DNA of 64,000 nucleotides from an uncultured Bacteroides sp. (GTDB lineage Bacteria > Bacteroidota > Bacteroidia > Bacteroidales > Bacteroidaceae): the NCBI GenBank assembly GCA_902388495.1, contig CABMPP010000015.1, positions 1-64,000 on the forward strand. The letters run 5' to 3'. The notes below the pieces were generated by a model. It did no database searches. It saw only the letters and a program-made list of their open reading frames with translations, and was not told the DNA's origin. Of the stretch, positions 1 through 64,000 are shown piece after piece. The translations under genes were made by a program, and so were the position numbers. How positions within the stretch are numbered: the stretch's first letter is position 1; the number at the start of each line of letters is the position of its first letter.

Positions 1-326
1 ACACGGGCGGCATTGCGGGCGATAACCTCGACATCCGTCCCATCCACCTCTGCCATAACGGAGGCAATGTGTGGTCGCCCTCTGCTAGTAACGCCACCAT
101 CATCGCTACCGGTGCCTGGATAGGCTACAACAGCGGCCGCAGCAGCAACGGTACCACCACTACCTTCGGCTTCCTCTACGACTGCTGTACCATCGCCCCC
201 GGCGTCACCGTGGATGGCGTGCCTGCCAACCCGCAGACTAACGGTATCGGCGGCGCTGCCACAGGCGGCAGTGATAAGCCTGCGCAGTGCACGGAGGGAC
301 ACAGGGGAGATATGCAGATGCCGTAA
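1..326 (+). CDS. C-terminal fragment of an unrecognised protein
   Basis: An open frame runs into the window from its left edge and ends at a TAA, giving about 107 residues of an otherwise unseen protein. The sequence is rich in Gly, Thr, Asn and Ser and contains a Cys pair (YDCCTIAPG) and two further Cys. The composition suggests a secreted or surface-exposed protein, but that is inference only. A strong hairpin with a T-rich tail follows 30 bp later, consistent with the end of a transcription unit. I do not recognise the family, and the N-terminus lies outside the window. Confidence 0.5.
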   Translation, partial: TGGIAGDNLDIRPIHLCHNGGNVWSPSASNATIIATGAWIGYNSGRSSNGTTTTFGFLYDCCTIAPGVTVDGVPANPQTNGIGGAATGGSDKPAQCTEGHRGDMQMP

Positions 327-355
327 TCCCTCTCACTTCGCTATTAATGTGGTTT

Positions 356-402
356 CGTCCCGTCCCTTGCATCAACAACTGCACGGGGCGGGACGTTTCT
401 TT
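356..402 (+). terminator. Intrinsic terminator after the left-edge gene
   Basis: Arms CGTCCCGTCCC (356-366) and GGGGCGGGACG (385-395) pair over 11 bp with one G-T wobble and an 18-nt loop, followed by TTTCTTT. It lies between the first stop codon and the priA promoter and would insulate priA from upstream transcription. Confidence 0.7.
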
Positions 403-414
403 CCAAAAACTTCG

Positions 415-422
415 TATCTTTG
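415..422 (+). promoter_or_regulatory. Bacteroides -7 box of priA
   Basis: TATCTTTG matches the Bacteroides TAnnTTTG -7 element. Its last base is only 8 nt before the priA ATG, so a start about 7 nt downstream would give an almost leaderless mRNA. No good -33 element is visible; the terminator stem occupies that position. Confidence 0.6.
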
Positions 423-430
423 CCCCCGCA

Positions 431-2899
431 ATGAAAAAATTCGTCGACGTCATATTGCCCCTGCCCCTGCACAGCTGCTTCACCTACTCCCTGCCTGCGG
501 AGTGGGCCGACGAGGTGCAAATAGGTTGCCGCGTCGTAGTGCCCTTCGGCCGGAAGAAGTACTACACCGCCATCGTGCGCAACGTACACTATTCCGCGCC
601 TACCGAATATGAAGTAAAAGAAGTCTCCGCTGTGCTGGACGCTGCGCCCATCCTGCTGCCCCGCCAGTTCAAGTTCTGGGAGTGGCTGGCCGATTACTAC
701 CTCTGCACGCAGGGCGACGTCTACAAAGCCGCCCTGCCATCGGGCCTGAAGTTGGAGAGCGAAACGATGGTGGAGTACAATCCCGACTTCGTATCCGAAA
801 CCCGTCTGCCCGAGCGCGAACAGCAGATACTGTATCTCCTCTCCGCCGACCCGGAACAATGCGTGACGAAACTCGAGAAGGATAGCGGCATCAAGAATAT
901 CCTCGCCGTCATCAAGTCACTGCTCGACCGTGAGGCCATCTTCGTGAAAGAAGAGATGCGTCGCACCTACAAACCAAAGACCGAAACCCGCGTACGCCTG
1001 ACGTCCGCCGCCCGCAACGAACGCCGCCTGCACTTCTTCTTCGATGAATTGCAGCGCCGTGCGCCCAAACAGTTGGACTTGCTGATGAAATACATTGAAC
1101 TCTCCGGCTGCCTTTCCGCCACCGGAACAGTGAAGGAAGTCTCCAAAGCGGAACTGCTGAAGCGTGCTGCTGCCACTCCCGGCGTATTCAACGGACTGGT
1201 GGAACGGGGAGTGTTCGAGGTCTACCAGCAGGAAATCGGTAGGCTGGATGCCGGACTTGTCAGGGAAACCGTTCCCCTTCATCCGCTGAACGAACACCAA
1301 CAGCGGGCATACCACGAGATTATGGAAGATTTCCAAACCCGGAACGTCTGCCTGCTCTATGGTGTCACTGCGAGCGGTAAGACCGAGGTTTATATTCATC
1401 TCATAGAAGAAGTCCTCCGGCAGGGAAAGCAGGTGCTCTATCTCTTGCCGGAGATTGCCCTGACTACACAGATTACGGAGCGCTTGCAGCGTGTCTTCGG
1501 CTCGCGTCTCGGTATCTACCACTCCAAGTTTCCCGACGCCGAGCGGGTGGAGATCTGGCAAAAGCAACTGTCTGAAAGCGGCTACGACATTATCCTCGGC
1601 GTCCGTTCGTCCGTCTTCCTGCCATTTCGTAACCTGGGACTGGTGATTGTGGACGAGGAGCACGAGAATACCTATAAACAGCAAGACCCCGCACCCCGCT
1701 ATCATGCCCGCAACGCTGCCATCGTGCTGGCATCCATGTACGGTGCCAAGACGTTGCTGGGCACGGCCACCCCTTCGGTGGAGAGTTGGCATAATGCCAC
1801 GTCCGGCAAGTACGGGCTGGTGGAACTGAAGGAGCGATACAAGGAGATACAGATGCCCGAGATTATTCCGGTAGATATCAAGGAACTACACCGCAAGAAG
1901 ATGATGAAAGGGCCTTTCTCCCCGTTGTTGCTGCAATATGTGCGCGAGGCACTGGAGCAGAAAGAGCAAGTCATCCTGTTCCAGAACCGCCGCGGTTTTG
2001 CCCCGATGATAGAGTGCAACACCTGCGGCTGGGTGCCGAAGTGCAAGAACTGCGATGTAAGCCTGACGTTCCACAAGGGGCTGAACCAACTGACGTGCCA
2101 CTACTGCGGATACACTTACCAAGTGCCGCGTGTCTGCCCCGCCTGTGAGGGCACCGACCTGCGCCACCGCGGCTTCGGCACGGAGAAAATAGAAGACGAC
2201 ATCAAAACTCTCTTCCCCGAAGCACGCGTCGCCCGCATGGACCTTGACACCACCCGCACCCGTTCAGCCTACGAACGCATCATTGCCGACTTTGAGCAAG
2301 GGCGGACCGACATCCTCATCGGCACGCAGATGGTATCCAAAGGCCTGGACTTCGACCACGTCAGCATCGTAGGCATCCTCAACGCCGACACCATGCTGAA
2401 CTACCCCGACTTCCGCGCCTACGAACGTGCCTTCCAACTGATGGCACAAGTAGCCGGCCGAGCCGGACGAAAGAACAAACGGGGCAGGGTAGTGCTGCAA
2501 ACCAAAAGCATCGACCACCCCATCATCCCGCAGGTCATCGCCAACGATTACGAAGGCATGGTCGCCGGACAGCTTGCCGAACGGCAGATGTTCCACTATC
2601 CGCCCTACTATCGCCTGGTGTACGTCTACCTGAAGAACCGCAATGAGACGCTGCTCGACCTGATGGCACAAACCATGGGCACCAAGCTCCGCGCCGTCTT
2701 CGGCAACCGCGTACTCGGTCCTGACAAGCCCCCCGTGGCGCGTGTCCAGACTTTGTTCATCCGCAAGATTGTGTTGAAGATAGAGACGAATGCCCCGATG
2801 GCGCGTGCCCGTGAATTGTTGGTGCAGGTTCAGAAGGAAATGCTGATGGAGGACCGCTTCAAGTCGCTGATTGTCTATTATGATGTAGACCCGATGTAG
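431..2899 (+). CDS. priA: Primosomal protein N' (replication restart helicase PriA)
   Basis: PriA is a 3'-to-5' superfamily 2 helicase that recognises stalled forks and reloads the replicative helicase. The 822-residue protein has an N-terminal DNA-binding part, Walker A GVTASGKT at residues 311-318, the DEEH box at 408-411, and the zinc cluster inserted in the helicase core (paired CxxC motifs from Cys529 to Cys572, beginning CNTCGWVPKCKNC). A motif VI-like QVAGRAGR follows. Length is somewhat above the E. coli protein (about 730). The frame stays open upstream to an ATG 48 codons earlier, but the chosen MKKFVDV start directly follows a -7 box and begins at the usual PriA N-terminus. The next gene is convergent, 31 bp away. 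Confidence 0.97.
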   Translation: MKKFVDVILPLPLHSCFTYSLPAEWADEVQIGCRVVVPFGRKKYYTAIVRNVHYSAPTEYEVKEVSAVLDAAPILLPRQFKFWEWLADYYLCTQGDVYKAALPSGLKLESETMVEYNPDFVSETRLPEREQQILYLLSADPEQCVTKLEKDSGIKNILAVIKSLLDREAIFVKEEMRRTYKPKTETRVRLTSAARNERRLHFFFDELQRRAPKQLDLLMKYIELSGCLSATGTVKEVSKAELLKRAAATPGVFNGLVERGVFEVYQQEIGRLDAGLVRETVPLHPLNEHQQRAYHEIMEDFQTRNVCLLYGVTASGKTEVYIHLIEEVLRQGKQVLYLLPEIALTTQITERLQRVFGSRLGIYHSKFPDAERVEIWQKQLSESGYDIILGVRSSVFLPFRNLGLVIVDEEHENTYKQQDPAPRYHARNAAIVLASMYGAKTLLGTATPSVESWHNATSGKYGLVELKERYKEIQMPEIIPVDIKELHRKKMMKGPFSPLLLQYVREALEQKEQVILFQNRRGFAPMIECNTCGWVPKCKNCDVSLTFHKGLNQLTCHYCGYTYQVPRVCPACEGTDLRHRGFGTEKIEDDIKTLFPEARVARMDLDTTRTRSAYERIIADFEQGRTDILIGTQMVSKGLDFDHVSIVGILNADTMLNYPDFRAYERAFQLMAQVAGRAGRKNKRGRVVLQTKSIDHPIIPQVIANDYEGMVAGQLAERQMFHYPPYYRLVYVYLKNRNETLLDLMAQTMGTKLRAVFGNRVLGPDKPPVARVQTLFIRKIVLKIETNAPMARARELLVQVQKEMLMEDRFKSLIVYYDVDPM

Positions 2900-2930
2900 C
2901 TGTGCCTCTTAAGTCCCCGATGCTTCAGTT

Positions 2931-5030
2931 TTACTCCTTGGTTCCCTGCAGGATTCCCGTATCATTGTCCATATTCTGAATGCTCTTTCGGGCCCCCTTG
3001 TAGCTCCGGCCGAAGTTGAGGTTGAAACTGGCTTTGACGACGACGAGATTCGACATGTTGTTGCTGTGTATATCGGACTTCACCGGATTCAGCGCCGACC
3101 AGTTCTCATTTTTGGAGCGGTAGGTTTTCACAAAGGGATTGTATACTCCCGCCATGATGGACCATGCCGGTTGTTTGTAGCCCGCCATGAGCGCATGCAT
3201 CAGTTCTCCCTTCATCAGTTGTTCGCCATATACAAGCCGGTTGGGTGGGGCGATGGTGGTAAAGTTCATCATCCAATTTCCGAACGAGGCATCCAGGTCG
3301 ATGCGCACTTCTTTCAGCGTATAGGTGTGCAGGTAGTTGTTTCCGGTGCTGATGTAGCGGTTTATGCCGGGTGTGACGGCGAGGCTGAGGTGGTCTTTCC
3401 AAGGCTTTATCTTGAAGGTGACTTCTGCTGCCAGCTGCCGGAAAGACTTCTGGTTCTCATAAGTATGCACAAATACTCCTTGTTCGTAGAGCACACTCTC
3501 CATGATAGGGCTCTTTTCGTATGAGTAGCGTACCAGGGCGTCTATGCTGCAAATGCCTGAGGAGTATACTGCATTGAAGTCCTGGATGGTGCTATGGAAT
3601 GACTTCAGATTAGGATTCCCTCTGCGTATCTGCAGGTTGTCAATGCCCTGCTCTATGTCGTTGAGGTAGGCAATGGAAGGAACGTTGTTCTTCAGATTGA
3701 TGTGGTAGCGGAAGTGCAACTCATCCGTCGGGTTGTAGGATAACAGGAAGGAGGGCTGAAGGGCGTACTTCTCACTGCGGTTATCTTCCTGGCTGTAATA
3801 GAAACGGCTGAGTGTGAGGTTTGCCATATAGCTCCAGTTTTGTATCTTGCCTCGATATTCGGCATACGCGTAGCTTTCGGCTTGCCTCATGAGGATGTCT
3901 TTCTGGTTGCCGCCCCGATATTGATTGTCGGTGTAAGCCTGCATATGCTTGAGTCCGCCGGATAATGTGCCATATTCCATTTCCTTTTCATAAATACCTT
4001 CTGCTATCAGAGAGTATTTCTTACCGGATACATCGGAGTGGAGTTCGGCATTGGCTGCATTTTCAGCTTCTTCGTGGTAGGTGCGGGTGCTGCTGCTGTT
4101 GATATAGGTGCCCACCAGGTTGAAGATGAGTTGCTGGTTGTGTTTCAGGCTTTGCTGGTAGTACAGGTCGAGAGCCGGCAGGTGGTTTCGCTCGCGGGTA
4201 TGGTCGTAGATGGACAGGGGAATGTCGGAGTCGGAAGTATAGAGTTTGCTTTTCCGGTCCTCGTAACCGGCAGGATTGTCTTGCAGGGTATATCGGAGTT
4301 GGGCGTTGAAAAGATATTTTCCTTTATCCTGCAGGCTGTAAGTCAGATTGGAGGTCAGCAGTTTCTTGTTGAACAATGTAGGTTCGCCGGTTTCCAGCTG
4401 GTGCAGTTGCTTGTCGGGGAAGTGGAACCATTCGTCGTATTCGCGCGTCCAGTCTCCCTTGCGCTGTAAGTAGTGCACGTTTGCAGATATTTCGGACTTC
4501 CCGTAGTTGTATCTGCCGGAGAACATATCATCGATGGAAGTACGGTCGCTTCCGATGCCGTGGAGTGCTTCTCCGTTCAGGCTGAGGCCTGAGTTGCGGA
4601 CTCTGGTGATGTAATCAATCACGGCGGCAGCACCTCCATAGCGCGCTCCGGGGCTGTCGTGGTATTCTATGCGGAGAACATCTTCTGGGTTGAGAGCGGC
4701 AATCTCTGCATAAGTGACCTGGATGCCGTTGATCCTTAGTTGTACTTCTCCATTGCCGGAGACGGTCACTTCGCCGGATATGACGTCGACCATGATGCGG
4801 GGCAGTTGCAGCTTATTTAGCAATTCCAGACCGCTCGAAGAGGTTTTCAACTGGCTCCGGGTGGGGAGGACGACTTTGTGGTCGCCTTTCTCGATGACGG
4901 AGCGGGCTTTTACGGTTACTTCGTCCAACTCGATCGCCATGACGCCTGTAGAATCTTTGGCAATTAATTGCGCACGAGAGGGGATAACCATACAGAACAG
5001 TATGGTCATAAATGATACGATGGTTTTCAT
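2931..5030 (-). CDS. Outer-membrane beta-barrel protein, TonB-dependent-receptor-like
   Basis: This 699-residue protein begins with a signal peptide (MKTIVSFMTILFCMVIPSRA), then a stretch typical of TonB-dependent receptors (AIELDEVTVKA) and a plug-like region (residues about 35-140, including LRINGIQVTYAEIAALNPED and SPGARYGGAAAVIDYIT). The remaining 550 residues alternate polar and aromatic residues as in a large beta barrel. It resembles the Bacteroidetes barrel families that lack a classical carboxypeptidase-like N-terminal domain. The substrate is unknown and there is no SusD partner. It lies downstream of an ECF-type sigma factor on the same strand, separated by an unusual tandem-repeat region that may form its promoter or leader. 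Family call is from sequence style, not a search. Confidence 0.8.
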   Translation of the reverse strand: MKTIVSFMTILFCMVIPSRAQLIAKDSTGVMAIELDEVTVKARSVIEKGDHKVVLPTRSQLKTSSSGLELLNKLQLPRIMVDVISGEVTVSGNGEVQLRINGIQVTYAEIAALNPEDVLRIEYHDSPGARYGGAAAVIDYITRVRNSGLSLNGEALHGIGSDRTSIDDMFSGRYNYGKSEISANVHYLQRKGDWTREYDEWFHFPDKQLHQLETGEPTLFNKKLLTSNLTYSLQDKGKYLFNAQLRYTLQDNPAGYEDRKSKLYTSDSDIPLSIYDHTRERNHLPALDLYYQQSLKHNQQLIFNLVGTYINSSSTRTYHEEAENAANAELHSDVSGKKYSLIAEGIYEKEMEYGTLSGGLKHMQAYTDNQYRGGNQKDILMRQAESYAYAEYRGKIQNWSYMANLTLSRFYYSQEDNRSEKYALQPSFLLSYNPTDELHFRYHINLKNNVPSIAYLNDIEQGIDNLQIRRGNPNLKSFHSTIQDFNAVYSSGICSIDALVRYSYEKSPIMESVLYEQGVFVHTYENQKSFRQLAAEVTFKIKPWKDHLSLAVTPGINRYISTGNNYLHTYTLKEVRIDLDASFGNWMMNFTTIAPPNRLVYGEQLMKGELMHALMAGYKQPAWSIMAGVYNPFVKTYRSKNENWSALNPVKSDIHSNNMSNLVVVKASFNLNFGRSYKGARKSIQNMDNDTGILQGTKE

Positions 5031-5098
5031 AAATGTTTATTGTAGGGGGATTGCTGCCTGATGTGCCAGGCAAAGGTTTGAATAATGAATTAGTTGGT

Positions 5099-5461
5099 AA
5101 TGCGAATCAGTAGCCGGATTACTTATTGCCTGCATACATCGAATCAGCCCGAGATATGGCCTGCGGGGTGTCCGAAAATGCCGTATTTGAGCAAAAATAT
5201 GGCTTTTGGGGTGCCCGAGGTGCCGCATTTGAGCAAAAATCCGACTTTCAGGGTGTCCGAAAATGCCGTATTTGAGCAAAAATATGGCTTTCGGGGTGTC
5301 CGAGGTGCCGCATTTGAGCGAAAATCCGACTTTCGGGGTGTCCGAAGGTGCCGCATTTGAGCAAAAATCCGACTTTTGGGGTGTCCGAAGGTGCTGCCGC
5401 ACTAAAAGTTCCTTTCATTTCCGGCAGGAACAGGTGCTAAATCCAACTCCTGATTCGTATT
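5099..5461. repeat. Inverted-end element enclosing a tandem array
   Basis: The 431-bp gap between the barrel-protein start and the sigma-factor stop contains no convincing gene. It is bounded on the left by AATGCGAATCAGTAG (5099-5113) and on the right by its near inverse, ending CTCCTGATTCGTATT at 5461, which touches the sigma-factor stop codon. Between them is a 42/43-bp tandem array. The same ends bound a different segment at 59019-59310. Confidence 0.6.
5165..5400. repeat. Alternating 42/43-bp tandem array
   Basis: Unit starts (GGGGTGTCCG or a variant) fall at 5165, 5208, 5250, 5293, 5335 and 5378, so spacing alternates 43, 42, 43, 42, 43. Two unit types alternate at first: one with TATTTGAGCAAAAATATGG, one with CATTTGAGCAAAAATCCGAC. 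Because the paired period of 85 is not a multiple of three, reading frames through the array are not maintained, arguing against coding. On the minus strand the first unit type contains TATTTTTG, which fits the TAnnTTTG promoter box in the direction of the barrel-protein gene. Confidence 0.85.
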
Positions 5462-6030
5462 TAGTAGTTAAGGAGGTCGTTGTACAGCCCTTTCAGCCGT
5501 TTTCTGAGGTGGAGGACTGCGTAATGTTTCCGCGATAACAAGGAGTTGACAGGAACTCCGGTGGTCTGTGAAAGTTCTTTTGCCGGTATGCCCTCCATTT
5601 CCATGAGCTCGAATGCTTCCCGCTGTTCGGGTGGTAGTTCCGAGAGTGCAACTTCCAACTCTTGCCAGACGAGCGAGCGCATGTACTCCGTTTCGGGAGA
5701 GGGGGCGGACTCACCGAACAGTACTTCCGAAAAGTCTTCCAGTACGTTGTCGTCTTTATCGTAGCTCGGTGAGGGTAACTCTTCCTCTTGCATTTTTTTG
5801 CTTTTGTTGATGATCGTGTTACGCGTCACACGATACAACCAGGCAGTCACTTGCTCGATGGGGTTGAAGGTTGTTTCGATGGTTTTCACCAACTGATAAA
5901 AGACATCTTGCAGAATATCTTCGGCATCTTCCTTGCTCGAAACCCGCTTCCGGATAAATGCCTTGAGGCGGGGCTGATGCTCGGCTATCAGTTCTTCCAG
6001 GTTGCTGTCTTTTCCGGGTTGATTATTCAT
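5461..6030 (-). CDS. ECF-type sigma-70 family RNA polymerase sigma factor
   Basis: The 189-residue protein has sigma region 2 (EDILQDVFYQLVKTIET, residues about 37-55, then AWLYRVTRNTIINKSKK) and a region 4 helix-turn-helix (LPPEQREAFELMEMEGIPAKELSQ). It would direct RNA polymerase to a dedicated promoter set. The start MNNQPGKDS was chosen because it overlaps the end of the upstream membrane-protein gene by 8 bp; the frame remains open for another 111 codons upstream, but that part is a shadow of the neighbouring gene. No classical FecR-type anti-sigma gene is adjacent, so the coupled membrane protein is the obvious candidate regulator (inference). The next gene downstream is the barrel protein. 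Confidence 0.88.
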   Translation of the reverse strand: MNNQPGKDSNLEELIAEHQPRLKAFIRKRVSSKEDAEDILQDVFYQLVKTIETTFNPIEQVTAWLYRVTRNTIINKSKKMQEEELPSPSYDKDDNVLEDFSEVLFGESAPSPETEYMRSLVWQELEVALSELPPEQREAFELMEMEGIPAKELSQTTGVPVNSLLSRKHYAVLHLRKRLKGLYNDLLNY

Positions 6031-6466
6031 CTTCTTTCGGCTTTTCGCTTCCTTTGGGCTTTTCTGTCCTTTGTGCTTTTTCGCTTTCTCCCGATCTTTC
6101 CGTTTGATTGTCAAACCCGCCTCTGCTGAAGAAATCTTCTCTATCGAAAGGACCTCCGAAACCGAAATTCCGCCTCCGGCTGATAAAATTCTTACGTTCT
6201 TCGGGCGACATCTTTTCCCATTTTTCACGGAATGGGTTTCCGGTTCTGCCGCTTCGGGGCATCCGTCGCCCTCTTCCTCCGGGGAAAGGGAAATTGCCGA
6301 AAAGAAGCCGTGCCAGGACAAACAGTGCCAGTGCCTGCCAGAAACTGATACAGGCTGCTCCAAGTATTGCCGGCATCACTGCGTTCCACAATAACATGAT
6401 GGCTGCGCCGAAACCTGCGACTGCCAATATCCAAAACAGGGGTATAAGAAAGAATCTCTTTTTCAT
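6023..6466 (-). CDS. Two-helix membrane protein translationally coupled to the sigma factor
   Basis: This 147-residue protein has two hydrophobic helices (about residues 5-26 and 32-56), then a basic, Gly/Phe/Arg-rich part with the segment FREKWEKMSPEERKNF and a charged Glu/Lys tail. The MSPEER-type helix recalls small Bacteroidetes envelope proteins near sigma factors and periplasmic metal-sensor-like proteins, but I cannot name the family. Its stop overlaps the sigma-factor ATG by 8 bp, implying coupled translation and probably a shared job, such as membrane tethering or control of the sigma factor (inference). Confidence 0.7.
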   Translation of the reverse strand: MKKRFFLIPLFWILAVAGFGAAIMLLWNAVMPAILGAACISFWQALALFVLARLLFGNFPFPGGRGRRMPRSGRTGNPFREKWEKMSPEERKNFISRRRNFGFGGPFDREDFFSRGGFDNQTERSGESEKAQRTEKPKGSEKPKEDE

Positions 6467-6566
6467 AATGTGCTAATTTTTATTGGTTCATACTGCTTTG
6501 AGGACGTTCTCTATCTATGCAGACAATCGTGGTGGAGAAATATTTTAGGGAAACACAAAAAAAATC

Positions 6567-6574
6567 TATCTTTA
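6567..6574 (+). promoter_or_regulatory. -7 box of the tyrosine phosphatase gene
   Basis: TATCTTTA is one base off the TAnnTTTG consensus and lies 24 nt before the chosen ATG, a normal leader length. Confidence 0.45.
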
Positions 6575-6598
6575 CGCCCCAAAGCAAAAAATGTAGCT

Positions 6599-7075
6599 AT
6601 GAACAAGCCCCATAAAATCCTTTTTGTATGCCTCGGCAATATCTGCAGGTCCTCGTCGGCCGAGGGAGTGATGAAACATTTGGTGGAAGAAGCCGGCCGT
6701 GAAGATGAATTTGTGATAGACTCTGCCGGTATTCTGTCCTATCACCAGGGCGAACTGCCCGACAGCCGGATGCGCGCCCATGCCGCCCGTCGCGGATACG
6801 ACTTGACTCACCGCTCACGCCCCGTACGCACCGAGGACTTCTACAACTTTGATTTGATAATAGGTATGGACGACCGCAACATCGACGACCTGAAAGACCG
6901 TGCTCCTTCACCCGAGGCGTGGAGCAAGATTCATCGCATGACGGAGTATTGCACCCGGTTTACACACGCCGACCACGTACCCGACCCCTACTACGGAGGC
7001 GCCGAAGGCTTCGAATACGTGCTCGACCTGCTGGAAGATGCATGTGCAGGGCTATTGGCAAGCCTCAATGGTTGA
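6599..7075 (+). CDS. Low-molecular-weight protein-tyrosine phosphatase
   Basis: The 158-residue protein carries the phosphatase P-loop CX5R near its N-terminus (Cys11-LGNIC-Arg17-SSS) and the general-acid loop DPYYGG (Asp129), so it should hydrolyse phosphotyrosine on cytosolic or membrane-kinase substrates. Relatives often sit with exopolysaccharide tyrosine kinases, but none is present here. The start MNKPHKILFVCLGN was chosen to match the usual family N-terminus; the frame is open further upstream through the promoter. The 3' end overlaps the convergent downstream gene by 11 bp. Confidence 0.93.
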   Translation: MNKPHKILFVCLGNICRSSSAEGVMKHLVEEAGREDEFVIDSAGILSYHQGELPDSRMRAHAARRGYDLTHRSRPVRTEDFYNFDLIIGMDDRNIDDLKDRAPSPEAWSKIHRMTEYCTRFTHADHVPDPYYGGAEGFEYVLDLLEDACAGLLASLNG

Positions 7076-7841
7076 CGTACGTGTCCTGATAAAACCGTTT
7101 ATTGTCGTTCAGGCTGCAAGTCGCATCCACACCGGATTCCTGCAGGCGTTTAGCAATTTCGTTCAGCTTCTTTCTTGAAACCCGGCCGATGTAGAACAGC
7201 CGGTAGCGATAGTTTTCATCCAGCAATTCCATGACATGTGTAAAGTTCTGTTCGCGGGCGAAGTCGAAGTTCACCTTGCGCAGTTTTTCGTACTGATAGC
7301 AGATGGTCCGGCCTACACTGTGCACCAGGAGTCCGTCTGTTGCCAGCGTCAGGTAGCAGAAACGGGTCATCAGCATGCTGATGAAGAACAGGCTCAGCCC
7401 GAAGGAGATGATGGCAGGTATGAATCCCCACCACACTGAACTGCTGATGCAGTAGTACCCCAGTATCAGGAACATGAGGAATAATATGAAGAACCAGAAC
7501 ATATAGAGTGAAGGGCGCTGGTATGTTATTTCCTGAGATCTGAGGATAACCTCCTCTTGAGGCACGTAGTTGTCAAAAGGTATCTCTTTTGAAACCAGAA
7601 AACGGATGACTGACGACGGATGGCGGAAAGGAGGCACGTAAACGGCTTTATCTTGCCCTCCTTTCAGATGCAATGTCAGTACGCCGGGACCATATTTGTC
7701 CTTGCCCGCAGGCTTGCCGTCTTTGCGGGGTGCTTGGTGATAACGTTTCATAAAACTGAAACTCTGAATCTGATGTAGCCCTATGTGCTGGCTTTGCAGC
7801 AATCGTTCGGCTCTTTTCTGTTCTTTTGCGGTCACTTTCAT
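7065..7841 (-). CDS. Unrecognised protein with two transmembrane helices
   Basis: The 258-residue protein has a soluble N-terminal part of about 110 residues, two transmembrane helices (about 112-131 and 138-158), then a soluble C-terminal part (GLLVHSVGRTICYQYEKLRKV and following) that looks like a small membrane-proximal beta domain. No catalytic motif is evident. It starts 4 bp after the stop of the HD phosphohydrolase gene and is almost surely cotranscribed with it, so a role in the same envelope or nucleotide-signalling process is plausible but unproven. It overlaps the convergent phosphatase gene by 11 bp. Confidence 0.75.
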   Translation of the reverse strand: MKVTAKEQKRAERLLQSQHIGLHQIQSFSFMKRYHQAPRKDGKPAGKDKYGPGVLTLHLKGGQDKAVYVPPFRHPSSVIRFLVSKEIPFDNYVPQEEVILRSQEITYQRPSLYMFWFFILFLMFLILGYYCISSSVWWGFIPAIISFGLSLFFISMLMTRFCYLTLATDGLLVHSVGRTICYQYEKLRKVNFDFAREQNFTHVMELLDENYRYRLFYIGRVSRKKLNEIAKRLQESGVDATCSLNDNKRFYQDTYVNH

Positions 7842-7845
7842 GGTC

Positions 7846-9906
7846 TTATTTTTTTAGTTCGGGATAGCTGATACGGGTATGGTAAATCGTTTTAAGTTTC
7901 TCCTTGAACACGGTTTTCACGATAGCAATGTCCTTGAAGGTGATGGGACATTCCTTGAAATAGCCATCTGCCACCTGCGAGTCGATAATCTTGTCTACCA
8001 GATTGCTGATGCTTTCTTCTGTGTATTCGGACAAACTGCGTGAAGCTGCTTCCACCGAGTCGGCCATCATCAGGATAGCCTGCTCTTTGGTGAACGGGTT
8101 CGGACCGGGGTAGGTGAAGAGTTCATCGTTCGGTTCTTCGCCGGGGTGTTCGTTCTTCCAGGAGATATAGAAATACTTCGTTTTTCCGCGGCCGTGATGG
8201 GTGGTGATGAAATCCTTGATGACCTTGGGCAGATTGTTCTTCTCTGCCAGTTTCAGTCCGTCCGTCACGTGGCTGATGACTACCTGGGCGCTTTGCTCAT
8301 AATTCAGGTTCTTATGCGGATTGACGCCTCCCGATTGGTTTTCGGTGAAGAACACCGGATTCTCCATTTTGCCGATGTCGTGATACAAGGCACCGGTACG
8401 CACCAGCTGGCTTTTGGCACCGATACGATTGGCTGCTTCTGCTGCCAGATTGGCCACTTGCATGGAGTGCTGGAATGTGCCCGGAACGGTCTCGGACATG
8501 CGGCGCAGCAGGTTGTTGTTGATGTTTGACAACTCCACCAGGGTAACGTTCGAGGTAAAGCCGAATGTCTTTTCCACAAGGAAGAGCAGGGGGTAGGTGA
8601 ACAGGAGCAATACTCCGTTGATGACGAAATAGGTATACATGCTTCCGTTGAGTTTCGACAAGTCGTTCTCCGTAATCAGTTCAAATGCAAGATACACGGC
8701 GGCATACGTCAGTATCACCAGCACTGCCGTGCGGAAGAGTTGCGAGCGCTGGGACAGTTCGCGCAAACTGAAAATGGCAACCATTCCGGCGGAGAGTTGC
8801 AGCAGGATGAACTCATGCGGATAGCGCAGGCAGATGGAACATATCAGTATCGTGACTACTTGCGTGATGAATGCCGTACGCGAATCGTGGAATACGCGGA
8901 TGATGACGGGCAGCATGGCATACGGGATGATGTAGACGTTGAATATATTATTGGCAACCATGAGAGCCGTCACCACACAATAGAACATGATCAGTGCAAA
9001 GAGCAGGGAAAGACTGCCCCTGCGCTTGTAGTAGTCCTTGCGGAACAAGTCGAGATAGAGCATGAAGCACAGCATGAAGATACCGACAAACAAAATCTGT
9101 CCTACCAGCATCAGCCGTTTCTGTCCGATGGACTCGCTACGCTTGATGGACTCTTTCCGGAGGCTTTCGAGGATGTTGTAAGTTTCCCGGTCGATAATTT
9201 CTCCGCGGTCGATGATTTTCTGTCCGCTCAGTACGATGCCGTTGGCCCACGAATAGTTGTCGAGCATTTCTTTCCGGGCGGTTTGGGTGCGCATCTCGTC
9301 GTAGGTCAGGTTGGGGAACAAATACTCGTTCAGCGAACACTGCCGCAGGATTTCGGGACGGTAGTGGACGGTGTCGGCGGTGAGTATATAGTTGTAGGCA
9401 TCCTTGACGGAGTACAACTTGTCGATGTTTCGCTGGTTGGCAAGTTTGTCGTCAATCACCATGATGGCACTGGTGCTGTCTTTGCGCAATTTGTCCAGTT
9501 CGTCTGTCGAGACGATACCGGCCTGGTACACTTCTGCGAGTTTCTTCTCCAGGAACCGTACGTAGTCGCTGGATGGGAGCAAAGCACGCAGGTGCGTCTG
9601 ATAATCAGCTCTCAGCTTAGTTTGGATACTTTTTCCAGTGCTCTTGTCCAACTGGAAATAGGGTTGGAAGTGGGCAAGTATGCTGTCTTGCTCGTGTTTC
9701 ACCACTTCGTCTCCCTTATAGATGGGAAAATCGAAGGTAGCCATTAACTGTCCGTACTTCCACGGCTTGTCGAGGTCGAACTGATAATTGAATTTACCGT
9801 CGCGCGGCAGAAAATAAACAATAACTGCCACTGTACCGATAAATATCAGTGCTCTGTATAGCAAATCTCTGAGTGAGAACTCTTTTTTCGTCTTGAAATA
9901 ACTCAT
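7846..9906 (-). CDS. 7TM-HD family phosphohydrolase (PgpH/YqfF-like)
   Basis: The 686-residue membrane protein has one N-terminal helix (ALIFIGTVAVIVYFLP), a large extracytoplasmic domain of about 250 residues, a multi-helix membrane block (about residues 270-450), and a cytosolic HD domain with LYHDIGKMENP (His509-Asp510), a later H in ISHVTDG and THHGRGKT. This is the architecture of PgpH-type phosphodiesterases, which in Firmicutes hydrolyse cyclic di-AMP; that specificity here is inference. The start MSYFKTKKEF was preferred to one 13 codons upstream because it begins the recognisable cytosolic leader. A small membrane-protein gene follows 4 bp downstream. Confidence 0.9.
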   Translation of the reverse strand: MSYFKTKKEFSLRDLLYRALIFIGTVAVIVYFLPRDGKFNYQFDLDKPWKYGQLMATFDFPIYKGDEVVKHEQDSILAHFQPYFQLDKSTGKSIQTKLRADYQTHLRALLPSSDYVRFLEKKLAEVYQAGIVSTDELDKLRKDSTSAIMVIDDKLANQRNIDKLYSVKDAYNYILTADTVHYRPEILRQCSLNEYLFPNLTYDEMRTQTARKEMLDNYSWANGIVLSGQKIIDRGEIIDRETYNILESLRKESIKRSESIGQKRLMLVGQILFVGIFMLCFMLYLDLFRKDYYKRRGSLSLLFALIMFYCVVTALMVANNIFNVYIIPYAMLPVIIRVFHDSRTAFITQVVTILICSICLRYPHEFILLQLSAGMVAIFSLRELSQRSQLFRTAVLVILTYAAVYLAFELITENDLSKLNGSMYTYFVINGVLLLFTYPLLFLVEKTFGFTSNVTLVELSNINNNLLRRMSETVPGTFQHSMQVANLAAEAANRIGAKSQLVRTGALYHDIGKMENPVFFTENQSGGVNPHKNLNYEQSAQVVISHVTDGLKLAEKNNLPKVIKDFITTHHGRGKTKYFYISWKNEHPGEEPNDELFTYPGPNPFTKEQAILMMADSVEAASRSLSEYTEESISNLVDKIIDSQVADGYFKECPITFKDIAIVKTVFKEKLKTIYHTRISYPELKK

Positions 9907-9964
9907 ATCGGCTGAAATTTTTGCGAAAAGTACGAAAAAAAACATTAGTGTGGAAAAAAAGATT

Positions 9965-9972
9965 TAATTTTG
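9965..9972 (+). promoter_or_regulatory. -7 box of gltX
   Basis: TAATTTTG matches TAnnTTTG and lies 31 nt upstream of the gltX start, in the gap between divergent genes. No convincing -33 element is visible. Confidence 0.6.
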
Positions 9973-10003
9973 CCGTCTAAAATATTCATAAGTAAGGTAG
10001 ATT

Positions 10004-11530
10004 ATGACAGAAAGAAAGGTCAGAGTCCGTTTTGCCCCGAGTCCTACGGGGGCTTTGCACATAGGTGGTGTGCGTACAGCTTTATACAATTATCTCTTTG
10101 CGCGTCAGCATGGAGGAGACTTAATTTTCCGTATTGAAGATACTGATTCCAACCGGTTTGTGCCGGGTGCAGAGGAATATATATTGGAGTCTTTCAAGTG
10201 GCTGGGCATTCCGTTCGACGAAGGAGTGAGTTTCGGTGGAAACCACGGTCCGTACCGTCAGTCGGAGCGTCGCGAAATATACAAGAAGTATGTGCAGGTT
10301 TTGCTCGATGCCGGAAAGGCATATATCGCTTTCGATACTCCCGAAGAGCTGGAGGCCAAGCGTGCCGAGATTGCAAACTTCCAGTACGACGCTTCCACCC
10401 GTATGCAGATGCGCAATTCGCTGACACTCTCCAAAGAAGAAGTCGATGCGTTGATTGCCGACGGAAAACAGTACGTGGTACGTTTCAAGATAGAACCCAA
10501 TGAGGATGTACATGTCAACGACTTGATCCGCGGGGAAGTAGTAATCAATTCCTCCATTCTCGATGACAAAGTTCTTTATAAATCGGCCGATGAGCTTCCT
10601 ACTTACCATTTGGCCAATATCGTAGACGACCATTTGATGGAGGTATCCCACGTGATTCGTGGTGAAGAATGGTTGCCTTCCGCACCGCTGCATGTGCTTT
10701 TATACCGTGCTTTTGGTTGGGAAGATACGATGCCCGCCTTTGCCCATCTGCCTTTGTTGCTGAAGCCCGAGGGCAATGGCAAACTGAGCAAGCGCGACGG
10801 CGACCGTCTTGGTTTCCCCGTTTTCCCGCTCGAGTGGCACGATCCTAAGACAGGAGATGTGTCTTCCGGTTATCGTGAGTCCGGCTATCTGCCCGAAGCG
10901 GTTATCAACTTCCTTGCCTTGCTGGGATGGAATCCGGGCAATGATCAGGAATTGATGTCTATGGACGAGCTGGTGAAACTCTTCAACCTGAGCCATTGCA
11001 GCAAATCGGGGGCGAAATTTGACTATAAAAAAGGTATCTGGTTCAATCATGAATATATCATGATGAAGCCGGATGAAGAAATAGCGGTTCTTTTCCGCCC
11101 TGTGCTGAAGGACAATGGCATCGATGCAGAACAATACAGCGATGCGTTCCTCACTAAAGTGGTCTCTCTTGTGAAAGGTCGTGTCAACTTCGTGAAGGAG
11201 TTGTGGGATCAGGCACGCTTCTTCTTCGTGGCTCCTGTGGGATATTCGGAGAAAGATGTCAAGAAACGCTGGTCCGAGGATACTCCGCGCATCATGACCG
11301 AGTTGATGGACGTACTGCGTGGCATCGAAGACTTCTCGTCGAAACCTTCCGAGGATATCGTTATCGGTTGGATTACCGAACGCGGTTATCACATGGGCAA
11401 TGTGATGAATGCTTTCCGCCTGTCGGTAGTAGGAGAGTGTAAGGGACCTCACATGTTCGACATTACCGAACTGCTCGGTAAGGAAGAAACCTTGGCCCGC
11501 ATCGGGCGTGCCATTGAAGTGCTTTCTTAA
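10004..11530 (+). CDS. gltX: Glutamate--tRNA ligase
   Basis: This class I aminoacyl-tRNA synthetase charges tRNA-Glu. The 508-residue protein has the HIGH-type signature [10 protein letters not shown] (His19) and the KMSKS-type signature KLSKRDG (from Lys260), followed by the helical anticodon-binding half. Length matches the family. The Kdo transferase gene follows after 50 bp of AT-rich sequence and may be cotranscribed. Confidence 0.98.
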
Positions 11531-11580
11531 TTAAGATTGAAGATTTAATTCTCAATTCTCAATTTCTAAATTAATAAAGT

Positions 11581-12801
11581 ATGCTCTACGACTTGGCAAT
11601 AGCCGTCTACGATATCCTGATACATCTAGCTGCTCCGTTTAGCCGCAAGCCCCGCAAGATGATGAAAGGGCATTGGGTGGTCTATGAACTGCTCCGGCAG
11701 CAGTTGGAGAAGGATGTACGCTATATCTGGTTTCATGCTGCTTCTTTGGGGGAATTTGAGCAGGGACGGCCGCTGATTGAGAAAATCCGTGCAAAATATC
11801 CGGATTATGGTATCTTGCTGACTTTCTTTTCGCCTTCGGGCTATGAGGTCCGCAAAAATTATAGAGGAGCCGATGTGGTTTGTTATCTGCCTTTTGACAA
11901 GCCTCGCAACGTGAAAAAGTTCTTGGATATTGTAAATCCTTGCATGGCATTCTTTATCAAATACGAGTTCTGGAAAAACTATCTGGATGAATTGCATAAA
12001 CGCCGTATTCCGGTGTATAGCATCTCGTCTATTTTCCGTCGCGGGCAGGTTTTCTTCAAGTGGTATGGCGGTACGTACCGGCATGTGCTACGCGATTTCG
12101 ACCATTTGTTTGTGCAGAACGAACGCTCCAAACGTTATTTGGCAAAGATCGGCATCAACCGTGTTACGGTGGTAGGCGACACCCGTTTCGACCGTGTGCT
12201 GCAGATTCGTGAAGAGGCTAAAGAACTGCCTTTGGTGAGACTCTTCAAAAATGATACAATGACTTTTGTTGCGGGCAGTTCCTGGCAGCCGGATGAAGAT
12301 TTGTTTATCGAATACTTCAACCAGCATCCGGAAGTGAAATTAATCATTGCTCCGCATGTCATTGACGAAAACCACCTAGTAGAGATTATCAGTAAGTTGA
12401 AGCGTCCGTATGTACGCTATACCCGTGCCGACGAGAAGAATGTGCGCAAGGCGGACTGCTTGATAATCGATTGTTTCGGGTTGCTCTCTTCTATTTATCG
12501 CTATGGGGAAATAGCTTATATCGGCGGTGGTTTCGGTGTGGGTATTCATAACACACTCGAGGCGGCAGTCTATGGCATCCCGGTAATTTTCGGTCCAAAA
12601 TATCAGAAGTTTCAGGAAGCTATCCAGTTGCTCGAAGCTAAAGGTGCATTCTCAGTAAAAGATTACGAAGAACTGAAAACCCTGCTCGACCGTCTGTTGA
12701 CCGATGAAATTTTCCTGCGTGAAGCGGGCATGAATGCCAGCCATTATGTGACCAGTAATGCAGGGGCAACGGAGAAGATCTTGAATATGATTAATTTTTA
12801 A
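11581..12801 (+). CDS. waaA: 3-deoxy-D-manno-octulosonic acid (Kdo) transferase
   Basis: The 406-residue protein matches the GT30 family that adds Kdo from CMP-Kdo to lipid A precursor at the inner membrane. Seen features: an N-terminal membrane-associated segment, HAASLGEFEQGRPL, the ILLTFFSPSGYE stretch, VAGSSWQPDED in the nucleotide-sugar half, and the C-terminal GGGFGVGIHNTLEAAVYG motif. Length is close to E. coli WaaA (425). It lies 50 bp after gltX on the same strand, and a hairpin separates it from the convergent carbonic-anhydrase gene. Confidence 0.95.
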   Translation: MLYDLAIAVYDILIHLAAPFSRKPRKMMKGHWVVYELLRQQLEKDVRYIWFHAASLGEFEQGRPLIEKIRAKYPDYGILLTFFSPSGYEVRKNYRGADVVCYLPFDKPRNVKKFLDIVNPCMAFFIKYEFWKNYLDELHKRRIPVYSISSIFRRGQVFFKWYGGTYRHVLRDFDHLFVQNERSKRYLAKIGINRVTVVGDTRFDRVLQIREEAKELPLVRLFKNDTMTFVAGSSWQPDEDLFIEYFNQHPEVKLIIAPHVIDENHLVEIISKLKRPYVRYTRADEKNVRKADCLIIDCFGLLSSIYRYGEIAYIGGGFGVGIHNTLEAAVYGIPVIFGPKYQKFQEAIQLLEAKGAFSVKDYEELKTLLDRLLTDEIFLREAGMNASHYVTSNAGATEKILNMINF

Positions 12802-12836
12802 TGTGCTAATAGGAGATAAAGTGATAAGGTGATAAA

Positions 12837-12897
12837 GTGATAAGGTGGTAATAACCATGCGGCGTCAACATCGCGCAGCCAATTACCACCTTATCAC
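12837..12897. terminator. Hairpin between convergent genes
   Basis: GTGATAAGGTGGTAAT (12837-12852) and its exact reverse complement (12882-12897) form a 16-bp stem with a 29-nt loop. It is embedded in repeated GTGATAA words on both sides. It sits between the convergent waaA and carbonic-anhydrase-like genes and probably ends or stabilises both transcripts, although no long T-run follows. Confidence 0.55.
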
Positions 12898-12914
12898 CCT
12901 ACCATCTTATCACT

Positions 12915-13427
12915 TTATTTATACCAGTCCGAATACATCAAATAATTGTGTGCAATCTTCTGATTCAATTCCTTGGCTTGTTCCGGATCTACCTTTTTGA
13001 TAAACTTGGCGGGTACTCCTCCCCAAATACTGCCCGGTTCAATCACCGTATTGCTTAGCACTAGGGAGCCTGCGGCTACAATCGCTCCTTCTCCCACCAC
13101 TGCATGGTCCAGGATGGTAGATCCCATCCCTACTAAAGCATAATCCTTGATGGTAGCTCCGTGTATGGTGACATTGTGTCCTACGGATACATGGTCGCCT
13201 ATTTCTATGGTCGATTTCTCGTATAAAGTGTGCAGTACGCTTCCGTCCTGGATGTTTACTCCGTTTCCTATGCGGATGGAGTTGACGTCACCCCGTAATA
13301 CCGTACTGAACCAAATGCTGCAATCACGTCCCATCTTGACGTCGCCGATGATAACAGCATTGTCTGCCAGGAAACAATTCTCCCCGATTTCGGGAGTGAA
13401 TCCTCTTACTGATTTTATTAATGCCAT
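12915..13427 (-). CDS. Gamma carbonic anhydrase family protein
   Basis: The 170-residue protein is a left-handed beta-helix of hexapeptide repeats (IGDVKMG, IRIGNG, IEIGDH, VGEGAIV). Three histidines at positions fitting the metal triad are visible: His66, His84 and His89. Relatives form trimers binding Zn or Fe; some are active anhydrases, others acyltransferase-like with no proven activity, so catalysis is uncertain. The start MALIKSVRGF was chosen over one 17 codons upstream by family length. It begins 20 bp after the stop of the M24 peptidase gene on the same strand, so the two likely form an operon. Confidence 0.9.
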   Translation of the reverse strand: MALIKSVRGFTPEIGENCFLADNAVIIGDVKMGRDCSIWFSTVLRGDVNSIRIGNGVNIQDGSVLHTLYEKSTIEIGDHVSVGHNVTIHGATIKDYALVGMGSTILDHAVVGEGAIVAAGSLVLSNTVIEPGSIWGGVPAKFIKKVDPEQAKELNQKIAHNYLMYSDWYK

Positions 13428-13447
13428 TTTTATGTATTGATTAATAA

Positions 13448-15229
13448 TTAAATTCTGCTTGTAGCTTCTCTCAACCATTCCTGCTCTTCTTTGTCCAGGT
13501 CCGGCGAGAGCTTCTCGTACACATTCCGGTGATAATCATTCAGCCAGTCTGTTTCTTCTGCTGTCAGCATCTCTTTGATAATGCCTTTTTTGCAGATGGG
13601 GCAGAGGGTGATTGTCTCGAACTTCAGGTAATTGCCAAACATGCCTTCGCCGGCATTCACAGTCAAAACGATATTTTCGGTACGTATGCCGTGGCTGCCG
13701 GCCTTATAGACGCCCGGTTCGTTGGAAGTTACCATGCCTGCTTGCAGGGTTACCGGATTCTCATTCATGCGGATGCTCTGCGGACCCTCGTGTACGTTGA
13801 GGAAGTGTCCTATCCCGTGGCCGGTTCCGTGCAGGAAGTTCATGTGATGCTGCCATATCGGCATGCGTGCCAGTACGTCCAGTTGCGCGCCTCGCGTGCC
13901 TTCGGGAAAGACTGCCATTGCCAGGTCGATGTGTCCTTTTAATATCAAGGTATAATCTGTTTTCTCTTCTTCGGTCAGTGCCCCCAGTGCGATGGTACGG
14001 GTGATGTCCGTTGTTCCGTCCAGGTATTGCGCTCCCGAGTCCAGCAGCAGGAAACCTTCCGGTTTCAGTGGAACATCCGTTTCGGAAGTTGCTTCATAGT
14101 GCACAATGGCTCCATGTTCTTTGTAACCGGCAATGGTATCGAAACTTTCGCCCATATAGAGCGGTTGCGCGGCGCGGAATTCATGTAACTTCTTGTCCAC
14201 GCTGATCTCTGTTTCCCCACCTGCGGGAACAGCTTCTTCCAGCCACTTCAGAAATTTCACCAAAGCTACTCCATCGCGCTGCATGGCTGCATGGATGCCG
14301 GCAATTTCCTGCTCATTGCGGATCGCTTTCAGCATGGCGACGGGCGATGCCCCTTCAATAATCCGGCAGTCGGGGCAGATAGCCGAATAGGCTGCATAAT
14401 TTGTCTTGCCGGGATTTAGCAAGATGCTGCCGGCTGTAAGGCTGTTTAAGAAATGCTCTATATCTTCATAGCGATGTATCGAAACTCCAGTTTCTTTCAG
14501 GTAAGCAGAAAGTTCGCCGGTAACTTTCTGAGGCTGGATGAAGAAGTGTGCATCCTGTTCTCCTATCAGCAGATGGCTCACTACTACCGGATTGCAATGT
14601 ACGTCGTTGCCACGGATGTTCAGCGTCCATGCTATCTCGTCCAGGGCTGAAATCAACAAGGCTTCCGCACCCTGCTTTTTCATTTCCTCCCGGATGATAG
14701 CAATCTTCTCCTGGCTGCTTTTTCCTGCATATTTAGTCTCATAAATATAGGCGGGAGCTTCCGGCATCGCAGGGCGGTCTGCCCATATCTGATTCATAGG
14801 GTCGGTAATGCTTTTGACGGAGATACCGTCTTTCTCCAGTTTGCCTTGCAACTGCTTGACTTCTTCGGCAGAGAATACGGCGCCGTCAATCCCTACCACT
14901 TCTCCCGGTTTCAGGTTTGCACTAAGAAATGCCGGAATGCAGGGCGTTTCGGGCAACATCTCTTTATATAAGTCGATGCCGCTTCCTTCCAACTGCCGGG
15001 CAGCCTGAAGAAAATAGCGAGAGTCTGTCCATAGACCGGCTTTTTCGCGGGTGACGACTACGGTTCCTGCCGAACCGGTAAAACCGGAGATCCATTCTCT
15101 TGATTGCCAGTGTGGAGCGACGTATTCACTCAGGTGCGGGTCCGTACTGGGGACGATGAAGGCAGCGATGCCTTCCTTGCCGAATATACCCCGCAAGGCA
15201 TTGATTCGGTTATTGATTGTTTGATTCAT
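13448..15229 (-). CDS. M24 family Xaa-Pro aminopeptidase (aminopeptidase P)
   Basis: The 593-residue protein should remove N-terminal residues preceding proline in peptides. It has two creatinase-like N-terminal domains (residues 1 to about 310) and a C-terminal pita-bread metallopeptidase domain with metal ligands recognisable in LLLDSGAQYLDGTTDITRT (two Asp), HGTGHGIGHFLNVHEG (His), TSNEPGVY and IRTENIV (two Glu). This long three-domain form resembles eukaryotic cytosolic aminopeptidase P more than the E. coli PepP of about 440 residues. A minus-strand -7 box lies about 30 bp upstream. Confidence 0.94.
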   Translation of the reverse strand: MNQTINNRINALRGIFGKEGIAAFIVPSTDPHLSEYVAPHWQSREWISGFTGSAGTVVVTREKAGLWTDSRYFLQAARQLEGSGIDLYKEMLPETPCIPAFLSANLKPGEVVGIDGAVFSAEEVKQLQGKLEKDGISVKSITDPMNQIWADRPAMPEAPAYIYETKYAGKSSQEKIAIIREEMKKQGAEALLISALDEIAWTLNIRGNDVHCNPVVVSHLLIGEQDAHFFIQPQKVTGELSAYLKETGVSIHRYEDIEHFLNSLTAGSILLNPGKTNYAAYSAICPDCRIIEGASPVAMLKAIRNEQEIAGIHAAMQRDGVALVKFLKWLEEAVPAGGETEISVDKKLHEFRAAQPLYMGESFDTIAGYKEHGAIVHYEATSETDVPLKPEGFLLLDSGAQYLDGTTDITRTIALGALTEEEKTDYTLILKGHIDLAMAVFPEGTRGAQLDVLARMPIWQHHMNFLHGTGHGIGHFLNVHEGPQSIRMNENPVTLQAGMVTSNEPGVYKAGSHGIRTENIVLTVNAGEGMFGNYLKFETITLCPICKKGIIKEMLTAEETDWLNDYHRNVYEKLSPDLDKEEQEWLREATSRI

Positions 15230-15257
15230 ATATTATAAGGTATAAGAAATTTCTCCT

Positions 15258-15265
15258 CAAAGATA
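15258..15265 (-). promoter_or_regulatory. -7 box of the aminopeptidase P gene
   Basis: Read on the minus strand this is TATCTTTG, a perfect TAnnTTTG, 28 nt before the ATG. No clear -33 box was found. Confidence 0.55.
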
Positions 15266-15366
15266 CTTATCTTTCTACAAACTACCTTGCAGGATGCTGC
15301 ATTTTATCTTTGCAACTGCGATAAACAATTTCTGCTGTTGTCTAAAACTAATCTGTGGTTACTAAT

Positions 15367-15466
15367 AATTAATCGTTCGACATACGTTGAACAATCATCC
15401 GACAGTTGTCGTATAATCATTCGACAGTTGTCGGACGATAATATGACAATTGTCGAACGATTAATT
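15367..15466. repeat. Palindrome array at 22-bp spacing inside a 16-bp inverted repeat
   Basis: The 420-bp gap before rpsU holds no gene I can support, but has four 12-bp imperfect palindromes (CGACANNNGTTG/CGACAGTTGTCG/CGACAGTTGTCG/TGACAATTGTCG) at 15378, 15400, 15422 and 15444: exactly 22 bp apart. The block is enclosed by AATTAATCGTTCGACA (15367-15382) and its exact reverse complement (15451-15466). It could be an operator array or fold as an RNA or cruciform. Confidence 0.85.
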
Positions 15467-15565
15467 GTTGCCTGCGCAGGATTTAGTTTCTGAGGAATCT
15501 GAAAATAGAATCTTTCTGTTTTGCACGTAATTTACACTTGATTTATGGAATTTTTCCTCGAAAGT

Positions 15566-15596
15566 TTTGTGAATAAAGAAAGTATGTGTAATTTTG
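15566..15596 (+). promoter_or_regulatory. rpsU promoter
   Basis: TTTG (15566-15569), 19-bp spacer, TAATTTTG (15589-15596): a full match to the Bacteroides -33/-7 pattern. It implies a leader of about 47 nt before rpsU. Confidence 0.75.
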
Positions 15597-15649
15597 CCGC
15601 TCAATTTAATCGTGAGATTTTTAAACCATTAACAATTAATAAAAAGAAA

Positions 15650-15841
15650 ATGATTGTAGTACCTGTAAAAGAAGGCGAAAACATTGAAAAATCGCTGAAG
15701 AAATTCAAAAGAAAATTTGAAAAGACTGGCATCGTTAAGGAACTGAGACGCAGACAGCAGTTTGACAAACCGTCTGTAACCAAAAGACTTAAGAAAGAGC
15801 GTGCCGTTTACGTTCAGCAACTTCAGCAAGTAGAAGATTAA
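15650..15841 (+). CDS. rpsU: 30S ribosomal protein S21 (bS21)
   Basis: This 63-residue basic protein (MIVVPVKEGENIEKSLKKF, ending LQQVED) has the normal S21 length and sits next to the 16S 3' end on the platform. In Bacteroidetes ribosomes, S21 with S18 and S6 is known to help mask the anti-Shine-Dalgarno. The frame is open upstream, but the MIVVPV start matches the family. The sequence before the ATG (AATAAAAAGAAA) has no Shine-Dalgarno. It begins the rpsU-xer-hpf run. Confidence 0.96.
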   Translation: MIVVPVKEGENIEKSLKKFKRKFEKTGIVKELRRRQQFDKPSVTKRLKKERAVYVQQLQQVED

Positions 15842-15913
15842 TAATTCGTAAATTCCTTTGAATTATTGAATTCTTTTTCATACATTCGTTGCATGATTTA
15901 GATATGTAGCGAT

Positions 15914-16798
15914 ATGTTGTTGACAGACTCTTTTCTTGACTATCTTCTGTATGAACGGAATTATGCCGAAAGTACGGTAAAACGCTACCAGATGGATATC
16001 CTGGAGTTGCAGAAGTTTGGTGAAGAACAAATTGAGGAATTGACTCCTTCGGGCGTGGATGCTGAGCTTATTCGTGAATGGATTATATTCATGATGGATA
16101 GAGGTTGTGCTCCAGCTACGATTAACCGAAAGTTGAGTTCGCTCCGGACATATTATAAATTTCTCTTGCGGAGAGGAGAGGTGGAGGTGGATCCGTTGCA
16201 AAAGATAACGGGACCGAAAAAAACAAAGCCGCTTCCTGTTTTTCTGAGAGAGAAGGATATGGATAGGTTGCTGGACGATATAGACTTTGGAGAAGGATTT
16301 GAAGGGTGTCGCGACCACATGATTATCGAAATGTTTTATGCCACGGGCATGCGACTTTCGGAATTGATAGGGTTGGATGATGAAGACGTCGATTTTTCGA
16401 CCTCCCTCATTAAGGTGACGGGAAAGCGAAACAAGCAGCGTCTGATACCTTTTGACGAGGAGTTAAAACGCTCGATGCGGGAATATGTCAACGTACGGAA
16501 TGAAGCGGTTTCGGTTCGCTCGGATGCATTTTTTGTCCGGGAAAATGGGAAGCGGCTCTATCCAAGTATCGTATCATCTCTTGTGAAACGAAATCTTTCG
16601 AAGGTAGTGACTGTAAAGAAAAGAAGTCCCCACGTGCTTAGGCACACCTTTGCAACAGCAATGTTGAACAATGGTGCAGATTTGGGTTCGATAAAAGAAC
16701 TTCTTGGGCACGAAAGTTTGGCGACGACTGAAATTTATACGCATACTACTTTTGAAGAACTTAAAAAAGTGTATAACCAGGCTCATCCTCGGGCCTAA
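15914..16798 (+). CDS. xerC: Xer-family site-specific tyrosine recombinase
   Basis: The 294-residue protein fits XerC/XerD, which resolves chromosome dimers at dif. It has an N-terminal SAM-like core-binding domain (residues 1 to about 95) and a catalytic domain with Arg147 (TGMRLSEL), His240 and Arg243 (HVLRHTFAT), His266 (LLGHESLATTEIYTH) and nucleophile Tyr275. All catalytic residues are present. Length and the housekeeping setting favour a chromosomal Xer over a mobile-element integrase. Whether it is the C or D partner cannot be decided from this window. It lies between rpsU and hpf. Confidence 0.9.
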   Translation: MLLTDSFLDYLLYERNYAESTVKRYQMDILELQKFGEEQIEELTPSGVDAELIREWIIFMMDRGCAPATINRKLSSLRTYYKFLLRRGEVEVDPLQKITGPKKTKPLPVFLREKDMDRLLDDIDFGEGFEGCRDHMIIEMFYATGMRLSELIGLDDEDVDFSTSLIKVTGKRNKQRLIPFDEELKRSMREYVNVRNEAVSVRSDAFFVRENGKRLYPSIVSSLVKRNLSKVVTVKKRSPHVLRHTFATAMLNNGADLGSIKELLGHESLATTEIYTHTTFEELKKVYNQAHPRA

Positions 16799-16804
16799 AG
16801 TAAA

Positions 16805-16811
16805 AAGGAGG
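16805..16811 (+). promoter_or_regulatory. Unusually strong Shine-Dalgarno before hpf
   Basis: AAGGAGG lies 5 nt before the hpf ATG. Most genes in this window lack such a motif, as is typical for Bacteroidetes, so this perfect site stands out. Confidence 0.7.
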
Positions 16812-16816
16812 TTAGT

Positions 16817-17116
16817 ATGGAAGTAAGAATTCAATCGATTCACTTTGACGCGTCAGAGCAATTGCAAGCTTTTGTTCAGAAAAAGGTTGCTAAGTTGGAG
16901 AAATATTACGACGATATAAAGAAAGTAGAGGTGTCATTAAAGGTGGTGAAGCCAGAAACAGCCGAAAATAAAGAAGCCGGAGTGAAAATATTGGTTCCCA
17001 ACGGTGAATTTTATGCTAATAAGGTTTGTGATTCGTTTGAAGAAGCTGTCGATTTATGCGTGGAAGCTTTGGAAAAACAGCTGGTTAAGTACAAGGAAAA
17101 ACAACGGAGCAAATAA
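16817..17116 (+). CDS. hpf: Ribosome hibernation-promoting factor / RaiA-like translation inhibitor
   Basis: The 99-residue protein starts MEVRIQSIHFDASEQLQAF and has the beta-alpha-beta-beta-beta-alpha pattern of short HPF/YfiA proteins that bind the 30S decoding region during stasis. Its length corresponds to the short form, without the C-terminal dimerisation domain of long HPF. It follows the Xer gene by 18 bp and precedes the tRNA-tuf unit. A perfect AAGGAGG precedes it. Confidence 0.93.
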   Translation: MEVRIQSIHFDASEQLQAFVQKKVAKLEKYYDDIKKVEVSLKVVKPETAENKEAGVKILVPNGEFYANKVCDSFEEAVDLCVEALEKQLVKYKEKQRSK

Positions 17117-17130
17117 AATCTCGCTAAAAA

Positions 17131-17161
17131 TTTGCGGGTAAAAAATAAATGCCTAAATTTG
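17131..17161 (+). promoter_or_regulatory. Promoter of the tRNA-tuf unit
   Basis: TTTG (17131-17134), 19-bp spacer, TAAATTTG (17154-17161) matches the Bacteroides consensus. It lies about 49 bp before the first tRNA and probably drives the three tRNAs and tuf. Confidence 0.75.
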
Positions 17162-17209
17162 CAGCCGTTTCGCTCGCGATAGAACGTTACGGTTGCATTT
17201 TTTAAGCCT

Positions 17210-17283
17210 GCCTCTTTAGCTCAGTTGGCCAGAGCACGTGATTTGTAATCTCGGGGTCGTTGGTTCGAATCCGACAAGAGGCT
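17210..17283 (+). tRNA. tRNA-Thr(TGT)
   Basis: A 74-nt cloverleaf: acceptor GCCTCTT/AAGAGGC, D-arm GCTC..GAGC, anticodon loop TTTGTAA giving TGT, and T-arm GTTGG-TTCGAAT-CCGAC. The anticodon stem CGTGA/TCTCG has a T-T mismatch at its middle pair. CCA is not encoded. Confidence 0.97.
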
Positions 17284-17367
17284 CGAAGAAAAAAGAAGAA
17301 GATTGTTCAAGGTAAGTTCACTTTGCAACAGTCGGTAAGGAAAAAAGAGTTCTTTATATTAATGCAT

Positions 17368-17450
17368 GGGCAAATACCAGAGTGGCCAAATGGGGCAGAC
17401 TGTAAATCTGCTGGCTTACGCCTTCGGTGGTTCGAATCCATCTTTGCCCA
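17368..17450 (+). tRNA. tRNA-Tyr(GTA)
   Basis: An 83-nt class II tRNA: acceptor GGGCAAA/TTTGCCC, anticodon loop CTGTAAA giving GTA, a long variable arm (GCTGGCTTACGCC), and T-arm with GGTTCGAATCC. CCA is not encoded. Confidence 0.97.
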
Positions 17451-17467
17451 CAACTCTTATTCTCCTT

Positions 17468-17539
<72 letters not shown>

Positions 17540-17589
17540 CATAAAGATGTAAATGCTGATTATTAATCAAATAAATAACAAGTAAAGCT

Positions 17590-18774
17590 ATGGCTAAAGA
17601 GAAATTTGAACGTACCAAACCGCACGTAAACATTGGTACAATCGGTCACGTAGACCACGGTAAGACAACGTTGACAGCTGCTATCACTACAGTGTTGGCA
17701 AAAAAAGGTCTTTCAGAATTGCGTTCTTTCGATTCTATCGACAACGCTCCTGAAGAAAAAGAAAGAGGTATTACTATCAATACTTCACACGTTGAGTACG
17801 AAACAGCTAACCGTCACTACGCACACGTTGACTGTCCGGGACACGCCGACTACGTAAAGAACATGGTAACTGGTGCTGCTCAGATGGACGGTGCTATCAT
17901 CGTAGTTGCTGCAACTGATGGTCCGATGCCTCAGACTCGCGAACACATCCTGTTGGCTCGTCAGGTAAACGTACCGAGACTGGTTGTATTTATGAACAAG
18001 TGCGACATGGTAGACGATCCTGAAATGTTGGAACTCGTTGAAATGGAAATGCGTGAGTTGCTTTCAGCTTACGAATTCGATGGCGACAACACTCCTTTCA
18101 TCCAGGGTTCTGCTCTTGGTGCATTGAATGGCGTTGAAAAGTGGGAAGAAAAAGTTCTGGAACTGATGGATGCAGTTGATAACTGGATTCCGCTGCCTCC
18201 GCGTGACGTTGATAAACCGTTCTTGATGCCGGTTGAAGACGTATTCTCAATCACAGGTCGTGGTACTGTAGCTACTGGTCGTATCGAAGCTGGTATTATC
18301 CATGTAGGTGATGAAGTTGAAATCCTTGGTTTGGGTGAAGATAAGAAGTCAGTTGTAACTGGCGTTGAAATGTTCCGTAAACTGTTGGATCAAGGTGAAG
18401 CTGGTGACAACGTAGGTCTGTTGCTCCGTGGTATCGACAAGAACGAAATCAAACGTGGTATGGTTCTTTGTAAGCCGGGTCAGATTAAGCCTCACTCTAA
18501 ATTCAAAGCTTCTATCTATGTTTTGAAGAAAGAAGAAGGTGGTCGTCACACTCCGTTCCACAATAAATATCGTCCTCAGTTCTATCTGCGTACTATGGAC
18601 TGTACAGGTGAAATCACTCTTCCGGAAGGAACTGAAATGGTAATGCCTGGTGATAACGTAGAAATCAACGTAGAACTGATCTATCCGGTAGCTTTGAACG
18701 TAGGTTTGCGTTTCGCTATCCGCGAAGGTGGTCGTACAGTAGGTTCTGGTCAGATTACTGAAATTCTTGACTAA
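17590..18774 (+). CDS. tuf: Translation elongation factor Tu
   Basis: The 394-residue GTPase delivers aminoacyl-tRNA to the ribosomal A site. Seen motifs: G1 GHVDHGKT (residues 19-26), G2 region [14 protein letters not shown]3 DCPGHADY, G4 NKCD and the GSALGAL segment; domains 2 and 3 complete it. Its place after three tRNAs and before tRNA-Trp-secE, rather than after fusA, is notable compared with E. coli. The low-rare-codon, GGT/GCT-rich usage fits very high expression. Confidence 0.99.
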
Positions 18775-18790
18775 TAACCATTAATATACT

Positions 18791-18822
18791 AATCAGTTCC
18801 TGGTGAATGCTGGGAACTGATT
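18791..18822 (+). terminator. Hairpin after tuf
   Basis: AATCAGTTCC (18791-18800) and its exact reverse complement (18813-18822) form a 10-bp stem with a 12-nt loop. No T-run follows, so it is either a weak terminator or a processing signal between tuf and tRNA-Trp, which starts 8 nt later. Confidence 0.55.
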
Positions 18823-18830
18823 ATGTTCAC

Positions 18831-18903
18831 ACGGGAGTAGCTCAGTTGGTAGAGCACCGGTCTCCAAAACCGGGTGTCGGGAGTTCGAGCCTCTCCTCCC
18901 GTG
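18831..18903 (+). tRNA. tRNA-Trp(CCA)
   Basis: A 73-nt cloverleaf: acceptor ACGGGAG/CTCCCGT, anticodon arm CCGGT-CTCCAAA-ACCGG giving CCA, and T-arm GGGAG-TTCGAGC-CTCTC (G·T pairs included). It lies 14 nt before the secE ATG, as in many bacteria where tRNA-Trp precedes secE. Confidence 0.97.
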
Positions 18904-18917
18904 CTAATATTTTTGAA

Positions 18918-19106
18918 ATGAAGAAGATTGTAGCTTATTTTAAAGAAACTTACGACGAACTTGTTCATAAAGTGTCGTGGCCTACGTATTCTGAACTTAC
19001 TAACAGTGCAGTAGTTGTTTTATATGCTTCCCTGCTCATTGCATTGGTAGTATTTGCGATGGACTTCTGTTTCCAACACGTAATGGAGTTTGTTTATCCA
19101 CATTAA
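18918..19106 (+). CDS. secE: Preprotein translocase subunit SecE
   Basis: The 62-residue protein has the amphipathic N-terminal helix (YFKETYDELVHKVSWPTYSEL, with the conserved VxWP) followed by a single transmembrane helix (AVVVLYASLLIALVVFAMDF). It is the single-helix SecE form that clamps SecY in the translocon. The start MKKIVAYF was chosen after the tRNA-Trp gene; an open frame upstream reads through the tRNA and is spurious. nusG follows after 15 bp. Confidence 0.95.
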   Translation: MKKIVAYFKETYDELVHKVSWPTYSELTNSAVVVLYASLLIALVVFAMDFCFQHVMEFVYPH

Positions 19107-19121
19107 AAAAGTAAGGAGAAA

Positions 19122-19664
19122 ATGTCTGAGATTGAAAAGAAGTGGTACGTTCTGCGTGCTATTAGCGGAAAAGAAGCTAAGGTAAAGGAGTACCTTGAAG
19201 CTGATATTAAAAACAGCGACCTTGGTGATTACGTGTCTCAGGTATTGATTCCTACCGAAAAGGTATATCAGGTTCGCAATGGTAAAAAAGTTGTGAAGGA
19301 GAGAAGTTATCTCCCTGGTTACGTTTTGGTGGAGGCTGCTCTGGTAGGTGAGGTCGCTCATCACCTGAGAAATACTCCTAATGTGATAGGGTTCTTGGGT
19401 GGTTCGGAGAAACCCGTTCCTCTGAGACAGTCAGAAGTGAATCGTATACTTGGTACGGTCGATGAATTGCAGGAATCAGGTGAAGACCTGAATATCCCGT
19501 ATGTAGTTGGCGAGACTGTAAAGGTGAATTACGGTCCGTTCAGTGGATTCAGTGGAATCATTGAAGAAGTGAACACCGAGAAGAAGAAACTGAAGGTTAT
19601 GGTAAAGATATTCGGACGGAAGACTCCGCTCGAATTGGGCTTTATGCAAGTTGAAAAAGAATAG
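19122..19664 (+). CDS. nusG: Transcription termination/antitermination factor NusG
   Basis: The 180-residue protein has an NGN domain (KWYVLRAISGKEAKVKEYLE, SYLPGYVLVEA) that binds RNA polymerase, and a C-terminal KOW domain (GETVKVNYGPFSGFSG, from about residue 130) that contacts Rho or S10. Length matches the family. An AAGGAG motif lies 3 nt before the ATG, stronger than for most genes here. The secE-nusG pair is followed by rplK. Confidence 0.97.
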   Translation: MSEIEKKWYVLRAISGKEAKVKEYLEADIKNSDLGDYVSQVLIPTEKVYQVRNGKKVVKERSYLPGYVLVEAALVGEVAHHLRNTPNVIGFLGGSEKPVPLRQSEVNRILGTVDELQESGEDLNIPYVVGETVKVNYGPFSGFSGIIEEVNTEKKKLKVMVKIFGRKTPLELGFMQVEKE

Positions 19665-19721
19665 TACAGGTGTTACGCTGTAGTATTCTTCATTAATGTT
19701 TATATATAAATCAATTAGAAA

Positions 19722-20165
19722 ATGGCTAAAGAAGTTGCTGGACTAATCAAATTACAGATTAAAGGAGGCGCGGCAAACCCATCACCTCCCGTTGGACCTG
19801 CATTAGGTTCTAAGGGAATCAACATCATGGAGTTTTGCAAGCAATTCAACGCCAGAACCCAAGACAAGGCAGGTAAGATTTTGCCTGTTATCATTACTTA
19901 CTACGCAGATAAGTCTTTCGATTTTGTAATCAAGACTCCTCCCGTTGCTATTCAATTGCTTGAAGTAGCTAAGGTAAAGAGTGGTTCTGCTGAGCCTAAC
20001 CGTAAGAAAGTTGCCGAGCTTACTTGGGAGCAGATTCGTACGATTGCTCAGGACAAAATGGTTGACTTAAACTGTTTTACTGTGGATGCTGCCATGAGAA
20101 TGGTTGCTGGTACAGCTAGAAGTATGGGTATCGCTGTAAAAGGGGAGTTCCCGGTTAATAACTAA
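19722..20165 (+). CDS. rplK: 50S ribosomal protein L11 (uL11)
   Basis: The 147-residue protein has the conserved N-terminal [19 protein letters not shown] and a C-terminal 23S-binding domain. It forms the GTPase-associated centre stalk base with L10 and L12, and is the thiostrepton-site protein. It starts 57 bp after nusG and precedes rplA by 15 bp in the standard L11 operon. Confidence 0.98.
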
Positions 20166-20180
20166 TAAACTTCAATTAGA

Positions 20181-20879
20181 ATGAGTAAACTGACAAAAAA
20201 TCAAAAGTTGGCTGCAGAAAAAATTGAAGCAGGGAAAGCATACTCTCTCAAGGAAGCTGCTACATTGGTAAAAGAAATCTCTTATACCAAGTTTGACGCT
20301 TCTCTGGATATAGACGTACGTTTGGGCGTAGACCCGCGTAAGGCTAACCAGATGGTGAGAGGTGTTGTATCACTTCCTCACGGTACTGGTAAAGTTGTAC
20401 GCGTTCTGGTGCTTTGTACACCGGATGCTGAAGCTGCTGCAAAAGAAGCCGGAGCTGACTATGTTGGTCTTGACGAATATATTGAAAAGATCAAAGGTGG
20501 ATGGACTGATATTGATGTAATCATCACTATGCCGTCTATCATGGGTAAGATTGGTGCACTCGGTCGTGTGCTCGGTCCTCGTGGATTGATGCCTAACCCG
20601 AAGAGTGGCACTGTAACTATGGATGTTGCTAAAGCTGTTAGAGAAGTAAAACAAGGCAAGATTGACTTTAAAGTTGATAAGAGCGGTATTGTTCACACTT
20701 CTATCGGTAAAGTTTCATTTAGTGCTGATCAAATTCGCGACAATGCGAAAGAATTCATCTCTACTTTGAATAAATTGAAACCGACTGCAGCCAAGGGTAC
20801 ATATATTAAGAGTATTTATCTTTCTAGCACGATGAGTGCGGGCATCAAGATTGACCCGAAAACAGTAGAAGAAATCTAA
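20181..20879 (+). CDS. rplA: 50S ribosomal protein L1 (uL1)
   Basis: The 232-residue protein forms the mobile L1 stalk at the E site. Seen: [20 protein letters not shown], the [14 protein letters not shown] signature and [14 protein letters not shown]. In E. coli L1 represses its own operon by binding the leader mRNA; a matching site was not identified here. Fifteen bp separate it from rplJ. Confidence 0.98.
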
Positions 20880-20894
20880 TAAAACGGAGTAATA

Positions 20895-21416
20895 ATGAGA
20901 AAGGAAGATAAAAGTACGATTATTGAGCAGCTTGCTGCTACAGTGAAGGAATACGGTCACTTCTATTTGGTTGATACCACTGCTATGGACGCTGCTGCAA
21001 CAAGCGCGTTGAGAAGAGAATGTTTCAAGTCTGACATCAAATTGATGGTAGTAAAGAATACATTGCTTCACAAAGCATTGGAGAGCCTGGAAGAGGATTA
21101 TTCTCCGCTTTATGGCACTTTGAAAGGCACCACAGCCGTAATGTTTAGCAATGTTGCTAACGCTCCGGCAAAGCTGATCAAGGACAAGTCTAAAAACGGT
21201 ATTCCCGGACTGAAAGCTGCGTATGCAGAAGAAAGCTTCTATGTTGGTGCTGACCAGTTGGATGCTCTCGTAAGTATCAAGAGTAAGAATGAAGTTATTG
21301 CCGATATCATTGCCTTGCTGCAGTCACCGGCCAAGAATGTTATTTCTGCTCTGCAATCAGGTGGTAACACCCTCCACGGAGTTCTCAAAACTCTTGGTGA
21401 ACGTCCCGAAGCGTAA
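20895..21416 (+). CDS. rplJ: 50S ribosomal protein L10 (uL10)
   Basis: The 173-residue protein anchors L7/L12 dimers to the stalk base. It begins MRKEDKSTIIEQL, shows the typical FYLVDTTAMDAAATSALRREC start of the rRNA-binding domain and VVKNTLLHKALE, and ends in an Ala/Leu helix for L12 binding. Standard length. rplL follows after 59 bp. Confidence 0.97.
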   Translation: MRKEDKSTIIEQLAATVKEYGHFYLVDTTAMDAAATSALRRECFKSDIKLMVVKNTLLHKALESLEEDYSPLYGTLKGTTAVMFSNVANAPAKLIKDKSKNGIPGLKAAYAEESFYVGADQLDALVSIKSKNEVIADIIALLQSPAKNVISALQSGGNTLHGVLKTLGERPEA

Positions 21417-21475
21417 TTTTCGGAAAAAATTATAATCAATTTATTTAGTATTTAAACAATTAAAATCATACAAAA

Positions 21476-21850
21476 ATGGCAGATTTGAAAGCTTTTGCAG
21501 AACAATTAGTTAACTTGACAGTAAAAGAAGTTAATGAACTTGCAACTATCCTTAAAGAAGAATACGGTATTGAACCTGCTGCTGCAGCTGTAGCTGTTGC
21601 TGCTGGTCCTGCAGCTGGTGCTGCTGCCGCAGAAGAAAAAACTTCTTTCGACGTAGTATTGAAGAGCGCTGGTGCAGCTAAACTTCAGGTTGTTAAGGCC
21701 GTTAAGGAAGCTTGTGGTCTTGGTTTGAAAGAAGCTAAGGACATGGTAGACGGTGCTCCTAGTGTAGTAAAAGAAGGTTTGGCTAAAGACGAAGCAGAAT
21801 CATTGAAGAAAACATTGGAAGAAGCTGGAGCTGAAGTTGAACTTAAATAA
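21476..21850 (+). CDS. rplL: 50S ribosomal protein L7/L12 (bL12)
   Basis: The 124-residue acidic stalk protein has an N-terminal dimerisation domain, an Ala/Val/Gly hinge (about residues 34-53) and the C-terminal factor-binding domain ([31 protein letters not shown]). It recruits EF-Tu, EF-G, IF2 and release factors. A terminator-like hairpin separates it from rpoB. Confidence 0.98.
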
Positions 21851-21875
21851 CATTAGCCTGGTAATCAGGTAATTC

Positions 21876-21913
21876 GGTTAGGAATCCTTCGCAAGAGGAT
21901 TCTTAACCTTTTT
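21876..21913 (+). terminator. Attenuator-like terminator between rplL and rpoB
   Basis: GGTTAGGAATCCT and AGGATTCTTAACC pair over 13 bp with one G·T wobble around a TCGCAAG loop and are followed by TTTTT. The position matches the partial terminator known between rplJL and rpoBC in E. coli, which sets stalk-protein versus polymerase dosage; that this one is partial is inference. Confidence 0.8.
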
Positions 21914-21954
21914 GTGTATATATTTCAAATTAAGTTCTCCAAATTCATTCACAG

Positions 21955-24900
21955 ATGTCTTCAAATACTGTAAATCAAAGAGTTAATTTTGCTTCGACTA
22001 AGAATCCGCTTGAATATCCGGATTTCCTGGAAGTACAATTGAAGTCATTCAAAGACTTTTTACAACTGGATACCCCACCCGAGAAACGTAGAAACGAGGG
22101 GTTGTATAAAGTATTTGCTGAAAACTTCCCCATTGCCGATACAAGAAACAATTTTGTTCTTGAGTTTTTGGACTACTATATTGATCCGCCGCGCTATACC
22201 ATCGATGAATGTATAGAGCGAGGGCTTACATATAGCGTGCCTTTGAAGGCAAAATTGAAGTTATATTGTACCGATCCCGACCACGAAGATTTTGATACCG
22301 TCATCCAGGATGTATTCTTGGGACCTATCCCTTACATGACGGACAAGGCGACTTTCGTCATTAACGGTGCAGAGCGTGTGGTTGTTTCCCAGCTTCACCG
22401 TTCACCGGGTGTATTCTTTGGACAAAGCGTACACGCCAACGGTACCAAATTGTATTCAGCCCGTATTATCCCGTTCAAGGGGTCATGGATTGAATTTGCT
22501 ACCGACATCAACAACGTCATGTATGCGTACATTGACCGTAAGAAGAAGTTGCCCGTTACCACTTTGCTGAGAGCTATCGGCTTTGAGAATGACAAGGATA
22601 TTCTCGAAATCTTTAACTTGGCGGAAGACGTGAAGGTGAACAAGACCAATCTCAAGAAGATTGTGGGACGTAAGTTGGCCGCACGTGTATTGAAAACATG
22701 GATTGAGGATTTTGTAGACGAAGATACCGGTGAAGTTGTTTCCATCGAGCGTAACGAAGTCGTTATCGACCGTGAAACGGTGATTGAACCGGAACATGTT
22801 GACGTTATATTAGAGTCGGGCGTTCAGAACATCCTTGTACACAAGGAAGAGCCGAACCAGTCTGACTACTCCATTATATATAATACGCTGCAGAAGGACC
22901 CGAGTAACTCGGAAAAAGAAGCTGTGCTTTACATCTACCGTCAGTTGCGTAATGCAGACCCTGCCGATGATGCCAGTGCACGCGAGGTTATCAACAACCT
23001 GTTCTTCTCAGAAAAGAGATATGACTTGGGTGATGTAGGTCGTTACCGTATCAACAAGAAGTTGAATCTGACGACCGACATGGATGTACGTGTCCTCACC
23101 AAGGAAGATATTATCGAGATCATCAAATACCTCATCGAGTTGATTAACTCGAAAGCAGATGTGGACGATATCGACCACTTGAGCAACCGTCGTGTACGTA
23201 CCGTAGGCGAGCAGTTGTCCAATCAATTTGCTATCGGTTTGGCACGTATGTCGCGTACCATCCGTGAGCGTATGAACGTTCGTGACAATGAAGTCTTCAC
23301 TCCGATTGACTTGATTAACGCAAAGACCATTTCTTCCGTTATCAACTCTTTCTTCGGAACGAACGCCTTGTCGCAATTCATGGACCAGACGAACCCGCTG
23401 GCTGAGATTACTCACAAACGCCGTATGTCGGCCCTGGGTCCTGGTGGTCTGTCACGTGAGCGTGCCGGTTTCGAGGTACGTGACGTACACTACACGCACT
23501 ACGGCCGTCTCTGTCCGATTGAAACTCCTGAAGGTCCGAACATCGGTTTGATTTCTTCACTCTGTGTGTTCGCCAAGATCAACGAACTCGGTTTCATCGA
23601 GACTCCCTACCGCAAGGTAGCAAATGGTAAGGTTGACCTTTCTGATGAAGGTTTGGTTTACCTCACAGCCGAAGAAGAAGAAGCCAAAATCATCGCTCAG
23701 GGTAATGCACCTCTGAACGACGACGGTACATTCATCCGTGATAAAGTAAAAGCCCGTCAGGATGCCGACTACCCGGTAGTTACTCCGGATGAGGTGGAAT
23801 TAATGGACGTATCTCCTCAGCAGATCGCCTCCATCGCAGCTTCTTTGATCCCGTTCCTGGAACATGATGATGCCAACCGTGCATTGATGGGATCGAACAT
23901 GATGCGCCAGGCAGTTCCTTTGTTGAAGAGTGAAGCTCCGATTGTAGGTACAGGTATCGAACGTCAGTTGGCACGCGACTCTCGTACGCAGATTACTGCC
24001 GAGGGTGATGGTGTGGTTGACTTTGTAGATGCTACGACTATCCGCATTCTGTACGACCGTACGGACGAGGAAGAGTTTGTAAGCTTTGAACCTGCACTGA
24101 AAGAATATAACATCCCTAAATGGCGTCGTACCAACCAGAACATGACGATCGACCTTCGTCCTATTTGCGAAGCAGGTCAGCGTGTTACGGCAGGTCAAAT
24201 CTTGACCGAAGGTTATTCTACCGAGGACGGAGAACTCGCTTTGGGTAAGAACCTGTTGGTGGCATACATGCCTTGGAAGGGTTATAATTACGAGGATGCT
24301 ATCGTGTTGAACGAACGCGTGGTTCGCGAAGACCTTTTGACTTCTATACACGTTGAAGAATACTCTTTGGAAGTTCGTGAAACGAAGCGTGGTATGGAAG
24401 AGTTGACTTCCGATATTCCTAACGTAAGTGAAGAAGCAACGAAAGACCTTGACGAGAATGGTATCGTTCGCGTGGGTGCCCGCATTGAACCGGGTGACAT
24501 CCTTATCGGTAAAATTACTCCGAAGGGTGAATCAGATCCCTCTCCCGAAGAGAAGTTGCTTCGTGCTATCTTTGGTGACAAGGCCGGTGATGTGAAGGAT
24601 GCTTCTTTGAAGGCTTCTCCTTCTCTGAAAGGTGTTGTCATCGGTAAGCGTTTGTTCTCTCGCGTAATCAAGACCCGCAGCTCCAAGCTGGCCGACAAGG
24701 CTCTGCTGCCGAAGATTGACGACGAGTTCGATGCCAAGATAGGCGACTTGAAGAAAATATTGATAAACAAACTGTTGAAGCTCACCGAAAACTATACTTC
24801 TGAAGGCGTGAAGGACTATATGGGTGCTGACATCATCTCTAAGGGTGCCAAGTTTTCAGCTTCCGATTTCAGTGACCTGGACTTCACCGCCGTACAGTTG

Positions 24901-25767
24901 AGTAACTGGACGAAGGATGAACACACGAATGGTCTGATCCGTGCTTTGGTGATGAACTTCATCAAGAAATACAAGGAACTTGATGCCGAGTTGAAGCGCA
25001 AGAAATTTGCGATCACGATCGGTGACGAGTTGCCCGCCGGAATCATCCAGATGGCTAAGGTTTATATCGCCAAGAAGCGTAAGATCGGTGTTGGTGATAA
25101 GATGGCCGGTCGTCACGGTAACAAGGGTATTGTTTCCCGCGTTGTACGCCAGGAAGACATGCCGTTCCTTGCCGATGGTACTCCGGTAGATATCGTATTG
25201 AATCCGCTGGGTGTGCCTTCTCGTATGAACATCGGTCAGATATTCGAGGCTGTTCTGGGGCGTGCCGGGAAGAAGTTGGGCGTGAAGTTTGCGACTCCTA
25301 TCTTCGACGGTGCATCGCTGGATGACCTGAACGAATGGACAGACAAGGCAGGACTGCCGCGTTATGGCAAAACAACGCTTTATGATGGTGGTACAGGTGA
25401 CGCATTCGAGCAACAAGCTACGGTGGGTGTGACATACATGTTGAAACTCGGTCACATGGTTGAAGATAAGATGCACGCACGTTCCATCGGTCCGTACTCA
25501 CTTATTACACAGCAGCCGTTGGGTGGTAAGGCTCAGTTCGGTGGTCAGCGTTTCGGAGAAATGGAAGTTTGGGCACTCGAAGCATTCGGTGCCGCACACA
25601 TCCTGCAGGAAATCCTGACAATCAAGTCTGATGACGTGGTTGGACGTTCCAAGGCTTATGAAGCAATTGTGAAGGGTGAACCGATGCCTGCTCCGGGTAT
25701 TCCTGAATCACTGAATGTATTGCTGCACGAGTTGAGAGGTTTGGGCTTGAGCATCAATCTTGAATAA
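21955..25767 (+). CDS. rpoB: DNA-directed RNA polymerase subunit beta
   Basis: The 1270-residue subunit forms half of the polymerase active-site cleft. Seen: the rifampicin-pocket segment with [19 protein letters not shown] sequence (about residues 468-500, ending in [16 protein letters not shown]), the active-site [12 protein letters not shown] segment, and the C-terminal [18 protein letters not shown]. At the residues equivalent to the main Rif-resistance positions the sequence looks wild type. rpoC follows after 109 bp that contain a hairpin and a short tandem repeat. Confidence 0.99.
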
Positions 25768-25779
25768 TGGATAATGGAT

Positions 25780-25816
25780 AATTGAGAATGGACAATGTGT
25801 TGTCTCATTCTCAATT
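25780..25816 (+). other. Hairpin between rpoB and rpoC
   Basis: AATTGAGAATG/CATTCTCAATT and GACAA/TTGTC stack into a stem of about 16 bp with one bulged T and a TGTG loop. No T-run follows. It could be an RNA-processing or stability signal, or a remnant of a repeat; function is unknown. Confidence 0.65.
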
Positions 25817-25833
25817 TGTCAGTCTGTTTTCTA

Positions 25834-25866
25834 ATTATCAATTATCAATTGTCAATTATCAATTAT
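25834..25866. repeat. 7-bp tandem repeat upstream of rpoC
   Basis: ATTATCA is repeated 4.7 times with one variant unit (ATTGTCA), ending 10 nt before the rpoC ATG. The copy number could vary by slippage. Confidence 0.75.
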
Positions 25867-25876
25867 ATATAAAAGT

Positions 25877-28800
25877 ATGGCTTTTAGAAAAGATAACAAG
25901 ATAAAGAGTAATTTCTCGAAGATCTCTATCGGTTTGGCTTCTCCTGAAGAAATCCTTGAGAATTCGAGTGGTGAAGTTTTAAAGCCTGAAACCATCAACT
26001 ATCGTACGTATAAGCCTGAACGCGACGGTTTGTTCTGCGAGCGCATCTTTGGTCCTATCAAGGATTATGAGTGCCATTGCGGTAAGTACAAACGTATCCG
26101 TTACAAAGGTATTGTCTGCGACCGTTGCGGTGTGGAAGTGACTGAGAAGAAAGTACGTCGTGAGCGTATGGGACATATCCAGCTGGTTGTGCCGGTGGCT
26201 CACATTTGGTATTTCCGTTCACTTCCCAACAAGATCGGTTACTTGCTGGGTCTGCCTACCAAGAAACTCGATGCCATTATCTATTACGAGCGTTACGTCG
26301 TTATCCAGCCGGGTGCGCTGGACGGTGAGGTCGCACAGTATGACCTGCTCGAAGAAGGTGAATATCTGGATCTTCTGGAAAAGTTGCCGAGCGACAACCA
26401 GTACCTTGAAGATTCCGATCCTAATAAGTTTATTGCCAAGATGGGTGCCGAAGCAATCTATGATTTGCTGGCACGCTTGGATCTCGACTCTTTGTCTTAC
26501 GAATTGCGTAACCGTGCCGGCAGTGATGCTTCACAGCAGCGCAAGAGCGAAGCCTTGAAGCGTCTCCAGGTAGTAGAATCGTTCCGTGCATCACGCGGAC
26601 GCAACAAGCCCGAATGGATGATTGTGCGTATTGTACCCGTTATCCCGCCCGAGCTTCGTCCGTTGGTTCCACTGGACGGTGGCCGTTTCGCCACTTCCGA
26701 CTTGAACGACCTCTACCGTCGTGTCATCATCCGTAACAACCGCTTGAAGAGACTGATTGAGATCAAAGCTCCTGAAGTGATTTTGCGTAATGAGAAGCGT
26801 ATGTTGCAGGAAGCCGTTGATTCATTGTTCGACAACTCCCGCAAGTCCAGCGCTGTGAAGACCGATGCCAATCGTCCGTTGAAGTCACTCTCCGACAGTT
26901 TGAAGGGTAAGCAGGGACGTTTCCGTCAGAATTTGCTGGGTAAACGTGTCGACTATTCTGCACGTTCCGTAATCGTTGTAGGTCCTGAGTTGAAGATGGG
27001 CGAATGCGGTATTCCCAAACTGATGGCAGCCGAACTTTACAAGCCGTTCATTATCCGTAAGCTTATTGAGCGCGGCATCGTGAAGACGGTAAAGAGCGCC
27101 AAGAAGATCGTAGACCGCAAGGAACCCGTAATCTGGGACATCTTGGAGCACGTGATGAAAGGTCATCCGGTGTTGTTGAACCGTGCCCCGACACTTCACC
27201 GTCTTGGTATTCAGGCATTCCAGCCTAAGATGATTGAAGGCAAGGCAATCCAGCTCCACCCGTTGGCATGTACGGCATTCAACGCCGACTTCGACGGTGA
27301 CCAGATGGCTGTTCACTTGCCGTTGAGTAACGAAGCTATACTGGAGGCACAGATGCTGATGCTCCAGTCACACAATATTTTGAACCCTGCCAATGGTGCG
27401 CCTATCACAGTGCCTGCACAGGATATGGTACTTGGTCTGTACTACATCACCAAACTGCGTAAGGGTGCTAAGGGCGAAGGCTTGACCTTCTACGGTCCTG
27501 AAGAGGCTCTTATCGCTTACAATGAAGGTAAGGTCGATATTCATGCTCCGGTCAGCGTCGTTGTGAAAGACGTGGACGAACATGGAAATATCGTTGACAA
27601 GATGATGCACGATACATCAGTAGGTCGTGTTATTGTGAACGAGATCGTTCCGGCAGAAGCAGGATACATCAATACGATTATTTCCAAGAAGTCACTCCGC
27701 GACATCATCAGCCACGTAATCAAAGTGTGCGGTGTTGCCAAAGCTGCCGACTTCCTCGACGGAATCAAGAACCTTGGTTACCAGATGGCCTTCAAGGGTG
27801 GTCTGTCGTTCAACTTGGGCGATATTATCATCCCCGAAGAGAAGGAAGCATTGGTACAGAAGGGTTACGACGAAGTAGAGCAGGTAATCAACAACTATAA
27901 CATGGGTTTCATCACCAACAACGAGCGTTATAACCAGGTAATCGATATCTGGACACATGTAAACTCCGAGTTGTCTAATATTTTGATGAAAACTATTTCT
28001 ACCGATGACCAAGGATTCAACTCTGTATACATGATGTTGGATTCCGGAGCCCGTGGTTCTAAGGAACAGATCCGTCAGCTTTCCGGTATGCGTGGTTTGA
28101 TGGCAAAACCGCAAAAGGCAGGTGCCGAAGGCGGTCAGATCATTGAAAACCCGATTCTTTCGAACTTTAAGGAAGGTCTGTCCGTGTTGGAGTACTTTAT
28201 CTCTACCCACGGTGCCCGTAAGGGTTTGGCCGATACGGCCTTGAAGACAGCCGATGCCGGATACCTGACTCGTCGTCTTGTAGACGTGTCACACGATGTG
28301 ATTATTAATGAAGAAGACTGCGGTACGCTCCGTGGACTGGTTTGTACAGCTTTGAAGAACAATGATGAAACCATTGCTACGCTGTACGAACGTATCCTCG
28401 GCCGTGTATCTGTACACGATATCGTTCATCCTACAACCGGTGAACTGATTGTTGCCGGTGGTGAAGAGATCACAGAAGATATTGCACAGCAGATTGAAGA
28501 TTCTCCGATCGAGAGCGTTGAAATCCGTTCTGTATTGACCTGCGAATCTAAGAAAGGTGTTTGTGCTAAGTGTTACGGACGTAACCTGGCTTCCAGTCGC
28601 ATGGTTCAGAAGGGTGAGGCAGTCGGCGTAATTGCTGCACAGTCTATCGGTGAACCGGGTACACAGTTGACACTGCGTACGTTCCACGCCGGTGGTACGG
28701 CAGCCAACATCGCTGCCAATGCCAGTATCGTAGCCAAGAACCCTGCCCGTTTGGAATTTGAAGAACTCCGTACGGTAGACGTGATTGACGAAGCAGGCGA

Positions 28801-30172
28801 ACCCGCCAAGGTAGTAGTAGGTCGTTTGGCCGAAGTACGTTTCGTGGATGTGAACACGGGTATCGTGCTTTCTACGCATAATGTGCCTTACGGTTCTACG
28901 CTTTATGCAGCCGATGGCGAAATGGTAGAGAAAGGCAAGATGATTGCTCGTTGGGACCCGTTCAACGCAGTTATCATCACCGAAGCTACCGGTAAGATTG
29001 AATTCGAAGGTGTTATTGAGAACGTTACCTATAAAGTAGAGTCTGATGAGTCTACCGGTTTGCGCGAAATCATCATCATCGAGTCCAAGGATAAGACGAA
29101 GGTGCCTACTGCACACATCATGACCGAAGATGGCGAACTGATCCGTACTTACAACTTGCCGGTGGGTGGCCACGTGGTAGTGGAAGACGGTCAGAAGGTG
29201 AAAGCCGGTGAAGTAATCGTGAAGATTCCGCGTGCCGTTGGTAAAGCGGGTGATATCACGGGTGGTCTTCCTCGTGTCACTGAGTTGTTCGAGGCACGCA
29301 ACCCGTCCAACCCTGCTGTGGTTTCCGAAATCGATGGTGAGGTTACAATGGGTAAGGTGAAACGCGGTAACCGCGAAATCATCGTTACGTCCAAGACCGG
29401 TGAAGTTAAGAAATACCTCGTACCGCTGTCCAAGCAGATCCTGGTGCAGGAGAACGACTATGTGCGTGCCGGTACTCCGTTGTCTGACGGTGCCACCACG
29501 CCTGCCGATATCCTCGCTATCAAAGGTCCTACGGCTGTACAAGAATATATCGTGAACGAAGTTCAGGACGTTTATCGTCTGCAAGGTGTAAAAATTAATG
29601 ATAAGCACTTCGAAATTATCGTTCGCCAAATGATGCGTAAAGTCGAAATCGACGAACCGGGCGACACCCGCTTCCTGGAACAACAAGTAGTGGACAAGTT
29701 GGAGTTCATGGAAGAGAACGATCGCATCTGGGGCAAGAAGGTGGTAGTAGATGCTGGAGATTCCCAGACAATGCAAGCCGGCCAGATTGTAACAGCCCGC
29801 AAGTTGCGCGATGAGAATTCTATGCTGAAGCGTCGTGACTTGAAACCGGTTGAAGTGCGCGATGCAGTGCCTGCTACTTCTACGCAGATTCTTCAGGGTA
29901 TCACCCGTGCTGCTCTGCAAACTTCGAGCTTCATGTCGGCTGCCTCCTTCCAGGAGACAACGAAGGTGCTCAACGAAGCTGCTATCAATGGTAAGGTAGA
30001 TCGTCTGGAGGGTATGAAGGAGAACGTAATTTGCGGTCACTTGATTCCTGCCGGTACCGGACAGCGCGAATTCGATAAGATTATCGTAGGCTCCAAGGAA
30101 GAGTACGACCGCATGCTTGCTAACAAGAAGACGGTGCTCGACTATGCTGTAGACGAAAAAGTAGACGAATAA
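25877..30172 (+). CDS. rpoC: DNA-directed RNA polymerase subunit beta'
   Basis: The 1431-residue subunit carries the catalytic aspartates in [12 protein letters not shown] (residues 469-480), an N-terminal zinc site ([20 protein letters not shown]) and the second zinc site ([13 protein letters not shown] from Cys889, with an upstream Cys in the CGTLRGLVC region). The clamp, bridge helix and trigger-loop regions ([16 protein letters not shown]) are present. A terminator follows its stop. Confidence 0.99.
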
Positions 30173-30204
30173 CATTACGTTAATACAATCAGTTATTTGA
30201 TAAG

Positions 30205-30237
30205 AAAGGGTGGCCCGGTTTTCCGGTTCACCCTTTT
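30205..30237 (+). terminator. Terminator of the rpoBC unit
   Basis: AAAGGGTG and CACCCTTT enclose an inner CCGG-TTTT-CCGG stem, followed by TTGCTTTCTT. It lies about 30 bp after the rpoC stop. Confidence 0.8.
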
Positions 30238-30277
30238 GCTTTCTTAGGCCTTTAGAGATGCTTTTCTGGGGAAGTCC

Positions 30278-30308
30278 TTTGCGGGCTCAACCGAAAGAAG
30301 TATATTTG
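30278..30308 (+). promoter_or_regulatory. Promoter of the DUF3467 gene
   Basis: TTTG (30278-30281), 19-bp spacer, TATATTTG (30301-30308); the ATG lies 25 nt further on. A full consensus match. Confidence 0.75.
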
Positions 30309-30333
30309 TCTTCCCTTATCATAGAAATAAAAT

Positions 30334-30645
30334 ATGGAAAATCAAGAAAACAACAACGGTCAGTTACAAATTGAACTGAAAGAAGAAGTGGCAGAGGGTA
30401 CGTATGCCAACCTTGCCATCATTACACATTCCAGCTCGGAATTTATTCTGGATTTTGTGCGGGTGATGCCGGGGATGCCCAAGGCGGGAGTAAAATCTCG
30501 CATCGTGCTGGCACCCGAACATGCAAAGCGCTTGCTGCGCGCGCTTGAAGAAAATATCGGTAAATATGAACGCTCTTTCGGTCCGATTCGTATGCCCGAT
30601 GAACAACCTTTACCTCCGTTGCCCAACATTAAAGGTGAAGCGTAA
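30334..30645 (+). CDS. DUF3467 family protein
   Basis: The 103-residue protein (MENQENNNGQLQIELKEEV, then ANLAIITHSSSEFILDFV and VKSRIVLAPEHAKRLLRALE) matches the small DUF3467 family that in Bacteroidetes is often found between rpoC and rpsL. Predicted mixed alpha/beta, cytosolic; function unknown. It has its own promoter and sits between the rpoC terminator and the rpsL promoter. Its conserved position suggests a link to transcription or translation, but nothing in the sequence proves it. Confidence 0.85.
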   Translation: MENQENNNGQLQIELKEEVAEGTYANLAIITHSSSEFILDFVRVMPGMPKAGVKSRIVLAPEHAKRLLRALEENIGKYERSFGPIRMPDEQPLPPLPNIKGEA

Positions 30646-30691
30646 AATTAAAAAAAAACTTGTAGTGCATTGATTATTCAAAACTTATTCG

Positions 30692-30699
30692 TATCTTTG
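30692..30699 (+). promoter_or_regulatory. -7 box of the rpsL (str) operon
   Basis: TATCTTTG with a TTG 19 bp upstream (30670-30672). The leader to rpsL would be about 56 nt. Confidence 0.7.
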
Positions 30700-30762
30700 C
30701 AGCCCAAAAGTGTATAGTTTTGAATTAATATAAACAATAATATATAACTAAAAACAATTAAA

Positions 30763-31164
30763 ATGCCTACAATTCAGCAATTAGTAAGAAAAGGACGCGA
30801 GGAGCTGGTAGAGAAAAGTAAATCTCCTGCCTTAGACTCTTGTCCTCAAAGACGTGGCGTTTGCGTGAGAGTGTATACAACCACTCCGAAAAAACCGAAT
30901 TCAGCTATGCGTAAAGTAGCTCGTGTGCGTTTGACCAACGGTAAAGAAGTAAACTCTTATATTCCGGGTGAAGGTCACAACTTGCAGGAACACTCTATTG
31001 TATTGGTACGCGGCGGTCGTGTGAAAGACCTTCCGGGTGTACGTTATCACATCGTTCGTGGTACATTGGATACCGCAGGCGTTGCAGGTCGTACTCAAAG
31101 ACGTTCCAAATACGGTGCTAAGCGTCCGAAACCAGGTCAAGCAGCTCCCGCTAAGAAGAAATAA
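30763..31164 (+). CDS. rpsL: 30S ribosomal protein S12 (uS12)
   Basis: The 133-residue decoding-centre protein has [18 protein letters not shown], with Lys43 of the streptomycin site unaltered, and [13 protein letters not shown], with the second resistance-associated Lys and the conserved Asp both present. By sequence it is the streptomycin-sensitive form. A C-terminal Lys/Pro-rich tail extends slightly past the E. coli end. It opens the str operon. Confidence 0.98.
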
Positions 31165-31316
31165 TCGGGCAGCCGAATACTGAAAACAGTTAAATTAAAA
31201 GTAATAACTTACGTTTTAGTTTGTTGGAAATGCTAAAGGTTGAGTAAATTCTCCGGTGGGAGAGTTGAAGAAGACAGAGTAAACAACCAAGAACGAAAAC
31301 ATTATTCTTTCAGAAA

Positions 31317-31793
31317 ATGAGAAAAGCAAAACCAAAAAAACGCGTTATCCTGCCGGATCCCGTGTTTAATGATGTAAAAGTTTCCAAATTCGTGAATCAT
31401 TTGATGTACGACGGAAAGAAGAACACTTCTTATGAAATCTTCTACGCTGCTCTGGAAACAGTGAAGAACAAAATGCAGAATGAAGAGAAATCCGCTCTTG
31501 AAATCTGGAAAAAGGCTTTGGACAATGTGACTCCTCAAGTCGAAGTGAAATCTCGCCGTGTGGGTGGTGCTACTTTCCAGGTTCCTACCGAAATCCGTCC
31601 TGACCGCAAGGAATCAATTTCCATGAAGAATTTGATTATTTTCGCCCGCAAGCGTGGCGGTAAGTCAATGGCTGATAAATTGGCTGCTGAGATCATGGAT
31701 GCGTTCAATGAACAAGGAGGTGCTTACAAACGTAAAGAAGATATGCACAGAATGGCAGAAGCTAACCGTGCGTTCGCTCATTTCAGATTCTAA
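31317..31793 (+). CDS. rpsG: 30S ribosomal protein S7 (uS7)
   Basis: The 158-residue head protein nucleates 30S head assembly and contacts E-site tRNA. Seen: [37 protein letters not shown] and a helical C-terminus ending NRAFAHFRF. The 152-bp gap after rpsL contains a short TCTCC/GGAGA hairpin and no gene; a regulatory S7 site there is possible. Confidence 0.98.
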
Positions 31794-31850
31794 TACTATA
31801 AGACATAACCAATTAATAGATTAAAAACTTAAAGTAAAGGGAATTAGAAA

Positions 31851-33968
31851 ATGGCAAAGCATGATTTACATTTGACGCGTAATATCGGTATCATGGCTCA
31901 TATCGATGCCGGAAAAACAACAACCTCTGAACGTATCCTGTTCTATACGGGTTTGACCCACAAAATCGGTGAGGTACATGATGGTGCCGCTACGATGGAC
32001 TGGATGGAGCAAGAGCAAGAACGTGGTATTACTATCACTTCTGCTGCTACTACTACCCGTTGGCAATATGCAGGTGATACTTATAAAATCAACTTGATTG
32101 ATACTCCGGGACACGTTGACTTCACTGCTGAAGTAGAACGTTCACTGCGTATATTGGATGGCGCTGTTGCTACTTACTGTGCAGTAGGTGGTGTAGAACC
32201 GCAGTCTGAAACCGTATGGCGTCAAGCTGACAAATACAACGTACCGCGTATCGGTTACGTTAACAAAATGGACCGTTCGGGTGCTGACTTCTTTGAAGTT
32301 GTTCGCCAGATGAAGGACGTGCTGGGTGCTAATCCGTGCCCGATCGTAGTTCCTATCGGTGCAGAAGAAACTTTCAAGGGCTTGGTAGACCTTATCAAGA
32401 TGAAAGCTATCTACTGGCACGATGAGACAATGGGAGCTGACTACACTGTAGAAGAGATCCCTGCGAACCTGATGGACGAAGCTAACGAATGGAGAGATAA
32501 AATGCTTGAAAAGGTAGCTGAGTATGATGATGCTTTGATGGAGAAGTATTTCGACGACCCTTCTACTATTACTGAAGAAGAAGTGTTGAGAGCTCTTCGC
32601 AACGCTACAGTGCAGATGGCGATCGTTCCGATGCTGTGTGGCTCTTCATTTAAGAATAAGGGTGTGCAGACCTTGCTTGACTATGTTTGTGCATTCCTGC
32701 CGTCTCCGCTGGATACGGAAAATGTAGTCGGTACAAATCCTAATACGGGTGCTGAAGAAGACCGTAAACCGGATGAAGACGAAAAGACTTCTGCTCTTGC
32801 ATTTAAAATCGCTACTGACCCGTATGTGGGCCGTTTGACTTTCTTCCGTGTTTATTCTGGTAAGATTGAATCTGGTTCATATATTTATAATAGCCGCTCT
32901 GGTAAGAAGGAACGTGTTTCCCGTCTGTTCCAGATGCACTCAAATAAGCAGAATCCGGTTGAAGTGATCGGTGCCGGTGATATTGGTGCAGGTGTTGGCT
33001 TTAAGGACATCCACACTGGTGATACTTTGTGTGATGAAACAGCTCCGATTGTATTGGAATCTATGGACTTCCCGGAACCGGTAATCGGTATCGCAGTTGA
33101 GCCCAAAACTCAGAAAGACATGGATAAGCTGTCTAACGGTTTGGCTAAGTTGGCTGAAGAAGACCCGACGTTCACAGTGAAAACTGACGAACAGACTGGT
33201 CAGACAGTTATCTCCGGTATGGGTGAGCTTCACTTGGATATCATTATCGACCGTCTGAAACGTGAGTTTAAGGTTGAGTGTAACCAAGGTAAGCCGCAGG
33301 TTAACTACAAAGAGGCTATTACGAAGACTGTTAACCTCCGTGAAGTTTATAAGAAACAATCCGGTGGTCGTGGTAAGTTTGCTGATATCATTGTGAACAT
33401 CGGTCCGGTTGACGAAGACTTTGTACAGGGCGGTCTGCAATTCGTAGATGAAGTGAAGGGCGGTAACATTCCTAAGGAATTTATCCCATCTGTGCAGAAG
33501 GGTTTCACAACTGCTATGAAGAACGGTGTGTTGGCTGGCTATCCGCTGGATTCACTGAAGGTGACTCTGCTCGATGGTTCATTCCACCCGGTTGACTCTG
33601 ACCAGTTGTCTTTCGAAATCTGTGCTATCCAGGCATATAAGAATGCTTGTGCTAAGGCAGGTCCTGTATTGATGGAACCTATCATGAAACTGGAAGTCGT
33701 TACTCCGGAAGAAAACATGGGTGATGTTATCGGTGACTTGAACAAACGCCGTGGCCAAGTTGAAGGTATGGAGTCAAGCCGTTCAGGAGCCCGTATCGTG
33801 AAAGCAATGGTTCCGTTGGCTGAAATGTTCGGTTATGTAACTGCGTTGCGTACCATCACTTCTGGTCGTGCAACTTCATCAATGGTTTACTCTCACCACG
33901 CTCAGGTTTCTAACTCTATTGCTAAGGCAGTATTGGAAGAAGTAAAAGGACGTGCTGATTTACTCTAA
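31851..33968 (+). CDS. fusA: Translation elongation factor G
   Basis: The 705-residue GTPase translocates tRNAs and mRNA. G1 is [12 protein letters not shown] (residues 16-27), G3 DTPGHVDF, G4 NKMDRSGAD; domains II-V follow, with [18 protein letters not shown] in domain III and [20 protein letters not shown] in domain V. It is a canonical EF-G rather than a shorter paralogue. tuf does not follow as in E. coli; a terminator-like hairpin and rpsJ do. Confidence 0.98.
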
Positions 33969-33978
33969 AAGAATATCA

Positions 33979-34018
33979 AAAGCAGCAGGCTAGCGAATGA
34001 CTCTTAGCCTGCCGCTTT
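33979..34018 (+). terminator. Terminator or attenuator between fusA and rpsJ
   Basis: AAAGCAGCAGGCTA and TAGCCTGCCGCTTT pair over 14 positions with one A-C mismatch, followed by CTCTTATTT. It separates the str operon from the S10 operon; the weak T-tract suggests partial read-through. Confidence 0.7.
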
Positions 34019-34052
34019 CTCTTATTTATAAATATATTAATTTAAAACCATA

Positions 34053-34358
34053 ATGAGTCAGAAAATTAGAATTAAATTGAAATCTTACGACCACAACTTG
34101 GTTGACAAGTCAGCTGAGAAGATTGTAAGAACCGTAAAGGCTACGGGTGCTATTGTTAGTGGTCCAATTCCTCTGCCTACGCACAAGCGTATCTTTACAG
34201 TGAACCGCTCGACTTTCGTTAACAAGAAGTCACGTGAACAGTTTGAACTCTCTTCTTATAAGAGATTGATCGACATCTATAGCTCAACTGCTAAGACGGT
34301 AGATGCTCTTATGAAGCTTGAGTTGCCGAGTGGTGTGGAAGTAGAAATTAAAGTTTGA
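34053..34358 (+). CDS. rpsJ: 30S ribosomal protein S10 (uS10 / NusE)
   Basis: The 101-residue head protein has the extended loop [19 protein letters not shown]. As NusE it also pairs with NusB in rRNA antitermination and contacts the NusG KOW domain. It is the first gene of the S10 operon and rplC follows after 18 bp. Confidence 0.98.
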
Positions 34359-34376
34359 TAATTAAAAATTAGTGAA

Positions 34377-34994
34377 ATGCCAGGATTATTAGGAAAAAAA
34401 ATCGGAATGACATCCGTTTTCAGTGCCGAGGGTAAGAATGTACCATGCACTGTTATCGAAGCAGGTCCTTGTGTTGTTACTCAAGTGAAAACTGTAGAAA
34501 ATGACGGCTATGCAGCTGTTCAGCTGGGCTTCCAGGACAAAAAAGAGAAGCACACTACAAAGCCTTTAATGGGCCACTTTAAGAGAGCTGGAGTAACTCC
34601 CAAGAAACACTTGGCTGAGTTCAAAGAGTTTGAGACGGAGTTGAATCTGGGTGACACTGTTACCGTAGAATTGTTCAATGACGCATCTTTCGTAGACGTT
34701 GTTGGTACTTCCAAGGGTAAAGGTTTCCAAGGTGTTGTAAAGCGTCATGGATTCGGTGGTGTAGGTCAGAGTACTCACGGTCAGCACAACCGTGCCCGTA
34801 AACCGGGTTCTATCGGTGCTTGTTCTTACCCTGCAAAAGTATTCAAAGGAATGCGCATGGGTGGACAGCTTGGTGGTGACAGAGTAACTGTTCAAAACCT
34901 GCAGGTATTAAAAGTAATTGCAGAACATAACCTTCTTTTGATTAAGGGTTCTGTTCCAGGTTGCAAAGGTTCAATCGTAATAATTGAGAAATAA
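34377..34994 (+). CDS. rplC: 50S ribosomal protein L3 (uL3)
   Basis: The 205-residue protein binds near the 23S 3' end and sends a loop to the peptidyl-transferase centre. Seen: [15 protein letters not shown] and the loop [20 protein letters not shown], which includes the Gln methylated in some bacteria. Its TAA shares one base with the rplD ATG (TAATG), so translation is probably coupled. Confidence 0.98.
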
Positions 34995-35620
34995 TGGAAG
35001 TTAACGTATATAACATTAAAGGTGAAGACACTGGGAGAAAGGTTACGTTAAACGAATCTATCTTCGGAATTGAGCCCAATGACCACGCTATCTACTTGGA
35101 CGTTAAACAGTTTATGGCTAATCAGCGTCAGGGTACACACAAATCGAAAGAAAGAAGCGAAATCAGTGGTTCTACTCGTAAAATCGGTCGTCAGAAAGGT
35201 GGCGGTGGTGCACGTCGTGGTGACATGAATTCACCGGTACTTGTTGGTGGTGCTCGCGTATTCGGTCCGAAACCGAGAGATTACTACTTCAAATTAAATA
35301 AGAAAGTTAAGGCTTTGGCTCGTAAGTCGGCTTTGTCATACAAGGCTCAGAATAATGCAATCGTAGTTATAGAAGACTTCTCTTTTGAAGCTCCGAAAAC
35401 TAAAGATTTTGTTGCAATGACAAAAAATCTTAAAGTTTCTGACAAAAAGCTGCTTATGATTTTACCAGAAGCAAATAAAAACGTATATTTGTCGGCTCGT
35501 AACGTGAAGGGTGCTAACGTGCAGACTATCTCAGGGTTAAATACTTACAGAGTATTGGACGCTGGGGTTGTTGTGTTTGCTGAGAGTGCACTTTCTGCTA
35601 TCGACAATATCTTAATGTAA
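34994..35620 (+). CDS. rplD: 50S ribosomal protein L4 (uL4)
   Basis: The 208-residue protein has the basic extended loop [16 protein letters not shown] that reaches the exit-tunnel constriction and a globular surface domain. In E. coli it represses the S10 operon. Macrolide-resistance changes arise in this loop elsewhere; the loop here looks ordinary. The start overlaps the rplC stop by one base. Confidence 0.98.
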
Positions 35621-35636
35621 AAAGGAGGCTTAAATA

Positions 35637-35930
35637 ATGGGAATTATTATTAAACCGTTAGTGACAGAGAAAATGACTGCAATTACTGATAAGGCGAACA
35701 ACCGTTTCGGCTTTATCGTGCGTCCTGAAGCTAATAAACTGGAAATTAAGAAGGAAGTTGAAGCCCTTTACAACGTTACAGTAGTTGATGTGAATACAAT
35801 GAAGTATGCCGGCAAAAACAAGAGCCGCTATACGAGAGCTGGTATCATCAACGGACGTACGAATGCGTTCAAGAAAGCTATCGTTACGTTGAAAGAAGGA
35901 GATACTATTGATTTTTATAGCAATATTTAA
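35637..35930 (+). CDS. rplW: 50S ribosomal protein L23 (uL23)
   Basis: The 97-residue protein ([37 protein letters not shown]) rims the tunnel exit, where trigger factor and SRP dock. A good AAGGAGG motif lies 8 nt before the ATG, unusual for this genome. rplB begins 5 bp after its stop. Confidence 0.97.
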
Positions 35931-35935
35931 TAAAA

Positions 35936-36760
35936 ATGGCAGTACGTAAATTTAAGCCCACAACACCGGGGCAAAGACATAAAATTATTGGTACTTTCGA
36001 AGAGATTACTGCACGAGTACCAGAAAAGTCTCTTGTATTTGGTAAGAAGTCTTCAGGTGGTCGTAACAACACAGGTAAGATGACCATGCGCTACATCGGT
36101 GGCGGTCAGAAGAAGATTATCCGTATCGTAGATTTCAAGAGAAATAAAGACGGTGTGCCTGCAGTGGTTAAAACAATCGAATACGATCCGAACCGTTCGG
36201 CTCGCATCGCTCTGTTGTTTTATGCAGATGGAGAAAAGAGATATATTATTGCTCCCAATGGATTGCAAGTTGGTACGACTTTGATGTCAGGTGAAACTGC
36301 TGCTCCGGAAATCGGAAACGCGCTTCCGCTTCAGAACATTCCGGTCGGTACTGTAATTCACAACATTGAATTACGTCCGGGTCAAGGCGCTGCTTTGGTT
36401 CGTTCGGCTGGTAATTTTGCTCAGTTGACTTCAAGAGAAGGTAAATACTGCGTTATCAAGTTGCCTTCTGGTGAGGTTCGTCAGATCCTCAGTACTTGTA
36501 AGGCTACTATCGGTAGTGTAGGTAACTCAGATCATGGATTGGAAAGTTCAGGTAAAGCTGGACGTTCTCGTTGGTTCGGACGTCGTCCGCGTAACCGTGG
36601 TGTTGTTATGAACCCGGTTGATCACCCGATGGGTGGTGGTGAAGGACGTGCTTCCGGAGGTCACCCAAGATCTCGTAAGGGATTGTATGCTAAGGGACTT
36701 AAGACTAGAGCTCCGAAGAAACAATCGTCTAAGTACATTATTGAGAGAAGAAAAAAGTAA
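35936..36760 (+). CDS. rplB: 50S ribosomal protein L2 (uL2)
   Basis: The 274-residue protein is essential for subunit joining and peptidyl transfer. It has the conserved [14 protein letters not shown] segment with the functionally important His, VGSVGN and the [13 protein letters not shown] basic stretch. Standard length and place in the S10 operon. Confidence 0.99.
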
Positions 36761-36780
36761 TCTGATTAATTGAGTAAACT

Positions 36781-37050
36781 ATGAGTCGTTCATTAAAAAA
36801 AGGTCCATATATTAACGTAAAGCTTGAAAAGAGAATTTTTGCCATGAATGAATCTGGCAAAAAAGTCGTAGTAAAGACATGGGCCAGAGCTTCAATGATT
36901 TCGCCTGATTTTGTAGGCCATACAGTTGCAGTTCACAATGGAAATAAATTTATTCCTGTATATGTTACCGAAAATATGGTAGGACACAAGTTGGGCGAAT
37001 TTGCTCCAACTCGTACATTCAGAGGACACGCTGGTAACAAGAAAAGATAA
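36781..37050 (+). CDS. rpsS: 30S ribosomal protein S19 (uS19)
   Basis: The 89-residue head protein contacts S13 and the A-site finger. Seen: [35 protein letters not shown] and the signature [18 protein letters not shown]. It is followed by rplV after 35 bp. Confidence 0.98.
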
Positions 37051-37085
37051 CAGGAATTATTTGAAATAATAAAGTAATAAATATA

Positions 37086-37496
37086 ATGGGAGCAAGAAAA
37101 AAAATATCGGCTGAAAAAAGAAAAGAAGCCCTTAAGACCATGTATTTTGCGAAATTGCAAAATGTTCCTACTTCCCCCCGTAAAATGCGTCTCGTGGCTG
37201 ACATGATTCGTGGGATGGAGGTGAACAGAGCGCTCGGCGTACTGAAGTTCTCTTCTAAAGAGGCTGCTGCCAGAGTAGAAAAGTTGCTGCGCTCTGCAAT
37301 TGCTAACTGGGAGCAGAAAAACGAACGTAAAGCTGAAAGCGGTGAATTGTTCGTAACCAAGATTTTTGTTGATGGTGGTGCTACACTCAAAAGAATGAGA
37401 CCGGCTCCGCAGGGAAGAGGATACAGAATTCGCAAACGTTCAAATCACGTAACATTGTTCGTTGGTTCTAAAAGTAATAACGAAGATCAAAATTAA
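37086..37496 (+). CDS. rplV: 50S ribosomal protein L22 (uL22)
   Basis: The 136-residue protein lines the exit tunnel with its beta-hairpin ([19 protein letters not shown]). It starts [14 protein letters not shown]; an N-terminal extension relative to E. coli (110 residues) is typical of this phylum. It lies 5 bp before rpsC. Confidence 0.97.
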
Positions 37497-37501
37497 GGTA
37501 G

Positions 37502-38233
37502 ATGGGACAAAAAGTTAATCCAATAAGCAACCGTTTAGGAATTATCAGAGGATGGGATTCTAACTGGTATGGTGGAAATGATTACGGTGATTCTTTGCTG
37601 GAAGATAGCAAAATCCGTAAATATCTTAATGCAAGACTTGCAAAAGCAAGTGTATCAAGAATCGTAATTGAACGTACGCTGAAGCTCGTTACTATTACTG
37701 TTTGCACTGCTCGCCCGGGTATTATCATCGGTAAAGGTGGCCAAGAAGTTGATAAGTTAAAAGAAGAGTTGAAGAAGGTTACCGACAAAGATATTCAGAT
37801 TAATATCTTTGAAGTGAAAAGACCGGAACTGGATGCTGTAATTGTTGCTAACAACATTGCTCGCCAGGTAGAAGGTAAAATTGCCTACCGCCGTGCCATT
37901 AAAATGGCTATCGCAAATACAATGCGTATGGGTGCTGAAGGTATCAAAATTCAGATTTCAGGACGTTTGAATGGAGCTGAAATGGCCCGTTCTGAAATGT
38001 ATAAAGAAGGAAGAACTCCGTTGCACACTTTCAGAGCTGATATCGACTACTGTCATGCTGAAGCATTGACTAAAGTGGGTCTTTTAGGTATCAAAGTTTG
38101 GATTTGTAGAGGTGAAGTGTTTGGTAAGAAAGAATTAGCTCCGAACTTTACACAAAGCAAAGAAAGTGGTCGTGGAAACAATGGTGGAAACAACGGCGGA
38201 AAGAACTTCAAAAGAAAGAAAAATAATCGCTAA
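37502..38233 (+). CDS. rpsC: 30S ribosomal protein S3 (uS3)
   Basis: The 243-residue protein lies at the mRNA entry. It has a KH domain with [18 protein letters not shown] and the C-terminal S3 domain, and ends in a Gly/Asn/Lys-rich tail ([20 protein letters not shown]) that is probably disordered. Normal operon position between rplV and rplP. Confidence 0.98.
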
Positions 38234-38256
38234 ACGAATTTGAATTTTAGGAAACT

Positions 38257-38691
38257 ATGTTACAACCGAAAAAGACAAAATTCAGAAGACAACAAAAAGG
38301 CCGTGCAAAAGGTAATGCCCAGAGAGGTAACCAGCTGGCTTTCGGTTCTTTTGGCATTAAGGCTTTGGAAACTAAATGGATTACAGGCCGTCAGATCGAA
38401 GCTGCTCGTATTGCAGTAACAAGATATATGCAACGTCAAGGACAGATCTGGATCCGTATATTCCCGGATAAACCAATTACTAGAAAACCTGCCGATGTGC
38501 GTATGGGTAAAGGTAAAGGTGCTCCCGAGGGATTTGTGGCTCCTGTAACTCCAGGTAGAATCATTATTGAAGCTGAAGGAGTATCTTACGAAATCGCGAA
38601 AGAAGCATTGCGCTTAGCTGCTCAAAAGCTTCCTATTACAACGAAGTTTGTCGTAAGACGTGATTATGATATTCAAAATCAAAATGCGTAA
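38257..38691 (+). CDS. rplP: 50S ribosomal protein L16 (uL16)
   Basis: The 144-residue protein helps position tRNA near the A site and peptidyl-transferase centre. Seen: [36 protein letters not shown] and [16 protein letters not shown]. It ends 5 bp before rpmC. Confidence 0.98.
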
Positions 38692-38696
38692 GGTTT

Positions 38697-38894
38697 ATGA
38701 AAATTGCAGAAATTAAAGAAATGACTACTAATGATTTAGTAGAAAGAGTAGAGGCAGAAACAGCTAATTATAACCAGATGGTTATCAATCATTCTATTTC
38801 TCCTTTGGAAAATCCTGCTCAAATCAAACAATTACGCAGGACTATTGCGCGTATGAAAACAGAATTACGCCAAAGAGAACTTAACAATAAATGA
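38697..38894 (+). CDS. rpmC: 50S ribosomal protein L29 (uL29)
   Basis: The 65-residue helical-hairpin protein ([34 protein letters not shown]) sits near the tunnel exit. Its TGA overlaps the following ATG in an ATGA arrangement. Confidence 0.97.
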
Positions 38895-39160
38895 TCAGCT
38901 TGATGGAAGCAAGAAATTTAAGAAAAGAAAGAACAGGGGTTGTGTTGAGCAATAAGATGGATAAAACCATCACAGTTGCTGCCAAATTTAAGGAAAAACA
39001 CCCTATATATGGTAAGTTCGTTAGTAAAACGAAGAAGTACCATGCTCATGATGAAAAGAATGAATGCAATATCGGTGATACTGTACGCATCATGGAAACT
39101 CGTCCTTTGAGCAAGACTAAAAGATGGAGATTAGTAGAAATAATTGAAAGAGCTAAGTAA
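38891..39160 (+). CDS. rpsQ: 30S ribosomal protein S17 (uS17)
   Basis: An OB-fold 16S-binding protein ([37 protein letters not shown]). The start chosen gives 89 residues and an ATGA overlap with rpmC. The alternative [10 protein letters not shown], four codons later, gives 85 residues and matches the core family N-terminus. Neither has a clear Shine-Dalgarno, so coupling to rpmC was taken as decisive. Confidence 0.95.
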
Positions 39161-39162
39161 TT

Positions 39163-39528
39163 ATGATACAAGTAGAATCCAGACTTACAGTATGTGACAA
39201 CAGTGGAGCGAAAGAGGCTCTCTGTATCCGCGTTTTAGGCGGTACAGGTCGTCGCTATGCTTCTGTAGGGGACGTGATTGTAGTTTCTGTAAAGAGCGTC
39301 ATCCCTTCAAGTGATGTTAAAAAAGGTGCAGTGTCTAAGGCTTTGATCGTACGTACTAAGAAAGAAATCCGTCGTCCCGATGGTTCTTATATACGTTTTG
39401 ATGATAATGCTTGCGTGTTGTTGAACAATGCAGGTGAAATTAGAGGTAGTCGTATTTTCGGTCCGGTAGCTCGTGAACTTCGTGCTACTAACATGAAAGT
39501 CGTTTCACTCGCTCCTGAAGTACTTTAA
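39163..39528 (+). CDS. rplN: 50S ribosomal protein L14 (uL14)
   Basis: The 121-residue beta-barrel protein ([46 protein letters not shown]) contributes to the intersubunit bridge with 16S helix 14. It starts 2 bp after the rpsQ stop at the beginning of the spc operon genes. Confidence 0.98.
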
Positions 39529-39548
39529 TTTTGTAAAAGATTTAAGTA

Positions 39549-39869
39549 ATGAGTAAATTACATATTAAAAAAGGCGATACAGTTTACGTAAATGCTGGTG
39601 AAGACAAGGGTAAGACTGGTCGTGTATTGAAAGTTCTTGTGAAAGAAGGTCGTGCAATCGTTGAAGGTATCAACATGGTATCTAAGAGCACAAAACCGAA
39701 TGCAAAGAACCCGCAAGGTGGCATCGTGAAGCAGGAAGCTTCTATCCATTTGTCAAACTTGAACCCGGTTGACCCAAAAACTGGTAAAGCAACGCGTGTT
39801 GGTAGAAAAGAAAGTGCCGATGGTACTTTAGTGCGTTATTCTAAAAAATCAGGAGAGGAGATTAAGTAA
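39549..39869 (+). CDS. rplX: 50S ribosomal protein L24 (uL24)
   Basis: The 106-residue KOW-domain protein ([39 protein letters not shown]) starts 50S assembly and lies by the tunnel exit. Its stop shares one base with the rplE start (TAATG), suggesting coupled translation. Confidence 0.97.
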
Positions 39870-40426
39870 TGAGTAATACTGCTAGCCTAAAGAAAGAATA
39901 TGCAGAGCGTATTGCGCCTGCATTGAAATCACAGTTCCAGTATTCTTCTACAATGCAGATACCCGTACTTAAGAAGATTGTTATCAATCAAGGTTTAGGT
40001 ATGGCCGTTGCTGATAAGAAGATTATCGAAGTGGCAATTAATGAAATGAGTGCTATCACTGGTCAGAAAGCCGTAGCAACCATTTCTCGTAAAGATATCG
40101 CAAACTTTAAGTTGCGTAAGAAAATGCCGATTGGCGTTATGGTAACTTTGCGTCGTGAGAGAATGTACGAATTCCTCGAGAAGTTGGTTCGTGTGGCTCT
40201 GCCTCGTATCCGTGACTTCAAAGGTATTGAAAGTAAGTTCGATGGCAAGGGTAACTATACCCTTGGTATTCAGGAACAAATCATTTTCCCTGAAATTAAT
40301 ATCGATAGTATTACCAGAATTCTCGGAATGAATATTACCTTTGTAACCTCTGCGCAAACAGATGAAGAAGGGTATGCCTTGTTGAAAGAATTTGGTTTAC
40401 CGTTTAAGAACGCTAAAAAAGATTGA
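39869..40426 (+). CDS. rplE: 50S ribosomal protein L5 (uL5)
   Basis: The 185-residue protein binds 5S rRNA and contacts P-site tRNA. Seen: [37 protein letters not shown], and [10 protein letters not shown]. It starts on the last base of the rplX stop and ends 4 bp before rpsN. Confidence 0.98.
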
Positions 40427-40430
40427 TAAT

Positions 40431-40730
40431 ATGGCAAAGGAATCAATGAAAGCACGTGAAGTAAGACGTGCTAAATTAGTAGCCAAATATGCCGAGAAAA
40501 GAGCTGCATTGAAGCAAATCGTTAGAACCGGTGATCCTGCTGAAGCTTTTGAAGCTGCACAGAAATTGCAGGACCTGCCTAAGAACTCTAATCCGATTCG
40601 CCTGCACAACCGTTGTAAGTTGACTGGTCGTCCGAAAGGATATATCCGTCAATTCGGTGTCTCCAGAATTCAGTTCCGTGAGATGGCCTCTAACGGTCTT
40701 ATTCCCGGCGTAAAGAAAGCAAGCTGGTAA
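40431..40730 (+). CDS. rpsN: 30S ribosomal protein S14 (uS14), zinc-free form
   Basis: The 99-residue protein ([40 protein letters not shown]) is the long form lacking the CxxC pairs of the zinc-binding 61-residue type. It completes the 30S head near the A site. The start was set after the rplE stop; an upstream in-frame ATG lies inside rplE. Confidence 0.97.
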
Positions 40731-40784
40731 TTTTGTTTTTTAAATATTGTCAGGGTAGGCCTGATTAATTTAATTTATTTTTAT

Positions 40785-41180
40785 ATGACTGATCCAATAG
40801 CAGATTATTTGACGAGGTTGCGGAACGCTATTCAAGCGAAGCACAGAGTTGTGGAAGTTCCGGCTTCAAATTTGAAAAAAGAAATCACTAAGATTCTTTT
40901 TGAAAAAGGCTACATTCTTAATTATAAGTTTGTAGAAGATGGTCCCCAAGGCACAATTAAGGTTGCCTTGAAGTATGATCCGGTAAATAAGGTTAACGCT
41001 ATCAAGAAGCTGGAGAGAATTTCTTCTCCGGGTTTGCGTCAATATACCGGTTACAAGGATATGCCGCGAGTTATTAATGGTTTGGGTATTGCTATAATAT
41101 CTACTTCCAAGGGTGTAATGACCAACAAAGAAGCCGCTGAACTGAAGATTGGTGGTGAAGTTTTGTGTTATGTATATTAA
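40785..41180 (+). CDS. rpsH: 30S ribosomal protein S8 (uS8)
   Basis: The 131-residue platform protein (MTDPIADYLTRLRNAIQAKH, and the C-terminal GVMTNKEAAELKIGGEVLCYV) binds 16S helix 21. In E. coli it represses the spc operon by binding a mimic near rplE. The 54-bp gap upstream has a short TCAGG/CCTGA stem only. Confidence 0.98.
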   Translation: MTDPIADYLTRLRNAIQAKHRVVEVPASNLKKEITKILFEKGYILNYKFVEDGPQGTIKVALKYDPVNKVNAIKKLERISSPGLRQYTGYKDMPRVINGLGIAIISTSKGVMTNKEAAELKIGGEVLCYVY

Positions 41181-41198
41181 TAGGAGGAGGAATTAGCA

Positions 41199-41768
41199 AT
41201 GTCAAGAATAGGAAAATTACCCATTAGTATTCCCGCTGGAGTAACAGTTACTCTAAAGGATGACGTGGTTACCGTTAAGGGACCCAAAGGCGAAATGAGC
41301 CAATATGTAGATCCTGCTATCAATGTTGCCATCGAAGATGGTCAAGTTGTACTGACCGAGAATGAAAATGCAATGCTGGATAATCCCAAGCAAAAACATG
41401 CATTTCACGGTTTGTATCGTTCATTGGTTCACAACATGGTTGTTGGTGTATCAGAAGGATATAAGAAAGAGTTGGAACTCGTCGGTGTAGGTTACCGTGC
41501 TTCTAACCAAGGAAATATCATTGAACTGGCTTTAGGTTATACACATAATATCTTTATACAGTTGCCTCCTGAAGTGAAAGTTGAGACTAAGTCTGAAAGA
41601 AATAAGAATCCTCTTATCATTTTGGAATCTTGCGATAAGCAATTGCTTGGTCAAGTTTGCTCTAAAATACGTTCTTTCCGTAAGCCTGAACCGTATAAGG
41701 GTAAGGGTATTAAGTTTGTTGGCGAAGAAATTCGTAGAAAGTCTGGTAAATCAGCCGGTGCTAAATAA
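41199..41768 (+). CDS. rplF: 50S ribosomal protein L6 (uL6)
   Basis: The 189-residue protein has two similar domains and the C-terminal signature PEPYKGKGIKFVGEEIRRK near the sarcin-ricin loop. It starts MSRIGKLPISIPAGV and is preceded by GGAGGAGG, one of the few strong ribosome-binding sites in the window. Confidence 0.98.
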   Translation: MSRIGKLPISIPAGVTVTLKDDVVTVKGPKGEMSQYVDPAINVAIEDGQVVLTENENAMLDNPKQKHAFHGLYRSLVHNMVVGVSEGYKKELELVGVGYRASNQGNIIELALGYTHNIFIQLPPEVKVETKSERNKNPLIILESCDKQLLGQVCSKIRSFRKPEPYKGKGIKFVGEEIRRKSGKSAGAK

Positions 41769-41788
41769 TCATTTAAATTGATATTATT

Positions 41789-42133
41789 ATGACAACAAAA
41801 ATAGAAAGACGAATTAAGATCAAATATAGAGTACGCAATAAAATTTCAGGTACTACTGAATGCCCGCGTATGAGTGTATTTAGAAGTAATAAGCAAATCT
41901 ATGTTCAGATTATCGACGACTTGTCTGGTAAGACATTGGCTGCCGCTTCTTCTTTAGGGCTGACTGAAAAGATGCCGAAGAAGGAACAAGCTGTCAAGGT
42001 AGGTGAACTGATTGCAAAAAAAGCTCAGGAAGCAGGTATTACTACTGTTGTTTTCGACCGTAATGGTTACTTGTATCATGGGAGAGTAAAAGAGGTAGCT
42101 GATGCTGCCCGTAACGGTGGACTTAAATTTTAA
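41789..42133 (+). CDS. rplR: 50S ribosomal protein L18 (uL18)
   Basis: The 114-residue protein ([40 protein letters not shown]) carries 5S rRNA into the central protuberance with L5. It ends 5 bp before rpsE. Confidence 0.98.
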
Positions 42134-42138
42134 TCATT

Positions 42139-42657
42139 ATGGCAGGACTTAATAATAGAGTTAAGATTACGAACGATATAGAACTGAAAGACAGATTGGT
42201 TGCTATTAATCGTGTAACCAAAGTAACCAAAGGTGGTAGAACTTTTAGTTTCTCTGCTATTGTGGTAGTAGGTAACGAAGAAGGTATCATCGGTTGGGGC
42301 CTTGGTAAAGCCGGCGAAGTAACAGCTGCTATTGCCAAAGGTGTAGAATCTGCAAAGAAGAACCTGACGAAGGTGCCTGTACTGAAAGGTACAGTTCCCC
42401 ACGAACAGTCTGCTAAGTTTGGTGGTGCCGAGGTATTCATCAAGCCGGCTTCTCACGGTACTGGTGTTGTAGCTGGTGGTGCAATGCGCGCAGTGTTGGA
42501 AAGTGTTGGTGTAACGGACGTTTTGGCTAAGTCAAAAGGTTCTTCTAACCCGCACAACTTGGTGAAGGCTACTATCTTGGCGTTGAGCGAAATGCGCGAT
42601 GCTCGTATGGTTGCTCAGAACAGAGGAGTTAGTATGGAAAAAGTATTTAGAGGATAA
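42139..42657 (+). CDS. rpsE: 30S ribosomal protein S5 (uS5)
   Basis: The 172-residue protein has a double-stranded RNA-binding-like N-terminal domain ([20 protein letters not shown]) and the C-terminal domain ([20 protein letters not shown]). It lies at the mRNA entry and contributes to fidelity. rpmD follows after 11 bp. Confidence 0.98.
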
Positions 42658-42668
42658 GGAGGAATAAT

Positions 42669-42845
42669 ATGTCGACTATAAAGATTAAACAAACTAAAAG
42701 TAGAATTGGTGCTCCTGCTGATCAGAAGAGAACTCTCGATGCACTGGGACTTCATAAGTTGAATCGTGTGGTTGAACACGAATGCACTCCTTCAATTCTT
42801 GGAATGGTGGATAAGGTTAAACACTTGGTTACCATTGTTAAGTAA
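42669..42845 (+). CDS. rpmD: 50S ribosomal protein L30 (uL30)
   Basis: A 58-residue gene read directly from the sequence: MSTIKIKQTKSRIGAPADQK, LGLHKLNRVVEHE, ending MVDKVKHLVTIVK. It matches the short bacterial L30 with its conserved start KIKQTKSxIG and LGL-(R/H)K motif. AAGGAGG lies 6 nt upstream. It holds its normal place between rpsE and rplO. Confidence 0.97.
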   Translation: MSTIKIKQTKSRIGAPADQKRTLDALGLHKLNRVVEHECTPSILGMVDKVKHLVTIVK

Positions 42846-42875
42846 TTATTTGTTGAATATAAAACGAATTACAAT

Positions 42876-43322
42876 ATGAACTTAAGTAATTTAAAACCTG
42901 CAGAAGGATCTACTAAAACAAGAAAGAGAATTGGACGTGGTCCGGGTTCTGGCTTGGGAGGTACTTCTACTAGAGGTCATAAAGGAGCTAAATCAAGATC
43001 TGGATACTCTAAGAAAATCGGTTTTGAAGGTGGTCAGATGCCTCTTCAACGTCGAGTACCTAAATTTGGTTTTAAGAATATCAATCGTGTAGAATATAAG
43101 GCTATCAACTTGGATACAATTCAGACGCTTGCAGATGCTAAGAATCTGACAAAAGTTGGTATTAGCGACTTTATTGAAGCAGGATTTATTTCTTCAAATC
43201 AATTGGTTAAAGTATTGGGTAACGGAGCTCTGACTAACAAGCTGGAAGTAGAAGCTAACGCATTCTCTAAGAGTGCTGCTGCTGCTATTGAAGCTGCTGG
43301 TGGAACTGTAGTAAAACTCTGA
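42876..43322 (+). CDS. rplO: 50S ribosomal protein L15 (uL15)
   Basis: The 148-residue protein has the Gly/Arg-rich N-terminal arm [18 protein letters not shown] that runs into 23S rRNA and a C-terminal globular domain ending AAGGTVVKL. It ends 4 bp before secY. Confidence 0.98.
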
Positions 43323-43326
43323 TTCA

Positions 43327-44670
43327 ATGAGAAAAGCTATTGAAACATTAAAGAATATATGGAAAATTGAGGATCTGAGACAACGGATCCTCATTACCAT
43401 ATTGTTTGTGGCAATTTACCGTTTCGGTTCGTATGTCGTATTGCCGGGTATCAACCCGTCAATGCTAGCACAGTTGCATCAACAAACAAGCGAAGGTCTT
43501 CTAGCCTTGTTAAACATGTTTTCCGGAGGAGCATTCTCCAATGCATCTATCTTTGCATTGGGTATTATGCCGTACATCTCTGCCTCCATCGTAATTCAGT
43601 TGCTGGGTATTGCGGTTCCGTATTTCCAGAAGTTGCAGCGCGAGGGTGAGAGTGGCAGAAGAAAAATGAATCAATATACGCGTTATCTGACGATTCTTAT
43701 TCTTTTGGTTCAGGCTCCTTCTTATTTGCTCAATCTTAAAATGCAGGCTGGTCCTTCTTTAAATGCTTCATTAGATTGGACTCTGTTTATGTTTACTTCT
43801 ACCATTATTTTGGCGGCTGGAAGTATGTTTATTTTGTGGCTTGGTGAGAGGATTACAGACAAAGGAATTGGTAACGGTATCTCTTTGATCATTATGATTG
43901 GTATCATTGCCCGTTTGCCGCAGTCTCTGTTCCAGGAATTGATTTCCCGTATGACGGATAAGACCGGTGGTTTGGTTATGTTCTTGATTGAACTCGTAGT
44001 CTTGTTGGTTGTTATTGCATTTGCTATCCTTTTGGTACAAGGTACCAGAAAGATCCCTGTACAATATGCCAAAAAGATTGTGGGTAACAAGCAATATGGC
44101 GGTGCCAGACAATATATTCCTTTGAAAGTTAATGCTGCTAATGTGATGCCTATCATTTTTGCTCAGGCGATCATGTTTATCCCCATTACTCTTGTAGGAT
44201 TCTCTAATGTAGGCAATGCAAGCGGCTTTGTACGTGCATTGACCGATCATACAAGTTTTTGGTATAACTTTATTTTTGCAGTGTTGATCATACTGTTCAC
44301 GTATTTCTATACTGCAATTACCATTAATCCGACTCAGATGGCTGAGGATATGAAAAGAAACAACGGTTTCATTCCGGGCATCAAACCGGGAAAGAAGACT
44401 GCCGAGTATATTGATGTTATTATGTCACGTATTACTTTGCCGGGTTCTTTCTTCTTGGCCTTGGTTGCTATTATGCCTGCATTTGCAGGAATATTTGGTG
44501 TGAAAGCTGAGTTTGCTCAATTCTTCGGCGGTACATCTTTGTTAATTCTTGTAGGTGTGGTTCTTGATACACTCCAACAGGTTGAAAGTCATTTGTTGAT
44601 GAGACACTATGACGGTCTGCTGAAATCTGGACGTATTAAGGGTCGTACTGGCAATGTAGCTGCATATTAA
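43327..44670 (+). CDS. secY: Preprotein translocase subunit SecY
   Basis: The 447-residue integral membrane protein forms the translocon pore, with ten predicted helices. Seen: DLRQRILITILFVAIYRFG in helix 1, FSGGAFSNASIFALGIMPYI near the plug, GERITDKGIGNGISLII, and the cytosolic MAEDMKRNNGFIPGIKPG loop. It lies in the spc operon; its partner secE is 24 kb upstream. Confidence 0.98.
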   Translation: MRKAIETLKNIWKIEDLRQRILITILFVAIYRFGSYVVLPGINPSMLAQLHQQTSEGLLALLNMFSGGAFSNASIFALGIMPYISASIVIQLLGIAVPYFQKLQREGESGRRKMNQYTRYLTILILLVQAPSYLLNLKMQAGPSLNASLDWTLFMFTSTIILAAGSMFILWLGERITDKGIGNGISLIIMIGIIARLPQSLFQELISRMTDKTGGLVMFLIELVVLLVVIAFAILLVQGTRKIPVQYAKKIVGNKQYGGARQYIPLKVNAANVMPIIFAQAIMFIPITLVGFSNVGNASGFVRALTDHTSFWYNFIFAVLIILFTYFYTAITINPTQMAEDMKRNNGFIPGIKPGKKTAEYIDVIMSRITLPGSFFLALVAIMPAFAGIFGVKAEFAQFFGGTSLLILVGVVLDTLQQVESHLLMRHYDGLLKSGRIKGRTGNVAAY

Positions 44671-44683
44671 TCTTTTTTGAAGA

Positions 44684-45484
44684 ATGATATTTCTTAAAAC
44701 AGAAGATGAAATAGAGCTGCTCCGCAAGAGTAATTTACTTGTTGGAAGAACGTTAGCTGAAATAGCTAAGGTGATAAAGCCGGGGGTAACTACAAAAGAG
44801 CTGGATAAGGTTGCGGAAGAGTTCATTAGAGATAATGGTGCTGTTCCTACTTTTAAGGGTTTTCCAAACCAATATGGTAATCCATTTCCAGCTTCTGTTT
44901 GTACATCTGTGAATGAGCAGGTAGTACATGGTATTCCAGGAGATGATGTAGTACTGAAAGATGGTGATATTGTGTCGGTTGATTGTGGTACTTACATGAA
45001 TGGCTTTTGTGGTGATTCAGCTTATACATTTTGTGTGGGTGAAGTTGATGAGGAAGTTCGTAAATTACTGAAGGTTACTAAAGAAGCATTATATATAGGA
45101 ATACAGAATGCCGTTCACGGCAAGCGGTTAGGCGATATCGGTTATGCGATACAGCAACATTGCGAGTCTAATTCTTATGGTGTGGTGCGTGAGTTTGTTG
45201 GTCATGGTATCGGTAAAGAAATGCATGAGGATCCTCAAGTCCCTAATTACGGTAAACGTGGTTATGGAACGTTATTGAAAAAGGGTCTTTGCATTGCAAT
45301 TGAACCGATGATAACCTTGGGTAGCCGACAAATAGTAATGGAGCGTGATGGCTGGACAGTCAGAACTAAAGACCGCAAGTGTGCAGCTCATTTTGAGCAC
45401 ACGATAGCAGTCGGAACTGGTGAAGCTGATATATTGTCATCTTTCAAATTCATTGAAGAAGTATTAGGAGATAAAGCAATTTAA
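44684..45484 (+). CDS. map: Methionine aminopeptidase, type I
   Basis: The 266-residue M24 peptidase removes initiator methionine. Metal ligands are recognisable in SVDCGTYMNGFCGDSAYTF (two Asp), GHGIGKEMHEDP (His), AIEPM (Glu) and the last Glu in the FEHTIAV segment. Its place between secY and infA is common outside Enterobacteria. adk, often beside it elsewhere, is absent. Confidence 0.97.
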   Translation: MIFLKTEDEIELLRKSNLLVGRTLAEIAKVIKPGVTTKELDKVAEEFIRDNGAVPTFKGFPNQYGNPFPASVCTSVNEQVVHGIPGDDVVLKDGDIVSVDCGTYMNGFCGDSAYTFCVGEVDEEVRKLLKVTKEALYIGIQNAVHGKRLGDIGYAIQQHCESNSYGVVREFVGHGIGKEMHEDPQVPNYGKRGYGTLLKKGLCIAIEPMITLGSRQIVMERDGWTVRTKDRKCAAHFEHTIAVGTGEADILSSFKFIEEVLGDKAI

Positions 45485-45493
45485 GAAATTAAT

Positions 45494-45712
45494 ATGGCAA
45501 AGCAATCTGCAATAGAACAAGATGGAGTTATAGTTGAAGCATTGTCTAATGCAATGTTTCGTGTTGAATTAGAAAACGGACATGAGATTACTGCACATAT
45601 TTCAGGTAAGATGCGTATGCATTACATCAAGATCTTGCCGGGAGATAAAGTGAGAGTCGAAATGTCTCCTTACGACTTATCGAAAGGAAGAATTGTGTTT
45701 AGATATAAATAA
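45494..45712 (+). CDS. infA: Translation initiation factor IF-1
   Basis: The 72-residue OB-fold protein ([46 protein letters not shown]) occupies the 30S A site during initiation. It lies 9 bp after map and 9 bp before rpmJ. Confidence 0.98.
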
Positions 45713-45721
45713 AATTAAGAT

Positions 45722-45838
45722 ATGAAAGTAAGAGCATCATTAAAGAAACGCACGCCAGAATGTAAGATCGTTAGACGTAATGGCCGTTTGTATGTTATTA
45801 ACAAGAAAAATCCTAAGTATAAACAACGTCAAGGATAA
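45722..45838 (+). CDS. rpmJ: 50S ribosomal protein L36 (bL36), zinc-free form
   Basis: A 38-residue gene read directly: [38 protein letters not shown]. Only one Cys (Cys14) remains of the zinc site (normally three Cys and a His), so this is the zinc-independent type. The position between infA and rpsM is standard. Confidence 0.97.
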
Positions 45839-45871
45839 TTTATTATTTTTGCAAAAAAAATAATTTAGTAT

Positions 45872-46252
45872 ATGGCTATAAGAATAGTTGGTGTAGATTT
45901 ACCTCAGAATAAAAGAGGTGAAATTGCGTTGACCTATGTATATGGAATAGGTCGCAGTAGTTCAGCAAAAATTTTAGATAAAGCTGGTGTAGATAAAGAT
46001 CTGAAGGTTAAAGACTGGACAGATGATCAAGCTGCTAAGATTCGTGAGATTATCGGTGCAGAGTATAAAGTAGAAGGTGATCTTCGTTCTGAAATCCAAT
46101 TGAACATTAAGCGATTAATGGATATTGGTTGTTACCGTGGTGTACGTCATCGTATTGGTCTGCCGGTTAGAGGTCAGAGCACTAAGAACAATGCACGTAC
46201 TCGTAAGGGTAGAAAGAAAACCGTTGCTAATAAGAAAAAAGCTACTAAATAA
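45872..46252 (+). CDS. rpsM: 30S ribosomal protein S13 (uS13)
   Basis: The 126-residue head protein ([20 protein letters not shown], signature [13 protein letters not shown]) contacts P-site tRNA and forms intersubunit bridges. Its C-terminal tail is Lys-rich. First gene of the alpha operon. Confidence 0.98.
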
Positions 46253-46263
46253 TAATTGTTGAT

Positions 46264-46653
46264 ATGGCAAAAAAAACAGTTGCAGCTAAGAAGAGAAATG
46301 TGAAAGTAGACGCTAATGGACAGTTACACGTTCATTCATCTTTCAACAATATTATTGTTTCTCTTGCAAACAGTGAAGGGCAGATTATCTCTTGGTCATC
46401 TGCAGGAAAGATGGGATTTAGAGGTTCAAAAAAGAATACTCCTTATGCAGCTCAGATGGCTGCCCAAGATTGTGCAAAAATTGCATTTGATCTTGGCCTG
46501 AGAAAGGTAAAAGCATATGTGAAGGGTCCAGGTAACGGACGTGAGTCTGCTATTAGAACTATCCACGGTGCAGGTATTGAAGTTACTGAGATCATTGACG
46601 TAACTCCGCTCCCACATAATGGTTGTCGTCCTCCGAAAAGACGTAGAGTTTAA
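46264..46653 (+). CDS. rpsK: 30S ribosomal protein S11 (uS11)
   Basis: The 129-residue platform protein ([38 protein letters not shown]) ends in the conserved [12 protein letters not shown]. It follows rpsM by 11 bp. A 116-bp gap with a small hairpin separates it from rpsD. Confidence 0.98.
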
Positions 46654-46693
46654 GATTTACCTTTAATAAAAATGATACTTGATTTTGTTTTTG

Positions 46694-46718
46694 GATTGTA
46701 AAATTTCTCTCTACAATC
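46694..46718 (+). other. Small hairpin upstream of rpsD
   Basis: GATTGTA and TACAATC form a 7-bp stem with an 11-nt loop in the otherwise gene-free 116-bp rpsK-rpsD gap. It might be an S4 regulatory site or an attenuator; evidence is weak. Confidence 0.4.
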
Positions 46719-46769
46719 GCGGCTGCAACAAATTGAGTTCATGAATAAACAATTAAATATTTAAAAGAA

Positions 46770-47375
46770 ATGGCTAGATATACTGGACCAAAATCAAGAA
46801 TAGCCCGTAAATTCGGTGAAGGCATCTTTGGAGCTGATAAAGTTTTGTCAAAGAAGAACTATCCTCCCGGACAACACGGAAATTCAAGAAAAAGAAAAAC
46901 TTCTGAATATGGTGTGCAACTTCGTGAAAAGCAGAAAGCGAAATACACTTATGGAGTTTTAGAAAAACAATTCCGCAATTTGTTTGAAAAAGCCGCTACC
47001 GCTAAAGGTATTACCGGTGAGGTGCTTCTTCAATTGCTGGAAGGCCGTCTTGACAACGTAGTATTCCGTTTGGGTATTGCTCCTACACGTGCTGCTGCTC
47101 GTCAGTTGGTTAGTCACAAGCATATTACTGTAGATGGTGAAGTGGTAAACATTCCTTCATTCGCAGTAAAACCAGGACAATTGATTGGTGTTCGTGAAAG
47201 ATCTAAATCTTTGGAAGTAATTGCTAACTCTCTTGCAGGTTTCAATCACAGCAAATACGCTTGGTTGGAGTGGGATGAAACTTCTAAGGTCGGTAAAATG
47301 TTGCATATACCTGAAAGAGCAGACATTCCTGAGAACATTAAAGAACATTTGATCGTTGAATTGTATTCTAAATAA
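46770..47375 (+). CDS. rpsD: 30S ribosomal protein S4 (uS4)
   Basis: The 201-residue assembly-initiator protein has [16 protein letters not shown], the S4 RNA-binding domain with [13 protein letters not shown] and [14 protein letters not shown]. No N-terminal zinc Cys cluster is present. In E. coli S4 represses the alpha operon. rpoA follows after 11 bp. Confidence 0.98.
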
Positions 47376-47386
47376 TAATTAATTTC

Positions 47387-48379
47387 ATGGCGATATTAGC
47401 ATTTCAAAAACCTGATAAAGTATTAATGTTGGAAGCGGATTCTAGATTCGGAAAATTCGAATTTCGTCCGTTGGAGCCCGGTTTCGGTATTACCGTGGGT
47501 AATGCACTGCGCCGCATCCTGCTTTCGTCATTGGAAGGTTTTGCTATCACCACTATCAAGATAGACGGTGTTGAGCATGAGTTTTCCAGTGTACCGGGAG
47601 TAAAAGAGGATGTTACTAACATTATCTTGAATCTGAAACAGGTGAGATTCAAGCAAGTAGTTGAAGAATTCGAGAGTGAGAAAGTAACTATTACAGTCGA
47701 GAATTCAAGTGAATTTAAAGCAGGTGACATAGGTAAGTATTTGACTGGATTTGAAGTGTTAAATCCGGAATTAGTTATTTGTCATTTAGATTCTAAGGCA
47801 ACTATGCAGATTGATATTACAATTAACAAGGGTCGTGGATATGTTCCTGCTGATGAAAATCGCGAATATTGCACGGATGTTAATGTAATTCCAATCGACT
47901 CTATTTATACACCGATACGTAATGTCAAGTATGCTGTAGAAAACTTCCGTGTAGAACAGAAGACTGACTACGAAAAGCTAGTGCTTGAGATTAGTACCGA
48001 CGGTTCTATACACCCGAAGGAAGCGCTGAAAGAAGCTGCAAAAATTCTGATCTACCACTTCATGTTGTTCTCTGATGAGAAGATCACGCTTGAAAGTAAC
48101 GATACTGATGGCAATGAAGAGTTTGACGAAGAAGTATTGCATATGCGTCAACTGTTGAAGACTAAGCTTGTTGATATGGACTTGTCAGTTCGTGCCCTCA
48201 ACTGTTTGAAGGCTGCTGATGTAGAAACTCTCGGCGACTTGGTACAATTCAACAAAACTGACCTGTTGAAGTTCAGAAACTTCGGAAAGAAATCGCTTAC
48301 CGAGCTTGATGATTTGCTGGAAAGTCTGAATCTGTCGTTTGGAACCGATATTTCTAAATATAAATTAGATAAAGAATAA
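47387..48379 (+). CDS. rpoA: DNA-directed RNA polymerase subunit alpha
   Basis: The 330-residue subunit has an N-terminal assembly domain ([20 protein letters not shown]) and a C-terminal domain ([24 protein letters not shown], with [19 protein letters not shown]) that binds upstream DNA and activators. Standard length. It is followed 3 bp later by rplQ. Confidence 0.99.
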
Positions 48380-48382
48380 AAA

Positions 48383-48892
48383 ATGAGACATAATAAGAAA
48401 TTCAACCATTTGGGTCGTACTGCCTCTCATAGAAACGCTATGTTGGCTAATATGGCGTGTTCTTTGATTAAGCACAAAAGAATCACTACGACCGTAGCAA
48501 AGGCTAAAGCTCTGAAGAAGTTTGTTGAGCCTTTGATCACAAAAGCTAAAGACGACACGACTAACTCTCGTCGTGTAGTATTTAGCAATTTGCAAGACAA
48601 GTATGCTGTAACTGAGTTGTTTAAAGAAATCTCTGTGAAGATTGCCGATCGTCCGGGTGGTTACACTCGTATCATCAAGACTGGCAACCGTCTGGGTGAC
48701 AACGCAGAAATGTGCTTCATTGAACTCGTTGATTACAACGATAACATGGCTAAGGAAAAAGTTGCTAAGAAAGCTACTCGTACCCGTCGTTCAAAGAAGA
48801 CTGCAGAAGCTGCACCTGCTGTTGAAGCTGCTCCGGTTGCTGAAGCGCCTGTTGCTGAGGAAGCAAAAGCAGAAGAAGCCAAAGCTGAATAA
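48383..48892 (+). CDS. rplQ: 50S ribosomal protein L17 (bL17)
   Basis: The first ~120 residues are the L17 fold ([40 protein letters not shown]). A tail of about 45 residues follows: a basic patch ([11 protein letters not shown]) then Ala/Glu/Val/Pro repeats ([20 protein letters not shown]). Such low-complexity tails are common in Bacteroidetes L17 and are probably disordered. Last gene of the alpha operon. Confidence 0.96.
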
Positions 48893-48915
48893 TTCAACTA
48901 TTCTTTTTATATATG

Positions 48916-48947
48916 AAAGCCGTCCCAGAGATTGGGGCGGCTTTTTT
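48916..48947 (+). terminator. Terminator of the alpha operon
   Basis: AAAGCCGTCCC and GGGGCGGCTTT form an 11-bp stem with one G·T wobble, followed by TTT: the right arm runs straight into a T-run. It closes the 33-kb translation block. Confidence 0.9.
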
Positions 48948-49013
48948 GTTGTATTAATCGTTGAATAAACATTAAAAGATGTGTGCATTAAACAAATCAA
49001 TGTTGGAAACTGT

Positions 49014-49021
49014 TATATTTG
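49014..49021 (+). promoter_or_regulatory. -7 box of the 49-kb small gene
   Basis: TATATTTG, a perfect TAnnTTTG, ends only 9 nt before the gene's sole upstream Met codons, so the predicted mRNA would be nearly leaderless. Confidence 0.55.
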
Positions 49022-49030
49022 CATTGCGAT

Positions 49031-49447
49031 ATGGCTAGATTTGTTCGATTCATAGGATTCCTGGTGCTTGCATTGGCTTTATGGCAGGTTGCGGGCGATA
49101 CATTTATCGGTGAAACGGTAGATGCGGGGAAGGCTGTGAATGAAAAGACGGTTGCGGTATACAATCAGCAAGATAACTCCTGCATTGCAGCTCCCCAATT
49201 ACCTTATCTGCCGGATGCAGAACTGGCAGGTACCGGCGGACAGTCTCAGTTGTTGACTTTTTCGCGTTTACAACGTTCCTATACTACAAAATATATTTTC
49301 TCTCTGAGAGATTGGATAGATAAGGTGGCTCAGCGGGCTGCTGTCCTGTCTCTGCATCGTGAAAAGCTCTACGATGCTACTGCTTATTATCGTTGCCAAC
49401 CTGTGTGTGAATATTATATTTTCACACTAAGGCGTATCCTTATTTAG
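49031..49447 (+). CDS. Unrecognised small exported or membrane protein
   Basis: This 138-residue protein begins with a hydrophobic segment (FVRFIGFLVLALALWQVAGD) that fits a signal peptide or membrane anchor, followed by a polar region (QQDNSCIAAPQLPYLPDAEL) and a C-terminal part with YRCQPVCEYYIF, so three Cys could form disulfides outside the cytosol. I do not recognise the family. An in-frame ATG four codons earlier is possible but falls right against the promoter. It lies between the alpha-operon terminator and another unrecognised membrane-protein gene. Confidence 0.65.
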   Translation: MARFVRFIGFLVLALALWQVAGDTFIGETVDAGKAVNEKTVAVYNQQDNSCIAAPQLPYLPDAELAGTGGQSQLLTFSRLQRSYTTKYIFSLRDWIDKVAQRAAVLSLHREKLYDATAYYRCQPVCEYYIFTLRRILI

Positions 49448-49555
49448 TGTTTTATTGAATTCGGTCTCGTTCCTTGTGTGAAGCGAAGCTTATACATGCA
49501 GGGGAGTATTGTATTTTTTCTATTTCAAATAAAACAATTAAATAAATCATATATT

Positions 49556-50095
49556 ATGGCAACTAAAACTATTGATGCAACCCTTTTTGCGTCTACACAC
49601 CCCGATATCGCTAAGCGTACCAGTATTTCCGGACTTATCTTTTCAGTGGCTATGCTGCTGGTAGGTCTTTTTGTTTTTGCATCTATCTTTGAGATGAGTG
49701 ATAAATCTTCCACTGTCAGCATGGCTTTGATGGTGTTGGGCACGGCTCTTGTCCTGCTTGGTGTATTCCGTCTGTTCTGGAAATCGAAAGAAATTGTTTA
49801 TCTGCCCACGGGGAGTATTGCGAAAGAACGTAGTATTTTCTTTGATCTGAAGTATTTGGGCAAGCTTACGGATATGCTTGAGAATGGCCAGTTGAGTGGT
49901 GATGCTGCGGTAAAGAGTGAAGCCAGCGGAAATGTACGTATGGATGTGATGATTTCGCAGGACAATAAGTTTGCTGCGGTGCAGTTGTTCCAGTTCGTAC
50001 CCTATACCTATACGCCGGTGACTTCTGTACGTTACTTTACAGGCAGTGATGCGGTTTCTGTATCAACATTCTTGTCTAAATGTAAAATGGCATAA
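49556..50095 (+). CDS. Unrecognised protein with two transmembrane helices
   Basis: The 179-residue protein has an N-terminal cytosolic piece (MATKTIDATLFASTHPDIAK), two helices (about 24-46 and 52-75) and a ~100-residue soluble domain (KEIVYLPTGSIAKERSIFFD, VRMDVMISQDNKFAAVQLFQ, PYTYTPVTSVRYF). The domain has no catalytic motif I recognise; its beta-rich pattern suggests binding. The start follows an AT-rich leader; the frame is open 26 codons further upstream without support. The next gene is convergent. Confidence 0.75.
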   Translation: MATKTIDATLFASTHPDIAKRTSISGLIFSVAMLLVGLFVFASIFEMSDKSSTVSMALMVLGTALVLLGVFRLFWKSKEIVYLPTGSIAKERSIFFDLKYLGKLTDMLENGQLSGDAAVKSEASGNVRMDVMISQDNKFAAVQLFQFVPYTYTPVTSVRYFTGSDAVSVSTFLSKCKMA

Positions 50096-50139
50096 CCCGT
50101 GAGGGTGACTCAGACTTGACTTTAAGCTAGAGATGGGGA

Positions 50140-52032
50140 TTAGTCGGCAACGGCAATCCCCATTCTTTTCATCAGGAAACATGCATTCATATTCCGGGCG
50201 ATACCCGGGCGCAGACGGTACGAGAAGGTTAGCTCATTGTTCGTGATGTCTGCCTCGAAGCAATAGTTGCGGATGTCTTCGGGGAAGAGGTCGATGAGCG
50301 TTCCCAGCAGCAGGTCGTGGGTGGCGATGATACCGTTGGCTTGCAGCGCCATGAATTGCTTGATGAGGGCGAAAGAGCCTTTCTGCTTATCCATGGAATT
50401 GGTTCCTTTCAGAATTTCGTCGAGGATGATGAAAAGTTCCTCGCCTGCCTGCAATTTGTCTATGATGAGTTTGAGACGTTTGAGTTCGGCAAAGAAATAG
50501 GATTCGTTGTCGTTCAGCGAATCGGAAGTACGCAGGCTGGTGATGAGCTGCGCCGGATAGATCTCCATTTGGCGGGCACAAACGGGAGTGCCGATGCAGG
50601 CAAGGAGATAGTTGATGCCTACGGTACGTAGGTAAGTGCTCTTGCCCGCCATGTTGGCACCGGTGATGATGATGAAGAAGGGCCGTTTCTCCATATCGAT
50701 GTCGTTGCGTACGCAGCGGTCGCGGTGCATTAACGGATGCCCCAGGGCCTCGGCGCGCAGGCGGAAAGGAAGGACGGGCTTGCCGGAGAGGGTTTCGGCA
50801 CGGAAAGGAGTTCCAGGGTGCGAGGCATTCTTTCCAGAGGTGATATCCGCCTTATCCAGCAGAGTGGGGAAGACATAGTCCGGATGGTTATAGGCAAACG
50901 TTGCGAGCGAGTTCAGCGTATCAATCAGTCCGATGGCGGTGAGCCAGTGAGGCAGTTCGGTGGCATATTGCTCTTTCCAGGCTTCAATGCGCATGATTTG
51001 GCGTAACTCCCAAAAGAAGAATCCGTTCAGGATGGCGTACATAAATGCATTGTTTCGCTGGTCGAGTTCATTCATCAGCTTGCTCAACTGCCGGATGGAG
51101 TGGGAGGCTTTCCGTTTTTCTCCACCAATCTCTTCCTTTATCTCTTTGAGCAATTCCGATTGCACCGGCTTTTCCTCCATGAGGCGAAGCAGGACGGCAT
51201 AGGTGGAAAGTATCTGCAATTTCTTTCCGTAGATGGCTTGTATTTTGGTAATACGGCCTGTGAAGCTGAAACTGGCGATGACAAAGCACGTCCAGATGAT
51301 GCCATAAGTCCCTCCGGACAGTATTCCGGCTATAACCAGTCCGATGCAGATAGCGTTTGTTGCCACTACCAATGGCGGCAAGGCACGCAGCAGTTTTTGG
51401 GTCCGGAATACGCTCGGACTTTTTGCCCAGGCGTTCAGTTCCGTCTCATCGGCGGCTTTCCCTTTGTGCAGCAGCCCCAGGATGCGGAAGCGCTGCCGGA
51501 ATTCCAGTTCCGGTGCAAGCTCTTGCACGGCTTCCTGCCGTTTTTGTATTTCTTCTTTCTTTTTCAGATGCACGTTCAGCCAGGATGCCAGCCGGCTTTT
51601 TCCTAACTGGGTACACGTCCGGTTGATGTATTGATACAGAGAATGCGGGCCGAATACGTCTAAGTCGTAAGTGTACAGATGTGTAGGGTCCATGAACTCC
51701 TCTCCGTCATCAAAAGCAGAAATGTCGTAATTCAGCGCTGCGAGTTCCTGTTCGTTGATTTCTATCTCCTTTTCCAGGTAATCCTTCCGGTAGAACAGAC
51801 GGTTGTGATATTTAATCAGCAGCACGAAGGGCAGGAGCGTAACGAGCACAATGCCTCCCAATACCGCCCAGCTTTCCGCCCGGAAATAGATAATTCCCGC
51901 TACTCCGGCGCAGAACAACAGCAGTCGCAGGGTGCCGATGCGGTAAATCTGTTGCTGTACTTTATTTAATTCATGCTTTGCCTGCTCCGCAATGTCGTGG
52001 TAAGTGGCACTTATTTTATCTATCGTATTCAT
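50140..52032 (-). CDS. Membrane-anchored MutS-family ATPase
   Basis: The C-terminal ~200 residues of this 630-residue protein are a MutS-type ABC ATPase: Walker A TGANMAGKST (about residues 457-466), a DxxR-like region, Walker B IILDEILKGTNS and a following His in ATHD. The N-terminal half lacks the MutS mismatch-recognition domain. Instead it has two hydrophobic pairs (about 35-74 and 218-265, e.g. LLLFCAGVAGIIYF and VLGGIVLVTLLPFVLLI) after a coiled-coil-like start. The middle part has the lever/core helices (residues ~270-420). It is therefore neither MutS nor MutS2 and probably does not act in ordinary mismatch repair; its job is unknown. Bacteroidetes carry many homologues. Confidence 0.88.
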   Translation of the reverse strand: MNTIDKISATYHDIAEQAKHELNKVQQQIYRIGTLRLLLFCAGVAGIIYFRAESWAVLGGIVLVTLLPFVLLIKYHNRLFYRKDYLEKEIEINEQELAALNYDISAFDDGEEFMDPTHLYTYDLDVFGPHSLYQYINRTCTQLGKSRLASWLNVHLKKKEEIQKRQEAVQELAPELEFRQRFRILGLLHKGKAADETELNAWAKSPSVFRTQKLLRALPPLVVATNAICIGLVIAGILSGGTYGIIWTCFVIASFSFTGRITKIQAIYGKKLQILSTYAVLLRLMEEKPVQSELLKEIKEEIGGEKRKASHSIRQLSKLMNELDQRNNAFMYAILNGFFFWELRQIMRIEAWKEQYATELPHWLTAIGLIDTLNSLATFAYNHPDYVFPTLLDKADITSGKNASHPGTPFRAETLSGKPVLPFRLRAEALGHPLMHRDRCVRNDIDMEKRPFFIIITGANMAGKSTYLRTVGINYLLACIGTPVCARQMEIYPAQLITSLRTSDSLNDNESYFFAELKRLKLIIDKLQAGEELFIILDEILKGTNSMDKQKGSFALIKQFMALQANGIIATHDLLLGTLIDLFPEDIRNYCFEADITNNELTFSYRLRPGIARNMNACFLMKRMGIAVAD

Positions 52033-52057
52033 TGGTGCTATACATGTTAAGTTGCGG

Positions 52058-52065
52058 CAAAGATA
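52058..52065 (-). promoter_or_regulatory. -7 box of the MutS-family gene
   Basis: Reads TATCTTTG on the minus strand, 25 nt before the ATG. Confidence 0.6.
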
Positions 52066-52126
52066 TGCATTTACAATTGTTTTCTTTATCTTTTAGGAAC
52101 ATCTGCCTATCTTTTTCCCACGATTT

Positions 52127-52158
52127 TTTGTCTACTTCCTATAAAAAGTGTACCTTTC
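52127..52158 (+). promoter_or_regulatory. Candidate promoter of the 52-kb gene pair
   Basis: TTTG (52127-52130), 20-bp spacer, TACCTTTC (52151-52158), one base off consensus, 37 nt before the ATG. Confidence 0.45.
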
Positions 52159-52195
52159 GCTCACTAAAACAAAGTTTCAGAAGAGGAGGCCGGAT

Positions 52196-52840
52196 ATGAA
52201 AAGGTGGTGGCTGTTAGGCATTTTGACACTGTTGCTGGTTTTGCCAGGTGCAGCCCAGCAGGTGATGTATTCCAATTTGAAAGGACTGGTGGAAGGCCGT
52301 GGCGATACGGTTACTACACTGAAAGTTGAGAAGCGCTCCAAAAATCAGATATACTTGATGGGCGGTGCCGATTACCGCATTATGGCGGACGATAATCCCG
52401 GTCTTTGCCGTTATCTGAAATCCCGTTGCTATGCTGTGCAGATAGATACGTCGCTCTACGTCAACTGCAGGAAGATGCGCTACAAGCGCTACCGTTTCGG
52501 GCAATGGTATGCACCGGCCCTATGGCTGAAAGAAAAGATTTACTTTTGTGCGCAACCCGTAGGACAAGCAGCCACCAGTACCATGACTCCCGATGATGCT
52601 ACGCGGCTGGGTGGCGAAGTGGGCGATGCCATCAATGCTTCGGGGCTGGTTCATGCCCGCGTATATTACGAATTGAATCCCGAAACCGGAAAATCCGAGT
52701 TCGTGGGGCGCGAGCGGATGCTGCAGCTGCTGGAAGAATATCCCGAACTGCGCGCCGGATTCGAGAAAGAAACAAGCGAGGCGGCAGAGGTCATCGGCAG
52801 GTATCTGCGGGCACTCCGGTCGTCAGCTACTAATCATTAA
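52196..52840 (+). CDS. Unrecognised secreted protein
   Basis: The 214-residue protein starts with a signal peptide (MKRWWLLGILTLLLVLPGAA, cleavage near AAQQ) followed by a globular region (MYSNLKGLVEGRGDTVTTLK, QIYLMGGADYRIMADDNPGL) and a helical C-terminus (LLEEYPELRAGFEKE). Three Cys are present. It resembles Bacteroidetes-restricted DUF proteins that I cannot name with certainty. A good AGAGGAGG ribosome site precedes the ATG. The next gene starts 19 bp later and is probably cotranscribed. Confidence 0.75.
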   Translation: MKRWWLLGILTLLLVLPGAAQQVMYSNLKGLVEGRGDTVTTLKVEKRSKNQIYLMGGADYRIMADDNPGLCRYLKSRCYAVQIDTSLYVNCRKMRYKRYRFGQWYAPALWLKEKIYFCAQPVGQAATSTMTPDDATRLGGEVGDAINASGLVHARVYYELNPETGKSEFVGRERMLQLLEEYPELRAGFEKETSEAAEVIGRYLRALRSSATNH

Positions 52841-52859
52841 ATCACTAATTACTAATAAA

Positions 52860-53312
52860 ATGATATTATTGCAAGACGTGCCCGATGGGTACGAATACTG
52901 CCTTGCGGGTAAAGACAAGTGCCCCAAGGCATCCTCCTGCCTGCGGGCCATAGCGGCACAACTGCTGTCTGAGAGTGAAGAAACACAGCCTAAATCCCTC
53001 CGTGTGGTGAATCCCTTTTACGTCGACCGTTTGTCCGACCTTTCAACCTGCGAACGCTACCGTTCCAACGAACCGTTGCATTATGCCCGCGGTATGTCCC
53101 GCCTTTTCGATGATATTCCTTTGAAGCTGGCATCCGCAGTACGTTCCAGGGTCATGGGGTGCTTTTCGTGCGAACGTTATTATTACCATTGCCGTAAGGG
53201 CGAACGGTTGATTACCCCCGAAGAACAGCAGCGGATAGCCGGAGTGTTCAGGGCTGCCGGGATAGGGACAAAGCCGAAATTCGACAGTTATGAGTACAGG
53301 CTGGCTTGGTAA
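52860..53312 (+). CDS. Unrecognised Cys-rich cytosolic protein (DUF6078-like)
   Basis: The 150-residue protein has seven Cys, several in paired contexts (YCLAGKDKCPKASSCLRAIA near the start; STCERYRSNE; GCFSCERYYYHCRKGERLI). The spacing could bind metal. From memory it resembles a Bacteroidales domain of unknown function (DUF6078), but this was not checked. It has no signal peptide and follows the secreted-protein gene by 19 bp. A hairpin follows its stop. Confidence 0.75.
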   Translation: MILLQDVPDGYEYCLAGKDKCPKASSCLRAIAAQLLSESEETQPKSLRVVNPFYVDRLSDLSTCERYRSNEPLHYARGMSRLFDDIPLKLASAVRSRVMGCFSCERYYYHCRKGERLITPEEQQRIAGVFRAAGIGTKPKFDSYEYRLAW

Positions 53313-53352
53313 GTCCGGTTTGTAGGTGCAGCCTGTATAGAAAGCTGTAAAG

Positions 53353-53391
53353 ACGCCATCAGTCTGCGGTATCGACGCAAGCTGATGGCGT
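53353..53391 (+). terminator. Hairpin after the 52-53-kb gene pair
   Basis: ACGCCATCAG and CTGATGGCGT form a 10-bp perfect stem with a 19-nt loop, followed by TGTTGTATG. It is a likely, though T-poor, terminator 40 bp after the stop. Confidence 0.6.
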
Positions 53392-53406
53392 TGTTGTATG
53401 CAGCAA

Positions 53407-53561
53407 GTTGCAGAGTTACCGCAAACAAGTTGCAGAGCTGCTGCATATAAGTTGCAGAGACACTGCAAACGAGTTGCAGAGCTGCTGCACATTAATTTGC
53501 AGCGGCTCTGTAGCTTATATGCAGCGTCACTGCAAGATGTATGCAGTAGCTTTGCAGTATG
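53407..53561. repeat. 22-bp tandem palindromic array
   Basis: The 325-bp gap before the convergent lipoprotein gene holds seven units of about 22 bp, starting at 53407, 53429, 53451, 53473, 53496, 53518 and 53540 (one step of 23). Units follow the pattern GTTGCAG-N5-CTGCA-N5, each an imperfect palindrome TGCAG/CTGCA, degenerating towards the right. I see no gene in it. Confidence 0.85.
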
Positions 53562-53636
53562 GATGCGCTGAGTTACAACCCTTTATCGGGGCAGCACGAA
53601 CATACTGATTGGAATAACAAATGTTTCTGTTTCCGA

Positions 53637-54371
53637 TTATTCAATCCTTATGCCGGGTTTCTGGAAGTCATTCCGGCTCATTTTTATCAGCTGTTTCTTC
53701 TCGCTTCCGTCATCAATGACAAGGGTCAACGAGTCATTCCATTGCGCGAGAGAAGAAAGGGAAGAGATGTCGCACGACACAGTGCGGTGGCTGCTGTTTG
53801 TTTTCGTCCAGCCGTCGGGGATGCGGGGATTATAGCAGAGTTGCAGTCTGAGGGTGTCCGGCTCTTGTTTTGCTACGTCGTATACCAGGTTCACTTCTCC
53901 GTTGTGGCTTTCTCCGCTTATGTCATTGAAGGTGGCGAATCCTGCCGATAAATCGACATAGCCGGCGGAGGCATAACCTACCGTCAGTGACCGGGGAATG
54001 GCGCAATTCTCCTTGTCGGTGATGTGCCCGGCCGCTGCCTCCTCTTGGGAGAGGGGATGAATCACGTCGTAGGCTTCAATCGCATGGACACGTACATTGT
54101 CTATATATTTTATACCGTTGGCAGAGGTGGTCCAGTCGCTTTCCATATAAGAGAAAGAGAAGTAGCCTCTCTCTTTGTCGGCAAGTTCCGCACTGTAGGA
54201 AATGGCTAATCCGCCATGCCCCAAGTAGCAGTAATATCCATCTTCCGGGTTTCCTGCAATGGTTGCCACGTCTGCAAATCCTCTGGAACCGTCATCCTTC
54301 ATCAGATCCGTACAACCTGCGAAGCCAAGCACGCAAGCCAGTACGACGATACTTGAAAGTAAATTCTTCAT
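53637..54371 (-). CDS. NigD-like lipoprotein
   Basis: The 244-residue protein starts with a lipoprotein signal (LACVLGFAGC, lipid-modified Cys20), then a domain resembling the NigD N-terminal OB-like region (NVRVHAIEAYDVIHP near its end) and a C-terminal beta-sandwich with GEVNLVYDVAKQEPDTLRLQ, the pattern of NigD C-terminal domains. NigD proteins are Bacteroidetes outer-membrane lipoproteins of unclear function, first noted beside a nigericin/bacteriocin-type locus. The start was set by the AAGGAG 7 nt upstream; another Met lies 8 codons earlier. A 25-bp inverted repeat lies just upstream in its leader. Confidence 0.65.
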   Translation of the reverse strand: MKNLLSSIVVLACVLGFAGCTDLMKDDGSRGFADVATIAGNPEDGYYCYLGHGGLAISYSAELADKERGYFSFSYMESDWTTSANGIKYIDNVRVHAIEAYDVIHPLSQEEAAAGHITDKENCAIPRSLTVGYASAGYVDLSAGFATFNDISGESHNGEVNLVYDVAKQEPDTLRLQLCYNPRIPDGWTKTNSSHRTVSCDISSLSSLAQWNDSLTLVIDDGSEKKQLIKMSRNDFQKPGIRIE

Positions 54372-54405
54372 AGCTTTCTCCTTTAAATTAGACATGAGTT
54401 ATATT

Positions 54406-54490
54406 TTTTAGACAGAAGAACAAAAGAACATATTCATGATATGCTATAGCTTATATTTTCTAATTTGTTCTTTTGTTCTTCTGTCTAAAA
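54406..54490. repeat. 25-bp perfect inverted repeat upstream of the NigD-like gene
   Basis: The left arm (54406-54430, containing AGACAGAAGAACAAAAGAAC) is the exact reverse complement of the right arm (54466-54490); the loop is 35 nt. It lies in the 411-bp gene-free region between the divergent NigD-like and hutU genes. In RNA it would be a very stable hairpin; as DNA it could be a remnant of a mobile element's ends. Confidence 0.9.
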
Positions 54491-54510
54491 TAATTCTTTT
54501 GTCATTTACC

Positions 54511-54556
54511 TCATAACCTGTCAAAACGGAGTCAATCTCAACTCCTGATTCGCATT
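54511..54556. repeat. Dispersed repeat end, copy 1
   Basis: This 46-bp stretch (ending CTCCTGATTCGCATT) matches 59265-59310 at 45 of 46 positions and carries the same terminal sequence as the element at 5099-5461. No opposite end is seen nearby. Confidence 0.85.
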
Positions 54557-54593
54557 ATTAATTAATCTCCCTCGCTTCCCGGAGAGATGCATA

Positions 54594-54601
54594 CAAATAT
54601 A
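54594..54601 (-). promoter_or_regulatory. Candidate -7 box of the NigD-like gene
   Basis: Reads TATATTTG on the minus strand. If used, the mRNA leader is about 215 nt and includes both the dispersed repeat end and the 25-bp inverted repeat. Confidence 0.4.
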
Positions 54602-54782
54602 CGTATTTTTGTGATTGTCCGTAGCAACATAGGGCCTAATTTTCATGGCTTCCTCCCTCTCTTTGACTAAAAGATAAATAACTGCCTCTACCTATTGCGA
54701 ATATCGGGATTTATTTTTATATTGCGGCAGATATCAGCCGGTAATAACTGACAATTTGTAACCTTACTATATCCTAATTATT

Positions 54783-56762
54783 ATGGAGATAACCATCAAT
54801 AAAACATTGCCCCCTTATCCCTCCTTCATCGAGGGCATCCGCCGGGCACCCGACCGTGGCTACACCCTTACCCCTGCGCAGACTGCCACGGCGCTGAAGA
54901 ACGCATTGCGCTATATTCCCAAGGAATTGCACGAAACGCTTGCCCCCGAGTTTATGGAAGAACTCCGCACCCGTGGGCGTATCTACGGCTACCGCTACCG
55001 TCCGCAGGGCGACCTCAAGGCGAAGCCCATCGATGAATACAAAGGAAACTGCATCGAAGGCCGTGCCTTCCAGGTGATGATTGACAATAATCTTTGTTTC
55101 GACATTGCCCTCTATCCGTACGAATTAGTTACCTACGGCGAGACGGGGCAGGTGTGCCAGAACTGGATGCAGTACCGCCTTATCAAGCAATACCTCGAAG
55201 TGCTGACGCGCGAACAGACACTCGTCATTGAAAGCGGACATCCGCTGGGACTGTTCAAGTCGAAGCCCGAGGCACCCCGCGTCATCATCACCAATGCGCT
55301 GATGGTGGGGCTTTACGATAATCAGGACGACTGGCACACCGCCATGCAGATGGGCGTTGCCAATTACGGGCAGATGACTGCCGGCGGCTGGATGTACATC
55401 GGTCCGCAAGGCATCGTGCACGGCACATTCAACACTTTGCTGAATGCCGGACGCCTGAAACTGGGCATTCCGCAAGACGGAGATTTGCGCGGACGTCTTT
55501 TCATTTCCTCCGGTCTGGGAGGCATGAGCGGCGCACAGCCCAAGGCTGCCGAGATGGCAGGAGCGGTGGCAATCATTGCCGAGGTAGATGCTTCGCGCAT
55601 CGAAACCCGCCACAAGCAGGGATGGGTGGGACGCGTCACCGATTCTTTGCCCGAAGCATTTCGCTTGGCGCGCGAAGCGATGGACAGCCGCCAACCTCTC
55701 TCCATAGCCTATCACGGCAATGTGGTGGACTTGCTGGAATATGCCGTGCGGGAGCGTCTTCCCGTCGACCTGCTTTCCGACCAGACTTCCTGCCATGCTG
55801 CCTACGACGGTGGCTATTGCCCTGCCGGTCTGACCTTTGAGCAGCGCACCGCGATGCTGCACGAGAACCCGAAGCAGTTCCACCGCCTGGTGGATGCTTC
55901 GCTGTCGCGTCACTTTGCTGCGATCAAGACACTCGTAGGCCGGGGTACTTACTTCTTCGACTACGGAAACTCCTTTATGAAAGCCGTTTACGATGCCGGC
56001 GTGAGCGAGATTGCCCGTGACGGCGATACGAAGAATGGCTTTATCTTCCCCAGCTACGTAGAAGATATCATGGGGCCGGAGCTTTTCGATTACGGCTACG
56101 GGCCCTTCCGCTGGGTATGCCTCAGCGGTAAACACGAAGATTTGGTGAAGACCGACCGGGCTGCGATGGAGTGCATCGACCCTACGCGGCGCGGGCAGGA
56201 TTTGGATAATTATAACTGGATTCGTGATGCCGAGAAGAATAACCTGGTGGTGGGCACGCAAGCCCGAATCCTCTATCAGGATGCCGAAGGACGCATGAAC
56301 ATTGCACTTCGTTTCAATGAAATGGTACGGAACGGGGAAGTCGGCCCTATTATGCTGGGACGCGACCATCACGACGTCAGCGGTACGGACTCGCCTTTCC
56401 GTGAGACGGCGAATATCAAAGACGGCAGCAATGTGATGGCCGATATGGCCGTGCAGTGTTTTGCCGGAAATTGTGCGCGGGGCATGAGCCTTGTGGCCTT
56501 GCACAATGGCGGCGGCGTGGGCATCGGAAAAGCCATCAACGGCGGCTTCGGCATGGTGTGCGACGGTTCGCAGCGGGTGGATGAGATTCTCCGCTCTGCC
56601 ATGTTGTGGGATGTGATGGGAGGCGTGGCACGCCGTTCGTGGGCACGCAATCCGCATGCCATGGAGACGAGCGAGGCGTTCAACCGCACGCATGCCGAGG
56701 GGTATCATATTACAATGCCGTATGTGGCGGATGAGGAATTGATAAAGAAATGTATAAGATAA
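54783..56762 (+). CDS. hutU: Urocanate hydratase, long form
   Basis: The second enzyme of histidine degradation adds water to urocanate using tightly bound NAD+, giving imidazolonepropionate. At 659 residues it is about 100 longer than the Pseudomonas-type enzyme and near the size of the animal one. Seen: YKGNCIEGRAFQVMIDNNLC, GGWMYIGPQGIVHGTFNTLL, SGLGGMSGAQPKAAEMAG and the Cys-containing DQTSCHAAYDGGY segment that fits the active-site region. It opens the hut operon; ftcD follows after 63 bp. The first 225 bp of the gap upstream show no clear promoter match. Confidence 0.97.
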   Translation: MEITINKTLPPYPSFIEGIRRAPDRGYTLTPAQTATALKNALRYIPKELHETLAPEFMEELRTRGRIYGYRYRPQGDLKAKPIDEYKGNCIEGRAFQVMIDNNLCFDIALYPYELVTYGETGQVCQNWMQYRLIKQYLEVLTREQTLVIESGHPLGLFKSKPEAPRVIITNALMVGLYDNQDDWHTAMQMGVANYGQMTAGGWMYIGPQGIVHGTFNTLLNAGRLKLGIPQDGDLRGRLFISSGLGGMSGAQPKAAEMAGAVAIIAEVDASRIETRHKQGWVGRVTDSLPEAFRLAREAMDSRQPLSIAYHGNVVDLLEYAVRERLPVDLLSDQTSCHAAYDGGYCPAGLTFEQRTAMLHENPKQFHRLVDASLSRHFAAIKTLVGRGTYFFDYGNSFMKAVYDAGVSEIARDGDTKNGFIFPSYVEDIMGPELFDYGYGPFRWVCLSGKHEDLVKTDRAAMECIDPTRRGQDLDNYNWIRDAEKNNLVVGTQARILYQDAEGRMNIALRFNEMVRNGEVGPIMLGRDHHDVSGTDSPFRETANIKDGSNVMADMAVQCFAGNCARGMSLVALHNGGGVGIGKAINGGFGMVCDGSQRVDEILRSAMLWDVMGGVARRSWARNPHAMETSEAFNRTHAEGYHITMPYVADEELIKKCIR

Positions 56763-56825
56763 ATGATAATTTAGGGGCGCTCCGCCCGCTAAATTCCCAT
56801 TTATTCAACTAAAAACAATTACGAT

Positions 56826-57722
56826 ATGAACAAAATTATGGAATGCGTCCCCAACTTCAGCGAGGGACGCGACTTGCAGAAGATAGACCAAATAGTAGCC
56901 CCTTTCCGGGGCAGACCGGGTGTGAAGTTGCTGGACTACAGCAACGACGAAGACCATAACCGCCTTGTCGTTACCGTAGTAGGCGAGCCAGAACCGCTAC
57001 GCGATGCCGTGCTCGCAGCCATCGGTGTTGCCGTGCAACTGATCGACCTCAATCATCACACCGGACAGCACCCCCGCATGGGAGCCGTAGATGTAGTGCC
57101 CTTCATCCCCATCAAGAATGTAACGATGGACGAAGCTATCGCCCTCTCCAAAGAAGTAGGCGAGGAGGTAGCAAAACGTTACAATCTCCCCGTCTTCCTG
57201 TACGAGAAATCCGCTTCCGCCCCGCATCGCGAGAACCTTGCGGCAGTCCGTAAGGGCGAGTTCGAAGGAATGGCAGAGAAGATAAAACAACCGGAATGGC
57301 ATCCCGACTTCGGTCCGGCCGAGCGCCATCCTACCGCAGGAACGGTAGCCATCGGCGCCCGTATGCCGTTGGTGGCGTATAACGTCAACCTCAATACCCC
57401 CAGCCTGGAGATTGCCCACGACATCGCCAAGAAGATCCGCTTCATCGGCGGTGGCTTGCGCTATTGCAAGGCGATGGGCGTGGAGCTGAAAGACCGCGGC
57501 ATCACACAAGTCTCCATCAATATGACGGACTTTACCCGTACCGCTCTCTACCGCGCTTTCGAACTGGTACGGATCGAGGCGCGCCGCTATGGCGTCAGCA
57601 TCGTAGGTAGCGAAATCATCGGACTGGTGCCTATGGAAGCCTTGATCGACACCGCCTCCTACTACCTGGGACTGGAGAATTTCTCGATGGAGCAAGTGCT
57701 GGAAGCAAGAATAATGGAATAA
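56826..57722 (+). CDS. ftcD: Glutamate formimidoyltransferase
   Basis: The 298-residue protein is the formimidoyltransferase domain alone (MNKIMECVPNFSEGRDL, DYSNDEDHNRLVVTVVG, HPRMGAVDVVPFIP with the catalytic-region His). It moves the formimino group from formiminoglutamate to tetrahydrofolate, releasing glutamate. In animals this domain is fused to a cyclodeaminase; here the cyclodeaminase is a separate gene in the same operon. It ends 6 bp before hutI. Confidence 0.97.
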   Translation: MNKIMECVPNFSEGRDLQKIDQIVAPFRGRPGVKLLDYSNDEDHNRLVVTVVGEPEPLRDAVLAAIGVAVQLIDLNHHTGQHPRMGAVDVVPFIPIKNVTMDEAIALSKEVGEEVAKRYNLPVFLYEKSASAPHRENLAAVRKGEFEGMAEKIKQPEWHPDFGPAERHPTAGTVAIGARMPLVAYNVNLNTPSLEIAHDIAKKIRFIGGGLRYCKAMGVELKDRGITQVSINMTDFTRTALYRAFELVRIEARRYGVSIVGSEIIGLVPMEALIDTASYYLGLENFSMEQVLEARIME

Positions 57723-57728
57723 GAAATT

Positions 57729-58982
57729 ATGGCAGAAAACCTGATTATATTCAATGCGCGTGTTGTGACGCCCCTCGGCTTTTCCGCCCGTCGCGGCAAG
57801 GAGATGGGAGAGTTGCACATCATTGACAACGCTACGGTGGAAGTAACCAACGGCATCATCACCTATGTGGGCGAGAACCGCGGAGAGCAACGCGATGGCT
57901 ATTACCAGCGCTACTGGCACTACAATGCCCGCGGCAAGTGCCTGCTGCCCGGCTTTGTCGATTCGCACACGCATTTCGTGTTTGGCGGCGAGCGTGCCGA
58001 AGAATTCTCTTGGCGGCTGAAAGGCGAGAGCTATATGTCCATCATGGAGCGTGGCGGCGGAATTGTAAGCACCGTGAAAGCGACCCGTGCCGAGAACTTT
58101 ATCAAACTGCGCAGCCGTGCCGAAAACTTTCTGAAGCAAATGACCGCCATGGGCGTGACCACCGTAGAAGGCAAAAGCGGCTACGGGCTGGACCGCGATA
58201 CGGAACTCATGCAACTCCGCGTGATGCGCAGCCTCAATAACGATGAGCACAAGCGGGTGGATGTTGTCTCTACTTTCCTCGGCGCGCATGCCGTGCCCGA
58301 AGAATACAGCGGACGCACGGACGAGTACGTAGATTATATTATCAAGGAAGTAATGCCCAGCGTCGTGCAGAACGACCTGGCCGAATTCTGCGATGTCTTC
58401 TGCGAGCAAGGCGTCTTCTCCATCGAACAATCCCGCCGTCTGTTGCTTGCTGCCCGGGAGATGGGGCTTGCCCTGAAACTCCATGCCGACGAAATCGTTC
58501 CTTTGGGCGGTGCCGGACTGGCAGCCGAACTTTCAGCCGTTTCGGCCGACCATCTGCTGCATGCCTCCGACGCCGATATCCGTGCGATGGCAGAGAAGAA
58601 CGTAGTGGCTACCCTGCTACCGCTGACCGCCTTTGCCCTGAAAGAACCATACGCCCGCGGGCGCGAAATGATTGATGCCGGTTGTGCCGTAGCCCTTGCT
58701 ACCGACCTTAATCCCGGCAGTTGCTTTTCCGGTTCCATCCCCCTCACGTTTGCCCTGGCGTGCATCTATATGCAGTTGAGCATCGAGGAAGCCATCACCG
58801 CACTGACGCTGAACGGTGCCGCTGCCTTGAAGCGTGCGGATAGCATCGGCAGCATCGAGGTAGGGAAGAAGGGAGACTTTGTAGTGTTGAATACCGATAA
58901 TTATCATTTCCTTCCTTATTATATAGGGATGAATTGTGTCAATACTACGATTAAGGAAGGCGTACTCTATCCGGTAGTATGA
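57729..58982 (+). CDS. hutI: Imidazolonepropionase
   Basis: The 417-residue amidohydrolase-fold enzyme opens the imidazolone ring to give formiminoglutamate. Metal ligands are visible at His80 and His82 (GFVDSHTHFVFGG), with a later His (LKLHADEI) and Asp (ATDLNPGS). Length matches HutI. A 343-bp gap with a large inverted-repeat element follows before the next hut gene. Confidence 0.98.
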   Translation: MAENLIIFNARVVTPLGFSARRGKEMGELHIIDNATVEVTNGIITYVGENRGEQRDGYYQRYWHYNARGKCLLPGFVDSHTHFVFGGERAEEFSWRLKGESYMSIMERGGGIVSTVKATRAENFIKLRSRAENFLKQMTAMGVTTVEGKSGYGLDRDTELMQLRVMRSLNNDEHKRVDVVSTFLGAHAVPEEYSGRTDEYVDYIIKEVMPSVVQNDLAEFCDVFCEQGVFSIEQSRRLLLAAREMGLALKLHADEIVPLGGAGLAAELSAVSADHLLHASDADIRAMAEKNVVATLLPLTAFALKEPYARGREMIDAGCAVALATDLNPGSCFSGSIPLTFALACIYMQLSIEEAITALTLNGAAALKRADSIGSIEVGKKGDFVVLNTDNYHFLPYYIGMNCVNTTIKEGVLYPVV

Positions 58983-59018
58983 TATAGTAAATAAGACTTT
59001 GATACATAATATTTAACC

Positions 59019-59310
59019 ATGCGAATCAGTAGTTGAAACTGATTCATAACGATGATAGAAATGAATGAAATGATAAACATGAGTATCTCAAACTCTCCCG
59101 CCTGAAAGGGGGAGTACCCCGTAGGGGGGAGGGGGTCTTACATAAGCAGAGAGTAACTTTGCAATACAGAGAGACTCTGCAATACATAAGTCCCTGCGGA
59201 TGTAAGACCCCTCCGCCCTACGGGCACCTCCCCTTTCAGGCGGAGGAGTTGGAGATACTCTTGCTCATATCCTGTCAAAACGGAGTCAATCTCAACTCCT
59301 GATTCGCATT
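59019..59310. repeat. Inverted-end element with giant hairpin inside the hut operon
   Basis: The gap between hutI and the cyclodeaminase gene contains no gene. It is bounded by ATGCGAATCAGTAGTTG on the left and CAACTCCTGATTCGCAT on the right, the same ends as the element at 5099-5461. Inside are arms 59081-59142 and 59201-59260 that pair over about 60 bp with a few mismatches, built around CGCCTGAAAGGGG and CCCCTTTCAGGCG. The loop holds two copies of TGCAATACA. Confidence 0.85.
59265..59310. repeat. Dispersed repeat end, copy 2
   Basis: 45 of 46 bp match 54511-54556 (one A/T difference). It ends 14 bp before the cyclodeaminase ATG, so it forms that gene's ribosome-binding context. Confidence 0.85.
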
Positions 59311-59324
59311 AATACTTAAACATC

Positions 59325-59954
59325 ATGTTAGCAGAACTAATAGTAAAAGAGTTTTTGAATAAAGTAGCGGGCAGTGATCCCGTTCCCGGCGGAGGAAGCA
59401 TCGCCGCCTTGAATGGCGCCATCGCCTCCGCTTTGGCAGCGATGGTTGCCAACCTCACCATCGGCAAGAAAGGTTATGAACCTCACGAAGAACTGATGCG
59501 CTATATCTCCGAAGTAGCCATGCGGCAGAAAGATACTTTTGTTGCCGATATAGACCGTGACTCCGAAGCCTACGACGGCGTATTTGCCTGCTTCAAGATG
59601 CCCAAAGCTACCGATGAAGAAAAAGCAGCCCGTAGCGCCGCCATTCAGGAGGCTACCAAGCATGCCGCTCTTGTACCGATGCAGGTGGCCCGCAATGCCT
59701 ACGAACTGATGCCGATTATAGCGGATGTGGCCCGCCTGGGCAACCGCAATGCCGTGACCGATGCCTGCGTAGCCATGATGTCCGCCCGTTCTGCCGTTCT
59801 GGGCGCGCTGATGAATGTACGCATCAACCTCGGTTCGCTGAAAGACAAAGAATTCGTAGCCAAGCTTCAGGCCGAAGCCGACGAGCTGGAACGTCTTGCC
59901 TGCGCACAGGAAAAAGAATTATTGGACGAAATCAATCAAGAACTGAAACTATGA
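59325..59954 (+). CDS. fchA: Formimidoyltetrahydrofolate cyclodeaminase
   Basis: The 209-residue all-helical protein converts 5-formimino-THF to 5,10-methenyl-THF with release of ammonia. The signature DPVPGGGSIAALNGAIASAL near the N-terminus and a helical core (LIVKEFLNKVAG, MVANLTIGKKGYE) match the family. It is the separate counterpart of the C-terminal half of animal FTCD. Its stop overlaps the hutH ATG by 4 bp (ATGA), so translation is coupled. Confidence 0.95.
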   Translation: MLAELIVKEFLNKVAGSDPVPGGGSIAALNGAIASALAAMVANLTIGKKGYEPHEELMRYISEVAMRQKDTFVADIDRDSEAYDGVFACFKMPKATDEEKAARSAAIQEATKHAALVPMQVARNAYELMPIIADVARLGNRNAVTDACVAMMSARSAVLGALMNVRINLGSLKDKEFVAKLQAEADELERLACAQEKELLDEINQELKL

Positions 59955-61447
59955 GCAATGTCTATTACGTAGGTTCCGGTGAGCTTACTTTCGACCTCAT
60001 CGAACGCATTATCAACGAAAACCTGAAGCTGGAATTGGCTCCCGAAGCCAAACAGCGCATACAGAAATGCCGCGACTATCTGGACAAGAAGATTGCAGCA
60101 TCCGACGAACCTCTGTACGGAATTACTACCGGTTTCGGCTCTCTGTGCAGTAAGAATATCTCGTCCGACGAGTTGGGCACCTTGCAGGAAAACCTGATAA
60201 AGAGCCATGCTTGCAGCGTGGGCGAGGAGATACGCCCCGTCATCGTCAAACTGATGATGCTGCTCAAGGCACATGCCCTTTCCCTGGGACATAGCGGCGT
60301 GCAGGTCATCACCGTGCAACGCATTCTCGACTTCTTCAACAACGACGTGATGCCCATCGTCTACGACCGCGGCTCATTGGGAGCTTCCGGCGACCTTGCC
60401 CCGCTTGCCAACCTCTTCCTGCCCCTTATCGGCGTAGGCGACGTTTATTATAAAGGTAAGAAACGCGAAGCCATCAGCGTGCTCGACGAATTCGGCTGGG
60501 AACCCGTAAAGTTGATGAGCAAGGAAGGACTGGCACTGCTCAACGGCACGCAGTTTATGAGTGCCAACGGCGTGTTTGCCATCCTCAAAGCCTTCCGCCT
60601 CTCCAAGAAAGCCGACCTGATTGCCGCCCTCTCCCTCGAAGCCTTCGATGGACGCATCGACCCGTTTATGGACTGCATCCAGCAAATCCGTCCGCACAAA
60701 GGTCAGATAGAGACGGGTGCAAACTTCCGTAAACTGCTGGAGGGCAGCGAACTGATAGCTCGCCCCAAGGAGCATGTGCAAGATCCGTATTCTTTCCGTT
60801 GCATCCCCCAGGTGCATGGTGCCACGAAAGATGCCATCCGTTACGTAGCCTCCGTACTGCTGACGGAAATCAACTCCGTGACGGACAACCCCACCATCTT
60901 CCCCGACGAAGACCGCATCATCTCCGGCGGCAATTTCCATGGTCAGCCGCTTGCCATCTCCTATGACTTCCTCGGCATCGCCCTTGCCGAACTGGGCAAT
61001 ATCTCCGAGCGTCGCGTCGCCCAGCTCATCATGGGGTTGCGCGGACTTCCCGAATTCCTGGTAGCCAATCCCGGACTGAACTCCGGCTTCATGATACCGC
61101 AATATGCTGCCGCTTCGATGGTGAGCCAGAACAAGATGTACTGTTATGCAGCCAGCAGCGACTCCATCGTTTCCAGCAACGGTCAGGAAGACCACGTCAG
61201 CATGGGTGCCAATGCAGCTACAAAGTTGTATCGCATCATGGACAACCTGGAACATATCCTTGCCATCGAACTGATGAATGCCGCCCAAGGCATCGACTTC
61301 CGCCGCCCGCAAAAAACATCTCCTGTCCTGGAACGCTTCCTGCACGAATACCGCAAGGAAGTCCCTTTTGTGAAGGACGATATCGTGATGTATAAGGAAA
61401 TCCATAAAACCGTTGCTTTCCTCAACCGGACGAAGTTCGACTATTAG
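59951..61447 (+). CDS. hutH: Histidine ammonia-lyase
   Basis: The 498-residue enzyme removes ammonia from histidine to give urocanate, the first step of the pathway. The MIO prosthetic group forms from Ala145-Ser146-Gly147 in GSLGASGDLAPLANL. Other signatures: YGITTGFGSLCSKNI, LALLNGTQFMSANG, SVTDNPTIF and SSNGQEDHVSMGANA. It is the last gene of the operon although it encodes the first enzyme. Confidence 0.98.
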   Translation: MSNVYYVGSGELTFDLIERIINENLKLELAPEAKQRIQKCRDYLDKKIAASDEPLYGITTGFGSLCSKNISSDELGTLQENLIKSHACSVGEEIRPVIVKLMMLLKAHALSLGHSGVQVITVQRILDFFNNDVMPIVYDRGSLGASGDLAPLANLFLPLIGVGDVYYKGKKREAISVLDEFGWEPVKLMSKEGLALLNGTQFMSANGVFAILKAFRLSKKADLIAALSLEAFDGRIDPFMDCIQQIRPHKGQIETGANFRKLLEGSELIARPKEHVQDPYSFRCIPQVHGATKDAIRYVASVLLTEINSVTDNPTIFPDEDRIISGGNFHGQPLAISYDFLGIALAELGNISERRVAQLIMGLRGLPEFLVANPGLNSGFMIPQYAAASMVSQNKMYCYAASSDSIVSSNGQEDHVSMGANAATKLYRIMDNLEHILAIELMNAAQGIDFRRPQKTSPVLERFLHEYRKEVPFVKDDIVMYKEIHKTVAFLNRTKFDY

Positions 61448-61499
61448 AACTTCCCAATAAATCTGCCGGAAACCTAATTTTTATTAATCTCTAAACAAA

Positions 61500-61537
61500 A
61501 GAAAGAAAACTCAATTGGTGAATTGAGTTTTCTTTCT
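61500..61537. promoter_or_regulatory. Perfect palindrome overlapping the tetR promoter
   Basis: AGAAAGAAAACTCAATT (61500-61516) and its exact reverse complement (61521-61537) are separated by GGTG. The right arm ends on the first base of the -7 box and the centre covers the -33 TTG. It may be both the hut-operon terminator (stem then T-rich sequence) and an operator for autorepression. Confidence 0.75.
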
Positions 61538-61544
61538 ATCTTTG
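61515..61544 (+). promoter_or_regulatory. Promoter of the efflux operon
   Basis: TTG (61515-61517), 19-bp spacer, TATCTTTG (61537-61544): a consensus Bacteroides promoter driving tetR and probably the efflux genes. Confidence 0.75.
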
Positions 61545-61604
61545 CCTCGTTTTATTCCGATAATGAATAGAAAAACAGTTATTTTGAATAAGAAAGGAAG
61601 AAAA

Positions 61605-62267
61605 ATGAGCGAACACACAAAGCATTCAGCATCAAGGTCGGAACTGAGGGAACGAATCATTCAGACCGCCGTGGAATCGTTTAGTGCACATGGAATCAAA
61701 AGTATCACAATGGATGATATTGCTGCTTCTTTGGGTATATCCAAGCGTACTCTTTATGAAGTGTTTTCCGACAAAGAGTCGTTGCTGGAAGAATGTATTC
61801 TGAAAAGCCAGCAGGATACCGATGCTTGGCTCAAAGATATTCTGGCAACTTCCAATAATGTGCTGGAAGTTATACTGAGATGCTATCAGTGGAGTATAGA
61901 GAAATTCCATGCAACAAATAGGAAATTCTTTGAAGATCTCAAAAAGTATCCCAAAGCTTATGAACTGGTGAAGAAAAATCATAACCGCAGTTCGGAAGAT
62001 ACGGTCAATTTCTTTAAAGAAGGTGTGAAGCAAGGCATTTTCCGTGGTGACGTGAACTTTGCCATTGTCAACCAGCTGGTACGCGGTCAGCTCGACTTGC
62101 TGATGAACTCCAACATCTGTGACGAATATTCTTTCCTTGATGTTTACGAATCTATTATGTTTACCTTCTTGCGTGGCATTTCTACGGAGAAAGGTGCTCA
62201 TGAGTTGGAAAACTTTATTATCGAATACCGTGAAAAACACACACATAGTGACGAGACAGAAAAATAA
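61605..62267 (+). CDS. TetR/AcrR family transcriptional regulator
   Basis: The 220-residue protein has the N-terminal TetR DNA-binding domain (FSAHGIKSITMDDIAASLGI, SKRTLYEVFSDKESLLEEC) and a helical ligand-binding domain. The start MSEHTKHSA has AAGGAAG upstream; two earlier in-frame Met codons (MNRKTV, 14 codons before, and one 21 before) are less likely. It is followed after 25 bp by a TolC-like gene, so it probably represses the efflux operon and itself. The ligand is unknown. Confidence 0.93.
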   Translation: MSEHTKHSASRSELRERIIQTAVESFSAHGIKSITMDDIAASLGISKRTLYEVFSDKESLLEECILKSQQDTDAWLKDILATSNNVLEVILRCYQWSIEKFHATNRKFFEDLKKYPKAYELVKKNHNRSSEDTVNFFKEGVKQGIFRGDVNFAIVNQLVRGQLDLLMNSNICDEYSFLDVYESIMFTFLRGISTEKGAHELENFIIEYREKHTHSDETEK

Positions 62268-62292
62268 TTAATCAACAACCTATTATTTATTT

Positions 62293-63651
62293 ATGAAGAT
62301 GCAGAGATTTTGGGTAGGCAAAGCACTACTGTTTGCTGCTGCCGTGCTCTATGCCGGTGGTTATGCACAAGCACAAGAGGCGAAGGATACCCTGACCCTG
62401 AACCTTGACAAGGCGTTGGAGATTGCTCTAAGTGAGAATCCGACCATTAAGGTGGCGAATGAGGAGATTGCCTTGAAGAAAGTGACTCATCAGGAAACCT
62501 GGCAAAACCTGCTTCCGCAGGCAAGTATCGATGGAACATGGAGCCATACGATTACAGCCGCCCAGCTTAATCTGGGAGGACAGTCTTTCAAAATGGGTAT
62601 GGACAACTCCAATACTGTAAGTGGCGCACTGAACATCAGTCTGCCTATATTTGCCCCAAGCGTATATCGGGCTATGTCGATGACAAAGACTGATATCGAG
62701 CTGGCAGTGGAGAAATCGCGTGCTTCCAAGCAAGACTTGGTGAACCAGGTGACGAAGGCATACTACCAGCTGATGCTTTCGCAAGACTCTTACGACGTGT
62801 TGCAGAAGAGCTATAAACTGGCAGAAGACAATTATAACATCGTTAATGCCAAGTATCAGCAAGGAACCGTCAGCGAGTTCGATAAAATCAGTGCCGAGGT
62901 ACAGATGCGCAGCATCAAGCCGAATGTGATTTCCGCAAACAATGCTGTGACATTGTCAAGATTGCAGCTGAAAGTGCTGATGGGAGTTACTGCCGATGTG
63001 GAAATCAAGATTGATGACAATCTGAAGCAGTACGAAACGGATTTGTTTGCCAATCAGCTGGAACAAACCACTGAAGGACTGGTAAACAACACTACGATGA
63101 AGCAGTTGGATTTGAACTGGAAGACACTTCAGCAGAACATCAAGACGTTGCGTACCAACTTCATGCCTACATTGGCTATGAACTATTCTTATCAGTATCA
63201 ATCTTTGAACAATGAGAATTGGGATGTCTTCAGTTACGACTGGGGTGGCAGTTCTTCGCTGGTATTCAGCCTGAGTATTCCTTTATATAAGGCAAGCAAT
63301 TTCACCAAGTTGAAAACGAACCGCATCCAGATGCGTCAGTTAGAGCAGAACCGTATCGACACGGAACGTAAGCTGAATATGCAGATCACCAGCTATCAGA
63401 AGAACATGGCCGCCAGTTCGGAGCAGGTTGTCAGCAATCGTGAGAACGTGATGCAGGCGCAGAAAGCCGTGCAGATTGCCGGTAAGCGCTATGAAGTAGG
63501 TAAGGGCACGGTGCTCGAACTGAACACGTCGCAAGTGCAGCTCACCGAGGCGGAACTGACTTACAACCAATCCATTTACGACTATCTGGTGTCTAAGGCC
63601 GACCTTGACCAGGTGCTGGGAAGAGATTATATAATTAATAAACAGAAATAA
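62293..63651 (+). CDS. TolC family outer-membrane efflux protein
   Basis: The 452-residue protein has a signal peptide (ALLFAAAVLYAGGYAQAQ), then two repeats of the OEP type: LDKALEIALSENPTIKVANE begins the first, and the long coiled-coil helices (LAEDNYNIVNAKYQQGTVSE; VQIAGKRYEVGKGTVLELNT) form the periplasmic tunnel. It should form the trimeric exit duct for the efflux pump. The substrate is not evident. It is followed after 15 bp by the adaptor gene. Confidence 0.95.
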   Translation: MKMQRFWVGKALLFAAAVLYAGGYAQAQEAKDTLTLNLDKALEIALSENPTIKVANEEIALKKVTHQETWQNLLPQASIDGTWSHTITAAQLNLGGQSFKMGMDNSNTVSGALNISLPIFAPSVYRAMSMTKTDIELAVEKSRASKQDLVNQVTKAYYQLMLSQDSYDVLQKSYKLAEDNYNIVNAKYQQGTVSEFDKISAEVQMRSIKPNVISANNAVTLSRLQLKVLMGVTADVEIKIDDNLKQYETDLFANQLEQTTEGLVNNTTMKQLDLNWKTLQQNIKTLRTNFMPTLAMNYSYQYQSLNNENWDVFSYDWGGSSSLVFSLSIPLYKASNFTKLKTNRIQMRQLEQNRIDTERKLNMQITSYQKNMAASSEQVVSNRENVMQAQKAVQIAGKRYEVGKGTVLELNTSQVQLTEAELTYNQSIYDYLVSKADLDQVLGRDYIINKQK

Positions 63652-63666
63652 AAGAAAAACAACGAT

Positions 63667-64000
63667 ATGAAAAAAGGTTTTCAATTGATTGCCCTGCTGA
63701 CTGTTGCACTGCTGGGCGCATGTAGTGGAGATAAAGACAAAACTGCTGCAGAGAAAGTAGACGAAAAGCCGAGAGTGAAGTTAGCCGATGTAGTTGCCCG
63801 TCCTGTGGACCAGATCCAGGAATATACGGCTACGGTAGAGGCTGAAGTGAAAAACAATATCGCTCCCTCTTCTCCGGTGCGCATCGATCGCATCTTTGTA
63901 GAAGTGGGTGACCGTGTGTCCAAAGGACAAAGATTGGTCAGCATGGATGCTGCCAACCTGAAGCAGATAAAGTATCAGCTGGACAACCAGCGGATAGAGT
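63667..64000 (+). CDS. Periplasmic adaptor subunit of an RND efflux pump (5' part)
   Basis: Read directly to the window edge; 111 codons are present. It has a lipoprotein signal (LLTVALLGAC, lipid-modified Cys19), then the adaptor N-terminal strand and lipoyl half-motif (YTATVEAEVKNNIAPSSPVR, IFVEVGDRVSKGQRLVSMDA) typical of AcrA-like proteins, and the start of the helical hairpin (LKQIKYQLDNQ). The inner-membrane pump gene is presumably just outside the window. Confidence 0.93.
   Translation, partial: MKKGFQLIALLTVALLGACSGDKDKTAAEKVDEKPRVKLADVVARPVDQIQEYTATVEAEVKNNIAPSSPVRIDRIFVEVGDRVSKGQRLVSMDAANLKQIKYQLDNQRIE

Follow-up and report, generated by a model that had tools for sequence, protein, structure and literature searches.

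Three intergenic loci in the 64,000-nucleotide stretch of Bacteroides DNA analysed here, referred to below as the window, are very probably old non-autonomous MITEs, two of them almost complete and the third represented by one end, on which an IS982-related transposase would have acted in trans. The three copies of this element carry a common terminal inverted repeat, ATGCGAATCAGNAGTTG, which is the end of an insertion sequence (IS). Elements 1 and 3 comprise 361 and 291 bp, and element 2 is the single end (Table 1). The gene names used for the window (sigma factor, hut genes) are readings of the translations.

Table 1. Coordinates of the three elements and of adjoining features in the window
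Feature	Position	Strand	Remarks
Element 1, miniature element	5100-5460		361 bp; inverted ends; spacer without element in six related species
Neighbours of element 1			both - strand: ECF-type sigma factor gene (end at 5461) and downstream gene (start at 5030)
Element 1, left terminal inverted repeat	5100-5116	+	2 mismatches to ATGCGAATCAGNAGTTG
Element 1, interior	5164-5394		tandem array, 42/43-bp units, 85-bp higher order
Element 1, right terminal inverted repeat	5444-5460	-	1 mismatch to ATGCGAATCAGNAGTTG
Element 1, right 5-bp target copy TTAGT (probable)	5461-5465		read against empty sites L188-L193
Palindrome beside the end of element 2	54406-54490		29-bp arms; itself a dispersed Bacteroides repeat
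Element 2, single surviving right end	54511-54555	-	45/46 identical to right end of element 3
Left target copy, element 3	59014-59018		decayed to TAACC; compared with empty site L132
Element 3, miniature element	59019-59309		291 bp; inverted ends without mismatch; empty site
Position of element 3			inside hut operon; hutI-like gene ends 58982, cyclodeaminase-like gene starts 59325
Element 3, left terminal inverted repeat	59019-59035	+	
Element 3, interior	59073-59268		giant hairpin whose 47-bp outer arms are 81% complementary
Element 3, right terminal inverted repeat	59293-59309	-	
Right target copy, element 3	59310-59314		TAATA; compared with empty site L132
ATGCGAATCAGNAG core, site 1	5100	+	
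ATGCGAATCAGNAG core, site 2	5447-5460	-	
ATGCGAATCAGNAG core, site 3	54542-54555	-	
ATGCGAATCAGNAG core, site 4	59019	+	
ATGCGAATCAGNAG core, site 5	59296-59309	-	

The 14-bp core of the end, ATGCGAATCAGNAG, allowing one mismatch, occurs at five sites of the window against 0.12 expected and none of 100 shuffles reached five, a count that rules out a chance likeness of the ends. The 12-bp core at two mismatches, taken alone, is found seven times in the window against 7.6 expected, which is not above chance. All five core sites lie where an initial annotation, made from the letters of the window, had placed two inverted end pairs (5099-5461 and 59019-59310) and a third right end, and the match of 45 of 46 bp it had reported between 54511-54556 and 59265-59310 has been recovered; the outermost 29 bp of the right ends of elements 2 and 3 are identical, which is no chance match. 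The outer edge had been set one base too far out, as AATGCG. The elements start at ATGCG because the base before it is part of the target, and their corrected bounds are 5100-5460 and 59019-59309.

The same ends are widespread outside the window. In 157 Bacteroides genomes the end (up to one mismatch) has been identified 361 times, in 68 genomes, against 13 occurrences of a reversed control pattern. Over all the loci fetched up to that point, neighbouring ends (up to two mismatches) lie less than 700 bp apart in 54 cases, of which 51 are inverted, three direct and none everted; single or randomly oriented ends had been named in the initial annotation as evidence against a miniature element. 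A scan with one genome per species revealed at least 120 stretches with the exact 17-mer. Most of them are from Bacteroidota and the rest from Acidobacteriota and other groups, and a few look like chance matches inside genes. In some Acidobacteriota draft genomes (L018, L029, L057, L061, L089) the 17-mer lies no more than about 75 bp from the end of a contig, where a high-copy IS that interrupts assembly would be expected. Three contigs of a viral collection (L121, L122, L124) have the 17-mer near a sequence like the 3' end of a tRNA (GGGTTCGAATCCC or a close variant), which could be an attachment site or a coincidence.

Ends were paired when one of them had at most one mismatch, both together at most five, and the pair spanned 46-1399 bp, leaving out any pair that came within 10 bp of the border of its locus. 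The resulting 79 distinct elements, of which 43 come from the window or from Bacteroides genome loci, are not all independent as some are related copies. An exact 5-bp repeat stands beside 37 of the 79, where swapping of flanks between elements gives an expectation of 2.9, and exact repeats of 4 bp and 6 bp number three (1.1 expected) and zero in the same set. The outer boundary and the length of the duplication are therefore both fixed, and the search of flanks for short direct duplications proposed in the initial annotation has a positive answer. The duplicated bases are A or T in 169 of 185 positions. Exact duplication is absent in the other 42 elements, both window elements included, and 18 of these 42 retain four of the five bases. 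The size is 640 bp or less in 61 of the 79. Three elements of 70 bp each have an exact duplication, and a near-perfect palindrome of 54 bp is flanked by AGGTA on both sides; these very small forms may be deletion products.

Copies within single genomes indicate that some elements have moved together with their interior. A B. nordii genome encodes two 367-bp copies, 95.6% identical, in 60-bp flanks that are unrelated (53 and 54%), and one Saprospiraceae genome has three 240-bp copies of 93.8-97.9% identity with flanks at 57-65%. A 466-bp element (L255 and L369) found in two genomes is 97.4% identical, has 60-bp flanks 98-100% identical and sits within an inverted repeat, CCACAGAG; it represents one ancestral insertion into another repeat. 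A preference for insertion into hairpin loops, prompted by this case, has been rejected as a rule, since one of 79 flanks exceeded the 99th percentile of the control.

Empty sites are available for both of the nearly whole elements, so that comparison of occupied and empty orthologous sites, the second check laid down in the initial annotation, also came out, between species, in favour of the miniature element that it had proposed. For element 3 the hut spacer of a related genome (L132) is empty at base resolution and reads ATATTTAATACTTAAA; in the window ATATTTAACC precedes element 3 and TAATACTTAAA follows it. The alignment of ATATT-TAATA-CTTAAA in L132 with ATATT-TAACC-[element 3]-TAATA-CTTAAA in the window indicates that TAATA is the target duplicated on insertion, the left copy of which later became TAACC. 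This comparison covered 32 related loci, of which 30 have the complete spacer; ends with up to three mismatches were found in none of the 32, bar one place in L145 that lies outside the spacer.

The sigma-factor spacer is short and without the element in six related genomes (L188-L193). Where the sigma factor gene has its stop codon, four of them read TTAGTAATTTAG and two TTAATAGTTCAG, and no ends occur anywhere in the fetched loci. The TTAGT that abuts the right end of element 1 includes this stop codon. A second TTAGT is at 5090-5094, 5 bp outside the left end, from which it is separated by TGGTA, so that the duplication is imperfect. The remark in the initial annotation that no target-site duplication is obvious thus holds for element 1, where the match abuts the right end only, and has to be amended for element 3, where the empty site reveals a decayed 5-bp duplication.

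The single end upstream of hutU, element 2, has no left partner as far as the gene start at about 54372. Relatives with both ends have been identified (L317 and the more degenerate L315), and as they have its right half in common, the most plausible view of element 2 is that of a copy whose left end has been lost. The palindrome next to it (ACAGAAGAACAAAAGAACA...) recurs in five Bacteroides genomes (G154, G024, G155, G050, G079) and is probably a separate repeat family. One Bacteroides-type promoter motif was found on the - strand beginning at 54627, just outside the end of element 2, and none inside elements 1 and 3. No Rfam family is assigned to the window elements at gathering threshold. 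A minisatellite with 22/44-bp units (AAGTTGCAGAG...CTGCAAA) occupies 53404-53502, and in two related genomes (L290, L297) the region upstream of hutU has TGCAA-rich repeats that resemble it.

Longer elements with the same ends encode a transposase. In the one-genome-per-species scan, end pairs 990-1082 bp apart were present among much shorter pairs in the matches listed. One such long pair (L035) encloses a gene for a 302-aa protein that is assigned to the IS982 transposase family NF033520 of NCBIfam at 5e-30, with a score of 104.8 bits that lies under the curated cut-off of 130 bits. It has no match in Pfam, and many of its listed homologues carry PF01609 or PF13612. Same-ended copies of about 1.06-1.08 kb, encoding a DDE transposase related to IS982, occur in a range of Bacteroides genomes. 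Elements of 980-1090 bp make up 15 of the 79 pairs, seven with exact duplication. Among 18 loci examined for ends (L258-L275), nine have ends on both sides, 1073-1085 bp apart with at most three mismatches per end (for example L259, L263 and L268). Elements 1 and 3 are too short to encode the 302-aa protein, and no relative of it is found in the window by tblastn (best E 1.5).

In a large protein collection 2412 proteins match the L035 transposase at 1e-10 or better. The residues D120, D204 and E261 are invariant across seven aligned sequences, including a distant relative and an ISLll1-type transposase of 27% identity, and are likely to form the catalytic triad. Relatives on plasmids of Aureibacter (44% identity) and Salinibacter (39%) have kept ATGCG-type ends: both are found in Aureibacter, with three mismatches each and an annotated gene that overruns the right end by 6 bp, and one in Salinibacter, with one mismatch.

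Members of the IS982 family, IS195 and IS1187 included, are described as about 1 kb long with a DDE transposase of about 290-300 aa and direct repeats of 2-10 bp; 57 of the 69 members analysed there have ends beginning with AC and five with CC (PMC7335449). The parent IS of the window elements agrees with this account in its length of about 1 kb, its homologous DDE transposase of 302 aa with an NCBIfam match and its direct repeats, and departs from it in having a score below the curated cut-off, one fixed duplication length of 5 bp and ends that begin with AT (PMC7335449). As its ends begin with AT and not 5'-AC, we refer to the parent as IS982-related and not as a regular IS982 member.

Matches to the transposase are encoded in 43 of the 157 Bacteroides genomes, some of them weak, and in some genomes the weak matches may be other IS982 elements. 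On the assumption that both searches drew the same genomes, the end-rich genomes G036, G143 and G114 belong to the 43, and G002, G003, G053, G100 and G153 are outside them, possibly as orphan populations; many of the copies may therefore be fossils or have been moved by a different transposase.

The window elements and their relatives are short, have inverted repeats and the ends of an autonomous element, encode no transposase of their own and are present in several copies per genome; the target duplication usual for a MITE is found in the family, and in the window it is backed by the empty site of element 3, neither copy having an exact pair. We propose that the full IS of about 1.08 kb supplies the DDE transposase, for which the 17-bp ends, perhaps the whole of 52 bp, would serve as recognition sites. 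The shared ends and the duplications suggest that the enzyme acts in trans on DNA between inverted ends, which would be inserted into an A+T-rich target with duplication of 5 bp. Many of the copies are probably relics.

Two other explanations are set aside by the parent IS and the duplications. The ends could be an immobile conserved boundary or regulatory module placed around intergenic repeats, such as a terminator or a protein-binding site, and the intergenic position of the window elements, the strong folding of most interiors and the aged look of the window copies are in keeping with it. The exact duplications at 37 of 79 elements, the empty orthologous sites and the occurrence of the same ends on transposase-bearing elements make it very improbable. 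The initial annotation had offered such a module as its alternative, which is superfluous because the ends are those of an autonomous IS and the elements duplicate a 5-bp target. Short intergenic palindromes with hairpins also recall REP sequences moved by RAYT proteins. Those systems depend on a tyrosine (Y1, HUH) transposase and are not known to duplicate their target, so the 5-bp duplication and the DDE transposase bearing the same ends leave this origin scarcely any likelihood.

The interiors differ greatly among elements with these ends. Clustering of the 79 interiors placed 26, full IS copies included, in the cluster that contains the IS, 37 in ten other clusters of 2 to 11 members and 16 as singletons, one of which is element 1, in agreement with the initial annotation that the interiors are unrelated. 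The tandem array of element 1 and the giant hairpin of element 3 are likewise as it had described them. The open reading frames called mechanically in element 1 follow its array, for which a search of the 157 Bacteroides genomes yielded only 30 bp of similarity, located in the element's right end.

A conserved module underlies many of the ends. The alignment of Bacteroides ends, restricted to that genus, reveals conservation to about position 52 with a TTCAT...ATGA(A/G)NNAAAT pattern, beyond which the sequences are unrelated; some ends do not have it, the left end of element 1 and several B. nordii ends among them. The motif is present in 19 of 44 ends, the mean after shuffling being 0.67, a test that is descriptive only as the motif was chosen after viewing the ends, and in which 44 of 46 ends were counted because two window elements shared keys.

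It could be argued that the small elements are mere remnants of the IS left by internal deletion and form no separate miniature family. The 26 interiors in the IS cluster, with small members such as L253 (99 bp) and L269 (426 bp), are what such deletions would leave. The other 53 have no match to that cluster at E 1e-4 (the shortest interior, of L074, being too short to compare), and the module of about 52 bp common to many Bacteroides miniature elements is, by eye, unlike the subterminal sequence of the IS. This explanation is hence unlikely for the family at large, and a miniature family mobilised in trans is preferred.

Most of the interiors fold strongly. For 46 elements of 150-620 bp, trimmed by 45 bp at each end and cleared by hand of seven IS-derived elements (L008, L062, L082, L258, L269, L271, L274), 30 of the interiors have a z-score below -3, compared with 7 among 88 flanks of equal length (Mann-Whitney p 4e-14), the flanks being probably in large part coding DNA. 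Element 3 folds at -154.8 kcal/mol with a z-score of -14.8 (-14.2 for its trimmed interior), and element 1 weakly (z -2.2 for the interior). As the interiors are far more structured than their surroundings, the elements may act on transcripts when situated in operons.

In the elements that share the module the middle would be free to change, and it appears to have been filled repeatedly by unrelated repeats, mostly hairpin-forming, or by a minisatellite. Exchange or turnover of interiors may thus have taken place. A stronger form of this proposal, in which the pair of ends of about 52 bp is a reusable shell of Bacteroidota that takes up, swaps and spreads unrelated hairpin repeats, is a possibility, though less likely than not. 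It agrees with the similar distance at which conservation stops in many ends, unrelated cargo following, with the near-empty shells of 70 bp that have exact duplications at three sites, along with the 54-bp palindrome, and with the recurrent cargo motifs that accompany the ends in several genomes. Cargo-like repeats are also encountered by themselves: the hairpin arms of element 3 recur in other Bacteroides genomes both with and without these ends.

The counts on this point vary with the motif and with the route by which loci were fetched. An end stands within 350 bp in 13 of 16 CACAGAG clusters, 7 of 7 CGCGGAT clusters, 5 of 9 clusters of the giant-hairpin motif and 1 of 4 palindrome clusters, the last being the window's own, counts that are biased upward because many of the loci were fetched for their ends. 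Where loci were mostly fetched by their cargo, a query with the giant-hairpin arms gave 24 clusters, of which 2 have an end no more than 300 bp away, and the palindrome as query has an end beside none of five rows, two of which are one place. Hairpins without ends may also be decayed copies. One of them (L319) keeps the inner end module and has no terminal repeat, so that decay explains a part of the end-less cargo. Neither the loop targeting considered above nor a duplication of the shell core lends the shell proposal support; long elements made of two direct 70-bp shell copies around cargo are unsupported, as inverted similarity exceeds direct similarity.

Should the shell reading be true, strong RNA hairpins would be distributed by it between genes and inside operons, here an operon for histidine use. 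Under the preferred explanation of MITEs with an IS982-related parent, a class of repeats that is widespread between the genes of gut Bacteroides and their relatives acquires a name and a mechanism. Its members can be located by a simple rule, namely inverted pairs of ATGCGAATCAGNAGTTG flanked by duplications of 5 bp. How one set of ends came to have many unrelated interiors is a question that can be tested through closely related strains. ISPg3 of P. gingivalis, of importance for the comparison below, is presumably the same as IS195.

MITEs with near-identical end repeats close to those of a resident IS and otherwise unrelated sequence have been described in P. gingivalis as BrickBuilt and MITEPgRS/MITE464; their interiors contain arrays of 23- and 41-nt tandem units, and BrickBuilt is reported as always intergenic (PMC4596501). 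The ends of this group are of GAGACC type and filed as IS5-like, it is known in that account from P. gingivalis and P. gulae, and its target duplications are irregular, being found in three of four copies with both ends (PMC4596501). The window family resembles it in phylum, in common ends with differing interiors and in the tandem array of element 1, and differs from the group as described there in its ends (ATGCGAATCAG), its 5-bp duplication and its far wider range (PMC4596501). MITE239 and MITE700 of the same species match ISPg3, filed under IS5, in their ends, which are ACGT-type unlike the ATGCG of the window family, and in that description they seem to be without mini- or microsatellites (PMC4596501). 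IS195 is listed as a member of IS982 (PMC7335449).

MITECca01 of Cardinium, of about 240 bp, has ends very similar to ISCca4 of the IS982 family and so is likewise a MITE of Bacteroidota with IS982-type parent ends (PMC9769881). It is described from one Cardinium genome in few forms, unlike the many unrelated interiors found here (PMC9769881). For Amoebophilus an IS982 element is named, and the portion of the account available mentions no MITEs (PMC3196728). Given the precedents in P. gingivalis and Cardinium, MITEs of this kind are already known. New here are the end sequence, a parent group that is IS982-like, a duplication fixed at 5 bp and the wide range of structured interiors carried by a single pair of ends. 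Literature searches with the end sequence, with subscription papers and ISfinder outside their scope, returned among the matches listed no title on Bacteroides or transposons, as did searches with an 11-bp form of the end, and no description of these ends was found among the listed matches on MITEs of Bacteroides or Bacteroidetes.

The window also has a group of four tRNA genes at 17210-18903, two short 7-bp arrays (ATAATGG and AATTATC) on either side of a short stretch at 25764-25866, and an S4-Bacteroidia ribosomal leader at 46694-46725.
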